A DNA stretch of 44,049 nucleotides from Candidatus Aquidulcis sp. (GTDB lineage Bacteria > Chloroflexota > Anaerolineae > UBA4142). Of the stretch, positions 1 through 44,049 are shown piece by piece. Under the pieces are notes generated by a model. The model had not been told where the DNA came from, did not search any database, and saw only the letters and a program-made list of their open reading frames with translations. The stretch is taken from the NCBI GenBank assembly GCA_020723345.1, contig DYJA01000055.1:1-44049 (forward strand). The letters are read 5' to 3'. Positions within the stretch are counted from its first letter, which is position 1; each line of letters begins with the position of its first letter. Made by a program: the position numbers and the translations under genes.

Positions 1-43
1 CGTTGTGCAAAAGTGTCAATCTAACTTTTCAGAGTTTTTGAAC

Positions 44-75
44 CATGCCCAATTTCCAATCTCTAATCTCCCAAT
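44..75. repeat. Short AT-rich repeat (CCAATCTCTAATCTCC type)
   Basis: The words ATTTCCAATCTCTAATCTCC here recur almost exactly near 6495-6516, at the start of the first YfhO-like gene. This one lies in the leader of the SIR2-like gene and creates a spurious upstream in-frame start at 45. Confidence 0.5.
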
Positions 76-95
76 CGGCTCATTGGAGGAATCCG

Positions 96-1034
96 ATGCC
101 AGAACCACCCTATGGCGAAATCGCCGACCTGTTGAAGAAGGGACAAATCGTACCGTTCCTGGGCGCGGGCGTAAATTTCGGTGCGCGCACGCCGGGGGCA
201 ACCTGGAGTGAGGCGACCGCCGATTTCTTGCCGAGCGGCGCGGAGTTGTCGCGCTATCTCGCCAGCAAAGTCAATTTCCCATCCCAGGACCCGCACGATC
301 TTTGCGATCTCGCCAAAGTCTCTTCGTACTATTCCGAAATGCTTGGACGACGGCGGCTGCGCGAACGCTTGAGCCAACTCTTTTGCCGTCCGTTCGACGT
401 GTGCTCGATCCACGCGTACCTTGCCGAAATCGCCGCGCGCGCGCCGCTGTTGATCGTCACGACGAACTACGACAACCTGACCGAATTCGCGTTCAACCAA
501 GCCGGACGCGCGTTCGACCGCGTGATTCATCCGACGGATCGCAAAGAGGTCGAAGCGTCGGTGCTGTGGTGGAAGTACGGCGCGACCGAACCCGTCGCCG
601 TCGAACCGAACCGGCTCTTTGTCGATTTGAAAACGACGACGGTGATCTACAAGATGCACGGCACGGCGGACTGCGCGCTGAACAAGTGGGACAGTTACGT
701 CATCACCGAAGACGATTACGTGGATTTTCTTTCGCGGATGACGAGCCAGACGGCGGTGCCCGCGCTCTTTATGCGCCACTGCCGCGCGCGCAATTTTCTC
801 TTCCTGGGTTACGGTTTGAACGATTGGAACTTGCGCGTGATTTTGCGAAACTTGGAGACCGCGCTGCCCGGCGCTGAAGCGCCCGCCGAAGTGGAAGACG
901 GCGGCATGCGTTCGTGGGCGATTCAGTTCCACCCCTCGGAATTCGAAGTCGAATTGTGGCGCGCGCGCGGCGTCAAAGTGTACGACGTGGATATCAACCA
1001 ATTCGTCCAGCGACTGCGCGAGCAGACGGGGTAA
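96..1034 (+). CDS. SIR2-like domain protein (putative NAD-consuming effector)
   Basis: 312 residues. SIR2-like Rossmann features appear in order: F-L-G-A-G near residues 21-25, T-T-N-Y-D-N at 122-127 (Asn124 in the NAD-site position), M-H-G with candidate catalytic His188, and F-L-G-Y-G-L-N-D near 236-243. This is the SIR2_2 type common in bacterial conflict proteins, where known members hydrolyse NAD+ rather than deacetylate; that activity is inferred here. No zinc-binding cysteine cluster of true sirtuins is visible. I chose ATG 96 because GGAGGA lies 5 nt upstream; the in-frame ATG at 45 would add 17 residues encoded by a repeat-like stretch. A palindromic repeat separates it from the STAND NTPase gene downstream, and the two probably work together. 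Confidence 0.8.
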   Translation: MPEPPYGEIADLLKKGQIVPFLGAGVNFGARTPGATWSEATADFLPSGAELSRYLASKVNFPSQDPHDLCDLAKVSSYYSEMLGRRRLRERLSQLFCRPFDVCSIHAYLAEIAARAPLLIVTTNYDNLTEFAFNQAGRAFDRVIHPTDRKEVEASVLWWKYGATEPVAVEPNRLFVDLKTTTVIYKMHGTADCALNKWDSYVITEDDYVDFLSRMTSQTAVPALFMRHCRARNFLFLGYGLNDWNLRVILRNLETALPGAEAPAEVEDGGMRSWAIQFHPSEFEVELWRARGVKVYDVDINQFVQRLREQTG

Positions 1035-1043
1035 TCTCCGCTC

Positions 1044-1122
1044 TGTCATTGCGGGCGGAGCGAAGCAATCTCTAATCCGCACTCGGGGATTGCTTCGGGC
1101 AAAAACCGCCCTCGCAATGACA
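1044..1122. repeat. Palindromic repeat, TGTCATTGCG family
   Basis: Long imperfect inverted repeat beginning TGTCATTGCG and ending CGCAATGACA, with GCGAAGCAATC and GATTGCTTCG forming the inner arms. It fills the gap between the SIR2-like and STAND genes and ends right beside the AGGAGG ribosome site of the latter, so the mRNA can form a large hairpin just 5' of that site. A related copy lies inside a coding sequence at 7704-7850. Confidence 0.8.
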
Positions 1123-1136
1123 GGAGGAAGAATTCT

Positions 1137-3626
1137 ATGGCAACCAATCCTCCTCCCAACTTTTGTCCCTACAAAGGACTCCAGCCGTACACCGAAGCCG
1201 ACCGCGCGTACTTTTTCGGACGCGAGCGCGATTCGGAAATCATCGCGTCGAATTTGTACGCCGCGCCGCTGACGATTCTGTACGGCGCGAGCGGCGTCGG
1301 CAAAACGTCGGTCTTGCTCGCGGGCGTCGTGCCACAACTGCGCCAGACGCCGCGCCTCGCCGTCGTCGTTTTTCGCGCGTGGCAGGACGAAAACTTTCTA
1401 GCCGCGCTCAAAACGCAAACGCTCGACGCCGCGCAAAAGAGTTTGGGCAAGCCGATTGCGGTCGATCCCAATTTACCATTCGACGATTTTGTCAACGCGT
1501 GCGCGGGCGCGCTGCGCGGCAGTCTCTTTTTCATCCTCGATCAATTCGAAGAATATTTCTTGTACCACGCGCCGACGCCGGACGAAACCGGGTTCGACGC
1601 GGAATTCGCGCGCACGGTCAATCGCCGCGAAGTCGCCGCGAATTTCCTGCTCGCGCTGCGCGAAGACAGTTTGAGTCGGCTCGATCGGTTCAAAGGGCGC
1701 ATTCCCAATTTGCTGGGCAATTTGCTGCGGCTCGAACACCTCGATCGCGATGCGGCGGTCAGCGCGATTCGCAACCCGCTCGCCGAGTACAATCGCCAGG
1801 TCGCGCCGTCCGCGCCGATGGACGTCGAAGAGGAACTAGTTGAAACGGTCATCACGCAAGTGCAAACCGGCAGTGTCGCGCTGGGGCGAAGCGGAGTCGG
1901 GCAACTCGCAGAAACCGTCGCGACGCGCGTCGAGACGCCGTACCTGCAACTCGTGATGACGCGACTGTGGGACGAAGAGCGCCGCGCCCAATCCAATCTG
2001 CTCCGCCGCGCGACGTTTGAGCGTTTGGGCGGCGCGCAGCAAATCGTCCGCACGCATCTCGATACGACGATGGCGCGCTTGCCGGGCGATCAGCGCGAAA
2101 TCGCCGCGCGCGCGTTTCGTTACCTCGTCACGCCTTCGCAAACTAAAATCGCGTACACCGCGCTGGACCTCGCGGATTTTGCCGCCGTGCCGCAGACCAG
2201 ACTTGAACCGGTCTTGCGAAAATTGGCGGAGCCGGACGTGCGCGTTCTGCGTTCCGTCGCGCCTGCCGCTGGCGAGAAAAAACAAATGCGCTATGAAATT
2301 TTCCACGACGTGCTCGCTCCGGCGGTCTTGGATTGGCGCGAACGTTATCAAGAACAAAGCCGCGCCCAGCGCGTGCGGACGTTCGTCGCGGTTGTCGTGC
2401 CGATTATCCTCGTCGCGCTCGCGTTTTCCTTTTTTCAGTCGTACCAAGCGCAGTTGGCGCAGTCCCAAGCGCAGTTGGCGCAGTCCCAAGCGCAAGCGGC
2501 GCAAGCCCAAGTCCAAGTCGCGCAAGCCCAGGTGACGGCGGCGCAAGCCCAGGCGACCGTAGTTCAATCGCAAGTGGAGGCGACGCTCGTGCGCGTGGAG
2601 GCGACCCAGGTCGCGCAGAATCAGGCGCAGGTCGCGCAAACACAAGTGCGCGCGACGCAAACTCAGGAAAGAGCGCAAGTCGCAACGCAAGCGGCGGCGG
2701 TGGTCGACAATTTCGTGATCCAAGCCGCTGAAGCGACGCGCACCGAAGCCGCCAAGGTTGTCGCGACAAGTCAGGTCGCGGCGCGGACGCCGTCGCCTAT
2801 AATTTCAGGACGGACGCCTGAGCCGGGCTTGGTGGTCGTGCAAGCGGCGACGGCTGCAGCGGCGACGAGCGCGGCGCAAGTTTTGAATTTCCGCGTGACG
2901 AGCGCGCGCGCCGACGTCGCGCCGGACGTGATCGCGACTTGCCCGATCACGTTGAGTCTGCAAGGATTCATCACGGTCAATCAACCGGGCACGGTCACCT
3001 ATCGTTGGGAACGGAGCGATGGCGCGCTCTTGTCGCCGCACAGTTTGTCTTTGACGGCGGCGGGGACAAGAACCGTGACCGAAACGTGGCGCATCGACTA
3101 CTTGACCTCCGGCTGGGTACGGTTGCGGATCGTTTCGCCTGATTCGATCCAATCGAATCAAGCGGCGTTCACGCTCAAGAGTTCTGTTCCCACTTCATTG
3201 CTCAATGTTCTGCAGAAAAATGCCAAAGTGAGTTCGAACCTGGGTTGCCCGCAAGGCGCGCCGAGCCAAGTGATGGACGGAGGCATGCAGATGTTCGAGA
3301 AGGGTGTGATGTTGTGGCGCGAGGACAAGCGGATTGATGTGCTGATGTCTGATGGCACGTGGGCAGAATACCCCGACACCTGGGAGCGTCCCCAACCCGA
3401 AGGCGGTTTTTTCAAACCACCCGCGAAATTGTACGAGCCGCAACGCGGGTTCGGCAAAGTTTGGCGCGAACTGGGCGGCGACCAAGCCAAAATCGGTTGG
3501 GCGACGACTCAAGAATCCGCGATCAAAGTCCAGATTCAACGCTTTGAGGATGGTTTGGCGATCATCATCGACAACGGCAAGGATTTCAAGATTTTGTACG
3601 CTAATAAAAAATGGTCTGACCTGTGA
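1137..3626 (+). CDS. Membrane-anchored STAND (nSTAND1-like) NTPase with extracytoplasmic sensor-like region
   Basis: 829 residues. The N-terminus has the F-x-G-R-E-x-E-like entry motif of STAND proteins (F-F-G-R-E-R near 26-31), Walker A G-A-S-G-V-G-K-T at 50-57 and a Walker B-like I-L-D-Q-F-E-E at 133-139. The NTPase and winged-helix region runs to about 410. A single membrane helix follows (about 416-436), then about 120 residues of Gln/Ala/Val-rich coiled coil (QAQ repeats), an Ig-like beta domain (about 590-690) and a C-terminal module (about 700-829) resembling the LGFP-like domain of Chloroflexi exported proteins. STAND proteins are ATP-driven signal switches; here the NTPase should be cytoplasmic and the C-terminal half outside. 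AGGAGG sits 8 nt before ATG. The stop overlaps the polA start. Probable partner of the upstream SIR2-like protein. Confidence 0.78.
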   Translation: MATNPPPNFCPYKGLQPYTEADRAYFFGRERDSEIIASNLYAAPLTILYGASGVGKTSVLLAGVVPQLRQTPRLAVVVFRAWQDENFLAALKTQTLDAAQKSLGKPIAVDPNLPFDDFVNACAGALRGSLFFILDQFEEYFLYHAPTPDETGFDAEFARTVNRREVAANFLLALREDSLSRLDRFKGRIPNLLGNLLRLEHLDRDAAVSAIRNPLAEYNRQVAPSAPMDVEEELVETVITQVQTGSVALGRSGVGQLAETVATRVETPYLQLVMTRLWDEERRAQSNLLRRATFERLGGAQQIVRTHLDTTMARLPGDQREIAARAFRYLVTPSQTKIAYTALDLADFAAVPQTRLEPVLRKLAEPDVRVLRSVAPAAGEKKQMRYEIFHDVLAPAVLDWRERYQEQSRAQRVRTFVAVVVPIILVALAFSFFQSYQAQLAQSQAQLAQSQAQAAQAQVQVAQAQVTAAQAQATVVQSQVEATLVRVEATQVAQNQAQVAQTQVRATQTQERAQVATQAAAVVDNFVIQAAEATRTEAAKVVATSQVAARTPSPIISGRTPEPGLVVVQAATAAAATSAAQVLNFRVTSARADVAPDVIATCPITLSLQGFITVNQPGTVTYRWERSDGALLSPHSLSLTAAGTRTVTETWRIDYLTSGWVRLRIVSPDSIQSNQAAFTLKSSVPTSLLNVLQKNAKVSSNLGCPQGAPSQVMDGGMQMFEKGVMLWREDKRIDVLMSDGTWAEYPDTWERPQPEGGFFKPPAKLYEPQRGFGKVWRELGGDQAKIGWATTQESAIKVQIQRFEDGLAIIIDNGKDFKILYANKKWSDL
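2436..2486 (+). repeat. 21-nt tandem repeat encoding QAQLAQS
   Basis: The unit CCAAGCGCAGTTGGCGCAGTC occurs twice exactly and then decays into diverged copies. It codes for the start of the Gln/Ala-rich coiled coil of the STAND protein, just after its membrane helix. The exact copies suggest recent expansion. Confidence 0.7.
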
Positions 3627-6451
3627 AACTCGTTCTCCTCGATTCGCACGCGCTCATCCATCGCGCGTACCACGCGATTGACGCGCGCTTGACCAGCCCC
3701 AGCGGCGAGCCGACGAACGCGACGTACGGTTTTACTTCGACGCTGATCAAAGTGTTGAACGACGAAAAACCCGATTACGTCGCCGCCGCGTTCGACGTGG
3801 GGCGCACGTTTCGCGACGACTTGTACGCGGAGTACAAAGCGCAGCGCCCCGCGCTTTCCGACGATTTGCGCGTGCAGTTGAAACGCTCGCGCGAAGTGGT
3901 ACAAGCGCTCAACATTCCCGCGTTCGGCGTCGAAGGATTCGAGGCGGACGATTTGCTCGGCACGCTCGCGCGGCAGGCGAGCGAACGCGGCGTTGACGTC
4001 GTGATCGTCACCGGCGACACTGACACATTTCAACTGATCGGTCCGAACGTGCGCGTGCTGACTTTTTCGCGGCAGTTCGGCGAGACCGTTTTGTACGACC
4101 CAGCCGCCATCAAAACGCGCTACGGACTGGAACCGCGCCAACTGATTGATTTCAAATCGCTCAAGGGCGATCCATCCGACAACATTCCCGGCGTCGCGGG
4201 CATCGGTGAAAAGACCGCGACGAAATTATTGCAACAGTACGGCAGCGTCGAAAACGTCTACGCGCATCTCGATGAAATCGACGCGCGCACGCGCGAGAAA
4301 TTGCGCGCGGGCAAGGAGCAAGCCGAGCAGGGGAAAAAACTCGTCACGATTGTCACCGCCGCGCCGATTCAACTCGATCTCGACGCGTGCCGCGTCGCGC
4401 AAATTGACCGCGAACGCGTCAGCGCGCTTTTCCGCGAACTCGGTTTCCGCGCGAATTTGTTGGATCGTTTGTCGGGCGCGACGACGACTGTATCACAACC
4501 CGACTTGTTTGCGGACGCGAAAGGGCGCGAAAGCGACGCGAAAGAAGACGCGCAAGGAAGCGAAAATTACCGGATCGTCGACAGCGACGCCGCGCTCGAG
4601 CAACTCGTCGCGCGACTGAAATCGACAAAAGCGTTCGTCGTCGACGTGGAAACGACAGGTACGGATGAAATGCGCGCGGAGTTGGTCGGCATTGCGATTG
4701 GCGTAGGGAACGGTGAAGCGTATTATATTCCTGTTGCGACCGCCGACCGCCGACTGCCGACCGCTGGTCAACTCGCCTTTGACACGAAACCTTCATCCTT
4801 CATCCCTCATCCCTCATCCTTCGATCCGCATCACGTTCTCTCAAAACTCAAACCGGTTTTCCAAGATGTCTCCATCGCCAAATACGCGCACAACGCCAAG
4901 TACGATTTGACGGTGCTGGCGGAAGCGGGCGTCGAAACGCGCGGACTCGCGTTCGACACGATGATCGCTGCGAACCTGGTTGAGCCGAGTGGATCGCTGG
5001 GTTTGAAGAAACTCGTCGCGGAAAAATTCGGCGTCGAGATGACCGAGATCGCGACGCTGATCGGCAAGGGCAAAAATCAGATTTCGATGGCGGATGTGCC
5101 GGTCGAGCAAGCCGCGCCGTACGCGTGCGCCGATGCGGATTACACGTACCGTCTCGTCGAATTGTACCAGCCAATCATCGCGAACGCGGCGCGCGGCGTC
5201 GAAAGACTTTTCCGCGAAGTCGAAATGCCGCTCGTGCCGGTGTTGATGGAAATGGAACGCACGGGTGTCTTGCTCGATTTGGATTTTCTCGCGCACATGT
5301 CGCGCGATCTTGCCGCGCGCCTGCAGGAACTTGAAAAGCAAATCACCGTGCACGTCGGGATGCCGATCAACATCGCGTCGCCGCAGCAACTTGGGGACGC
5401 GCTCTTCAACCGGCTGAAACTGCCGACGGCTGGGTTACCCAAGACGAAGACCGGACAAATCTCGACCGCGGCGGACGTTTTGGAATCGTTGCGCGACGCG
5501 CACCCGGTCATCGCGCTGATTCTGGAACACCGCGAACTGTCGAAACTGAAAGGAACGTACGTCGACGCGCTGCCCGCGCTCGTCCTGCCGCGTACCGGAC
5601 GCGTGCATACCGACTACAATCAAACCGGCGTTGTGACCGGACGCGTCTCGTCGTCGAATCCGAATCTGCAAAACATCCCGATTCGCACCGATCTGGGGCG
5701 GCAAGTCCGCCGCGCGTTCATCGCGCCGCGCGGCAGCCAACTGATCAGCGCGGATTACTCGCAGGTCGAACTCCGCATCCTCGCGCACATCGCGCGCGAT
5801 CCGGGCTTGCTCGACGCGTTCGCGCGCGGCGAAGACATTCACGCGGCGACGGCGGCGCGGCTATTCAAAGTCCCGCTCGAGCAAGTCACATCGCAAATGC
5901 GGCAACTCGGCAAGACGATCAACTTTGGCATCGCGTACGGCATCACCGATTACGGCGTCGCTGCGCGCACCGAACTTTCGCAAACCGAAGCGCGCGAGTT
6001 GATCGACAATTATTTCGCGCAGTACGCCGGAGTCAAAGCGTACATCGATCAGACCAAACGCGAGGCGCGCGAGCGCGGTTACGTGCAGACGCTCCTGGGT
6101 CGGCGGCGTTATTTTCCAGAGTTGCAGCGCGACACGCGGAACATCGGCGCGCGCAACGCCGCCGAACGCGAAGCGATCAATCATCCGATTCAAGGCAGCG
6201 CGGCGGACATCATCAAGATCGCGATGGTGCGCCTGCGCAATCAACTGCACGCGCGTAATCTGCGCGCGCGGATGACGCTCCAAGTCCACGACGAACTTGT
6301 CCTCGAATGTCCGGACGACGAAGTGCGCGTCGTCGCGCCGCTCGTCCGCGAGACGATGGAGCAGGCGTATCCACTCGATTCAAAATTGAAAGTGGATGTC
6401 GCGGTCGGGCAAAATTGGGATGAAATGAATTCAATGACAAATGACAAATGA
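3623..6451 (+). CDS. polA: DNA polymerase I
   Basis: 942 residues, close to the usual PolA length. The 5' nuclease domain (about 1-290) opens with L-L-D-S-H-A-L-I-H-R-A. The 3'-5' exonuclease domain keeps D-V-E-T-T-G near 340, so proofreading looks intact. The polymerase domain has motif A D-Y-S-Q-V-E-L-R (Asp711), motif B with K-T-I-N-F-G-I-A-Y-G, and motif C V-H-D-E (888-891). Start is GTG 3623, overlapping the TGA of the STAND gene as GTGA, implying translational coupling. Two oddities: a low-complexity in-frame insert in the exonuclease domain (about residues 372-402), and a C-terminal tail N-S-M-T-N-D-K beyond the usual W-D-E end that is encoded by the repeat continuing into the next gene. 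Confidence 0.97.
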   Translation: MKLVLLDSHALIHRAYHAIDARLTSPSGEPTNATYGFTSTLIKVLNDEKPDYVAAAFDVGRTFRDDLYAEYKAQRPALSDDLRVQLKRSREVVQALNIPAFGVEGFEADDLLGTLARQASERGVDVVIVTGDTDTFQLIGPNVRVLTFSRQFGETVLYDPAAIKTRYGLEPRQLIDFKSLKGDPSDNIPGVAGIGEKTATKLLQQYGSVENVYAHLDEIDARTREKLRAGKEQAEQGKKLVTIVTAAPIQLDLDACRVAQIDRERVSALFRELGFRANLLDRLSGATTTVSQPDLFADAKGRESDAKEDAQGSENYRIVDSDAALEQLVARLKSTKAFVVDVETTGTDEMRAELVGIAIGVGNGEAYYIPVATADRRLPTAGQLAFDTKPSSFIPHPSSFDPHHVLSKLKPVFQDVSIAKYAHNAKYDLTVLAEAGVETRGLAFDTMIAANLVEPSGSLGLKKLVAEKFGVEMTEIATLIGKGKNQISMADVPVEQAAPYACADADYTYRLVELYQPIIANAARGVERLFREVEMPLVPVLMEMERTGVLLDLDFLAHMSRDLAARLQELEKQITVHVGMPINIASPQQLGDALFNRLKLPTAGLPKTKTGQISTAADVLESLRDAHPVIALILEHRELSKLKGTYVDALPALVLPRTGRVHTDYNQTGVVTGRVSSSNPNLQNIPIRTDLGRQVRRAFIAPRGSQLISADYSQVELRILAHIARDPGLLDAFARGEDIHAATAARLFKVPLEQVTSQMRQLGKTINFGIAYGITDYGVAARTELSQTEARELIDNYFAQYAGVKAYIDQTKREARERGYVQTLLGRRRYFPELQRDTRNIGARNAAEREAINHPIQGSAADIIKIAMVRLRNQLHARNLRARMTLQVHDELVLECPDDEVRVVAPLVRETMEQAYPLDSKLKVDVAVGQNWDEMNSMTNDK
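4738..4828 (+). repeat. Low-complexity repeat inserted in frame in polA
   Basis: Two repeat types sit side by side: an ACCGCCGACC-GCCGACT stretch and a CTTCATCC/CCTCATCC stretch. The first recurs in the GT39-like gene at 27243-27270. The encoded segment (T-A-D-R-R-L-P-T ... S-S-F-I-P-H-P-S-S-F) has no counterpart in typical PolA and falls between exonuclease motifs. The frame is preserved. Confidence 0.65.
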
Positions 6452-6520
6452 CAAATAGCGCATGGCGAATGGCGAATAGCAAATCACTAATCTCTAATTT
6501 CCAATCTCTAATCTCCAAAG
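6434..6520 (+). repeat. Repeat tract spanning the polA / yfhO-like junction
   Basis: ATGACAAATGACAAATGAC, then GCGCATGGCGAATGGCGAATAGC, then the TCTCTAATTTCCAATC family seen at 44-75. The tract encodes the last residues of PolA and the first 20 or so residues of the next protein, and it supplies both the polA stop and the overlapping ATG. Confidence 0.65.
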
Positions 6521-9372
6521 ACACGTTTGCAGTCTTGTTGCTGATTCTTTTTCCTTTCGCCTATTTCTGGCAAGTCACACTTGGGCAGGGTGTCTGGCTC
6601 ACGACGGACATTCTGCGTTTGTTTTATCCGTTCAGCGTCGAACTCGCGCGCGCGTTGAATGAAGGTCGCCTGCCGCTGTGGACGCCGAATTTGCTCGCGG
6701 GTTTTCCACTCCTTGCCGAAGGTCAGGTCGGCGCGCTCTATCCGATCAATCTGCTCCTTTACAAATTTTTTCCAGTTCACCACGCGCTGTCGTACAACAT
6801 TTTGTTGCACATCGTTTGGGCGGGATGCGGCATGTACGTTTTTACGCGCGCGCGCGGCATCGGCGCTGCGGGCGCGCTACTCGCGGGTTTCGTGTTTGCG
6901 TTCAACGGCGTCGTCTTGGGGCAAATGTTCCATCCGCCGATTTTGTTCGCGGTTGCGTGGCTGCCCTGGCTGATTTTTTGCGTCGCGCAATTTCAAACGT
7001 GGAGCGGGCAGCCTGCCCGCAGCGGGCTAGCAGCCCACTCCACATGGTTCGCGCTTGGCGCGCTCGCGCTCGGAATCCAATTTCTGTGCGGCTCGGCGCA
7101 GATGGCGTTTCTGAACGCGTTGGCAGTCGCAGTGTTCGGCGTGTTCGGTGGAGTGTTAGTCAACAGTGAACAGTTAACAGTGAACAGTGAACAGTTAACA
7201 GTGAACAATCAACAGTTAACAGTGAACAGTCAACAGTTCACTGTTCACCGTTTACTGTTTACTATTTTTCTTATCGCGCTCGGCGCGGGCATCGCCGCGA
7301 TTCAACTGATTCCGACCGGCGAATTGATCGGCTATTCCGTACGCGGCGGCGCGCTCGGCAAAGAGTTTGTCACGAGTTATTCGATGCCGTCGGAATATCT
7401 CGCGCAATTCATCGCGCCGTTCGCACCGGGCGAACCCGCCGAAGGAAACGAAGAGTATCGCGCGTATTTTGGAATCGCGCCGCTGCTGCTCGCGCTCGGC
7501 GCGCTGATTTGGCGGCGCAATCGGCAGACGATTTTTTTCGCCGCGTGCGGACTCGTCGCGTTATCGTTCGCGCTCGGCGAATTGAATCCAATTTACCAAT
7601 TGTTTTACCAGTTGCCGCCCTTTAATTTTTTTCGCGCGCCCGCGCGGTATTTGTACCTTTTCGTTTTCGCGATGGCGTTTCTGAGCGCGGTTGGGTTGGA
7701 CTGTGTCATTGCGCGCGGGGCAAAGCAATCCCCAACTCGCGATGTGGAGACTGCTTCGTCGCGATCCTTCGACTCCGCAGCCAAAAGTGCTGCTCCGCTC
7801 AGGACGCTCCTCGCAACACTTGCACCGCACGCAAGTGGAGATGTGACACAGCGCGCGGTCGCGCTTTTGCTCTTGGCGTGGCTGGCGGTTAGCGCAATCG
7901 CGTTGGCGCACACGCAAACGCTCGCGTTCTGGCTGGACGCGTGGCGCGTTTTGCCGATTGCGCTCGCGGCGGCAACCTTGGGCGCGCTCGCGCTCGCGTG
8001 GACGCGCAAAATCGCGCGCGGCACATTTGTCGTCGCGATCCTGGGTTTGACGATCTTCGATTTGGCGAGTCACGCGCCGCCGTTTCTCAAAACAATTGAC
8101 GTGCTTACACCGACTGCCGGAGTGACGACACCGCCGCGCTCGGTGCAAGCATTGGACGACGCGTTGACGCGCGGACGCGTTTTTACCGACGATTCAACTT
8201 TTCCGTCGCCGCCTGCGATTCGCAATTCGCTCTTTCCAAACACGGCGTTGCTGTACGACAAGCCGAGCGCGCAAATTTACTCGTCGCTCGCATTTGGACG
8301 CCACCAAGCATACGTGTATAATGCGTCGCCTGCGATGCTCGATCTGATCGGCGCGCGATTCGTGACGATTCCGCTGGAGCCGCGCCCGCCGACGAAAAGC
8401 GCGCTGCCGCTCGACTCATTCGGACTCGCGATTTTGCGCGGCGAAATCGCGAGTGCGCCAACCGACGCGCGCGCGCTGCAAATCGTTTCCGCGACGGAGC
8501 AAGCCGCGAATCTGCCGAACGGCACGCCAGTTGCCGAGATCGTTTTGCGTTTTGACGACGGTGCGACCCAGGTTCTGCCGCTGCGCGTCGGCGTCGAAAC
8601 GGCAGATTGGGATTACGAGCGCAAGCGCGCCGACAACGCGATCAGCCACACACGCGCGCCGATTGCTCATTCATTTCCGGCGTACTGGCGCGCGTTCGGT
8701 CGTGCGTTTGAAGGGCACACCTATCTCGCGCGGTACGACATCGCGCCGCCGCGCAAAATCGTCGGCGTGAGCGCGCGCGTTGCGCAGCCCGACGCGCGAT
8801 TGATGATCGAAGGTATCGCGCTCGAAACCAAAGATGGAATGCTTGCGCTTGCGCGGCAGAGCGGCAAGAACGATTTCGCGCTCGCGTACATGAGCGACAC
8901 GGTTGCCGCGTGGGAAAATCGCGACGCGCTGCCGCGCGCGTTCATCGTTCATGCCGCGCAAATGGCGGACGATGCTACCGCGTTTGCGCGATTGCGCGAC
9001 CCAGGATTCAATCCGGCGCGCGAGGTGTTGTTGAGCGAGGGCGGTGAGTTGCGCGATGTTGCGCCCGAGCGCGATTCAGTCGAGATCGCGACGTACAAAT
9101 CCGAGCGCGTCGAGATCAAAACGACGACGGATCAACCGGGTTATCTCGTGCTGACCGATTCGTGGTATCCGGGCTGGCGCGCGTTTGTGGACGATCAGCC
9201 CGCGCCGATCGATCGCGCGGATGTGTTGTTTCGCGCCGTCGCGCTCGAACCAGGGACGCACACCATCGTTTTCGAATATCGTCCTGATTCGTTTTTGATC
9301 GGCGCGCTGATTAGCGCGACGAGTCTCATCATTCTAATTGTTTTTGTGGGGATGAATATTGGACGCAAGTAA
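6448..9372 (+). CDS. YfhO-like polytopic membrane protein (copy 1)
   Basis: 974 residues with about a dozen predicted membrane helices and a soluble C-terminal beta domain. Family features are the early D-I-L-R-L-F-Y-P-F segment, L-W-T-P-N-L-L-A-G-F-P and, near the C-terminus, D-S-W-Y-P-G-W followed by a final helix. YfhO-type proteins resemble GT-C glycosyltransferases; in Firmicutes YfhO members act in lipoteichoic acid glycosylation, so a role in adding sugars to surface glycans is inferred. Its ATG overlaps the polA stop (ATGA). Three repeat-derived segments are embedded in frame (6999-7043, 7160-7262, 7704-7850), and its first 20 or so residues also come from a repeat. Clearly paralogous to the gene at 11028. 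No catalytic residue was identified. Confidence 0.8.
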   Translation: MTNSAWRMANSKSLISNFQSLISKDTFAVLLLILFPFAYFWQVTLGQGVWLTTDILRLFYPFSVELARALNEGRLPLWTPNLLAGFPLLAEGQVGALYPINLLLYKFFPVHHALSYNILLHIVWAGCGMYVFTRARGIGAAGALLAGFVFAFNGVVLGQMFHPPILFAVAWLPWLIFCVAQFQTWSGQPARSGLAAHSTWFALGALALGIQFLCGSAQMAFLNALAVAVFGVFGGVLVNSEQLTVNSEQLTVNNQQLTVNSQQFTVHRLLFTIFLIALGAGIAAIQLIPTGELIGYSVRGGALGKEFVTSYSMPSEYLAQFIAPFAPGEPAEGNEEYRAYFGIAPLLLALGALIWRRNRQTIFFAACGLVALSFALGELNPIYQLFYQLPPFNFFRAPARYLYLFVFAMAFLSAVGLDCVIARGAKQSPTRDVETASSRSFDSAAKSAAPLRTLLATLAPHASGDVTQRAVALLLLAWLAVSAIALAHTQTLAFWLDAWRVLPIALAAATLGALALAWTRKIARGTFVVAILGLTIFDLASHAPPFLKTIDVLTPTAGVTTPPRSVQALDDALTRGRVFTDDSTFPSPPAIRNSLFPNTALLYDKPSAQIYSSLAFGRHQAYVYNASPAMLDLIGARFVTIPLEPRPPTKSALPLDSFGLAILRGEIASAPTDARALQIVSATEQAANLPNGTPVAEIVLRFDDGATQVLPLRVGVETADWDYERKRADNAISHTRAPIAHSFPAYWRAFGRAFEGHTYLARYDIAPPRKIVGVSARVAQPDARLMIEGIALETKDGMLALARQSGKNDFALAYMSDTVAAWENRDALPRAFIVHAAQMADDATAFARLRDPGFNPAREVLLSEGGELRDVAPERDSVEIATYKSERVEIKTTTDQPGYLVLTDSWYPGWRAFVDDQPAPIDRADVLFRAVALEPGTHTIVFEYRPDSFLIGALISATSLIILIVFVGMNIGRK
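6999..7043. repeat. Palindromic repeat inside yfhO copy 1
   Basis: Inverted repeat GTGGAG...CTCCAC with inner GCGGGCAGCCTGCCCGC and GGGCTAGCAGCCC hairpins. It encodes W-S-G-Q-P-A-R-S-G-L-A-A-H-S-T without breaking the frame; copy 2 of the gene has a different repeat at the matching place. Confidence 0.7.
7160..7262. repeat. GTTAACAGTGAACAGT tandem/inverted repeat inside yfhO copy 1
   Basis: About four tandem copies of an AACAGTTAACAGTGAACAGT-like unit end in the inverse CTGTTCACTGTTCACC form. It encodes repeated Q-L-T-V-N-S-E blocks in a loop between membrane helices. The inverse motif recurs in the GT39-like gene at 27278-27303. Confidence 0.75.
7704..7850. repeat. 147-nt composite palindromic repeat inside yfhO copy 1
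   Basis: Begins TGTCATTGCG and ends GTGACACA, with a nested GATCCTTCGACTCCG / GCTCAGGAC element. It is a diverged relative of the intergenic copy at 1044-1122. It spans 49 codons in frame, giving a hydrophilic Ser/Arg/Ala-rich segment before the next membrane helix. Confidence 0.65.
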
Positions 9373-10090
9373 TTCGCGACATCCGAATTGGGGAAAGAAT
9401 GTCGTCGTCGCTCCGGGCGCAATGATCGAAGAGGATGTGATTCTGGGCAGCGGCGTCGTCGTACATGATCGCGTGCGCGTCGGACGCGGCACCGTCGTTC
9501 ACGACAACGCGGTGCTGGGGCGCGTGCCGATGGTCGCCGGAATCATTCAGCGCACGCCGACGCGCGAACTGGCGTGGCTCGAAATCGGCAAGCGGTGCGT
9601 CGTCGGCGCGAACGCCGTGTTGTATGTCGGCACGACCATCGGCGATGACACGCTGATTGGCGATCTGACGAGCATTCGCGAAGAATGTAAGATTGGCAAT
9701 CATGTCGTTATCGGGCGCGGTGTGATGTTGAATTACAAGATCGAAATGCGCGACCGCGTGCGCGTGATGGACACGAGCCATTTTGGCGGCGACATGTTGA
9801 TCGAAGAGGATGTTTTCGTTGGACCGCACGTTTGCACGGCGAACGACAACACGATTGGTCTGCGTCCCGGTGTGGTGCGCCGAGGTCCGCACCTCTGTCG
9901 CGGCGCGTCGATTGGGATCGGCGTGATTTTGCTTGCGGGCGTGACGGTCGGCGAACAAGCCATCGTCGGCGCGGGCGCGCTCGTGATCAAGGATGTGCCG
10001 GCGCGCAAAATCGCCGTGGGCATGCCCGCCCAGATCACCGGCGATGTGCCGCCGGATTTGTTGCGCCCGATGGGTCAAGACCAGCCATGA
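9359..10090 (+). CDS. Hexapeptide-repeat acyltransferase (left-handed beta-helix)
   Basis: 243 residues made almost wholly of hexapeptide turns, for example V-V-V-A-P-G, V-I-L-G-S-G, V-V-I-G-R-G, I-V-G-A-G-A and a late S-I-G-I-G-V-I block. This is the fold of WbbJ/LpxA-type O- and N-acyltransferases, usually trimers using acetyl- or acyl-CoA. A role in acylating a surface sugar or glycan intermediate is inferred from its place between a YfhO-like gene and a glycosyltransferase. Start is TTG 9359, overlapping the upstream stop by 14 nt, with GGGG 9 nt before it; ATG 9423 is an alternative but would lose a beta-helix turn. Its stop overlaps the next start as ATGA. Confidence 0.82.
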   Translation: MDASNSRHPNWGKNVVVAPGAMIEEDVILGSGVVVHDRVRVGRGTVVHDNAVLGRVPMVAGIIQRTPTRELAWLEIGKRCVVGANAVLYVGTTIGDDTLIGDLTSIREECKIGNHVVIGRGVMLNYKIEMRDRVRVMDTSHFGGDMLIEEDVFVGPHVCTANDNTIGLRPGVVRRGPHLCRGASIGIGVILLAGVTVGEQAIVGAGALVIKDVPARKIAVGMPAQITGDVPPDLLRPMGQDQP

Positions 10091-11031
10091 AAATTTCAGT
10101 CGTCATTCCGGTCTATTTCAACGCGGCGAGTTTGCCGTTGCTGCGGCAGCGACTATCCGATGTCGCCGCGCAAGCGCCGCAAGCGGAGTTTGAGTTTATT
10201 TTTGTCGACGATGGCAGCGGCGACAATTCGTTCGACGTGCTGCGCGACCTTGTCGCGTGCGACGCGCGCGTCAAAGTGCTGCGGCTGGTGCGTAACTTTG
10301 GATCGAACGCGGCGATCCTGGCGGGCTTGGCGCACGCGCGCGGCGATGGCGTCGTCGTCATCACGGCAGATTTGCAGGATCCGCCGGAGTTGATTCCTGA
10401 AATGATCGCGCAATGGCAAGCGGGTAATCCGGTGGTGCTTGCCGCGCGCGCGGATCGCCGCGATCCGTTGCTGACGCGCTGGACGGGTGATTTGTTCAAC
10501 GGACTTTTTCGTCGTTTTGTCTTCCCCAATTTTCCGCCGCGCGGCTTTGACTTTTTTCTTGCCGACAAAAAAGTGGTGCGCGTACTCGTCGAGAACGCGG
10601 GCGCGAATCTCTACATCTTCGGTTTGTTGTTGTGGACGGGGTACAAACCGGTGACGCTTACCTACACGCGCGCCGAGCGACAGTTCGGCAGATCGCGTTG
10701 GAATGTGGGCAGAAAAATAAAATACTTTCTCGATGCGTTTATCGGATTTTCGTACTTGCCGTTGCGTTTTGCGTCGGTGTTCGGGATCGCGCTCGCGTTC
10801 CTGGGATTTGTGTACGCCGCGTTTCTCGTTTGGGCTCGCATCTTCTTGGGATTTCCGGTGGAAGGTTGGACTTCGCTGATGGTCGTTTTGCTGATCGTAT
10901 CCGGCGTGCAGTTGGTGATGTTGGGCATTTTGGGCGAGTACGTCTGGCGCAATCTGGACGAGGCGCGCCGCCGACCGTTGTACTTGATTGGCGAAACGGT
11001 CGGCTTGAACGACGACGAGTCGCGCAAATGA
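10087..11031 (+). CDS. Family 2 glycosyltransferase, DPMS/GtrB/ArnC-like
   Basis: 314 residues. GT-A features: V-I-P-V-Y near the start, D-D-G-S at 41-44, and D-L-Q-D-P-P-E with Asp95 and Asp98 at the nucleotide/metal site. A conserved R-x-x-G-R-S-R-W loop follows, then two C-terminal membrane helices (about 230-255 and 265-290). Relatives move a sugar from a nucleotide donor to polyprenyl phosphate, making the lipid-linked donor used by GT-C enzymes on the outer face. That suits its position between two YfhO-like genes, which may use such donors. The start ATG overlaps the acyltransferase stop and its own stop overlaps the next ATG, so translation is probably coupled throughout. An open frame continues upstream to 9832 but only as a shadow of the acyltransferase gene. 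Confidence 0.9.
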   Translation: MKISVVIPVYFNAASLPLLRQRLSDVAAQAPQAEFEFIFVDDGSGDNSFDVLRDLVACDARVKVLRLVRNFGSNAAILAGLAHARGDGVVVITADLQDPPELIPEMIAQWQAGNPVVLAARADRRDPLLTRWTGDLFNGLFRRFVFPNFPPRGFDFFLADKKVVRVLVENAGANLYIFGLLLWTGYKPVTLTYTRAERQFGRSRWNVGRKIKYFLDAFIGFSYLPLRFASVFGIALAFLGFVYAAFLVWARIFLGFPVEGWTSLMVVLLIVSGVQLVMLGILGEYVWRNLDEARRRPLYLIGETVGLNDDESRK

Positions 11032-13823
11032 AGCCGGCATGGAATCGCCGCGACGCGTTGGCGATCTTGTTTCTGGTCGCGTGGCAGTGCGTTTATTTCT
11101 TTCCGGTGACGCTCGCGCAAGCTGTGTGGTTTGGCAGCGACACGGTTCGCACGTATTTTCCGCTGGGGACGGAACTCGCGCGCGCGCTGCATGAAGGGCG
11201 TTTGCCACTCTGGACGACCGGAATGTACGGCGGCTTTCCATTGCTCGCCGACGCGCAAGTGGGCGCGCTGTATCCGATCAACTTGATTCTCTATGCGGTG
11301 TTGCCGCCGCATTTTGCGCTGTCGTACACTGTTTTATTTCATCTCGCGTTTGCGGCAGTCGGGGCGTACTTGTGGGTGCGCGCGTCCGGGTTTCGCGTGG
11401 CAAGCGCGCTTCTGGCGGGCATCGTTTTTTCGTTCAGCGGTTTCATGCTTTCGCGTTTGCCGCACGTGACAATCCTCGTCACGAGTTCGTGGTTGCCCTG
11501 GCTCTTTTTTTTGCAAGATCAATTTCAACGCGCGCAGACGCCGCTTGTCATTTCGAGCGGAGGGAGAAATCTCGGTGACGCCTCGCGAGATTTCTCGCAG
11601 AAATCGCTCGAAATGACAAGGACCAAGCGCGCCGCGCTCTGGTTCGCGCTGCTCGCGCTGGCGTTGGGAATCCAAGTTCTTTGCGGCTTTCCCCAAGTCG
11701 CGTTTATGAACTTGCTCGCGGTCGGACTGGTTGGATTTTTTGGAAGATTGTTGTGGGATTCGAATCCGTTTCTAGGGGCGACTTTCGCTGAACGACTCAA
11801 GTCGTTACTACGAGCGATTGGTTGGAGCGCGCTGCCGATCCTTCTCGGCGCGGGCATCGCGGCGGCGCAGATCGTACCGACCGTCGAATTGGTTGGCTAT
11901 TCCGTGCGCGGCAGCGCGTCCAGTTTTCGATTCGTCACGAGTTATTCGCTGCCGCCCGAAATGCTCGCACAATTCGTTGCGCCATTCATTCACGGCGAGC
12001 CATCGGAAGGCGCGAACAACGAGTATTGGGCGTACCTGGGTCTCGCGCCGTTTCTGTTGGCGCTCCTCGCGGTCTGGTTGCGCCGCGACGCGCGCACGAT
12101 TTTTTTTGCGGTCTTTGCGCTCGCCGCGTTATCGCTCGCGCTGGGCGATCTCAATCCGGTCTATCGCCTGATCTATCAATTGCCGGGTCTTAGTTTCTTT
12201 CGCGTTCCCGCACGCTATCTCTTGTTATTCGTTTTTGCCGCGACGTTTCTCACCGCGACCGGTTTTGAAGAATTGTCGAATCGCTTGTCCGATGCTCGCG
12301 TCAAGTGCGCATTCGTGTGGGCTTGCGCGTTTGGCGGGGCGATTGTCGTCGTAATCTGGCTCGCGCAAACGCAATGGCTCGAATTTTGGATGGCGGTTTG
12401 GCAATATTTGCCGATGGGATTGCTCGCGGCGAGTGTCGGCGTCCTGGGTCTCGCGTGGATGCGCCGCGCGAGTCGCGCGCTGTTTCAAACGATTGTTCTG
12501 GGGCTAACGCTTTGCGATCTCGCATGCACTGCGCCGCTTTTTGTGATCACGCTGGGACGGCTGGATACTCCGGCGTACGCGGCAAGCGCGCCGCGTTCCT
12601 TGTCCGTGATCGAGACGCGACCTGGGGACGGACGCGTTTTTACCGATATGTACATCGATTCGTCCGTCGCCGCGATCCGCGCGGGGCTGTACCCGAACGC
12701 CGCGTTGCTGTACGGCAAAGAGAGCGCGCAGGCGTACTCGTCGCTCGCGTTCGCGCGCCAATCGGCGTATCTTGCCGACCTCACGCCGAGCATGTTGAAT
12801 TTGCTGAACGTGCGGTACTTTGCCGTGCCGCTGGAGCCGCGTCCAGAAACGAAATCGGTCGCGCCGCTCGATACGCTTGGGCTGGATGTGTTGAACAACG
12901 AAGAAGTTTTTCCGCCGGTGCCCGCGACCGGCGTCGAAATTATTTCCTTCACCGAGCGCGCCGAAAATCTCGCGAATGGTACGCCGGTCGGAGAACTCGT
13001 ACTGCGGCGACGCGACGGTCGAATCGAAACATTTCCGCTACGCGTCGGAATCGAAACGGCGGATTGGGATTACGCGCGCAACAAGCCGCAACATGCGCGC
13101 GCGCCGGTCGCGCACACGTTCCGAGGTTTCTGGCGCGCGTTCGGACGCGAGTTTGAAGGGAACACGTACGCCGCGCGTTTCAGTTTCGCGCCCGGCGAAA
13201 TCGTCGGCGTCAACGTGCGCGCGTTGCGTCCCGAAGCGCGCTTGACGATTGAGCGAATTTCTCTGTACAATGCGGACAATCAACCAACCGCGCTCGCCAA
13301 GTTGGTGCATCGGAACGATTTTGCGTTGGCGTACTTGAGCGACACGGTTGCTATTTGGGAAAACAAAAACGCGCTGCCGCGCGCGTTCATCGCGCACGCG
13401 GCGACGGTCGCGAACGACGATGCCGCGTTCGCGCGCTTGCGCGATCCAAGTTTCCAACCCGAACGCGAAGTGTTGTTGAGCGAAGGCGGTGAGTTGCGCG
13501 ATGTTGCGCCCGCGCGCGATTCGGTCGAGATCGCGACGTACAAATCCGGACGCGTCGCGATCAAAGCGACGACGGATCAGCCGGGCTATCTCGTGCTTGC
13601 CGATTCGTGGTACCCCGGCTGGAACGCGTTGGTGGATGGACGCTCCGCGCCGATCCATCGCGCCGATGTTTTGTTCCGCGCCGTGCGAATCGAACCGGGA
13701 ACGCACGACATCGAGTTCGAATATCGTCCGCTGTCGTTCGCCGTCGGCGCGACGATTAGCGCGATCAGTTTGTTGATCGCTTTGGGAATTCCCGTTTTCT
13801 ATCTTCGATACGGAAAAAAATAA
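11028..13823 (+). CDS. YfhO-like polytopic membrane protein (copy 2)
   Basis: 931 residues, paralogue of the gene at 6448 with the same order of helices and the same C-terminal beta domain (E-I-A-T-Y-K-S-G, then D-S-W-Y-P-G-W, then a last helix). The early T-Y-F-P-L-G-T-E-L-A-R-A segment and L-L-A-D-A-Q-V-G-A-L-Y-P are characteristic. The start is ATG 11028 inside the glycosyltransferase stop (ATGA); the longer frame to 10632 merely overlaps that gene. A role in glycosylation of a surface polymer is inferred, as for copy 1. A 73-nt palindromic repeat (11546-11618) is carried in frame near residue 175 at a place where copy 1 carries a different repeat, suggesting a tolerant loop. Confidence 0.8.
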   Translation: MKPAWNRRDALAILFLVAWQCVYFFPVTLAQAVWFGSDTVRTYFPLGTELARALHEGRLPLWTTGMYGGFPLLADAQVGALYPINLILYAVLPPHFALSYTVLFHLAFAAVGAYLWVRASGFRVASALLAGIVFSFSGFMLSRLPHVTILVTSSWLPWLFFLQDQFQRAQTPLVISSGGRNLGDASRDFSQKSLEMTRTKRAALWFALLALALGIQVLCGFPQVAFMNLLAVGLVGFFGRLLWDSNPFLGATFAERLKSLLRAIGWSALPILLGAGIAAAQIVPTVELVGYSVRGSASSFRFVTSYSLPPEMLAQFVAPFIHGEPSEGANNEYWAYLGLAPFLLALLAVWLRRDARTIFFAVFALAALSLALGDLNPVYRLIYQLPGLSFFRVPARYLLLFVFAATFLTATGFEELSNRLSDARVKCAFVWACAFGGAIVVVIWLAQTQWLEFWMAVWQYLPMGLLAASVGVLGLAWMRRASRALFQTIVLGLTLCDLACTAPLFVITLGRLDTPAYAASAPRSLSVIETRPGDGRVFTDMYIDSSVAAIRAGLYPNAALLYGKESAQAYSSLAFARQSAYLADLTPSMLNLLNVRYFAVPLEPRPETKSVAPLDTLGLDVLNNEEVFPPVPATGVEIISFTERAENLANGTPVGELVLRRRDGRIETFPLRVGIETADWDYARNKPQHARAPVAHTFRGFWRAFGREFEGNTYAARFSFAPGEIVGVNVRALRPEARLTIERISLYNADNQPTALAKLVHRNDFALAYLSDTVAIWENKNALPRAFIAHAATVANDDAAFARLRDPSFQPEREVLLSEGGELRDVAPARDSVEIATYKSGRVAIKATTDQPGYLVLADSWYPGWNALVDGRSAPIHRADVLFRAVRIEPGTHDIEFEYRPLSFAVGATISAISLLIALGIPVFYLRYGKK
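11546..11618. repeat. Palindromic repeat, TGTCATTTCGAGCG family, inside yfhO copy 2
   Basis: Inverted repeat TGTCATTTCGAGCG...CGCTCGAAATGACA with inner GAGAAATCTC and GAGATTTCTC arms. The same family occurs intergenically at 15423-15530 and 26626-26706. Here it is translated in frame. Confidence 0.8.
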
Positions 13824-13824
13824 C

Positions 13825-14634
13825 ATGACGAAAGACGGATTGTTTTTTTCGCCCGCCGATTACGCGGTCTTCGACAACGGGCTGGGCACGAATGCCGAGT
13901 ACGACGGCGAACGCGAGCGCGTCAAAGATAAACTCGTGCTGCTGCACCGCGAAATTTATCCGACGATTCGCCGGAACAAGTGGGATTTACATCCGCACTG
14001 GATGGCGCAGTGGCTCATCAGCGCGTCGCGCATTTCGCCCGCGACGCCGCGGATCGATTTCATCACGCTGCGTTACAGCAAACCCGAGACGACGATCAAA
14101 ATGATGAAGAAGCAACTCTTTGAAGATTTCGGGCATTTTTACGCGAACGCGATGATTTCGGCGCGCGTGGACAAGGACGGTTTCGCCGTCGAGTTGTACG
14201 TCAGCGACAAGGCGTGGGCGGACGGACAGAACTTGAAGAATCGGTTGCAGGTGAGCGCGGAGGAGCGCGGGCATTTTCGAAATCTGCTCGCGGAATTGGG
14301 CGGCGAGCACACGTTTCGTCTCTCGCGTTTTTATCGGACGGACGAAGGGTACACGCGTTTCGAGGAGTTGTTACGCGCGAAAGCGAGCCGCCTGGTCAAC
14401 GTCGGCATGTTGAATTCGACGATGGAAAAGTACAAACCAGGCGGACACGATTTGCGTTTGGGGATTTACTACAAGCCGGACGACAAACGGCTGCGCGAAG
14501 AAAATATCTCGACCGAAATTCTGACGCGGATCGCGCAGTTGTATCCGATTTACGCGTACATCAGTTGGTCGCCGAAAAACGATTATCGCAATCAAGCGAC
14601 GCCCGCGCGCGCGCCGAAAAAGCGATCCGGGTAG
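13825..14634 (+). CDS. Protein of unknown function, end of the glycan operon
   Basis: 269 residues, soluble, mixed alpha/beta composition, rich in aromatic and basic residues, no signal peptide or membrane helix. I do not recognise the family. The N-terminal 90 residues contain W-D-L-H-P-H-W-M-A-Q-W; the middle has an acidic/aromatic G-F-A-V-E-L-Y-V-S-D-K-A-W segment; the tail is basic. It starts 1 nt after the stop of YfhO copy 2, so it is probably cotranscribed, but nothing ties it to glycan synthesis except position. It converges with the epimerase gene at 14646 with an 11-nt gap and no clear terminator between them. Confidence 0.7.
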   Translation: MTKDGLFFSPADYAVFDNGLGTNAEYDGERERVKDKLVLLHREIYPTIRRNKWDLHPHWMAQWLISASRISPATPRIDFITLRYSKPETTIKMMKKQLFEDFGHFYANAMISARVDKDGFAVELYVSDKAWADGQNLKNRLQVSAEERGHFRNLLAELGGEHTFRLSRFYRTDEGYTRFEELLRAKASRLVNVGMLNSTMEKYKPGGHDLRLGIYYKPDDKRLREENISTEILTRIAQLYPIYAYISWSPKNDYRNQATPARAPKKRSG

Positions 14635-14645
14635 TCGTTCGGCGG

Positions 14646-15287
14646 CTATTGTCCGTACACATTCGTGTATCGGTCGTGCAACTTTGCTACTTGCTCGGCG
14701 GGAATTTCCTCCGGCTGTCCAATTTGCAGCGCGAGCCAAACCGCGCGCGCGACATCTTCGACCATCACGGCGGCTTTAACGGCGGCTGGCGCGTTCTTGC
14801 CGATCGTAAAGACGCCGTGATTTTTTAGCAGCACCGCGACCGATGTGCCAATCGATTCGACTACGACCTTGCCGATCTCTTCGCCGCCGATGAGCGCGAA
14901 ACCGCCGCATGGAATCGCGCCGCCAAACTCGTCGGCAATCGCGGTGAGATAAACCGGGATCGCTTTGCCGTTTGCCGCGAACGCGGTCGCATACGGCGAG
15001 TGCGTGTGAACCACGCCGTTCACGTCGGGACGATGGCGGTAAATGTACAAATGGCTCGCCGTGTCCGACGACGGCTTGAGATTGCCTTCGACGATCTTGC
15101 CGTTCGGATCGACGACGACGAGATGCTCCGGCTTGAGATCTTCATACCGCACCCCGGAGGGTTTGATGACGACCAAACCGGTCTGCGGATCGCGCGCGCT
15201 GACGTTGCCGCCAGTCCAGCGCACCAGATCGTTCTTGGGCAATTCCGAGTGTAACGCGCAGACCTCCACGCGTAATGCTTCGAGCAA
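14646..15287 (-). CDS. araD: Class II aldolase/epimerase, L-ribulose-5-phosphate 4-epimerase-like
   Basis: 213 residues of the class II aldolase/adducin fold. It has G-N-V-S near residue 28, the substrate phosphate loop K-P-S-G-V and P-S-S-D-T, the zinc ligands H-T-H-S near 94-97 and a later K-N-H-G-V-F histidine, with C-terminal tyrosines. Known members with this pattern interconvert L-ribulose 5-phosphate and D-xylulose 5-phosphate, or cleave fuculose/rhamnulose phosphates; the K-P-S-G-V and H-T-H-S-P context favours the epimerase. Start is TTG 15287 with GGAGG 6 nt upstream. It is the last gene of the sugar operon, 261 nt after the isomerase, with a palindromic repeat in the gap. No sugar kinase is present nearby. 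Confidence 0.8.
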   Translation of the reverse strand: MLEALRVEVCALHSELPKNDLVRWTGGNVSARDPQTGLVVIKPSGVRYEDLKPEHLVVVDPNGKIVEGNLKPSSDTASHLYIYRHRPDVNGVVHTHSPYATAFAANGKAIPVYLTAIADEFGGAIPCGGFALIGGEEIGKVVVESIGTSVAVLLKNHGVFTIGKNAPAAVKAAVMVEDVARAVWLALQIGQPEEIPAEQVAKLHDRYTNVYGQ

Positions 15288-15422
15288 AGGGTGCCTCCTC
15301 GCAGTTCGTCAGAGAAATCATGCCTGGTGCGTAGTGCGCGCTTTAAGCGCGGACTACGAACTTCGTCGCCAGTGTCGCGCCAAGAAGTAATCCTGTCAAA
15401 TTCGCTCACGGATCACGTTACC

Positions 15423-15530
15423 TGTTATTTCGAGCGGAGCGAGAAATCTCCGGTGGCGAAAACGAGATTTCTCGTCGACGATCCTTCGACTCCGCTAACG
15501 CTCCGCTCAGGACGCCTCCTCGAAATGACA
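15423..15530. repeat. Palindromic repeat, TTTCGAGCG family
   Basis: TGTTATTTCGAGCGGAGCG at one end and CTCGAAATGACA at the other, with GAGAAATCTC/GAGATTTCTC arms and a nested GATCCTTCGACTCCG...CTCAGGAC element like the one at 7704-7850. Lies between the isomerase and epimerase genes, where it could fold in the operon mRNA. Confidence 0.8.
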
Positions 15531-15548
15531 GCGCCAAAACCCTCCGCA

Positions 15549-16967
15549 TCACGCTTGGTGATAGTACACGTCCCAGCCCATGTACTTGGTCAGCGCTTCA
15601 TTCATCGCGTCCGCGACCTGGGACAAGTTGATCGCGACGTGATGCTCGTAGCCGTTCTCGCAAATGTGCCGCAACAACTTTTGCAAGTTCGGCACGCGGA
15701 TCACGCCAAAGCCGCCGAACGTCTTGAGCGGATCGTTCGTCAGTTCGCCTTCGCCCAGGTACGCCGAAATCTTTCCGGCGAAATCGTTCGTCGAAACGCG
15801 GCAGTACGTGAACGGCGCGGCGCGCACGCGACCGACGACCGTCCCGTACGCGTTTTCTTTGCCGACTGTACCCGCGATGATCGCTTGATAATCCATCGCC
15901 GTCGTCTCTTCGGCGAAAATGTCTTTCGGCAAGTTCGAGCAGTGAAAGACGACGCCTTTGTCCGGATCATCGCCGTAATTGTTGTTCCAATCCACAATCG
16001 CGCTTGGCTTGCCGGACGCGAGCACGAGCGCGTACATCCCGACCAACCCCGCAATGTCGGTCTCGCACGCGGAGGGCATCAAGCCGTTGCTCATCATGCT
16101 CATCAGCGTACACGGCACGACGCCGTAAAATTCTTCCATCGCGGTCCAGCATTGCAGCGCGCTCGCCTGCAAATCGTTCGTCTTCATCCACTCGTCGATC
16201 ACGACGCCCAACTTTGCCATCTTGATCAGCGCGTCGTTCGGCGTGCCGCCTTTGCGCACGTACGCGCTGACCTGCTCCAACTTGGCTTGCAATTTGGCAT
16301 CGTCGGCTTTGAGGCGCGCGACGCGCCCGAACACTTCGGACAGGTCAAGCGTGTCGACGGTGATGCCGGCGCGTTCGAGCAACTTTTCGGAATAGCGGAC
16401 GGTGTTGAACGCGGCGGGTCGCGCGCCAATCGCGCCCAAGCGCGCGCCTTTCAGCCCGCGCACGACGCGGCATGTACTGACAAAGCGGCGCAGGTCGGCG
16501 CGGAAACTTTCGCTCGTTGGCGCGACGGTGTGAAGTGTCGTCAACGAGAACTTGATGCCGTACTGCGTCAGGTTGTTGCAGGTCGACATTTTGCCGCAGA
16601 ACGAATCGCGGCGGTCGGCAATCGTCATCAACGTCGCGTCGTCCGGCGTCGCTTGCACGAGCACGGGCACGCGCAAGTCCGCCCAGCGCAGCGTGTTTGC
16701 AATTGGGCGCTCTTCGCCAAAGTTGGGGAGCGTGATCAGCACGCCGTCGATTTCGTCGCGATGTTGTTTGAAGAGCGCGGCGAGTTTGCGCGCGTCGGCA
16801 TCGGATTCGACGCTGCCGAATTTGGAATCTTGCGGCGTCAGCGCGATCGCGCGGATGCCTTCGTCCTGCAGTACTTGCAAAATGGTCTTGCGTCCTTCGT
16901 CGGCAAGATGATCGGGAAAGAATCCGCGATTGCCGACGATTACGCCGAGCGTTGGTTGGGTTGACAT
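15549..16967 (-). CDS. L-fucose/L-arabinose isomerase family protein
   Basis: 472 residues matching the FucI/AraA-like superfamily in length and layout: an N-terminal Rossmann-like domain (G-V-I-V-G-N-R-G-F-F-P), a central domain with Q-C-W-T-A-M-E and the metal-site E-T-D-I-A-G-L segment, and a C-terminal domain with N-G-Y-E-H-H-V. Family members isomerise aldoses to ketoses (L-fucose, L-arabinose, related sugars) using a divalent metal. The exact substrate cannot be read; the neighbouring AraD-like enzyme and Ytf-type transporter suggest a pentose or furanose sugar. Start is ATG 16967 with AGGAGG 6 nt upstream; the frame stays open to 17078 but the extension overlaps inverted repeats. Confidence 0.8.
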   Translation of the reverse strand: MSTQPTLGVIVGNRGFFPDHLADEGRKTILQVLQDEGIRAIALTPQDSKFGSVESDADARKLAALFKQHRDEIDGVLITLPNFGEERPIANTLRWADLRVPVLVQATPDDATLMTIADRRDSFCGKMSTCNNLTQYGIKFSLTTLHTVAPTSESFRADLRRFVSTCRVVRGLKGARLGAIGARPAAFNTVRYSEKLLERAGITVDTLDLSEVFGRVARLKADDAKLQAKLEQVSAYVRKGGTPNDALIKMAKLGVVIDEWMKTNDLQASALQCWTAMEEFYGVVPCTLMSMMSNGLMPSACETDIAGLVGMYALVLASGKPSAIVDWNNNYGDDPDKGVVFHCSNLPKDIFAEETTAMDYQAIIAGTVGKENAYGTVVGRVRAAPFTYCRVSTNDFAGKISAYLGEGELTNDPLKTFGGFGVIRVPNLQKLLRHICENGYEHHVAINLSQVADAMNEALTKYMGWDVYYHQA

Positions 16968-16993
16968 GATTGCCTCCTGGGTTTGTAAACGCA

Positions 16994-17055
16994 CAACCTT
17001 GCGAAGGTTTGGAGCCGCGTTCGCTGAGAATTGTCCGCTCAACCTTCGCAAGGAG
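16994..17055. repeat. AACCTTGCGAAGGTT inverted repeat
   Basis: ACCTTGCGAAGGTT and AACCTTCGCAAGG face each other around a spacer of about 35 nt, upstream of the isomerase start. Each arm is also nearly self-palindromic. It could form a hairpin in the leader of the isomerase mRNA. Confidence 0.6.
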
Positions 17056-17082
17056 ATACGATCGAATTTGCCGCACAAGTCA

Positions 17083-17114
17083 AAATAGGTTGAGCGGGAA
17101 ATCGCTCAACCTAT
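17083..17114 (-). terminator. Hairpin between permease and isomerase genes
   Basis: Perfect 13-bp stem AATAGGTTGAGCG / CGCTCAACCTATT with a 6-nt loop, followed by only TTG on the minus strand. The short U-run makes full termination uncertain; it may instead be a processing or attenuation site that lowers expression of the enzymes relative to the transporter. Confidence 0.45.
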
Positions 17115-17163
17115 TATCGAAGGGAGGAGAAGTTGTACCTCGGTGATGTCAATCGCATATCGG

Positions 17164-18222
17164 TCAAGAGTGCTTTCTTCGGATGTAGAACAAACTCTGG
17201 ATTCCGATAAAGATCAACGTGAGAATGCCGACGCCGATGCGCGTCCACCACGAACTCAAGGTGCCGTTGAACTGAAGGATGGACACGATGGTTTGATTGA
17301 TCAAGACGCCGAACAGAGTGCCGATCACGGTACCCACGCCGCCTGCCAATGATGTGCCACCCATCACGACCGATGCGATGGCGTCCAGTTCCGTGCCGGT
17401 CGCGAATTGTCCATAGCCGGCGAGCAGCGAAATACTAAAGACGATCCCGGCAAGCGCGGAGCACAGACCGCTGAAGGAGTAGACGAGAATTTTCGTGCGC
17501 GCCACCGGCAAACCCATCAGCAACGCGGATTGTTCGTTGTTGCCGATCGCGTAGATCGTGCGACCAAAGCGCGTAAAGTATGTCAGATAGATCGCGACGA
17601 TCAACATGATGGGTCCAACCAGCGTCGGGATATAGACGTACGCATCGAGAAATGGAATCGGGATGGGGGTCAACGCCAGAGACTTGTAGAAACTGTCCTT
17701 AATGGTAACGGATTCCAAACTAATGATGTAAGCCATCCCACGTGCGAAATACAACCCCATCAGCGTCGCGATGAACGGCTGCACTTTGAGGAAATGAACG
17801 ATGCAACCCTGGGTCAATCCAAACACGATTCCCAGGATCACCATCAAAGGCATCACGACAAAAGGACTCACACCGGCTTTGAGCAACGCCGCCGATGCCG
17901 CAGTTGTCAGGGCGATTACGCCGCCGACAGACAGATCAATGCCGCCGGTCAAGATCACAAAAGTCATGCCGATGGAGACGAGCAAAAGATAACCCCCGTT
18001 GATGAACAGGTTGAAAAATACCTGCGGGTTTTTCATCGCGGGGTACAACCAGCCGCCGGCGAGGTACGCCAGAACGAACACCGTCATCGTCGTCAGCAGG
18101 GGACCGTACCGCAACAGGAAAAATTTCGTCCGCTCTGCCATATTCGCTGCTGGCGCGGCAGAGGTTGCAGCGCGGTCGGCTCGGCTATTTTGGAGCAGGG
18201 AAAATTTAGTTCGCTCTGCCAT
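17164..18222 (-). CDS. yjfF: Sugar ABC transporter permease, YjfF-like
   Basis: 352 residues with about 8-10 membrane helices of the ribose/galactofuranose permease family. Diagnostic segments are G-M-T-F-V-I-L-T-G-G-I-D-L-S-V-G-G, then Y-A-I-G-N-N-E-Q-S-A and, near the C-terminus, G-T-L-S-S-W-W-T, which is typical of YjfF. It should pair with the YtfT-like permease to form the membrane channel driven by the YtfR-like ATPase. The start at 18222 overlaps the upstream permease by 17 nt. The N-terminus is odd: M-A-E-R-T-K-F-x-L-L occurs twice, at residues 1-10 and 28-37, so a short duplication has added 27 residues; the second Met (18141) may be the ancestral start. Confidence 0.88.
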   Translation of the reverse strand: MAERTKFSLLQNSRADRAATSAAPAANMAERTKFFLLRYGPLLTTMTVFVLAYLAGGWLYPAMKNPQVFFNLFINGGYLLLVSIGMTFVILTGGIDLSVGGVIALTTAASAALLKAGVSPFVVMPLMVILGIVFGLTQGCIVHFLKVQPFIATLMGLYFARGMAYIISLESVTIKDSFYKSLALTPIPIPFLDAYVYIPTLVGPIMLIVAIYLTYFTRFGRTIYAIGNNEQSALLMGLPVARTKILVYSFSGLCSALAGIVFSISLLAGYGQFATGTELDAIASVVMGGTSLAGGVGTVIGTLFGVLINQTIVSILQFNGTLSSWWTRIGVGILTLIFIGIQSLFYIRRKHS

Positions 18223-19282
18223 GTTCGGGCCCTTTGTGTTCCGAGAATCGATTCAGAAAACGACGAAAGTAATCGGAGTAGAGCAGAATGACCACCATCA
18301 CCAGCACCGCTTTCGCCGCGAGCAGCGCGTTCGCCGGAACTCCGAGTGTGTACACCGTGAGCGTGAACGTCCAGATGACGACCGCACCGATCACGCTGGC
18401 AAACAACGAAAAGCGTCCACCGGTCATCAAGGTTCCACCCATGACGACCGCGAGGATCGCGTCCAATTCGTAATTGAGACCGTTGTTATTTCCATCGGCG
18501 CTGTGGACGTAGGAACTGAGAATCAAACCGGCGATGGCGGCGCAAAAACCGCAAAAAGCGTATGCCAATAGTTTGACGTTCTTTTCGTCGATGCCGCTGT
18601 AGTACGACGATTTCGAATTGATGCCCACCGACTCGATGAACAAGCCGATAGAAGTTTTGCGAACCAAGATCCACGCCAGGATGAAAACAATCGCGACGAT
18701 GTAAACCGAAACCGGCAATCCAAAGATATAGCCGTTGCCAAACCAGAAATAGGGTGTGTAGTAGATCGTCATGATCTGCCCGTTCGTAATGAGTTGCGCG
18801 ATACCGCGACCGGCGACCATCAAGATCAGCGTCGCGACCATCGGTTGGATTCTGGCTCTGGAAACCAGGAATCCATTCCACAGCCCGCACAGCGTTCCCG
18901 CCGCGAGATCCGCCAGAATGATGATCGGCAGGGGCGTGTTCGTCGCGTCGCGCGTCAAAATTTCGTTTGTGATCAGTTGATTGCCGAGCGCGGGATTGAT
19001 CAGCACCGCGCCCATCGCCGCCGAAATCGCGATCACCGCGCCGACCGATAGATCGACGCCGCCGGTCGCGATCACGAGCGTCATTCCGATCGCGACGAGC
19101 ATCAACGGCGCACCATTGTTGACGACGTCGATGAGGTTGCCGTACAAATGATCGCCTTGAATGGCGATGTTGAAAAATCCAGGCGCGTAAATCGCGTCGA
19201 AGATCAAAATCACCGCGAGCGCGCCGAGCGGCAAGAACAACCGGCTTTCGCGAATGCGATTGAGGAGCGGATAATTCTTCAT
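18206..19282 (-). CDS. ytfT: Sugar ABC transporter permease, YtfT-like
   Basis: 358 residues, polytopic. Family marks are Q-G-D-H-L-Y-G-N-L-I-D and G-M-T-L-V-I-A-T-G-G-V-D-L-S-V-G-A, which closely resemble E. coli YtfT of the galactofuranose transporter. The ATG at 19282 overlaps the stop of the ATPase gene by 4 nt, and the 3' end overlaps the YjfF-like gene, so the two permeases and the ATPase are translationally coupled. Together they make an inner-membrane importer for a sugar delivered by the YtfQ-like lipoproteins. Confidence 0.9.
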   Translation of the reverse strand: MKNYPLLNRIRESRLFLPLGALAVILIFDAIYAPGFFNIAIQGDHLYGNLIDVVNNGAPLMLVAIGMTLVIATGGVDLSVGAVIAISAAMGAVLINPALGNQLITNEILTRDATNTPLPIIILADLAAGTLCGLWNGFLVSRARIQPMVATLILMVAGRGIAQLITNGQIMTIYYTPYFWFGNGYIFGLPVSVYIVAIVFILAWILVRKTSIGLFIESVGINSKSSYYSGIDEKNVKLLAYAFCGFCAAIAGLILSSYVHSADGNNNGLNYELDAILAVVMGGTLMTGGRFSLFASVIGAVVIWTFTLTVYTLGVPANALLAAKAVLVMVVILLYSDYFRRFLNRFSEHKGPEHGRAN

Positions 19283-20793
19283 AGATTCCCCGCCATGGTT
19301 TGCATGATCGTCTGATCGTTCACGTCGCCAGAATATTCGGCGGCTTTTTTGTGATCGCGCATCACGACGATGCGATGGCTGATGCGGAGCACTTCTTCCA
19401 ATTCAGAGGAAATGAAAACGCACGACTTGCCTTGCGCCGCCAGATCCAAAACGAGTTTTTGAATTTCGGCTTTCGCGCCCACGTCGATGCCGCGCGTCGG
19501 CTCGTCCAGGATCAAAACTTGGGGATTGGTGGCAAGCCAGCGCGCCAGGATGAGTTTTTGTTGATTCCCGCCGCTGAGATTTTTTGCCAATTGCTCCGAC
19601 GATGGGGTGACGATTCCCAACAGTTGAATATATTTCTGGGCGATCTCATTTTGCTTCTCGGCGCTCAGGAATTTGAACCAGCCGTAGCGCGCCTGCAAAG
19701 CCAGGATGATGTTTTCCCGAATTGTCAGTTCGCCGACGATGCCTTCCGCTTTGCGATCTTCCGGACACAACGCGATTCCATTTTTGAGCGATTCGAGCGG
19801 CGAGAATCGTTGAATCGTTTTGCCGCTGAGCGTGAGCGAGCCGGAATCGGGCGTATCGACGCCGAAGAGCAACCCCGCTAGTTCGGTCCGCCCCGACCCC
19901 AACAAGCCAGCCAGCCCGAGCACTTCGTTGACGCGCAGAGCCAACTCCACCGGCTCCAGCGATCCTTTTAATCCCAGTCCTTTCGCTTCGAGCAGACACT
20001 CGCCGCTTGCTTTCTGTTCGTGCTCGACTTTGGATTTCGATACCGCGTCCAAGTCGGTCATGCTGCGCCCCAGCATTTTCGCGATCAATTCGACGCGCGG
20101 CAGAGACGCGGTGTCGTACGTGTCGACCAATTTGCCATTGCGGAGAACCGTGATGCGATCGGCGATCCGATAAATCTGATCGAGGAAATGCGTAATAAAA
20201 ATAATGCCTAGCCCTTCGCTCTTTAGTTTTCGTACCACATCGAAAAGCAAATTGGTTTCGTTGACGTCGAGACTGGAGGTGGGTTCGTCGAGGATGAGAA
20301 TTTTAGCGGAGGTAAATTCGAGCGAACGCGCAATCGCGACCATTTGTTGAATCGCGAGGGAGTAATTTCCCAACGGTTGCGCTACGTCGATATCGATTTC
20401 CAGTCTTTTCAGCGCTTGACTGGCTAGCGCGTTCATCTTTTTCCAAGCGAGCACGCCGAAACGATGCGGCTCGTGTCCCAACACAATATTTTCGGCGACG
20501 GAAATATTCGTACACAAGTTGACTTCTTGATAAACCGTACTGATGCCCAGTTCCTGTGAGTGCTGCGGCGAACGCACATGCACGGACCTGCCGTCGAGTT
20601 CGATGATGCCGGCGTCGGGTTGTTCCACGCCGGTCAGCACTTTGATGAGCGTGGATTTTCCGGCGCCGTTCTCGCCCATCAAGCCGTGGACTTCACCTTT
20701 CCGCAAGGAAAAGTCAACATCGTCGAGCGCGAGGACGCCCGGAAAAGTTTTCGTGATTCCCGTCATGCTTAGAATGTTTCGATTCTCTGCCAT
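19279..20793 (-). CDS. ytfR: Sugar ABC transporter ATP-binding protein, YtfR-like
   Basis: 504 residues with two tandem ABC domains, as usual for sugar importers of this class. The first has Walker A G-E-N-G-A-G-K-S-T, the Y-Q-E-V-N-L-C Q-loop region and Walker B L-I-L-D-E-P-T-S. The second has a degenerate P-loop G-L-L-G-S-G-R-T-E-L, signature L-S-G-G-N-Q-Q-K and Walker B V-L-I-L-D-E-P-T-R-G-I-D-V-G. It powers import through the two permeases encoded next. ATG 20793 is chosen; the ribosome site is weak. A 151-nt gap with a strong hairpin (20859-20890) separates it from the binding-protein gene. Confidence 0.93.
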   Translation of the reverse strand: MAENRNILSMTGITKTFPGVLALDDVDFSLRKGEVHGLMGENGAGKSTLIKVLTGVEQPDAGIIELDGRSVHVRSPQHSQELGISTVYQEVNLCTNISVAENIVLGHEPHRFGVLAWKKMNALASQALKRLEIDIDVAQPLGNYSLAIQQMVAIARSLEFTSAKILILDEPTSSLDVNETNLLFDVVRKLKSEGLGIIFITHFLDQIYRIADRITVLRNGKLVDTYDTASLPRVELIAKMLGRSMTDLDAVSKSKVEHEQKASGECLLEAKGLGLKGSLEPVELALRVNEVLGLAGLLGSGRTELAGLLFGVDTPDSGSLTLSGKTIQRFSPLESLKNGIALCPEDRKAEGIVGELTIRENIILALQARYGWFKFLSAEKQNEIAQKYIQLLGIVTPSSEQLAKNLSGGNQQKLILARWLATNPQVLILDEPTRGIDVGAKAEIQKLVLDLAAQGKSCVFISSELEEVLRISHRIVVMRDHKKAAEYSGDVNDQTIMQTMAGNL

Positions 20794-20858
20794 AATCGTC
20801 GTCTACTTTCTCTGCGCACAGCATAGCCCTTGTTGGGTCTGATGGCAAGTTTTCAAGC

Positions 20859-20890
20859 GAGAAGCGGCATTGGAACCAACGCCGCTTCTC
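20859..20890. other. Strong hairpin between binding-protein and ATPase genes
   Basis: Perfect 10-bp stem GAGAAGCGGC / GCCGCTTCTC, with a further TTGG-AA-CCAA stem inside. No U-run follows on the minus strand, so a 3'-end stabiliser or processing site is more likely than a terminator. Such elements often keep binding protein in excess over membrane components. Confidence 0.65.
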
Positions 20891-20944
20891 TGGTTTCGAT
20901 CTTGCTAACGCGATTCCCGGGAAATCTCGGCGTGGCAAGGCGGT

Positions 20945-21958
20945 CTAGTACTTGCGCGTCGGAAGCAACTCTTTGGCTTTGTCGGGATAGTACACGGTTT
21001 CGTTGGTGAGGACTTCGGGATCGATGGTTTGACCATTCATCAACTTGAGCGCCATCTCGAAGACCTGGGGACCAAGCAAGGGATTGCATTCCACATCGGC
21101 TTGGAACCAGCCGTCCACCATCGCTTGGAAACCACCGCGCGTGCCATCGACGGACACGATCTTGAGATCGCCGGGTTTGACACCGGCTGCCTTCAAAGCT
21201 TCGATCGCGCCGATGCCCATGTCGTCATTGTGAATGAAGATGCCTTGAAAGTCCGTTCCGGCTTTGTACTTTTTGAGGAACGCTTGCATGACTGGCACGG
21301 CTTCCGCGCGGGTAAAGTTGCCGGTCTGGGAATCGAGAATCTTGATGTTCGGGTTCAGTTTGTTGCGGAATCCTTTGGCGCGCCCGACGGCTGCGCCTGA
21401 TCCAGTCGTCCCGGAAAGTTCGAGCACCGCGCCGCCGTTCGGCATCATCTTGTTGAACTCGGCGGCGGCTCGCTCGCCTTCCAAGACCATATCGGAACCG
21501 ATGTGCGAGGCATACAAGGTCTTGGGCGCGCTCACACTGCGATCCACGATAATGACGGGAATCTTGGCATTCTTGGCTTCGGTGAGGACAGCATCCCAAC
21601 CATCTTCGACCACGGGGGGCAACGCAATCACGTCCACTTTTTGTTGGATGCAGGCACGCACGGCAGAGATTTGATTTTCCTGCTTTTGCTGCGCGTCCGA
21701 GAATACCAACTGTTTGATCCCCAGAGTTTGGGCGGTCTCTTTGAATGAAGCCGTGTTGGCAGTGCGCCAGTCGCTTTCGGCGCCCAATTGCGGATAGCAC
21801 AAGGTCATGTCCTTGTACGTCTTCTGCGCGGCAGCAGCCGGTGGCTGCGTTGGAGCAGCGGCAGGCGCGCTCGTCGGCGCAGGCGCGGGGGCACAACTGA
21901 CGATGACGAAGAGTGCCGCGATCACGAGAACGGGAAGCAATACGCGAGAGATTTTCAT
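20945..21958 (-). CDS. Sugar-binding lipoprotein 1, YtfQ-like
   Basis: 337 residues. A lipoprotein signal (basic start, hydrophobic core, I-V-S-C lipobox near residue 22) is followed by an Ala/Pro-rich linker and a type I periplasmic binding fold. Conserved YtfQ-type segments include G-A-E-S-D-W-R-T, Q-Q-K-Q-E-N-Q-I, H-N-D-D-M-G-I-G-A and D-G-T-R-G-G. It should capture a furanose or pentose sugar outside the membrane for the YtfR/YtfT/YjfF-like importer. GGAGGAG lies close upstream of ATG 21958. It is a diverged paralogue of the next protein upstream, with Cys substitutions in the binding region (A-C-I-Q-Q in place of S-F-I-A-M), hinting at different ligands. Confidence 0.9.
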   Translation of the reverse strand: MKISRVLLPVLVIAALFVIVSCAPAPAPTSAPAAAPTQPPAAAAQKTYKDMTLCYPQLGAESDWRTANTASFKETAQTLGIKQLVFSDAQQKQENQISAVRACIQQKVDVIALPPVVEDGWDAVLTEAKNAKIPVIIVDRSVSAPKTLYASHIGSDMVLEGERAAAEFNKMMPNGGAVLELSGTTGSGAAVGRAKGFRNKLNPNIKILDSQTGNFTRAEAVPVMQAFLKKYKAGTDFQGIFIHNDDMGIGAIEALKAAGVKPGDLKIVSVDGTRGGFQAMVDGWFQADVECNPLLGPQVFEMALKLMNGQTIDPEVLTNETVYYPDKAKELLPTRKY

Positions 21959-22053
21959 AGTCTCCTCCTTTGGTTTTTTGCTTCAATGCGTTCGGTCATT
22001 TTCGACACGGATGCAGCACTTCGTCCCGGGTGAAATGCTGTCATCTCACCCGC

Positions 22054-22082
22054 AGTGTAAACCCACCTCCACTAAATCACAA
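22054..22082 (-). promoter_or_regulatory. Possible promoter for binding protein 1, with hairpin
   Basis: Minus-strand TTGTGA, 17-nt spacer, TACACT, 95 nt upstream of the start at 21958. The inverted repeat GGGTGA...TCACCC at 22028-22051 overlaps the expected transcription start and could be an operator or leader hairpin. The rest of the 240-nt gap shows no gene. Confidence 0.35.
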
Positions 22083-22198
22083 TGGTTTTTCTTGCGCCAT
22101 TCGTCGGTATTTGTTTTTCGCTATGCCATTTGCCCGACGTGCGCCGGGCGGCGCGCCCAAAAATTTTCGATACAAGTTGATTCTCTTTCGATTGCGAT

Positions 22199-23206
22199 TC
22201 AGTACCTGCGCGTGGGCAGAATGTCTTTGGCGTTCTCCGGCAGGAACACGCTCTCTTTAGAATAAACCCACTTTGGCACCGGCTCGCCGTTGACCACTTT
22301 GAGCGCGAGTTCAAAGAAATCGGGACCGAGCAGCGGGTTACATTCGACGGTCGCGTTCAACTTGCCGGCGATCATCGCCTCAAACGCGGCGCGGATGCTG
22401 TCAATCGAAACGATTTTGATGTCCTCGCCCGGTTTCACTCCATATTCTTCGATGGCTTTGATCGCGCCGATTGCCATGTCGTCGTTGTGCGCGAAGAGCG
22501 CGGTGATGTTCTTGCCGTGCTTTCTCAAGAATTCCGCCATCACTTCTTTGCCCTTGGCGCGCGTAAAATCGCCGGACTGGGAATCGATGATGCGCATGCC
22601 CGGATAATCTTTCAAGATTTCGCGAAAGCCCTTGTACCGATCGTTGGCGGGCGCGGAATCGATGGTGCCGACCAGTTCGACGATGTTCGCCTGACCGTTC
22701 ATCAACTTTGCCATCACGCGCGCGGCGTTGCGACCTTCTTCGACAAAATCAGAACCGACGCCGGTCACGTACAAGTCATCGGGGACATTCGCGCGGCGGT
22801 CGACGAGGATGATCGGAATACCGGCGGCTTTCGCTTCTTTGAAAACAATCTCCCAGCCGGTTTCGACAACGGGCGGCACGCCGATCACATCCACCTTCAT
22901 CGCGATAAATGATCGAATCGCGGCGATCTGATTTTCCTGTTTTTGCTGCCCGTCCGCAAATTTGAGTTCGACGCCCAACTTTTCCGCGGCTTGTTTCACC
23001 GAGGCGGTATTGCCGGTGCGCCAATCACTCTCCGCACCGATTTGGGCATACCCGACCACCAAGTCCTTAAATGTCTTCTTGGGTTTGGCTGATGTCGCCG
23101 GAGTGATCTGGGATGCCGGCGCGGGTAAAGCAAACTGACTGCAACTTGTCAACGCGCCAAGCGCGATGAGGAGCGCGCTCCAGAGCGCAAGTTTCGAGAC
23201 CTTCAT
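22199..23206 (-). CDS. ytfQ: Sugar-binding lipoprotein 2, YtfQ-like
   Basis: 335 residues with a lipoprotein signal ending L-T-S-C and a type I binding fold. G-A-E-S-D-W-R-T, D-G-Q-Q-K-Q-E-N-Q-I, S-Q-S-G-D-F-T-R-A-K-G-K-E-V-M and H-N-D-D-M-A-I-G-A-I closely follow E. coli YtfQ, which binds galactofuranose; closer to it than the sister protein at 20945. Start ATG 23206 is chosen because the signal peptide begins there; the longer frame to 23317 overlaps the kinase gene. It follows the kinase gene by 31 nt and precedes the second binding protein by 240 nt. It could serve the same permeases with another ligand, or present ligand to the histidine kinase. Confidence 0.88.
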   Translation of the reverse strand: MKVSKLALWSALLIALGALTSCSQFALPAPASQITPATSAKPKKTFKDLVVGYAQIGAESDWRTGNTASVKQAAEKLGVELKFADGQQKQENQIAAIRSFIAMKVDVIGVPPVVETGWEIVFKEAKAAGIPIILVDRRANVPDDLYVTGVGSDFVEEGRNAARVMAKLMNGQANIVELVGTIDSAPANDRYKGFREILKDYPGMRIIDSQSGDFTRAKGKEVMAEFLRKHGKNITALFAHNDDMAIGAIKAIEEYGVKPGEDIKIVSIDSIRAAFEAMIAGKLNATVECNPLLGPDFFELALKVVNGEPVPKWVYSKESVFLPENAKDILPTRRY

Positions 23207-23237
23207 TGTCCGCGTTTCTCCGTTCGTTGATGCGTTC

Positions 23238-24806
23238 TCATTCGTTGACACCGCTGCCGGTGTCGTCCTTCTTGGCGGGAATGACCAACGTGACACAGGT
23301 GCCAACTTGATATTCACTGCTGATCGAAAGCCCGTACTGCTTGCCGTAGTACAACTTGATCCGCTTGTTCACATTATCCAACCCAAACCCGCGTTCAAAG
23401 CGGATCTCATCGGAATCGTCATTCATCATCGCGGTAATGTGCGCCAATTGGTCGGGCGGAATGCCGATCCCATCATCTTCGACTTGGAGCAAGACTTGAT
23501 CGCCATTCTTTTGCTGCGCGCGAATCGTGATCGTGCCGCGCCGCCGCTGGTTCTTCAAGCCGTGATACAGCGCGTTCTCGACCATGGGCTGCAAGATCAA
23601 TTTCAAGATGGTGTAGTTCGCCACCGCGTCGTCCATTTGAATCTCAAAATCCAAAATGTCCCGGTAGCGCATCTTTTGGATCGTCAGATAACTGCGCGTG
23701 CGTTCGATTTCTTCGCGGATCGCGATCCAGTCCTTGCCCTTGCTGAGACTGATGCGGAAAAAATTCGACAGCGCGCTGACGATCTGCACCACTTCGTCGG
23801 TCTTTTGCGATTCCGCCATCCAGATGATCGTATCCAGCGTGTTGTAAAGAAAATGGGGATTGATCTGCGCTTGCAGCGCGCGCAGTTCGGCTTTCTGCAG
23901 ATTTTCCTGCTCCTTGATCTTGGCGTCGAGCAGTTCCCTGATTTTTCCGATCATGATGTTGAAACTCATACCCAGTTCGGTGATTTCGTCGACATTATCG
24001 CGGGTGACCAGGGCTTGCAAGTCGTTCTTGGTGATCGTCGTCGTCACGTCATGCAATTTCTTGATCGGCAGATAGATACTGCGGGAGATACCCCAGGTCG
24101 CGATAAACGCAAAGATAATCGCGCCAAACGTCAGGAGGACGTACGAGACGACCCAACGGGAAAGACCATCGCGCATTTCTTGATATTGACTTTCAGTCCG
24201 CTGCACCTCGAACAACACATAATCCCGCACAACATCCTCCGCGACCGAAGAAACAAAGCGGATATTCTCCAGCGTCGCCTCATTCTCGATGGATGTGCTC
24301 CCCTGTCGAATTCGCGTCCCCATGTGATCGATTCTCTGGGTGAGCGTCTGCATGGTCCGGAGAATGACGTCGAGTTTGATCTTGGCGCGCGGCGAGTCGG
24401 TGTTTGCCTGCATCCACCGGACTTTGGAAGTGGCGTCATTGATGATCTGATACTGCTTGCCTTCGTCGAACCCAATCGTGCCTGCGACGACTTTCCACAT
24501 TTCCGCGTCGATGTCGGTCTTGATGCTGCTGATGCTGTTCGCCGTGGCGATGTTGGTGATGATCGCGTCGTACTGGCGACTGACATTCAGCACCTGAAGC
24601 ATCAACAAGATGTTGGTCGCACCCATGAGCAAGATCACGATGCACAGCGAGAGTAAAATCTTGGCGCGGATGGACAAGTTGATGCGGGCGAGTATTTCGA
24701 TCACCCAACCGAAATATTTGACGGGGGTTTTGCTCGTCGTGCGCGCTTGCAGACTCACGCGCGACAGTATGTTTTTGAAATCAGCGGCGAACGCGCTCTT
24801 GGTCAT
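23238..24806 (-). CDS. Sensor histidine kinase, YesM/LytS type
   Basis: 522 residues. Two membrane helices (about 48-70 and 214-238) bracket an extracytoplasmic helical sensor; a HAMP segment follows, then the HisKA-7TM/His_kinase module with Q-I-N-P-H-F-L-Y-N (phospho-acceptor His318), an N-box N-A-L-Y-H-G-L and ATP-lid residues D-D-G-I-G-I-P. YesM-type kinases signal through AraC-type response regulators, as encoded just upstream, and usually control carbohydrate uptake operons. Start ATG 24806 is chosen for GGGAG 6 nt upstream; ATG 24842 is in frame but has no clear ribosome site and follows a small palindrome. Confidence 0.92.
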   Translation of the reverse strand: MTKSAFAADFKNILSRVSLQARTTSKTPVKYFGWVIEILARINLSIRAKILLSLCIVILLMGATNILLMLQVLNVSRQYDAIITNIATANSISSIKTDIDAEMWKVVAGTIGFDEGKQYQIINDATSKVRWMQANTDSPRAKIKLDVILRTMQTLTQRIDHMGTRIRQGSTSIENEATLENIRFVSSVAEDVVRDYVLFEVQRTESQYQEMRDGLSRWVVSYVLLTFGAIIFAFIATWGISRSIYLPIKKLHDVTTTITKNDLQALVTRDNVDEITELGMSFNIMIGKIRELLDAKIKEQENLQKAELRALQAQINPHFLYNTLDTIIWMAESQKTDEVVQIVSALSNFFRISLSKGKDWIAIREEIERTRSYLTIQKMRYRDILDFEIQMDDAVANYTILKLILQPMVENALYHGLKNQRRRGTITIRAQQKNGDQVLLQVEDDGIGIPPDQLAHITAMMNDDSDEIRFERGFGLDNVNKRIKLYYGKQYGLSISSEYQVGTCVTLVIPAKKDDTGSGVNE

Positions 24807-24825
24807 GTGCTCTCCCGAAAAAATG

Positions 24826-24848
24826 CGGGGCAAATTGGACATTTGCCC
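24826..24848. repeat. Small palindrome GGGCAAAT...ATTTGCCC
   Basis: Inverted repeat GGGGCAAATTGGACATTTGCCC in the 41-nt gap between regulator and kinase genes. Similar in kind to the GGACAAATTTGCAAATTTGTCC palindrome at 36429. Confidence 0.5.
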
Positions 24849-26425
24849 TACTGGACTTGCAAGCGAAATTCTTTGGGCGACAAGCGAGTGCTTTTGCGGA
24901 AGACGTAACTAAAATAGTGGGGATCGTTATATCCGATCTGCTCGGAAATTTCGGACGAGCGCAGCGACGTGGTGCGCAGCAACTCTTTGGCTTTCTTGAT
25001 GCGAATCTCGGTCAGATACTCTTTGAACGTTGTGCCGGTTTCCTGACTGAATACCGCGCTGAAATGACACGGGCTAAGTCCAACCTGAGCCGCCACTTGA
25101 TTGAGCGACAGATCCGCGTTCACATACTGCCGGGCAATGAATGTTTGCGCTTGACGGATCATACCGGCATATTGCTTGGTGCTTTGGCTGTCCCGAAACG
25201 CGAGCGCCGCGAAGATAATTTCCTGCGCTTGGGCTTGAATTTGTTCAACGGTTTTGATGCCCGCCAGAATTTCGCCAATCCGATTGAGATCGGGAATAAT
25301 CTGGTCGATGCTGCCGCCCAGTTCGCTCACGAATTTCGCCGTCGCCAAAACCAGGTTGATGAAAATATAGTTCTTGATGAGCGAGGATTTGCAAGCCGTC
25401 TCGCCAATCGGACGAATGTGCGTATCGAAGAACTGATCGAAATCCGCTTTGACGCCGCACCGGAGATAATGTTCCACCGCCGATTTGTCGATCTTGAGCA
25501 ATTCGGCGTTGTCAATTCGCGCGCTCGGATCGATGGCAGAGGTCGCCGCGGTGTTTTGGATGTTGACCAGCGCCTCGATATAGGATTGGGACAAATCAGC
25601 GAGGCGTTGTTTGGGTGCGCCGACGGCGCTAGTCAGTTTCGACCGGCTGGTTTGGAGCGGCTGTTGGATTTGATTCAGGAGCAGTTCATTCTCCTCCAAC
25701 AGGTACTCGAGCGTGTTGCCTTTCATGATCAAAACGATTTCCTGCAAATCTTTCTCCAGCAGGAAAACATCCGGGTTCTTTGCCGCCAAATCCGCGATGA
25801 TGTGTTGGACTTGCTCACATTCGCGATAATCGAATGGAAGCGCCGGGTCGCTCCGTTCGATTTTGATGACGGTGACCAGATAGCAGCGCGCCACCAGGTC
25901 GATGCCCAATGCTTCGCTTTGCTCGATGGCTTCCGGCGACGACAGCGCGCCCATCACGAGTTTACGCAGGAATTTTTCGATGCGCGCGGCGCGGTGTTCT
26001 TGGAGTTGCGCGCGCAGGTTTCGCAGGTTTTCCTGTTCTTTTCTTTCTTCGTCGATTTGCGCCGCGACTTTGCGCAAGACGTTGTGTAAATCCTGCACTG
26101 TCACCGGTTTGAGGAGATACTCGGTCACTCCCAGGTTGATCGCTTTTTGCGCGTACTCGAATTCGTCGTGCCCGCTCAGGACGATGACTTTGATCCAGGG
26201 CATGCGCTCGCGAATGATCCGGGTCAGTTGCAAGCCATCCATGAACGGCATCTTGAGGTCGGTAATCAAAACATCGGGGCGGATCGCTTGGACGAGCGGC
26301 AGCGCCATTTCGCCGTCGGGCGCTTCGCCGCAAAATTCAAAGCCGTTGCCGCGCCAATCGACATTGTCGCGAATACCTTCTCTGGTAACGATCTCGTCTT
26401 CGACGAAGAAGACTTTGTACGCCAT
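24848..26425 (-). CDS. Response regulator with AraC-type DNA-binding domain, YesN-like
   Basis: 525 residues. The receiver domain (1-120) has acidic pair E9-D10, phospho-acceptor Asp56 in L-I-T-D-L-K-M-P, the S-G-H-D-E-F switch and L-L-K-P-V. A long central helical region (about 130-410) precedes a double helix-turn-helix of AraC type (about 425-525: N-Q-V-A-A-Q-V-G-L-S and I-G-Y-N-D-P-H-Y-F-S-Y-V-F-R-K). It should be phosphorylated by the adjacent kinase and activate the sugar operon that follows. Start ATG 26425 has GGAG 7 nt upstream; the frame is open to 26563 but has no receiver homology there. Confidence 0.93.
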   Translation of the reverse strand: MAYKVFFVEDEIVTREGIRDNVDWRGNGFEFCGEAPDGEMALPLVQAIRPDVLITDLKMPFMDGLQLTRIIRERMPWIKVIVLSGHDEFEYAQKAINLGVTEYLLKPVTVQDLHNVLRKVAAQIDEERKEQENLRNLRAQLQEHRAARIEKFLRKLVMGALSSPEAIEQSEALGIDLVARCYLVTVIKIERSDPALPFDYRECEQVQHIIADLAAKNPDVFLLEKDLQEIVLIMKGNTLEYLLEENELLLNQIQQPLQTSRSKLTSAVGAPKQRLADLSQSYIEALVNIQNTAATSAIDPSARIDNAELLKIDKSAVEHYLRCGVKADFDQFFDTHIRPIGETACKSSLIKNYIFINLVLATAKFVSELGGSIDQIIPDLNRIGEILAGIKTVEQIQAQAQEIIFAALAFRDSQSTKQYAGMIRQAQTFIARQYVNADLSLNQVAAQVGLSPCHFSAVFSQETGTTFKEYLTEIRIKKAKELLRTTSLRSSEISEQIGYNDPHYFSYVFRKSTRLSPKEFRLQVQ

Positions 26426-26549
26426 AGTCAGACTCCTTCCGCGGCGCGCACGCGCTGGGATGCCGCGTGGAACTTGCCCGCGCGACCAGTTGCGGGTGGG
26501 GCGAATCGATCTGCAAGTCGGTCTTGTGATCGTGCCCGTCAGTAATTCC

Positions 26550-26579
26550 ATTGTAACTCGCAAAATGATAGTTTGTCAA
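26550..26579 (-). promoter_or_regulatory. Sigma70-type promoter of the sugar operon
   Basis: Minus strand TTGACA, 18-nt spacer, TACAAT, giving a leader of roughly 118 nt before the response regulator. It is the best promoter match upstream of the whole minus-strand operon. Confidence 0.65.
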
Positions 26580-26625
26580 GAATTTGCTCGCGCAGGTTTA
26601 GCGTTTTCCAAAGTTGGGCGCCTCT

Positions 26626-26706
26626 TGTCATTTCGAGCGAAGCGAGAAATCTCCGCCGCTGAAAACGAGATTTCTCGTCGGCACAAATCGCCTCCTCGAA
26701 ATGACA
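26626..26706. repeat. Palindromic repeat, TGTCATTTCGAGCG family
   Basis: TGTCATTTCGAGCGAAGCGAG to CTCGAAATGACA, with GAGAAATCTC/GAGATTTCTC arms. It sits in the 334-nt divergent gap (26426-26759) between the regulator and GT39-like genes. The rest of the gap holds the two divergent promoters; I see no gene there. Confidence 0.8.
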
Positions 26707-26722
26707 GTCGGCGGTTCGCAGT

Positions 26723-26751
26723 TTGACCGGATGCGTAACCTCTGCTAAGAT
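26723..26751 (+). promoter_or_regulatory. Sigma70-type promoter for the GT39-like gene; likely leaderless mRNA
   Basis: TTGACC, 17-nt spacer, TAAGAT with an extended TGC before it. Transcription would start about 26757-26759, at or just before ATG 26760, and no ribosome site is visible, so the mRNA is probably leaderless. Confidence 0.6.
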
Positions 26752-26759
26752 ACCCGCCG

Positions 26760-28616
26760 ATGAAATCGTTCGCTGCATCTTTGTGGCTGATTGTCTGGCT
26801 CGGCTTGATTATTTTGCTTGGGTTTACGCTTTGGCTGGGCACTGCCGGACTGACGTACCCCTACCAACTCGATTACGGCGAAGGAATCGTCCTCTGGTTC
26901 GCGCAGCAGATCGCGCGCGGGCAGCCGATCTACAAAGGGCTGACCGATTTGCCGTACGCGTCGAGCAACTATCCGCCGGTCGCGCTGGGGCTTGCCGCCG
27001 CGCTGATGCCGATTTTGGGCGACGGCTACCTCGGCGGACGATTGCTCAATTTCGCCTCCGCGCTGATCGTCGCCGCGCTGATCTATCGCATCCTCCGCGT
27101 CGAGACGCGCGAACGCCGCGCGGGCGCGCTTGCCGCGCTCTTCTTCCTCGGCTCGCCGTACATTTTCCACTGGATTCCACTTTTCCGCGTCGACTTGATC
27201 GGACTTGCGTTCGCGTTCGCGGGAGTGTACGTTGTTTGGCAGTACGACCGTCGACCACCGACCGCCGACCGCCGACTGTTCGCTGTTCACTGTTCACTGT
27301 TCACTGGGTTGTTTCTGCTCACGCTGTACACCAAACACTCGCTTATCGCCGCGCCGCTTGCCGCGTTGCTCGCGTTGTGGCAGCGCGACCGTCGCCGCGC
27401 GCTCACGTTCGCGTGCGCGCTCGGCGCGGTCGGCGGCGCGCTCTACCTCGCGCTCGATTACGCGACGCGCGGCGGATTCACTTTCGGGATCATCGACTCG
27501 AACGCGACGGTGTTTTTGCCGGAGCAACTCGCCGCGCTCGTGTGGAATTTCATTGCGACGTTTCCGATCTTGTTGCTGCTCGCGCTGTGGAGCTGGCTCG
27601 CGCGTGTCCGACAAAAACGCGTTGGCGTGTTGGAATGGTACGCGGTAACCGTATTCGCCGCGCTCGTAATGTCCGGACGCGTCGGCGCGTGGGAGAATTA
27701 TTTTTTTGAGGCAGTCGCTGTGATGTGCGTGTTGGCTGGAGTTGCAATCGCCAGTGAACATGCAAGACGCAAGACGCAAGACGCAACACGCATCACGCAT
27801 TACGCCATTCCACTATTGCTGCTTCTCCAACTCGCGCTCATGTGGCACGATCCGCGCGTCGCCGTCGATCTGATGGCGCGCGATTTTCCCGCGAACCAGG
27901 AATTGGCGCGCGTGCTGGCGCGCACGCCGGGCGCGATCATCTCGGAAGATATGGGCGCGCTCGCGACGAGCAGCAAGGCGGTCGTGTATTACACGTTTCA
28001 ATACAGTTCGCTTGCGCGCAGCGGCAAGTGGGATCAGCATTGGGAGTTGAACGGCTTGCGCGACGGCGCATTCCCGCTCGTGATTTTGGAACGCGGCACG
28101 CGCGAAGACGTGGAGCGCTATCGCCGGTTTACGCGCGAGTTTGTCTCCGCGCTGGATCGTTATTACGCGCGCGCGCAGACCATCGGCAAGTACGAAATCT
28201 ACGCGCCCGCGCCGCTCGCGCATTTGCAGCGCGCAGATTTTGGCGACGCGCTCGCGTTGGTCGGCTGGAGCGCGCAACCCGAAACCTTGAACGCCGAAAC
28301 TTTGAACCTGACGATTGTGTGGCAGGCAAAGCGCGCGTTGCCGCGTCGTTACACCGCGTTCGTTCACCTGACGAAAAGTACTGGCGACAAGGTTACCCAA
28401 GACGACCGCGAGCCGCTCGGCGGCATTTACCCGACGACGCGCTGGGCGTCCGGCGAAATGGTGCGCGATGTTTACGCATTGAGCGTACCGCGCGATCTCG
28501 CCCCGGGCAAGTACTTCGTGCGCGTCGGGTGGTACGATTCAGAGACCGGCGACCGGTTGCCGGTGTCGGGCAGCGCAGATGATGCGACGATTCTGACGAC
28601 ATTCGAAGTCAAATGA
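26760..28616 (+). CDS. GT39-like polytopic glycosyltransferase with C-terminal beta domain
   Basis: 618 residues. About ten membrane helices in the first 370 residues, with an early acidic loop D-Y-G-E-G after the first helix, as in GT-C enzymes where an Asp/Glu here is catalytic. The family (dolichyl-phosphate-mannose-protein mannosyltransferase / ArnT-like) transfers a sugar from a polyprenyl-phosphate donor on the outer face. The last 130 or so residues form a beta-sandwich-like domain with F-V-H-L and R-V-G-W-Y-D, often attached to such proteins in Chloroflexi. Two repeat-derived segments are embedded in frame (27243-27303 and 27760-27806), plus an E-T-L-N-A-E-T-L-N-L duplication near 28280-28310. 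No ribosome site precedes the ATG; a promoter sits directly upstream. Acceptor unknown. Confidence 0.75.
   Translation: MKSFAASLWLIVWLGLIILLGFTLWLGTAGLTYPYQLDYGEGIVLWFAQQIARGQPIYKGLTDLPYASSNYPPVALGLAAALMPILGDGYLGGRLLNFASALIVAALIYRILRVETRERRAGALAALFFLGSPYIFHWIPLFRVDLIGLAFAFAGVYVVWQYDRRPPTADRRLFAVHCSLFTGLFLLTLYTKHSLIAAPLAALLALWQRDRRRALTFACALGAVGGALYLALDYATRGGFTFGIIDSNATVFLPEQLAALVWNFIATFPILLLLALWSWLARVRQKRVGVLEWYAVTVFAALVMSGRVGAWENYFFEAVAVMCVLAGVAIASEHARRKTQDATRITHYAIPLLLLLQLALMWHDPRVAVDLMARDFPANQELARVLARTPGAIISEDMGALATSSKAVVYYTFQYSSLARSGKWDQHWELNGLRDGAFPLVILERGTREDVERYRRFTREFVSALDRYYARAQTIGKYEIYAPAPLAHLQRADFGDALALVGWSAQPETLNAETLNLTIVWQAKRALPRRYTAFVHLTKSTGDKVTQDDREPLGGIYPTTRWASGEMVRDVYALSVPRDLAPGKYFVRVGWYDSETGDRLPVSGSADDATILTTFEVK
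27243..27303 (+). repeat. Composite repeat inside the GT39-like gene
   Basis: An ACCGCCGACCGCCGACTG stretch, also found in polA at 4738, is joined to a CTGTTCACTGTTCACTG stretch, also found in yfhO copy 1 at 7240. Encodes R-R-P-P-T-A-D-R-R then A-V-H-C-S-L-F-T-G between two helices. Confidence 0.7.
27760..27806 (+). repeat. GCAAGACGCAAGACGC repeat inside the GT39-like gene
   Basis: Three GCAAGACGC-type copies grade into ACGCATCACGCATTACGC. Encodes a basic loop (H-A-R-R-K-T-Q-D-A-T-R-I-T-H-Y) just before a membrane helix. Confidence 0.6.
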
Positions 28617-28622
28617 AAAGCC

Positions 28623-28742
28623 GTGAGAAGGGATAAGAAGGCGAGAGAGGGCAAGAGAAGGCACGGAGGGCGCGCTACCCTTCTGCGCCTTATTGCCCTC
28701 TCGCCCTCTGTGCCTTCTTCTGCCTTCTTATCCCTTCTTCAC
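28623..28742. repeat. Long inverted repeat after the GT39-like gene
   Basis: GTGAGAAGGGATAAGAAGGC at the left faces GCCTTCTTATCCCTTCTTCAC at the right, with purine/pyrimidine-rich arms between. It may act as a terminator-like structure. It ends just before the ribosome site of the next gene. Confidence 0.7.
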
Positions 28743-28763
28743 CCCTAAATTTGGAGGCATCTT

Positions 28764-29741
28764 ATTCTCGACTATCTACACACTCTCACCGTCCCTACTC
28801 CTTTCCCCGTCGGTCCGATCCACTGCTATCTTGCCGACGGCGACGAACTGACGCTGATCGATACGGGACCCAACGATCCCGCGACGCTGTCCGCGCTGCG
28901 CGATGCGTTGAGCGCGCGCGGACTCGCGTTCAAAGATATTCGTCGCATCGTCGTCACGCACGCGCACGTCGATCACTTTGGGCTTGCCGCGCCGATCGTC
29001 GCCGAGTCGGGCGCGCGCGTTTGGTCGCACGCGCGTGATCGCTGGTGGCTCACCGATTTTGAGAACGAAGTGACTCGCCGCGCCGATTTCTATCGCGACG
29101 CGTTTGCGCAGAACGGCGCGCCGCTTGAATTGGCGAACGCGGCAACGCGCGGTATGGCGGGCGTCATGCGGTACGCCACCGCGATCCCGGCGGATCGGTT
29201 TATACCAATTGACGACGGCGATTCGGTCACGCTGGGGGGCGACGTGTGGCGCGTCGTTTACACGCCGGGGCATGCGAGCGGGTTGATCTGTTTGTACGAG
29301 CCGCGCTCGCGTACGCTGATTTCGAGCGATCATTTGCTGCGCGATATCACGTCGAATCCGGTGCTGGAGCCGCCGACGCGCGGCGAAAGCGAACGCCCGC
29401 GCGCGCTCGTCAACTACATCGCGTCGATGCAAAAGACCGCGCAACTGGACGTGCGTGTCGCGCTGCCCGCGCACGGCGAACCGATTGAAGACATTCGCGC
29501 GCTCATCGCGGGACGGCTCGCGTTTCATCGCGCGCGGCTGGACCACATCGAACAACAACTCGCGTGCTGCGTTAGCACCGCGTACGAGTTGTGCAACGTG
29601 TTGTTTCCGGATCTCAAGTCGGTTGATGTATTTCTGGGCTTGTCGGAGGTGATCGGGCATCTCGACATCCTCGAAAACGAAGGACGCGTCCGGCGCGAGA
29701 TGCGCGACGGAGTGGTGCGATATATTCCAACGAAAAAATAG
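28764..29741 (+). CDS. Metallo-beta-lactamase-fold hydrolase, apparent ATT start
   Basis: 325 residues. Zinc-site motif T-H-A-H-V-D-H (His66, His68, Asp70, His71), a later G-H-A-S-G histidine, the S-S-D-H-L-L aspartate and a final P-A-H-G-E histidine are all present, so the di-metal centre looks complete. The C-terminal third resembles the helical extension of hydrolases in this group; substrate unknown. Homology begins before any ATG: the natural N-terminus L-D-Y-L-H-T-L-T-V-P-T-P-F-P-V-G precedes TTG 28908 by almost 50 codons. The only well-placed start is ATT 28764, 6 nt after GGAGG; an in-frame TAA lies at 28746. Starting at TTG 28908 would remove the first beta strands. Confidence 0.85.
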   Translation: MLDYLHTLTVPTPFPVGPIHCYLADGDELTLIDTGPNDPATLSALRDALSARGLAFKDIRRIVVTHAHVDHFGLAAPIVAESGARVWSHARDRWWLTDFENEVTRRADFYRDAFAQNGAPLELANAATRGMAGVMRYATAIPADRFIPIDDGDSVTLGGDVWRVVYTPGHASGLICLYEPRSRTLISSDHLLRDITSNPVLEPPTRGESERPRALVNYIASMQKTAQLDVRVALPAHGEPIEDIRALIAGRLAFHRARLDHIEQQLACCVSTAYELCNVLFPDLKSVDVFLGLSEVIGHLDILENEGRVRREMRDGVVRYIPTKK

Positions 29742-29770
29742 AAACCAGGTTTCTGCAAGAAACCTGGTTT
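29742..29770. terminator. Hairpin after the hydrolase gene
   Basis: AAACCAGGTTTCT / AGAAACCTGGTTT, 13-bp perfect stem with a 3-nt loop, starting at the stop codon of the hydrolase. It lies between convergent genes and may terminate either transcript, though a clean U-run is missing. Confidence 0.5.
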
Positions 29771-29804
29771 CTGGATTCTCAAAAACCCTTGGGGTCTCTG
29801 GGGT

Positions 29805-30947
29805 CTACTGGCAGACTTTGAACGAGTAGTACAAAGGACCGCCTTTGATCGTTGGGAAGGGAACGGGGATGCTGTTCTCTTCGGTATAGTACGGGATCGC
29901 CACGTAATTGCAGCGCCCCGTCCCAAATTGCACATGTTCCGGTGTCGTGACCTCGACGGTGCCGGTGCCGATATTGACATCGAATTTGAGCGATTCGCCG
30001 TACGAATTTCTGTATGCGTTATCGCCGGTGGTTTGTTCCGGATCAGCAAACACGCGGACGAACCACAATTTGCGCGTCTGCATGCCACCGGTGCTGTTCA
30101 ACAGGGTCATCTTGAAACCGACCTTCATCTTGTCACCGCCACCCACATCAATCTTCGACGGTACGGTTTCCAGACTCAAGACGTACAGACCGGGCGGCGC
30201 GCTGACCGTCGGCGATACTTTGGCTCCGGCAGTCGGTGTCCGCGTCGCGGTGGCTCGGACGGCGGCGGTGCCGCGCGTCGCGGTAGCGGCGACAGTCGGC
30301 GGCAGCGGGATCGTCGTGGTGACCACCGGCGTTGGCGGCGGCAGCGGCGTATTCGTCGGCGCCGGTGTCAGTGTTGGTGGCAACGGAACGGTGGGCAGAA
30401 CGAGACCGCGCGTCGGTGTTGGGCTGACGAGTGACCTGGCGACACTGCCAGCCACTTGCCCTTGCACAAAAAAGTACCCCACGACCGCGAGAATGATGCA
30501 CACGACTGCCACTCCGGCGATGATCGCGATGATCGCATTGCGGGAGAGTCCGCCTCCGCCGTTGCGCCCCGCGGGTTTGGACGAAAAGAGACGCGCGGGT
30601 ACCGCGCTGCCGCCATTTTTCTTAGGGGCAGATGCAGGTTCGGTTTGGGCAGGCGCGGCGGCTTTGGGACGCGCGCCCGGACGCGGAATCACCGCGGTAA
30701 TTTCTGGCGTCGGCGGTTCGCCCGGCGCGGTGGACGCGACCGGCGGCTTTGCCTTGTTCCACTTTTGCCCATCGTGCATATACCATTCGCCGGTTTGTAC
30801 TCCGATTTGCCACCAGCGACCCTGGGCGTCTTGCATGCGTAATTTGCCGACTTCGGCTTCGAAGGTCGAATCGCTCAACTTGCCCGCATCATGCTGGGTT
30901 TTCAAATCTCCGTACGTTTTTTCAGCATCCTGGAAATTCATCGACAA
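29805..30947 (-). CDS. Single-pass membrane protein of unknown function
   Basis: 380 residues. The N-terminal 70 contain a short helical segment and a W-W-Q-I-G-V-Q-T-G-E-W-Y strip of the kind seen in small Chloroflexi sensor or scaffold domains. A Pro/Ala linker precedes one membrane helix (about 140-165), then a Thr/Pro-rich stalk (about 175-250) and a beta-rich C-terminal domain of about 130 residues. Most likely anchored with the C-terminal domain outside. No enzymatic motif is visible. GGAGG precedes both TTG 30947 (4 nt) and ATG 30941 (10 nt); either could be used and the difference is two residues. It follows acpS by 11 nt on the same strand, so the two are probably cotranscribed. Confidence 0.7.
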   Translation of the reverse strand: MSMNFQDAEKTYGDLKTQHDAGKLSDSTFEAEVGKLRMQDAQGRWWQIGVQTGEWYMHDGQKWNKAKPPVASTAPGEPPTPEITAVIPRPGARPKAAAPAQTEPASAPKKNGGSAVPARLFSSKPAGRNGGGGLSRNAIIAIIAGVAVVCIILAVVGYFFVQGQVAGSVARSLVSPTPTRGLVLPTVPLPPTLTPAPTNTPLPPPTPVVTTTIPLPPTVAATATRGTAAVRATATRTPTAGAKVSPTVSAPPGLYVLSLETVPSKIDVGGGDKMKVGFKMTLLNSTGGMQTRKLWFVRVFADPEQTTGDNAYRNSYGESLKFDVNIGTGTVEVTTPEHVQFGTGRCNYVAIPYYTEENSIPVPFPTIKGGPLYYSFKVCQ

Positions 30948-30958
30948 TTAACCTCCAT

Positions 30959-31327
30959 TCATTCCGCGACGACCATCGCGATGGCGTGCTCGCGGGTATG
31001 CGATAGACTGATTGCGAAATTTTTCAATTTCAACTGAACGGCGCGGCGCGCCGCAGCGCCCGTCAACTGGAGCGCCGGTTTGCCGCGTTCGTCGGAAATG
31101 ATTTCGATCTCGCGCCAGCATACGCCGTCGCGATACTGGATGCCGACGCCCAACGCTTTGCTCACCGCTTCTTTGGCGGCGAACCGCGCGGCAAGTTGAT
31201 GCGCGTGCCCGCGACAGTATTGCAATTCGTTCTCGGTAAACACGCGCGCCAGAAAACGATCCCCGTAGCGCGCGATGGCGGTTTCGATGCGCTCGACTTC
31301 GATCAGATCAATTCCGACAGAGTCCAC
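30959..31327 (-). CDS. acpS: Holo-[acyl-carrier-protein] synthase
   Basis: 122 residues, the normal length. It transfers the 4'-phosphopantetheine arm of CoA to acyl carrier protein. Motifs: G-I-D-L-I-E-V-E-R near the N-terminus (metal-binding Asp), F-A-A-K-E-A-V-S-K-A-L-G in the centre (Glu and Lys of the active site) and the C-terminal L-S-H-T-R-E-H-A. Start GTG 31327 is chosen because it has AAGG 7 nt upstream and fits the family N-terminus; the frame is open 10 codons further. A near-consensus promoter lies just upstream. Confidence 0.95.
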   Translation of the reverse strand: MDSVGIDLIEVERIETAIARYGDRFLARVFTENELQYCRGHAHQLAARFAAKEAVSKALGVGIQYRDGVCWREIEIISDERGKPALQLTGAAARRAVQLKLKNFAISLSHTREHAIAMVVAE

Positions 31328-31345
31328 CTGGCTACCTTCAGCGTA

Positions 31346-31373
31346 ATCATACCACAAGAAAGAAAAATGTCAA
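31346..31373 (-). promoter_or_regulatory. Near-consensus sigma70 promoter of acpS
   Basis: Minus strand TTGACA (perfect -35), 16-nt spacer, TATGAT. The start of transcription would be about 31339, leaving a 12-nt leader with AAGG before GTG 31327. The -10 lies inside the longer open frame, which supports the GTG start. Confidence 0.75.
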
Positions 31374-31380
31374 AACAAAG

Positions 31381-31450
31381 GCAGAAGGCAGAAGGATGAA
31401 GTATGAAGGATGAAGTGCGGATTTTCCCGCCTTCATCCTTCATACTTCTG
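31381..31450. repeat. Inverted repeat between the A2M gene and acpS
   Basis: AGAAGGATGAAGTATGAAGGATGAAG faces CTTCATCCTTCATACTTCT. It contains the same CTTCATCC words as the insert in polA at 4790-4820. Lies 14 nt past the A2M stop and could end that transcript. Confidence 0.65.
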
Positions 31451-31463
31451 ACTTTATACTTTG

Positions 31464-32903
31464 CTATTTTACCGTCAGCGTCGTCGGCGCGAGCGTGGAC
31501 GTGACACCCGGATTGTAGTAATCGTACGTCGTCGAACTGGGCGTCTGCGCGCGCAGCGGGAATTTCGCTTTGAGCCGATAGTTGAACGTGATCGGTTTTT
31601 GCGAACTGAACTCTTCGAGATAAATGATGATCTGGCGTCCGGTCAGTTCATAGCGCGCGATGGTCTTGGCGCGCACCGCGGCTTCCAGGTCTTCGCTTTG
31701 CACGGTAAAGCCGGGCGGAATGCCGAGATCGACGATCGTCATGCGCGCGGTCCCGGCTTTGGTCAAGCGCACCGTCGCGGTCACGCCGACGAGATCGTTC
31801 ACCGCGAGCGTCGTGCGGTCGTACCGCACTTGCACGTCGACGAGTTTGTCCGCTTCCGGCGTCACGGGCACTGCTGACCAGGGCAAATAGTAATTCGACG
31901 AAACCTGGTACGCCAGCGCGCCCTTGCCTTCGACTTTGAACGCGATCCGATTCGTCCCCGGATTGATGTCATCGAACGAAACGATTTGGACGACGCCCGC
32001 GTTCTCCTTGGTGATGACGATCGGTTTCGCTTCCGCGCCGTTCGCGGAAACGCGCACCGTCGCATCGCCCGTGACTTCGCCCGCGTCGATCACCGATTGG
32101 ATGAGCGCGCGCAAAGCGAGAATCGTCGCCTGGGTCGAGCCCCAGGTGCCGCGCGGATCTTTTTTCTGGACGAGGTACGTCAGCGCGCGCTGCGCGGCTT
32201 CGGGGTACTGCTTGGCGCGGATGAACGCGTACGCCGCCAGCCCGGTCGTTTCGATGTTGCCGTACACGCCGGACGCGCCGGTGAACGAGCCGATCCGCGT
32301 CGGGTAGTACGCGCCGTCGCCCTCCGCGACCTGGATTTGATTGAGCCGCGCGAGCACGTCGCGCGCCATCGCGTCGTTCGGATCGTACGCGACGAGCGCG
32401 TTCGCGACCATCGCCAGCGTGTAGCCGTCGGTGGCGCGGGACGCGTTCTCTTTGATGTACGCAATCGCGCGACTGACGCGCGCGTCGTCTTTCAACCCGC
32501 TTTCGAGAATCGACCACGTGACGTACGCGGTCAGCGGCAGCGGATCATTCGCGCTGCCCGGCGGCGCGTCCCACGACGACGCGCCGGTCGTCCACGTCCC
32601 ATCCGATTTCTGTTGCGCGAGCATCCAGTTGCGCGTTCGTTGAATCAGCGCGGGATCGACCGGGTACACTTTTGCCATATCGCTAAATTCGAGCAGACCT
32701 TTCGCGCTGAGCATCACACTCGCGGGCGCGCGCCCGTACAGCGAGAACCCGCCGCCTTGCACTTCGAACGTGAGCAAGCGTTGATAACCGAGCGCGATGT
32801 AGTTCTCCGCCTTCAATTGGATTTCGGGCGATGCTTGCTTGGTTTGCTTCAAGTAGTTGAGCACGAGAACATTGGGAAACGTCACCGACGTCGTCTGCTC
32901 AAA
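31464..32903 (-). CDS. Alpha-2-macroglobulin, C-terminal part (thioester domain onward), downstream of an in-frame TGA
   Basis: 479 residues in the same frame as the part at 32904-36413, separated only by one TGA. It opens with F-E-Q-T-T-S-V-T-F-P-N-V, the continuation of the thioester motif, then the helical thioester domain (helical hairpins, G-Y-Q-R-L-L-T-F and later S-A-W-like repeats) and a C-terminal beta domain. If the TGA is decoded, this is residues 1171-1649 of one protein. If it stops translation, restart at GTG 32885 would give a fragment with no export signal; no ribosome site is seen there, so an independent gene is unlikely. No frameshift or other stop occurs. Confidence 0.8.
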   Translation of the reverse strand, partial: FEQTTSVTFPNVLVLNYLKQTKQASPEIQLKAENYIALGYQRLLTFEVQGGGFSLYGRAPASVMLSAKGLLEFSDMAKVYPVDPALIQRTRNWMLAQQKSDGTWTTGASSWDAPPGSANDPLPLTAYVTWSILESGLKDDARVSRAIAYIKENASRATDGYTLAMVANALVAYDPNDAMARDVLARLNQIQVAEGDGAYYPTRIGSFTGASGVYGNIETTGLAAYAFIRAKQYPEAAQRALTYLVQKKDPRGTWGSTQATILALRALIQSVIDAGEVTGDATVRVSANGAEAKPIVITKENAGVVQIVSFDDINPGTNRIAFKVEGKGALAYQVSSNYYLPWSAVPVTPEADKLVDVQVRYDRTTLAVNDLVGVTATVRLTKAGTARMTIVDLGIPPGFTVQSEDLEAAVRAKTIARYELTGRQIIIYLEEFSSQKPITFNYRLKAKFPLRAQTPSSTTYDYYNPGVTSTLAPTTLTVK

Positions 32904-32906
32904 TCA
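32879..32906 (-). promoter_or_regulatory. In-frame TGA at the thioester Cys, with a SECIS-like hairpin
   Basis: The TGA (32906-32904) reads G-TGA-F-E-Q, exactly the cysteine of G-C-x-E-Q. After 17 nt comes a hairpin ACGTC-GGT-GACGT, extendable by a G-U pair and, past a bulged C, an A-U and G-C pair. Bacterial SECIS elements are known to place a loop with an early G roughly 16-37 nt after UGA. The 3-nt loop is small, the bulge is not the U seen in fdhF, and a 5-bp stem can arise by chance. Confidence 0.4.
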
Positions 32907-35900
32907 GCCAAAGGGCATCCGTAACAAACCGTCGAGACCATTGACGACCTGACTCACGATCCCCGGATAAATCATCACTTGGATGCGCGACGCTCCGGCA
33001 ATCGCCTGCACCGGAATTTCGACGACTTGCTGCGTATCGCTCTTGAGCCAATTGCTCACCGTCTTTTCGAACGGCTTGCCGTCGGGATAGACGCGGATTT
33101 CGCGCTGGATCGCGTCCGACATTTTTTCGCCGAGCGCGGTCACCTTCAATTTTTGCGCGCCAAAGTTCAGCGCCTTGATGCGAAAGTACACCACGTCAAT
33201 ATCGTTCGACGCGATCGTCAGTGTTTTCTCCGCGTCGTCTTGAAGTTGGAACCACGATTGCTTTTCGATTTGCAGTCGCACTTTTTGCGCGGTCGTGAGA
33301 TAGTTGTACACCGCGACCGGAATCGAAATTTCGTCGTTCTGCGTCAGCGCGACCGGCAGATCGAGATCGACGAAGAAATCTTGAAAGACGCGGATGCCTT
33401 TGTCGCTCGCGCCCAGTTCGCCGCGCTGCGACGACGCGGTGACCGCGAGCCGCCACGTCGTGATCGAATCGGCGAGCGGAATGTCGAGCGTCGCAGTGCC
33501 GTTTTCGTTCGTGATCACTTGCGGATTAAAGTACAGCGTCTCGGGGAAATATTGGCGCAAACGCGGTTGCTCGGCGGCTTCACCTGCCGCCTTGGGCGCT
33601 TCGCCCGGCTTAGGTGCAGCGGTTGGCGCAGCTGCAGCCATCGGTTGTGCCATTTCTTTCGCCGCGCCCATTCCGCTCTGCAAATCGCGAAAGAGGTTGC
33701 CGGAACTCGGTTGACCCGGCGCGGGGGTTGCCGCAGGCGCGCAACCGGTAAGCCAACTCGGCGGAATGTACAATGCGGGATGTCCCATCGTTCGCAAGAA
33801 CGGTCCTGCGGTCGGCATCATCGCGAGCAGAATCGTCGCGGGAATGAAAATCAAAACGAGGAGGAGCGCGGCGAGCCCAGGTGCCGTTTCTTTTTGCACG
33901 AGCAAACCGATCCCGATCAGCACGACGGTCGCGAGCGCGCCCAGGTACGTCAGAATCACGCCGAACGCCACCCATTCGTTGATCGTGGATGCCTTGGGGA
34001 CGATGTACGCGAACATGCCGATGAAAACGAAATACGCGGCGAGCAAGATCAGCGCGGCTTGCAGCCACAAATCGCGTTTGATGATCGCGTGCGCGGCGAC
34101 GATGATGAACGCGGCGAACAGCGCGAGCGCGACGAGCGCGACGACGAGCACGCCGAGTTTCAGTTGGATGAAAATCATCCCGACGAACGCAATCGCGCCG
34201 ATGAAGAACGGCGACGCGATGCAGTACGCGAGCACGCCCGCCAGCCACAGCGCGAGCGATTTGCCGAGAATCTTTTTCGTCGCGAGACTGGCGACGGCAA
34301 AGCCCGCGAGGAAAAGCGGAACGAGCGAGAGAAAGAGCGCGAGCCACGCCGCGAGATTGTTGAATCCTTCGGCTTGCGCTTTGGTCGCGTTGGCGCGTTT
34401 TTCTTGCTGCGAGTTCGCGCGCAGGACGAAATCGAACGGCGTCGCGAGCGCCCACGCCGCGTTTGCCGATTGGGTTTGCGCGGCGCGAATATCGGCGGGC
34501 GGCGGCGCGGGCTGATACGTCACGACTTGAGGCAGCGTGAATCCTTTGACTTGATATTTCGGTTCGAGCAATTCTTTTTGCAGGAGGAAATACAGTTTCG
34601 CAAAACCTGGGTCTTGCTCCGCGAGCGCGAACACTGCCTCGTCCACGCCGGTCACGCCGAGCGCGCTCTGCACGCCTTTGCCTTGCGCGTTCGTGACGTT
34701 GAACGTGATTTTCGACGTGTCGCCGGGGCGATACACGTCGCGGTCCGGTAGAATCGCGATGTTCAAGTCGCTCGGCTGTTCGACGACGACGATGCGCGTA
34801 TCGCGTGTGATCGTCCCGTCGCGTTCGACGTGGTACGCGTGCAGTTGCAGCGTGCCGATCATCTCGGCGGTCACGTCCACGCTGATCGTCGCGCGTCCGC
34901 TCACCGCGTCTTCCGCGCGCGTCGAGAGCGTCTGCTTTTCCTTGATGATGTCGAGATAGACGGTGCCGGTGCTGTTGCTCGTGAGCGCGTCCAGTTTCAT
35001 CGTCTCGCCGACGCGGTACGCCGCGCGATCCGGTCGCAGCAAAATTTGATTCGCCGTCGTTTCGGATTGCAGCGTGATGCTGCGCGTCGCGCGGCGACCT
35101 TGCGCGTCTTGCGCCGTGATCGCCAGTATAGTGTTGCCGCGCTGGGGCGTGATCTTCGCTTCGGCGAGACCGTACTTGCCGGTGCGCGTTTGCTGTGACG
35201 CGCCCGCGACGGAAATCGTCAGACTCGTTTCGAGCGGCGAGCCGTCGGGCAGCGAAGTCAAAATGTAGACGATGTTCTCGACGCCCGCGACGAGGCGTCC
35301 GCTCTCCGGCACCGCGTCGATCATGATCGCGCCGTTCGCAATCGCGAGCGCGTGCGACGTTTGCTCGGTGTGATTCGCCTGATCGGTCACCGCGATTTCG
35401 AGACCGAAATCGGCGCGGTCTTTGTTCAAGCCGGTGCCGGCAAAATAATTCGGCAGCGTGAACGAGAACGAGTACACGCCCTCCGCGTCGGTTTTGCCGG
35501 TGAGATTGATCGTCTCCGCGCGCGCGACATCGTAGACGATGCCCTTGATCGTCACGTCGCTTTTGGCGACCGGCTTGCCGAAAAAGTAATCGGCGCGAAT
35601 TTTGCCGCTCACTTTTTCGCCGGGCAAATAATAACTGCGCTCGGTTTCCGCGGCGACTTTGAATTTCGGCAGGACGTACGGCTTGACGTTCACCGTCTTT
35701 TCCGATTTCGTATCGCCGATGCTCGCGGTGATTTTGTAATTGCCCGCGTTGAGCGTTTCCGCGAGTTGGAAATCCGCGCTGACGATCCCGTAATCGGACG
35801 ATTTTACTGTTTTGCGGTAAATCTTGTTGCCTTTTGGATCTTCGATCAGAAATTCAATGTCCTGACCTTTTGCCGGCACGCGATCGATCGCGCCGAGCGC

Positions 35901-36413
35901 GAGCGCGCGCAAATGGATCAGTTGTCCGGGTTGGTACAGCGGCTTGTCGGTCGTGACGAGCACTTTGTAACTGCGCGCGACGGTGATCGCGCGTTCGACG
36001 CGATCGTGTCCCGCGCCGGAGTCGGTTTGAATAATGAGCGTTTGATCGCGCGCGGTGTTGGGCGGCAAGACGAACGACACCGGCGCGGTGCCGCGCGCGT
36101 CGGTCTTGCCGGTGTAGAGCGGTTGCGACGCACCGCCGCCTTTCGGGACCATTTGCACGGTGACGTTCGCGTTCGCAATCGGCTGGTTCGTTTCATTGTC
36201 GCGTACCACGACGCGCAGCGCGCTTGGATTCTCCGGCGCGAACTGCGTCGGACCCAGCACGACGGTTTGCTGATGATCGAGCGCGAACTTGGGGAGATTG
36301 AAAACGTAGTACGTCGCCGCGAGGAATCCGGCGACGAGGAGGCACACCAGCGCGAGGGTGACCGCGATGCGGTGCTGCCACAGCGCGCCGACGACTGAAC
36401 GGACGGTGTTCAT
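32904..36413 (-). CDS. Alpha-2-macroglobulin family protein, N-terminal part up to an in-frame TGA
   Basis: 1,169 residues before TGA. An N-terminal membrane anchor (about 14-40) is followed by macroglobulin beta domains (T-D-K-P-L-Y-Q-P-G-Q near 175 is characteristic). Uniquely, a block of about seven membrane helices (about 684-875) interrupts the middle, then a Pro/Ala linker and further beta domains with E-N-G-T-A and S-I-T-T-W. It ends G-L-D-G-L-L-R-M-P-F-G just before the thioester position. Bacterial A2Ms trap proteases by covalent thioester attack and guard the periplasm or cell surface. ATG 36413 has AAGGAG close upstream. With the TGA read through, the protein is 1,649 residues, a normal A2M length, which argues that the two parts are one gene. 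Confidence 0.9.
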   Translation of the reverse strand: MNTVRSVVGALWQHRIAVTLALVCLLVAGFLAATYYVFNLPKFALDHQQTVVLGPTQFAPENPSALRVVVRDNETNQPIANANVTVQMVPKGGGASQPLYTGKTDARGTAPVSFVLPPNTARDQTLIIQTDSGAGHDRVERAITVARSYKVLVTTDKPLYQPGQLIHLRALALGAIDRVPAKGQDIEFLIEDPKGNKIYRKTVKSSDYGIVSADFQLAETLNAGNYKITASIGDTKSEKTVNVKPYVLPKFKVAAETERSYYLPGEKVSGKIRADYFFGKPVAKSDVTIKGIVYDVARAETINLTGKTDAEGVYSFSFTLPNYFAGTGLNKDRADFGLEIAVTDQANHTEQTSHALAIANGAIMIDAVPESGRLVAGVENIVYILTSLPDGSPLETSLTISVAGASQQTRTGKYGLAEAKITPQRGNTILAITAQDAQGRRATRSITLQSETTANQILLRPDRAAYRVGETMKLDALTSNSTGTVYLDIIKEKQTLSTRAEDAVSGRATISVDVTAEMIGTLQLHAYHVERDGTITRDTRIVVVEQPSDLNIAILPDRDVYRPGDTSKITFNVTNAQGKGVQSALGVTGVDEAVFALAEQDPGFAKLYFLLQKELLEPKYQVKGFTLPQVVTYQPAPPPADIRAAQTQSANAAWALATPFDFVLRANSQQEKRANATKAQAEGFNNLAAWLALFLSLVPLFLAGFAVASLATKKILGKSLALWLAGVLAYCIASPFFIGAIAFVGMIFIQLKLGVLVVALVALALFAAFIIVAAHAIIKRDLWLQAALILLAAYFVFIGMFAYIVPKASTINEWVAFGVILTYLGALATVVLIGIGLLVQKETAPGLAALLLVLIFIPATILLAMMPTAGPFLRTMGHPALYIPPSWLTGCAPAATPAPGQPSSGNLFRDLQSGMGAAKEMAQPMAAAAPTAAPKPGEAPKAAGEAAEQPRLRQYFPETLYFNPQVITNENGTATLDIPLADSITTWRLAVTASSQRGELGASDKGIRVFQDFFVDLDLPVALTQNDEISIPVAVYNYLTTAQKVRLQIEKQSWFQLQDDAEKTLTIASNDIDVVYFRIKALNFGAQKLKVTALGEKMSDAIQREIRVYPDGKPFEKTVSNWLKSDTQQVVEIPVQAIAGASRIQVMIYPGIVSQVVNGLDGLLRMPFG

Positions 36414-36428
36414 GGGGATCTCCTTGTT

Positions 36429-36450
36429 GGACAAATTTGCAAATTTGTCC
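36429..36450. repeat. Perfect 22-nt palindrome in the A2M leader
   Basis: GGACAAATTTG / CAAATTTGTCC, between the putative promoter and ribosome site of the A2M gene. Could be an operator or a member of a dispersed repeat; a similar palindrome is at 24826. Confidence 0.6.
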
Positions 36451-36474
36451 TACGGTCAACCGAGGTCTATCCGT

Positions 36475-36503
36475 ATTGTAACACGAATGAGACGACGGGG
36501 CAA
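36475..36503 (-). promoter_or_regulatory. Sigma70-type promoter of the A2M gene
   Basis: Minus strand TTGCCC, 17-nt spacer, TACAAT; leader about 55 nt containing the 22-nt palindrome. The GTGTTACAAT word of this -10 also occurs in the promoter at 43523. Confidence 0.55.
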
Positions 36504-36567
36504 GCGGTTTCGGAAATGCGGTTTCGGAAATGAGACGCCGAGCGACGCGGAAAAGTTCCATTGCAAA

Positions 36568-36652
36568 ACCCGTCAGGTTTTGAGAAACCTGACGGGTCTG
36601 GTTATCGCGCGCTGGGAAAGACCCGTGAGGTTTTTGGAAACCTCACGGGTCT
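36568..36652. repeat. Two ACCCGT hairpins (AGGTTT family)
   Basis: ACCCGTCAGGTTT / AAACCTGACGGGT and ACCCGTGAGGTTT / AAACCTCACGGGT, both near perfect, directly after the topoisomerase stop. They may act as terminators for that minus-strand gene and belong to a dispersed AAACCTGAC-type repeat. Confidence 0.7.
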
Positions 36653-36656
36653 TGTA

Positions 36657-39026
36657 TCAGTTGTCCCACTCTTTCGTTTGCGATTCGTTCGCGCGCCACT
36701 GTGCCCGCGTCTGCTCCACCCACGCGAATTTTTTCTGTAACGCTTTGGTGTACAACCGCTTCCAATCATAGCCCGCGTAATCGCCCCACGATTTATAGAC
36801 GCGCGGGTCGATGTAATTCTTCAGCGACGTTCCCAAATTGTAATCGCGCGTCCGCTTTGCCAAATCCAATTGCAGCGCCGCGCGCTCGACGCGTTCGGCG
36901 TAATTCTGCTGCGCGATCTCCGGCGCGCGGCGCGCTTGTTCGAGCGCGGCTTCCACTTTTGCCAGACGTTCTTCGTAGCGTTTCGGCGCGTGGGCAAGCG
37001 CGTCTTGCGCGCGTTTGAGCGCGGCTTGCGCTTGCGCGATATTTTTCGCGGCATTTCGCGTTTTTTCGCGCTTTTGCTTCGTCGCCGCGTCCAACGCTTT
37101 GCGCGCGGAAGCGATGCGCGCTTTGAGTCGTTTGAGTTTCGCGTCGTTCCCCTTTTGGGTTTCCGCGAACGCTTTGCGCGCCACGCGCAGGCGTTTGTTG
37201 AACGCCGCCAACGCCTTTTTCGCTTTGGGCGGTTTTTGCTTTTCGAGTTTGGCGAGCGCGTCCTGTTTTTTCTTCAACGCGGTTTGCGCGGCGGCTTCGA
37301 GCGGTTTCTGCGCGGCAAGCGCGTGATCGAGTGTGGCTTGGCGCGTCTGGATCGTCTCATCGAGTTTCGGCAGATCGGTTTGCGCGGCGCGCGCGCGTTC
37401 CAGCGCGTCCTCGCGCGCCTTGAGTTGCGCGGCGAGTTTTTGCGGATCCGGTGGCGCGGCGCGCAGTTTCTCCAGCGCTTTTTCGCGCGGCGCGATTTGC
37501 GCTTGGAGTTTAGTCACGTCCGGCGGCGCGGCGCGCAGTCGCTGCACTTGTACTTCGCGCTTTGCCAGATTTTCCTCCCAGTTTTTCGGCGGCGTGCGTT
37601 TGTGATTGCAGACGATTGCCGCGTCGAGGTTCGCGAGTTTCGCGACGTACTCTTTCTGATAATTCGGCGCGTCGCTCGCGACGTTGCCATCGCGTTCGAG
37701 GTACGACCGGACCGCGTGCGTCGCGTGGTACGTGCGGAAGACTTTCGCAGTCAAGCCGGGCACGATACTGCTCAAGAATTTGTTGACGTGCGTTGAATCG
37801 ATCTTGTCGAAAATCTGATCGCCGGTTTGTTTGCCGTGCGTGAGGTCTTGCAAGTTGCGCGCGAGAATCAGTTCGTCGTGATTGAGCGGCAACGATTTCT
37901 GCCACGCGACGCTATCTTTGCCGAGAAAATCGAATTCAATGTTGTCGCGCCCGATTCGCACGTGTTCGACGCGCAGCGTGGACGCGCCGACGGTATCCGC
38001 TTCGTCCTCGTCCTTTTCGTCGCCGACGCGCATCGCGAGCCGGTCGATCAAATAGCACACCGTCGCGAGTTGGCGCGTCTTCATTTCGTCGGCGCGGATT
38101 TTTTCCTCGCGCGTGGCGAGCGTTTCGCTCTTTTTCTGGAGCGCAGCGAGTTGCTCTTCGACTTTTTTGCGTGTCTCCGCGTCGCCCACTTCGCTCGCCT
38201 GCAAAAGTTTTTCTTCGAGTGACTTTCTCTTTGCGTTCACGTCGGCGCGGTGTTTCTCCAGTTCCGCGCGCGCGCGCGCGTCTTCGTAACCCATCCGCTT
38301 GGCGATTTCGGCGCGCACTTTGTCGACGCTCGTTTGCAATTTCGCCGCTTTGAGATATTTTTCCTGATCGCGTTCTTGCCGCAGATGCGACGTTTCCGCG
38401 AGCCAAATGTATTTGCGCTTTTTGGCGAGATTGTCCCACCACGTCGCGATCCACATCGAATCGTGCTCGTGGACGATTTCTTTCCAATTGCCCGGCGGCA
38501 CGGGCGCGTCTTCGTCGAGATTGAGCGTCACGTCTTCCGGCTTGACGCGATCTTTCCACTTGCCGCGCAGCGGATGCTGCCCGCGCCCCATCAAAATTCC
38601 CGGTGGCTCGACCAGGTACGCGCCGATTTCGGTTTCCTTGCCGTCAATGAGCGCGGCACCGTATTTCGCTTTCAGTTCGTCGCGTTCTTTTTTGCGCGCC
38701 TCGGCGCGCGCTTTCTTTTCTTCCGGCGAAAGGTTCGCAGTCTTTTCGCGTTCGGCAATCACGTGCAGTTCGGCGAAATCAATGTTGGCGAGTGTGATGT
38801 CGGACAAGCGCGCGTCGAGTTTCGCGATGAAATCGTTCAAGAAGTTTTTCTGGAACACCGGATCGAGGACGTAGGGCGTGTCTTTTTTTCTTGCCCACGC
38901 CATCAACATTTCTTCCTGCTCCGGCGTCAGTTTGGTTTTTTCGTTTTTGATGCGGACGACGAGTCCGCGATAATCGTACGGCGGCGGGAACGCGACTCCA
39001 TTGTGCCGCAGGGTTTGCCACTTCAA
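36657..39026 (-). CDS. Eukaryote-type DNA topoisomerase IB
   Basis: 789 residues. The N-terminal DNA-binding core is of the eukaryotic type: W-Q-T-L-R-H-N-G-V near the start, G-R-G-Q-H-P-L-R-G-K, and P-P-G-N-W-K-E near 180. The catalytic core has R-V-G-D-E-K-D-E-D-E-A-D-T-V-G, the K-V-F-R-T-Y arginine, V-C-N-H-K-R-T-P-P with the active histidine, and the nucleophile in L-G-T-S-L-K-N-Y-I-D-P-R near the C-terminus. These match human TOP1 Arg488, Arg590, His632 and Tyr723 contexts. Between them is an unusually long Lys/Ala-rich coiled-coil linker (about 500-740). It relaxes supercoils by 3'-phosphotyrosine nicking. TTG 39026 is chosen because homology starts there and GAGGAG is 10 nt upstream; the frame runs to 39065 in repeat sequence. 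Confidence 0.9.
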   Translation of the reverse strand: MKWQTLRHNGVAFPPPYDYRGLVVRIKNEKTKLTPEQEEMLMAWARKKDTPYVLDPVFQKNFLNDFIAKLDARLSDITLANIDFAELHVIAEREKTANLSPEEKKARAEARKKERDELKAKYGAALIDGKETEIGAYLVEPPGILMGRGQHPLRGKWKDRVKPEDVTLNLDEDAPVPPGNWKEIVHEHDSMWIATWWDNLAKKRKYIWLAETSHLRQERDQEKYLKAAKLQTSVDKVRAEIAKRMGYEDARARAELEKHRADVNAKRKSLEEKLLQASEVGDAETRKKVEEQLAALQKKSETLATREEKIRADEMKTRQLATVCYLIDRLAMRVGDEKDEDEADTVGASTLRVEHVRIGRDNIEFDFLGKDSVAWQKSLPLNHDELILARNLQDLTHGKQTGDQIFDKIDSTHVNKFLSSIVPGLTAKVFRTYHATHAVRSYLERDGNVASDAPNYQKEYVAKLANLDAAIVCNHKRTPPKNWEENLAKREVQVQRLRAAPPDVTKLQAQIAPREKALEKLRAAPPDPQKLAAQLKAREDALERARAAQTDLPKLDETIQTRQATLDHALAAQKPLEAAAQTALKKKQDALAKLEKQKPPKAKKALAAFNKRLRVARKAFAETQKGNDAKLKRLKARIASARKALDAATKQKREKTRNAAKNIAQAQAALKRAQDALAHAPKRYEERLAKVEAALEQARRAPEIAQQNYAERVERAALQLDLAKRTRDYNLGTSLKNYIDPRVYKSWGDYAGYDWKRLYTKALQKKFAWVEQTRAQWRANESQTKEWDN

Positions 39027-39053
39027 AGGTTTCTTGCTCCTCAAGTCAATTAG

Positions 39054-39103
39054 GCAATCAGTCAATCAGGAACCAGTTGCCTGGTTGACCGATTGACTGA
39101 TTG
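39054..39103. repeat. Inverted repeat in the topoisomerase leader
   Basis: CAATCAGTCAATC and GATTGACTGATTG face each other around ACCAGTTGCCTGGT. It lies at the 5' end of the topoisomerase transcript predicted from the promoter at 39113. Confidence 0.65.
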
Positions 39104-39112
39104 ACGGAAGGG

Positions 39113-39141
39113 ATTATATCTGAAAAATTCAATCTCGACAA
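39113..39141 (-). promoter_or_regulatory. Sigma70-type promoter of the topoisomerase IB gene
   Basis: Minus strand TTGTCG, 17-nt spacer, perfect TATAAT. Transcription would start near 39106 and give an 80-nt leader that folds on the inverted repeat at 39054-39103. The gene thus need not depend on the R-M operon upstream. Confidence 0.65.
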
Positions 39142-39148
39142 GGCGACA

Positions 39149-41290
39149 TCAAATACTCGTCTCGACCAACTGTACGCATTGCTCGCGCAGAATCGTTTTC
39201 TGTTCGATGATCTGCCGTACTTGCTCCGCGACGCGTTCAATTTCTGCGCGATCATTGCTGATCGGCAGAACGATGTCGAGCAGACGATTGCCAATCGTTG
39301 ATAACGTTGCTTGCGTAAATGTTTTCACCGCGATTTGCCGTTGCGCGATGTTGGAGTTGAGCAGGTAGAACAAATAGAATGGGCTGAGTTGGTCGGGTTT
39401 CAAGACGCGGATTTTCTTCAAATGGCTTTGGATGATTATTCGGACGTCCAGGTGCGTCACCATTGCCGTTCTGCCAATCAGAAACGTGCCGTCGTTGACG
39501 AATAGAATATCATGCTCACGCACGTCCTGCAAATTTCGATATTGTTCGTACACCTCTTCTGCGACCGCCTTGACCGGATCCATCTTGATTTCCCAATTCA
39601 CAATATCAGTTGTTCGCACGAAGGGCACATCGCCCGTGCCGTAAAATTGTGAGCCGATTTCGTTGCCGCGTCGAATTTCGATGACACCAGCCCGTATCAA
39701 ATCGCCAATCGACATGAGCCGGTACTTGCCGCTTTGCTCAAGTTGCTTCAATTCCTCTCTGAGTTCTGGGTTGTAAAACTCGGGAATGAAGATGTGGTCG
39801 TCGATCTCCGTCTGGTCAACGACGAAACCGAGGTGATTGTTGACGATAGGCGTACCTGTGTTGGCGCGCGCAAAATTCCGCGCGATGTCCGGCGTGTCGT
39901 CGTCAATGATTTTGTTGCCGCTTGAATCCAAGACCGGCGCGCCGTCGGGCTTGATCTGAAAAATTTCTTTGCCGTTCTTGTTGTGTCCAATCGTTTTGGC
40001 AATCGCCATAAAGACGCGCCGGTTGGACGCCGGTAATTTCTGAAGGAACACGACGCTCGTTTTGGTATGCGTGCTCGGCTGAAAAGTTTCCGGCGGTAGA
40101 CTGACGATTGCCAAGACCGATGCGTTTTGGCGCACGTACTCCCAGATGTACCGATCCGATGGATTGCCAAAAACGCCTTCGGGCAGAACAATGCCCGCGC
40201 GCCCACCGGGTTTCAGCAATTGCAGGCAGCGCTCGATGAAGAGAACTTGCGGCGGCTGCTTGTCTAACAATTCGGTTGTCTTGAGCCAGACATCATTCTT
40301 TTCGATCCTTCGACTGCGCTCAGGACAAGTCCAGTGATGCCCCAGTTCGAATTGGCGTAACAGTTCTTTACCGATGACTGGAATTTTTGCGCCGAATGGC
40401 GGATTCGTCAGAATCAAATCGAACGAACCGAGCGGTGCGGCGCGTTGCGTTTCCAATCTCCACGCGCGTGGCTGTTCCAAACTGTTCTCACAAAAAAGAT
40501 GATAGTCGCTTTCGCCGATAAGCGAGAGATAAATTCTCGCCAAACGCGAAAGAAACGCGTCTTTGTCTATGCCAACAATCGTGTAATCGCTGGCGCGGGT
40601 GTGCGCCAAGTGCCGCGCGATGTACGCCAGAAAGCCGCCGCTGCCACACGCCGGATCAATAATGCGTTCGCCGCTCGTCGGATTGAGCATTTCGATCATC
40701 ATCTGCACAACATTGCGCGGCGTAAAAAACTGGCCCTCGCCGCCACGGAACGTCGTGCCGATGAGTTCCTCGAACGCGTCCGCAATGATGTCGCGGTCGG
40801 CATTCACTAGAGTATAGTCTTGAAGTTTCGAGACGACATACGCGAGATCTGCTCCATCAATCTCGATCACTTCGGCTGGATCGAAAATGTCGGTGCGTTT
40901 TTGTTTGACGCGGTGGAAGAGTTTTTGGATCCGCCGCGCCAGGTCGTTGGGACTTTCGTTGGGACGATTGGCGAATTCCACCAGTTCGTCGGCGCGGATT
41001 TCCTGTTCGTCTACAATTTTGCAGAATAGTAACCGCAGCATCGTTTGCGCGATGACTTCGTCGCGGGTGATGCCGGTGACGTTACCGGCAAAGTAATCGC
41101 GGAGATCGCGCAGAATGGCTTTGAGGTTGTGGAGGGGCTGAAGGTCACGTTTGTAGATTAGCGTGGCAGGAAAACCGAGTTGACGCACGCGGTATTCTCG
41201 CGTTCTTGACTCGGCAACTTTCTTCACTCGCGCCTTCGGACGCACCGGATATGTTTTTTTCTTGGGTCGAGAAATCTTTTTTACTGGCAT
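39149..41290 (-). CDS. N6-adenine DNA methylase fused to a specificity domain (Type I-like M-S)
   Basis: 713 residues. The HsdM-like part (about 60-470) has G-Q-F-F-T-P-R, the AdoMet loop D-P-A-C-G-S-G-G-F near 215 and the catalytic N-P-P-F-G near 295. The C-terminal 220 residues resemble a single target-recognition half of HsdS (F-V-R-T-T-D-I and Q-A-T-L-S-T-I-G segments). It should methylate adenine at a specific site and protect host DNA. ATG 41290 overlaps the nuclease stop by 10 nt. A repeat-derived peptide C-P-E-R-S-R-R-I-E is inserted in frame between N-P-P-F-G and the following strand (near 318-327). No nuclease domain of its own is seen, so it is not a IIG enzyme. Confidence 0.9.
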   Translation of the reverse strand: MPVKKISRPKKKTYPVRPKARVKKVAESRTREYRVRQLGFPATLIYKRDLQPLHNLKAILRDLRDYFAGNVTGITRDEVIAQTMLRLLFCKIVDEQEIRADELVEFANRPNESPNDLARRIQKLFHRVKQKRTDIFDPAEVIEIDGADLAYVVSKLQDYTLVNADRDIIADAFEELIGTTFRGGEGQFFTPRNVVQMMIEMLNPTSGERIIDPACGSGGFLAYIARHLAHTRASDYTIVGIDKDAFLSRLARIYLSLIGESDYHLFCENSLEQPRAWRLETQRAAPLGSFDLILTNPPFGAKIPVIGKELLRQFELGHHWTCPERSRRIEKNDVWLKTTELLDKQPPQVLFIERCLQLLKPGGRAGIVLPEGVFGNPSDRYIWEYVRQNASVLAIVSLPPETFQPSTHTKTSVVFLQKLPASNRRVFMAIAKTIGHNKNGKEIFQIKPDGAPVLDSSGNKIIDDDTPDIARNFARANTGTPIVNNHLGFVVDQTEIDDHIFIPEFYNPELREELKQLEQSGKYRLMSIGDLIRAGVIEIRRGNEIGSQFYGTGDVPFVRTTDIVNWEIKMDPVKAVAEEVYEQYRNLQDVREHDILFVNDGTFLIGRTAMVTHLDVRIIIQSHLKKIRVLKPDQLSPFYLFYLLNSNIAQRQIAVKTFTQATLSTIGNRLLDIVLPISNDRAEIERVAEQVRQIIEQKTILREQCVQLVETSI
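40304..40332. repeat. TCCTTCGACTGCGCTCAGGAC repeat inside the methylase gene
   Basis: A copy of the well-known TCCTTCGACTG...CTCAGGAC palindromic element, read as C-P-E-R-S-R-R-I-E in the methylase frame. Nested copies of its halves occur at 7780-7806 and 15479-15512. Confidence 0.75.
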
Positions 41291-42276
41291 CGGTTGTGCG
41301 CCCTTACAATGTGCTCCATAAAATCAAGCGTTTCATCAAGCGAGTGATCCGTCATCGCTACATTACACCAACGATGTCCGTAGCGAACATTTCCAGCATC
41401 GTGGCATAACTCCTGTTCGATCAGCGGGTTGACGTGCAAGATTTGTATGCTGGACTCTTCGCCTTCTTCGCGTTTCGTGCGACGCCAAGCCGGTTGCCAC
41501 ACCTTCCCGCGCTCGCGCTCCGGCATTTTTGCCGCGTTCTCCGCAATGGAAACCTTGCACACTGGACAATTTGTGATGTCGCCGCGTTGCGTTGGAAAGA
41601 GCGCGGAGGGTAACTTGATGTTCGAGTCTATTTCCTGTTGCGCGAGGATTCCCGTCACAGCGGCGTAAACCTTTTGAAAATCCAATCCGAACAACTCGAC
41701 CGCGACAGCAATCCCCAAAATCGCGAAAGTTTCCACCGCGTCCTGCCAATCGCACGCCTCCTGCATCGGAATCACGCACGAGTTTTGCGTCCATTGCGTA
41801 TCCGACCAGCCCTTGAGCACGCTCACGTGCGGTATCCAATGTTCGGGTAACGCGACGTACCGCTCGCGCATCATGTGTGTTTTGTCCGACCGATACCGGC
41901 GGCGTTTGCCACTTTCTTCGACGACGAACACCAACAACTCATCGCCTTCAATTTTGATTTCTTTGATCGGCATGGCGCAATCCGATGGTGCATCGGCGAC
42001 GACGAGCGGATGCCAGCGCAGATTGCGATTTGAGAAGGGTGCTTTGCCTTGCCTGCCGCGCGTGCAAAGCGCGTCGCGCTGTAGTTTGCCAGCGCCGACG
42101 CCCAAGCCAGCGTCGCGCGTTTTGCTCGTCTTGCCGAAATCCCTGATGAATTTGCGCTTTTGATCGGCGTCGCTGATTTGCTTGGCAATGCTTGATGAGA
42201 TTCGATCACACAATTCGATAACGCGGGCATCTCGCTCTGTCAAAAAACTCGCGCTGATTGTTCTGCCGGTTGCCAT
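41281..42276 (-). CDS. Probable HNH-type restriction endonuclease (BstXI-like)
   Basis: 331 residues. The C-terminal third has a C-x2-C pair (C-P-V-C-K near 236), then H-V-N-P-L near 277 and G-H-R-W-C-N near 300, an arrangement of zinc-finger/HNH (beta-beta-alpha metal) nucleases. The position just before an M-S fusion, with overlapping ends, marks it as the nuclease of a restriction-modification pair; BstXI-type systems use a Type I-like methylase in the same way, so a relation is likely but not proven. The N-terminal 230 residues would carry DNA recognition or dimerisation. ATG 42276 has GAGGAG 6 nt upstream. It is transcribed first, so timing of R versus M expression must be controlled another way. 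Confidence 0.65.
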   Translation of the reverse strand: MATGRTISASFLTERDARVIELCDRISSSIAKQISDADQKRKFIRDFGKTSKTRDAGLGVGAGKLQRDALCTRGRQGKAPFSNRNLRWHPLVVADAPSDCAMPIKEIKIEGDELLVFVVEESGKRRRYRSDKTHMMRERYVALPEHWIPHVSVLKGWSDTQWTQNSCVIPMQEACDWQDAVETFAILGIAVAVELFGLDFQKVYAAVTGILAQQEIDSNIKLPSALFPTQRGDITNCPVCKVSIAENAAKMPERERGKVWQPAWRRTKREEGEESSIQILHVNPLIEQELCHDAGNVRYGHRWCNVAMTDHSLDETLDFMEHIVRAHNRCQ

Positions 42277-42315
42277 GTTGTCTCCTCGTCGAGTAGCGGT
42301 TTGCGAATTGACGCT

Positions 42316-42344
42316 ATTCTATCGCGATTCGATAGCATCGTCAA
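42316..42344 (-). promoter_or_regulatory. Promoter of the R-M operon with internal palindrome
   Basis: Minus strand TTGACG, 17-nt spacer, TAGAAT. The spacer contains CTATCG-AATCG-CGATAG (42319-42335), an inverted repeat that could be a repressor or C-protein operator. No controller gene is seen within the window. Confidence 0.5.
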
Positions 42345-42351
42345 AGCCGTT

Positions 42352-43494
42352 TCAAAACGGTTCTTCATCGTCGATTTCATCGTCCTCGGCTTCTTCCCAT
42401 TCGTCCGGCGTGATTTCGTCCATGTCGTCTTTTGCCGCGTCCATCGCCGCGAACATTTCAGACGGATCAAACGGTTGCTCGTTCGGGTTGCGGCGTTTGG
42501 GTGTCGTCGGCGGCTTGATCGGACGACTCCAGCGGTGCATCTGCGCGATGTCCTCGGCGTGCTCTGGCATCATCTTCATCTGACGCTTCGCCCATTTCGG
42601 CAACTCGCCCGGTTGTCCGTCATCGCGATCGAGAAAACTCCAGTCCACGAGCGTTTTCGCCGGAGGCGCGGTCTGTTCGCGCGGCATCGCTTCGCCGAAG
42701 AGCGCGGCGAGCTCGGGCGTGATCGCCGGTTTCCATTTGGGCGCGCCGCGATGTTCGCGCGTTTTCTCGCGCAGCGCGCGAATCACTTCTTCGTGCGTCG
42801 GCGCGTTCGGGTCGATGAACTTCATCATCCGTTTGTAGCGCGAGCCGTCGCCCGCGGGCGGAATCCAGGGAATGCGATGCGCGTTGTCGCGCCACCAGCG
42901 CACTTCGACCAGCAAGCGTCGCGCGTCGGCGTTGTCGAAACGCGAGCAGAGTTCGAGCAGCACTTCGCACGCGTCCGCGAAGAATCCCAGGTCGGCGTAC
43001 ATCTTGCCAACCCAGAGAAGCGCGTGGTACGGATCGTTTGTCTTTTTGATCGCTTGACGAAAAAGGGGCCACGCGTAATCGGTACATTCTTCGTCACCCA
43101 GGCAGTACGCTTCGAGGAGCAGACCTTTGCCGCGATTCAAAATTTTTCTGACGTCGGGTGGGCCGGTGCGTTCGCGCGTGTACCCTTTGGTGTACTCGCG
43201 ATGCCAGCCCTCCCATCGGCTCATAAATCGAAACGAAAGCGCGAGCCGGCGGCGTTGTTGATGCGGGCGGTCGTCCCATTCGTCGATGTTTTGCTGCACC
43301 GCGGTGCGATTGTCGTAGATCGTCCACTCGTCGCAAAACAATTCGTAGACGAGCTCGTTCGCTTCGCGGCAATCGGGCACGAGCGCGAGCACGTCGAAGC
43401 AGAGCGCGGCGCAATCGGATTGATAGCAATAGTATTGCCCTTCGTCGCGCGCTTGCGCGAGCATGTCGTGAATGTATTTTGGATAATCGGACAC
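42352..43494 (-). CDS. Protein of unknown function with acidic C-terminus
   Basis: 380 residues. The N-terminal 230 are helical with W/Y/L-rich repeats that resemble TPR-like packing (for example Y-A-W-P-L-F-R-Q-A-I and L-L-W-V-G-K-M-Y-A-D-L-G-F-F-A-D-A). A basic middle follows, and the last 60 residues are strongly acidic (E-E-A-E-D-D-E-I-D-D-E-E-P-F). No enzymatic motif is visible. GTG 43494 is the likely start: GGAGG is 5 nt upstream and the promoter at 43523 would begin transcription after the earlier ATG 43524. It ends 75 nt before the nuclease gene, whose own promoter lies in that gap, so membership in the R-M operon is uncertain. Possibly a scaffold protein; function unknown. Confidence 0.7.
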   Translation of the reverse strand: MSDYPKYIHDMLAQARDEGQYYCYQSDCAALCFDVLALVPDCREANELVYELFCDEWTIYDNRTAVQQNIDEWDDRPHQQRRRLALSFRFMSRWEGWHREYTKGYTRERTGPPDVRKILNRGKGLLLEAYCLGDEECTDYAWPLFRQAIKKTNDPYHALLWVGKMYADLGFFADACEVLLELCSRFDNADARRLLVEVRWWRDNAHRIPWIPPAGDGSRYKRMMKFIDPNAPTHEEVIRALREKTREHRGAPKWKPAITPELAALFGEAMPREQTAPPAKTLVDWSFLDRDDGQPGELPKWAKRQMKMMPEHAEDIAQMHRWSRPIKPPTTPKRRNPNEQPFDPSEMFAAMDAAKDDMDEITPDEWEEAEDDEIDDEEPF

Positions 43495-43522
43495 GGTTTC
43501 CTCCCCTGCTGGCTCCGACGGC

Positions 43523-43552
43523 ATTGTAACACGAGAGGGGTTAAGACGGCAA
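43523..43552 (-). promoter_or_regulatory. Sigma70-type promoter of the acidic-tail protein
   Basis: Minus strand TTGCCG, 18-nt spacer, TACAAT; transcription start near 43516. This falls inside the longer reading frame from 43524, which argues for the GTG 43494 start. Confidence 0.55.
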
Positions 43553-43605
43553 AAGAGGGGATAAGAGGGCAGGAGAGGGCAAAGAAGGCGGAGAGGGTAG
43601 AGAAA
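43553..43605 (+). repeat. Purine-rich AGAGGG repeat
   Basis: Tandem AGAGGGG, AGAGGGC, AGAAGGCGG and AGAGGGT words, the same lexicon as the left arm of the inverted repeat at 28623. Lies between the acidic-tail gene promoter and the small-peptide terminator. No gene is seen in 43553-43648. Confidence 0.5.
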
Positions 43606-43648
43606 ATGTGGCTACCAAGAAGTGTTCTTGCGGTCTCGCCGCGCTAAC

Positions 43649-43683
43649 AAAAAACCATCAGACATCTATGTGTCTGATGGTTT
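43649..43683 (-). terminator. Intrinsic terminator of the small-peptide transcript
   Basis: Perfect 13-bp stem AAACCATCAGACA / TGTCTGATGGTTT with a 6-nt loop, running into T6 on the minus strand. It lies 35 nt past the stop of the 34-residue peptide gene and shows that this short region is transcribed from the right. Confidence 0.85.
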
Positions 43684-43718
43684 ATACGTAAACCGCAGTT
43701 TCGAGGACGGAGAATCCG

Positions 43719-43823
43719 TTAACCTCCTCCGCCAACATCTGAAGCAAGCACGGCGGCAACCTGCGTCAGCAAGATGGCTACAGCCATGAGCAACGAGAGC
43801 AGGCACCACAACCATTTGCGCAT
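43719..43823 (-). CDS. 34-residue secreted peptide precursor (SDVGGGG end)
   Basis: 34 residues: basic start M-R-K-W-L-W, a hydrophobic core of about 17 residues, then V-L-A | S-D-V-G-G-G-G. A signal-peptidase site after V-L-A would release the heptapeptide SDVGGGG. AGAGGAG lies 9 nt upstream of ATG 43823, and a strong terminator follows the stop by 35 nt, so this is a real, self-contained small gene. Short hydrophobic precursors ending Asp-x-x-x-Val-Gly-Gly serve as pheromones (SHP) in streptococci; any such role is only an analogy. A longer in-frame GTG at 43940 gives a hydrophilic extension without signal character. The C-terminal codons repeat those of the 9-residue frame at 43941. Confidence 0.65.
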   Translation of the reverse strand: MRKWLWCLLSLLMAVAILLTQVAAVLASDVGGGG

Positions 43824-43849
43824 TGATGCATCTCCTCTTTGGTCATTCA

Positions 43850-43874
43850 GAGCCAAGCACTGTTTCTTTGGCTC
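43850..43874 (-). other. Hairpin between the two peptide frames
   Basis: GAGCCAA / TTGGCTC, 7-bp perfect stem with an 11-nt loop, 27 nt before the start of the 34-residue peptide. It could be an attenuator or leader structure regulated by translation of the upstream 9-residue frame. Confidence 0.45.
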
Positions 43875-43940
43875 ATTGTAACTAGTTTGCCGGTTGATAA
43901 GGAACTGACTGTGGATTGCGATTCTCTTGGTGTGTGGCAC

Positions 43941-43970
43941 CTAACCGCTGCCGCCAACATCAATTTTCAT
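43941..43970 (-). CDS. 9-residue peptide frame MKIDVGGSG
   Basis: ATG 43970 to TAG, encoding MKIDVGGSG. AAAGGAGGT lies 8 nt upstream, among the best ribosome sites in the window, and a two-codon ATG-GGA-TGA overlaps its start. Its last codons GAT-GTT-GGC-GGC-AGC-GGT nearly repeat the end of the 34-residue peptide gene (GAT-GTT-GGC-GGA-GGA-GGT), which suggests a decayed or minimal duplicate, or a leader peptide. The upstream promoter is not identified, and 43976-44049 shows no gene. Confidence 0.45.
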   Translation of the reverse strand: MKIDVGGSG

Positions 43971-44049
43971 CCCATTCACCTCCTTTCAGTGTGTCGAGTT
44001 CTCTCGGAAACTCCGGAGACTCAGAAATCCTTGGTTAACTGAATAATCA

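Follow-up and report, generated by a model that had tools for sequence, protein, structure and literature searches.

A predicted selenocysteine at the thioester position of an alpha-2-macroglobulin from uncultured Chloroflexota

Can a stop codon that falls exactly on the thioester cysteine of an alpha-2-macroglobulin (A2M) be read as selenocysteine (Sec), and, if it is, what would selenium do there? The gene raising this question, here termed Sec-A2M, lies in a stretch of 44,049 nucleotides of DNA which was analysed whole and is referred to as the window. Its frame contains a sole internal stop, TGA at codon 1170 (32906..32904, minus strand), which by translation reads M-P-F-G-[TGA]-F-E-Q-T-T-S. 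The principal features of the gene are as follows.

31464..36413 (-), Sec-A2M gene, 1,649 codons, from the ATG at 36413-36411 to the TAG at 31466-31464
36420..36425 (-), AAGGAG, likely ribosome-binding site, read from the sequence, 6 nt 5' of the ATG
36312..36368 (-), N-terminal membrane anchor, about residues 16-34, by hydropathy
35685..35963 (-), MG2 domain, residues 151-243 (Pfam PF01835, 100 bits)
34623..35039 (-), A2M_BRD domain, residues 459-597 (Pfam PF07703)
33270..33539 (-), A2M domain, residues 959-1048 (Pfam PF00207)
32103..32957 (-), TED (thioester/selenoester domain), residues 1153-1437 (Pfam PF07678, 153 bits; AlphaFold model, Foldseek)
32904..32906 (-), Sec-UGA codon, residue 1170, thioester Cys position of G-[C/U]-F-E-Q
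32895..32897 (-), codon for Gln1173, putative acyl partner of residue 1170
31506..31748 (-), C-terminal macroglobulin (receptor-binding) domain, residues 1556-1636 (Pfam PF07677)

The read-through protein scored over the Pfam cut-offs for MG2, MG3, A2M_BRD, A2M, TED_complement and A2M_recep, and the domain order of the A2M superfamily (MG, A2M, TED, C-terminal MG) is supported by Pfam, the structural model and Foldseek. Residue 1170 sits at the thioester Cys position within the TED; Glu and Gln of the C-x-E-Q motif are present and the Cys codon is UGA, the motif being complete only when Sec is counted as Cys. A preliminary description, made from the sequence alone, had reported a single TGA at the thioester Cys of an A2M, and both its coordinates and its codon number held on translation and Pfam analysis. 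The Sec form is not the only A2M of the cell: elsewhere in the genome lies a gene of 1,737 codons for another, distant A2M, with the motif G-C-V-E-Q (G000:C70:88500-95000, L124).

A lone in-frame stop in one genome is commonly a sequencing error, a nonsense mutation or the sign of a pseudogene. Homologues were collected from relatives and from 396 genomes belonging to this class, and extra loci were added by position. Codon 1170 is TGA, in an otherwise open frame, in 20 genomes, which fall into about nine groups of family rank within one Chloroflexota class, and TGC or TGT (C-F-E-Q) stands at this position in 28 close homologues; TAA or TAG was never found there among these 20 genomes and 28 homologues. 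The TGA copies extend to about 45% identity, and some of the genomes carrying them are public MAGs that were assembled independently from different sites and whose isolate names differ (DeepCast_250m, SulCav, groundwater and others), the titles of the named ones giving Chloroflexi, Anaerolinea or Anaerolineae. No TGA copy was found outside the class in a 400-genome sample of the rest of the phylum, which contained distant Cys-type A2Ms only, and a plasmid search likewise yielded only distant A2Ms.

Selection on the sequence beyond the UGA was estimated in eight genes of the same family. The dN/dS values after the codon were 0.13-0.28 and generally no higher than upstream, from which it follows that the downstream part is very probably translated and useful. 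Sequencing error, random nonsense mutation and decay were rejected on this result and on conservation of the TGA in 20 genomes. A pseudogene or an error is all but excluded, since the TGA is kept in genomes from unrelated assemblies, the frame holds no other stop and the region 3' of the TGA is under purifying selection. The preliminary description had proposed aligning homologues for Cys versus TGA, which came out in its favour (20 TGA against 28 TGC/TGT), and had said that it would be refuted by a TGA confined to this strain in a decaying gene, which was not what we observed.

The distribution of the two states was examined on a tree of 20 Sec and 33 Cys sequences from which the UGA codon and the SECIS-coding codons had been left out. 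Only four changes of Sec/Cys state occur on this 53-sequence tree, and two Cys clades (f2 and f11) are nested among the Sec copies. This nesting suggests reversion from Sec to Cys, although many inner branches are weakly supported. Following the motif, the Sec copies have [T/S]-T-S-x-T and the Cys copies mostly T-S-S.

Just 3' of the UGA we located a SECIS-type hairpin, a feature absent from the preliminary description, in all of the TGA copies and in no Cys copy.

32877..32893 (-), bSECIS apical hairpin, core ACGUC-GGU-GACGU at 32891..32879, loop starting with G
32867..32900 (-), possible lower SECIS stem, GAGCA (32900..32896) with UGUUC (32871..32867), weak

The pattern ACGUC-GNN-GACGU, starting 12 nt 3' of the UGA, is found in all 20 TGA genes and in none of the Cys genes; ACGTCGNNGACGT lies no more than 40 nt from the codon in 20/20 TGA genes and in 0/28 Cys genes. 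When the genes were recoded synonymously with the protein preserved, the hairpin motif arose in 0.035% of trials. The hairpin possesses a stem of 5-7 bp and a 3-nt loop, with G first in all loops, 17 nt from the UGA to the loop, and an MFE that ranges with the stretch folded from -8.3 to -19.1 kcal/mol. It falls within the published bSECIS limits, namely a loop of 3-9 nt, a stem of 4-16 bp, G in the first two loop positions, a spacing of 16-37 nt and an MFE of at most -7.5 (PMC13188914). The z-score was not significant for single folded stretches of 43-45 nt; the case for the hairpin rests on sequence comparison rather than on thermodynamics.

Across 400 codons of the C-terminal half, the Sec set shows the same amino acid throughout in 78 columns. 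Only four of these columns also keep one and the same codon in all TGA genes, at +5 (ACG), +6 (TCG), +8 (ACG) and +11 (AAT) from the UGA; the Cys set has zero amino-acid-invariant columns with an invariant codon. The sixth stem pair varies in step (U-A, G-U or A-U), five of the seven apical pairs are invariant, and the aligned hairpin exceeds both shuffles and slid controls. The lower stem remains merely possible: 87% of cells are paired over 19 distinct sequences, one pair is broken in 11 of the 19, and no covariation was detected in this stem over the same set.

The genome carrying the gene contains tRNA-Sec (76 bits, anticodon UCA), selA (594 bits), selB (361 bits) and selD (357 bits), that is, all four of the components for which the preliminary description had proposed a search. 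Its selD has an in-frame TGA of its own (L047:1531-1533) with a similar hairpin (5 bp, GCA loop) and is likely itself a selenoprotein. Among the Sec-A2M genomes, tRNA-Sec was detected in 17/20, selA in 18/20 and at least one marker in 20/20, and 9/27 Cys-A2M genomes were without both tRNA-Sec and selA, including all eight that were searched of family f50. The co-occurrence of Sec-A2M with the machinery (Fisher p 0.006) ignores relatedness and is supportive only. The three Sec genomes of the 20 in which tRNA-Sec was not found (G031, G189, G331) contain selA and have fragmented or incomplete assemblies; selA was not found in two of the 20 (G006, G013). A count of 20/20 for tRNA-Sec by the Rfam cut-off alone was discarded in favour of 17/20, as ARAGORN identified the matches in those same three genomes as tRNA-Ser. 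Indeed, the Rfam tRNA-Sec model gives some tRNA-Ser of this class approximately 50 bits, above the gathering cut-off (L126, L128, L129, L131), and counts of Sec use that rest on this model alone would be too high.

Reassignment of the genetic code was rejected, TGA being the normal stop of many window genes, polA included; the preliminary description had thought reassignment unlikely on the strength of polA, and this held. A related explanation is that a suppressor tRNA decodes the UGA as Cys or some other amino acid without a SECIS. In its favour, homologues have Cys at the codon-1170 position. Against it stand the same ordinary use of TGA as a stop and the tRNA complement, in which the sole UCA-anticodon member of seven tRNA-Sec-family matches is a full tRNA-Sec, the rest being Ser, Leu and Lys; the codon-invariant hairpin would, moreover, be needless. 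We regard suppression as very unlikely.

Sec is thus, in our judgement, almost certainly inserted at residue 1170, although this is inferred and rests on no protein, 75Se or mass-spectrometry data. In the proposed sequence of events, tRNA-Sec(UCA) would be charged by SelA/SelD, SelB docked on the hairpin just 3' of the UGA would bring the Sec-tRNA to decode codon 1170 as Sec, and synthesis would continue past the UGA through the TED to the C-terminal MG domain. The gene had been put forward as a candidate selenoester A2M: the Sec insertion which this implies is strongly supported, and the selenoester is its natural reading and inferred only. Those of the checks proposed beforehand that could be computed were all favourable and, read-level evidence aside, nothing named as refuting the idea was found.

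It could be argued that the UGA is a selenium-responsive switch, with the 1,169-residue form as the main product and the full-length protein made only when selenium is plentiful. Recoding of UGA competes with release in known systems, and this lends the idea some support. Against it, dN/dS downstream of the UGA is generally no higher than upstream, and the UGA coincides exactly with the reactive residue, whereas a switch could have lain in a linker. As a replacement for the main explanation, Sec insertion for a full-length A2M, we find the switch very unlikely; it may possibly hold alongside.

In A2M chemistry, an ester forms between the corresponding Cys and Gln and stays shielded until cleavage elsewhere frees the TED (PMC4498604). 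By alignment, Gln1173 is kept in every Sec and Cys copy of the C-F-E-Q/U-F-E-Q clade, no substitution of Glu1172 or Gln1173 occurs among 33 Sec and Cys sequences, and U-F-E-Q is present in all 20 Sec copies. Since the Gln at +3 is invariant, a selenoester is the natural reading of Sec1170, and we infer that Sec1170 and Gln1173 likely form one intramolecularly. In the folded protein the two residues of U-F-E-Q would condense with loss of ammonia to give an internal selenoester, which would be hidden against the C-terminal domain. An attacking protease would cleave an exposed linker, the TED would swing out, and the freed selenoester would acylate a nucleophile of the attacker, which would then be held at the cell surface. 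That protease trapping is the function is likewise inferred, and we lean towards it by a modest margin.

As acyl donors, selenoesters surpass thioesters in electrophilicity (PMC9314092). The selenoester inferred here would be a quicker covalent trap than a thioester, in line with the preliminary suggestion of a more reactive trap. Free aryl selenoesters are hydrolysed quickly above pH 7 (PMC9314092), so an internal selenoester would need strong shielding. The AlphaFold model of residues 905-1649 (mean pLDDT 84.5) gave TM scores of 0.72-0.79 in Foldseek against native closed CD109, A2ML1 and C3, versus about 0.33 against opened C3b; the fold predicted by the model is that of an A2M in a native-like state.

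The main rival for the role of the residue is redox chemistry, in which Sec would serve in reversible selenenylation, peroxide sensing or protection from oxidation rather than in a selenoester. Most known selenoproteins are redox proteins or have redox motifs (PMC13188914), and oxidants would reach a surface protein. Against this, Glu1172 and the acyl partner Gln1173 are invariant in every Sec copy and a redox Sec needs no Gln; a search beside the Sec for a resolving Cys or a UxxC/CxxU motif found neither, the motif being G-U-F-E-Q; and the thioester motif persists in its classical form in the Cys counterparts, of which two clades branch from among the Sec copies, suggesting the same job. A redox role is accordingly considered unlikely. 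The preferred account, a membrane-anchored surface A2M whose reactive residue is Sec, is likely as a whole. On a bolder reading, which we favour moderately, the cell-surface protein stores a Sec1170-Gln1173 selenoester and traps its targets covalently with it, so that selenium serves acyl transfer instead of redox; a membrane domain of six helices would stand in for the bait region or flank it.

33819..34343 (-), six-helix transmembrane insert, about residues 691-865, at the bait-region position, with low-complexity linkers on both sides

This insert consists of six hydrophobic helices between the BRD and A2M domains, where other A2Ms have their bait region. Within the clade it occurs in both Sec and Cys members, whereas the UBP4 homologue and the outgroups lack it. 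Its sequence is poorly conserved and the model predicts a helical bundle; a fold search that included the insert matched the neighbouring MG domains and found no solved structure for the membrane part. Because the number of helices is even, the TED stays outside. Disordered Ala/Pro-rich linkers flank the insert and the BRD domain is present; no bait sequence was identified, and these linkers are possible bait candidates. In several members a lipobox-like L-x-G-C occurs soon after the last helix (LVGC in L070 and L023) and is missing in others; the A2M described here reads W-L-T-G-C-A-P after that helix. Conceivably, L-x-G-C is an internal lipoprotein-processing site which splits the protein.

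The gene neighbourhood revealed no widely conserved neighbour that points to a function, and one congener has the same two downstream genes. A eukaryote-type DNA topoisomerase IB with Pfam N-terminal, catalytic and C-terminal domains is encoded at 36657-39065 (-). It was found in most of the searched family members and in part of the class, and was therefore apparently inherited and is not a contaminant. Adjoining it, at 39149-41290 (-), is a gene for a fused N6-adenine methylase and type I specificity domain.

To our knowledge, no use of selenium for covalent trapping rather than redox chemistry has been described before, and this would be the first. The 2026 inventory of 119 prokaryotic selenoprotein families/subfamilies lists no macroglobulin (PMC13188914, Table 1), no NCBIfam family scored over its cut-off for Sec-A2M, and a literature search on selenocysteine or selenoproteins with macroglobulin or complement thioester gave nothing relevant, preprints and most subscription papers being outside its reach. 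The preliminary statement that no A2M of this kind had been described thus held in the literature, inventory and NCBIfam searched, and an earlier listing of Sec-A2M cannot be excluded. If the interpretation is correct, this is a new selenoprotein family in uncultured Chloroflexota, large and probably extracellular, with Sec at a site known for an ester and not for redox. Since automatic annotation likely splits such genes at the UGA, more of them may be hidden. With Cys copies nested among Sec copies, the clade offers a natural Sec/Cys comparison, and its Sec-A2Ms are sequences with which in-protein storage of a selenoester in water could be tested. They also raise the question of why a cell would pay selenium for a covalent trap: does it gain a faster reaction, a trap that works at lower pH, or one that recovers after oxidation?

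Sec-A2M shares with animal A2M, A2ML1, CD109, complement C3 and insect TEP the MG2-MG3, A2M, TED and C-terminal MG domains and the [C/U]-x-E-Q motif. Its best phmmer matches were to CD109 (1.9e-71), followed by A2ML1 and A2M, and its model fits the native state of these thioester proteins. Unlike them, it is bacterial, has Sec for Cys, carries the six-helix insert at the bait position and shows no evidence of a tetramer. It resembles the bacterial type I A2Ms (E. coli YfhM/ECAM, Salmonella SaA2M), which are presumed protease traps (PMC4498604, PMC5764988), in being bacterial and membrane-anchored with a CxEQ-type TED, but the sequence match amounts to only 35 bits and they have Cys in place of Sec. 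For Sec-A2M we saw neither the lipoprotein nature of YfhM nor the pbpC gene that is often the neighbour of type I genes. The C-x-E-Q motif is not universal in A2Ms, as the type II bacterial A2Ms are without it (PMC5764988).

With FdhA, SelD and other bSECIS selenoproteins, Sec-A2M has in common a UGA with a hairpin of the published kind 3' of it, the SelA/SelB/SelD/tRNA-Sec machinery and exchange with Cys; the expected chemistry differs, being acyl transfer and not redox. Its fold makes it an A2M and its coding a selenoprotein, and its predicted chemistry was not found described for either in the literature searched. A further parallel is SELENOK-DHHC6, for which Sec is proposed to work via an acyl intermediate, a suggested transient selenoester (PMC5789314). 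There the bond, which is only a suggestion, would be transient and formed with a fatty acid, whereas in Sec-A2M it would be a stored internal bond to the side chain of Gln.

Follow-up and report, generated by a model that had tools for sequence, protein, structure and literature searches.

Both peptides of the enterococcal pCF10 system, cCF10 and iCF10, are exported. They bind the same domain of PrgX with opposite effects, as described in the accessible part of the source (PMC5552905). For the streptococcal SHP/Rgg system, the available portion of the published work reports that SHP2/3 read DI[I/L]IIVGG and that residues 15-23 of SHP3, when expressed inside cells, sufficed for reporter induction (PMC3150281). 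As far as the excerpted text covers them, the FxSxx-COOH modules are coupled to conflict systems. They encode a small precursor that changes fast and ends in a better conserved peptide, proposed to be a toxin or a signal; the other components are a zincin-like peptidase, an AP-ATPase and, in many cases, a radical-SAM enzyme (PMC7159879).

The window, i.e., the whole stretch of 44,049 nucleotides analyzed here, contains near one end two genes for small peptides that share an ending. Our main conclusion is that these peptides belong together as a matched pair, and that pairs of this kind recur. The conserved pair lies beside an immunity-linked protein family, which suggests an unrecognized peptide-signaling circuit. 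Genes of 8-20 codons escape ordinary annotation, and no description of such a twin cassette was found in the accessible parts of the open-license literature, which was also searched by tail strings. The protein family, designated A1, provides a testable partner for the peptides, and two uncharacterized parts, the A1 domain and the cassette, thereby gain a common context. If the peptides control A1, conflict systems would gain a peptide-signaling layer with an internal reference copy.

The window cassette and the insertion sequence at its edge

Both tiny genes were read from the sequence of the minus strand, with a strong terminator after them (Table 1). Gene 1 consists of the codons ATG AAA ATT GAT GTT GGC GGC AGC GGT TAG. 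The precursor encoded by gene 2 has a hydropathy maximum of 2.98 over 13 residues and a likely signal-peptidase site, judged by eye, between AVLA and SDVGGGG. The original prediction of two peptide genes with a common ending holds for the ORFs themselves, each of which is preceded by a Shine-Dalgarno sequence, while the hairpin that it placed between them is not confirmed: the spacer shows no fold beyond chance (z = +0.52; 135 of 200 shuffles at least as stable). The terminator that it reported is confirmed at -18.7 kcal/mol (z = -6.0; 0 of 200 shuffles equally stable), and its duplicated end codons correspond to a 20-nt repeat with copies that are 85% identical and 222 bases apart. In-frame DVGG[GS]G followed by a stop codon occurs at just these two sites in the whole genome, compared to none for a reversed-pattern control. 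The codons of the two tails, DVGGSG in gene 1 and DVGGGG in gene 2, comprise four identical, one synonymous and one non-synonymous, and the apparent coding evidence for the window pair taken alone is weaker than that for the pooled cassettes described below.

Table 1. Features of the window cassette and its edge, and peptide pairs of the cassettes at the other A1 loci
Feature	Position	Strand	Basis
Tiny gene 1, leaderless 9-residue peptide MKIDVGGSG	43970-43941, stop included	-	ORF and Shine-Dalgarno read directly
Shine-Dalgarno of gene 1, AAAGGAGGTG, 5' of ATG	43977..43986	-	sequence
Tiny gene 2, 34-residue signal-peptide-like precursor MRKWLWCLLSLLMAVAILLTQVAAVLASDVGGGG	43823-43719, stop included	-	ORF
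Shine-Dalgarno of gene 2, AGAGGAG, 5' of ATG	43832..43838	-	sequence
Spacer between the two genes, 117 nt	43824..43940	-	sequence
Intrinsic terminator closing the cassette, 13-pair stem and T run	43683-43652	-	sequence, folding
Insertion sequence end, 16-bp terminal repeat GAGTTCTCTCGGAAAC, cut by contig end	43996..44049	-	repeat and duplication matching
Target duplication left by the insertion sequence, GACACA	43990..43995	-	same 6 bases end the flank on C120
L099, MKRDGAIGGG with ...VLADGAIGG			
L100, MKDGSIGG with ...ALADGSIAGG			
L101, MKDGSIGG with ...VLADGSIAGG			
L102, MKGGNGAIGG with ...NGGNGAIGGGSPFM (contains NGGNGAIGGG; tail runs on as SPFM)			
L103, MKIKSQPKRGGIIGG with ...NGGIIAGG			
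L104, MKLSSRDGIIGGS with ...VLADGIVGGG			
L105, MTVERDHHNQGMIGGGG with MLTRGDIIATIAGLIGGG			
L106, MNCRGNGVIGG with ...TLGNGAIGAG			
L107, MKSDGSVGG with ...LEDGSIGGG			
L108, MKTDGSVGG with ...LGDGSIGGG			

Three other contig ends carry the final 54 bases of the window, with 53 or 54 of them identical. This shared sequence was suspected first to be a repeated 5' leader, because all four copies sit right before a Shine-Dalgarno sequence. That reading was replaced when a second end type with the same 16-bp terminal repeat was recognized at four further contig ends. The repeat has 8 copies in this genome and none in the 395 other class genomes sampled. The eight ends pair one to one via duplications of 6, 5, 5 and 4 bases, while the remaining pairings among the 16 combinations (4 by 4) match by 0 or 1 base. 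The terminal repeats and matching 4-6-bp duplications of these eight ends identify an insertion sequence (IS), the interior of which is absent from the assembly stretches examined. Given this pairing, the IS ends at position 43996 and the flank past it is contig C120. The linkage of the window to A1 is based on the same pairing, in which four ends of each type were compared and the duplication here has 6 bp. The original prediction had missed this edge and the continuation of the locus on another contig.

The four IS copies of the window type (window 43976-44049, L002:1-80, L003:1-82 and L004:1475-1553) have the same orientation, and at all of them an [AG]GGAGG Shine-Dalgarno sequence lies 4-5 nt past the 4-6-bp target duplication. 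The IS thus behaves as if ribosome-binding sites were its target, of which no obvious report was found in the accessible portions of the literature.

Beyond the IS, the A1 gene on C120 (L074:64-1029, minus strand) runs in the same direction as the cassette and ends just before the duplication. A promoter with 12 of 12 consensus bases is found about 280 nt upstream of the start of its product, P0001, so that before the insertion the promoter would have been followed by P0001, MKIDVGGSG, the precursor and the terminator. In this strain the locus is split by the IS, and the window cassette may be silent or IS-driven because the IS separates it from the P0001 promoter. As for what follows position 44049, a question raised with the original prediction, an A1-domain gene lies across the IS on C120, and no Rgg-type receptor was recognized in P0001 or its three L074 neighbors.

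Two further features of the window should be noted. A purine-rich GGAGAGGG-type stretch at 43521-43604 is a dispersed repeat on many contigs and accounts for most of 49 matches. On the minus strand, a topoisomerase IB with three eukaryotic-type Pfam domains adjoins an N6 methylase fused to a specificity domain (36657-39065 and 39149-41290).

The A1 family and its twin cassettes

P0001 has 321 residues and two predicted membrane helices. No Pfam, NCBIfam or PADLOC family was found above cut-off and no adaptor domain was recognized; a weak match to SLATT_1 (E = 0.08) was far under its cut-off and was rejected. With P0001 as the seed, a protein search was positive in 5 of 395 other class genomes. 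The C-terminal domain of about 230 residues common to P0001 and its relatives was named A1 here. An A1 profile recovered four of these five genomes and nothing new among 376 class genomes, and identified nine loci in eight genomes among 52 of the family where A1 is common. Besides the window, this gave 10 loci in nine genomes (G045, G054, G111, G345, G377, G401, G404, G405 and G406, the last with two loci), all of them chosen with no regard to peptides. In the window's own lineage, 13 same-family and six same-order genomes were sampled and no A1 protein was found in them, which makes the window copy a lone outlier there.

The alignment of the A1 domain (11 rows) has 19 invariant columns, W-x-I-x-R-P-T among them, while nothing above cut-off was found for the domain in Pfam or NCBIfam and no PDB sequence matched. 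Adaptors were recognized in four of the 10 other A1 proteins, i.e., EAD7 in those of L099, L100 and L101 (E = 1e-16 to 1e-17) and bDLD1 in that of L102 (E = 3e-14), and in none of the remaining six. Several A1 proteins are without a predicted membrane helix, so no single sensing topology fits all. At L103 (1919-13998), the A1 gene and its cassette are flanked by defense genes, with a TmtA-like gene on one side and genes for an Hma-like helicase and an adenine methylase on the other. The settings of the A1 loci fit the conflict systems described in the available parts of PMC7159879 and PMC8195603.

The original prediction depended on conservation of the peptides in relatives, and a twin cassette was found beside the A1 gene at all 10 other loci, or 11 of 11 with the window. 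Each consists of a leaderless peptide of 8-20 residues and a short hydrophobic precursor (18-40 residues) that carries an equal, locus-specific tail (Table 1). The window conforms to this make-up, with a terminator following, but departs from the other cassettes in its DVGG tail, in place of DGxIGG, and in the length of its spacer. In 10 of 12 cassettes the two genes are 2-6 nt apart, and the Shine-Dalgarno sequence of gene 2 must fall where gene 1 has its Gly-Gly codons; the two others are the window, with 117 nt, and L104, with 23 nt. At most of the ten loci, folding revealed a clear stem after the cassette. Nine loci have the cassette upstream of A1, and it lies downstream at L105 and in the window; at L107 and L108 another gene intervenes, which at L108 is a KAP NTPase gene adjoining A1. 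The 18-residue precursor of L105 has a merely weak hydrophobic stretch. L105 also contains a second twin cassette (MKYLQNFEQPKCKTGLIGGG and MLKQIALRSIIGISIFLLVAPIIPSVTGLIGGGG, 12343-12516), 5.6 kb away and near a TIR_2 fragment, with no adjoining A1 gene, while at L104 the A1 gene is followed by a short peptide on its own, MKQMRDGIIGGS (3924-3962), a third copy of the L104 tail. Of ten precursors from the other loci, none was assigned to a Pfam family or matched NCBIfam above cut-off; a single CbiN match (E = 0.008) was under cut-off.

It was also proposed that small ORFs ending in DVGG be sought in related genomes, and the outcome does not favor that ending. Of 396 class genomes, 42 contained the pattern DVGG[GS/R]G followed by a stop codon (or TGG), with 48 matches in all, and among the loci fetched (30, then 14 more) a signal-peptide-like ORF was found at the window's own locus alone. 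Thus, the conserved feature is the architecture and not the literal DVGG ending. The 34-residue precursor, used as a protein query in 20 genomes of the order, yielded itself and weak chance matches (E = 0.06 to 1). Searches of plasmids, phages, viral contigs, Rfam and PDB sequences gave no match. A cassette pattern applied to 80 genomes was too loose and was left out of the counts, and the one candidate from genome_contigs, in Paludibacteraceae (L087), was dropped as another frame of an unrelated gene.

A scan whose ending rule was written after the first cassettes were known, and widened once, found no cassette at 111 other loci of the same genomes (273,361 bases, with some overlap) and none in a smaller control set of 189,671 bases. 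The same scan recovers the window and nine of the 10 loci and misses L102, whose pair was spotted by eye. The mean tail alignment score was 10.0 within loci vs. 6.84 between them, and pairing as good was reached in 0 of 100,000 permutations of 12 pairs and in 7 of 100,000 permutations of nine pairs from which near relatives and the second L105 cassette were left out. Among 72 aligned tail codons, 27 were identical, 39 synonymous and 6 non-synonymous. Since the Gly-Gly end was the search key, glycine codons were excluded in a hand recount of the same rows, which gave 11, 16 and 6, respectively. Differences between orthologous precursors at codon positions 1, 2 and 3 numbered 6, 3 and 18 for G406 vs. 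G405, and 8, 5 and 21 for G345 vs. G377. Together, the A1 linkage, tail matching and synonymous drift point to translated peptides, and the tails vary between loci yet match within each, as would be expected of a self/non-self code.

Possible roles of the paired tails

On these comparisons, the cassette and its linkage to A1 appear well supported. We consider it moderately probable that the two ORFs form one functional cassette that accompanies A1 and is pheromone-like, with exported and cytosolic copies of the tail controlling the A1 protein. As our best guess at such a mechanism, the gene 2 precursor would be exported and cut, which would free a tail made of its last 6-8 residues or so (SDVGGGG in the window, DGSIAGG or DGAIGG at other loci), while the leaderless gene 1 peptide with its equal tail would remain cytosolic. 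The two copies may then compete for the A1 protein or act on it in turn: the copy kept in the cytosol would define self, or a resting state, and information on neighbors would come from the exported copy, through sensing at the membrane or after re-import. On this view, a conflict or cell-death response would use the A1 protein, fitted in some relatives with an EAD7 or Death-like adaptor, as its receptor or effector. What we infer from this arrangement is that the precursor is exported and cleaved, that the peptides bind A1, and which way control runs. The A1 protein is the sole partner present at all loci, and no importer or processing enzyme was identified among the neighbor genes scanned. 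That one tail would occur both outside and inside the cell suggests a signal with an internal counterpart, both acting on a single receptor. We offer more tentatively, as a possible but doubtful extension, that immunity or cell death is controlled by a tail encoded twice, in that the cell compares its internal copy with those of its neighbors (kin or density sensing) and so gates the A1 effector.

The size of gene 2, the basic N-terminus and strong hydrophobic stretch of its product, the conflict-type partners and the one cassette near a TIR fragment would also suit a small membrane toxin, either type I toxin-like or an abortive-infection peptide, with the leaderless twin or A1 as its antidote. 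This is unlikely, as the conserved part is the tail and not the membrane stretch, and the tail is matched in the leaderless twin. A little less likely again is that the ORFs are regulatory leader peptides that control a neighbor gene by attenuation or nascent-chain arrest and have no role of their own as peptides, to which the strong Shine-Dalgarno sequences, the tight coupling of the ORFs in 10 of 12 cassettes and the stem after the cassette could all be attributed. The leader-regulated peptide named in the original prediction is nevertheless weakened because the cassette follows the A1 gene in the window and at L105 and because the tail amino acids are kept while their codons change synonymously; moreover, a signal peptide is superfluous for an attenuator, and the window has no inter-ORF hairpin beyond chance. 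The other reading offered there, a pheromone-like peptide, stays the best one, given the twin cassettes at the 10 other loci.

Nearly all tails end in GG, or in GG plus one or two small residues, and ubiquitin-like (Ubl) ligases occur in some conflict systems, as the accessible text of PMC7159879 describes. Hence the Gly-Gly ends might serve to tag the A1 protein, as substrates of ubiquitin-like conjugation or of some other C-terminal modification. We give this little credence: several tails extend past GG (GGS, GGSG, GGGSPFM) or read GAG, and E1, E2 and JAB genes were not recognized among the scanned cassette neighbors. Just as improbable is that these are chance ORFs and that GATGTTGGCGG, present in both, arose by a small duplication of DNA and has no coding meaning. 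For the window pair alone a recent duplication is possible because its tails share most codons, and among 13 family relatives no homologue was found at the DNA level, but the same architecture recurs at all 10 other A1 loci vs. none in 273 kb of control DNA.

Comparison with peptide-signaling and conflict systems

A pheromone-like pair that acts on A1 would resemble several described systems in part. By its sequence, the window's 34-residue precursor would pass for an SHP-type one, i.e., a short hydrophobic precursor with a separate C-terminal tail. In the streptococcal SHP/Rgg systems of the RRNPP type, the precursor is likewise very short and hydrophobic, with its C-terminal residues as the signal, and the active intracellular SHP3 fragment, as given in the available portion of its source, resembles the leaderless cytosolic copy proposed here. 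Those systems differ from the A1 loci in that the partner here is an A1 protein, a separate leaderless gene bears the same tail, and the tails are glycine-rich in contrast to the hydrophobic SHP core. An Rgg/RRNPP receptor with a helix-turn-helix and TPR-like repeats was absent from P0001 and from the four window and three L074 neighbors scanned, and no leaderless twin is described for SHP in the accessible part of PMC3150281. Thus, neither membership in SHP/Rgg nor kinship with the streptococcal SHP peptides mentioned in the original prediction is supported.

The pCF10 system, as its source describes it in the part available, resembles the arrangement proposed here in having two short peptides for one receptor. 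It differs in that one twin here is without a signal peptide and the pair lies in one cassette, and no PrgX-like protein was recognized. With the FxSxx-COOH modules the A1 loci share a precursor with a conserved C-terminal peptide and a tie to conflict systems, while a twin peptide is not described for those modules in the accessible text of PMC7159879. FxSxx, RxD or acidic C-terminal motifs are not in the tails reported here (DVGGxG, DGxIGG and similar), and no zincin-like peptidase, radical-SAM enzyme or AP-ATPase was recognized among the neighbor genes scanned for them. Finally, although the A1 domain has no family match and the A1 protein of the window no recognized adaptor, which sets them apart from the EAD/Death-like conflict systems, the A1 proteins of L099, L100 and L101 resemble those systems through EAD7, and that of L102 through bDLD1.
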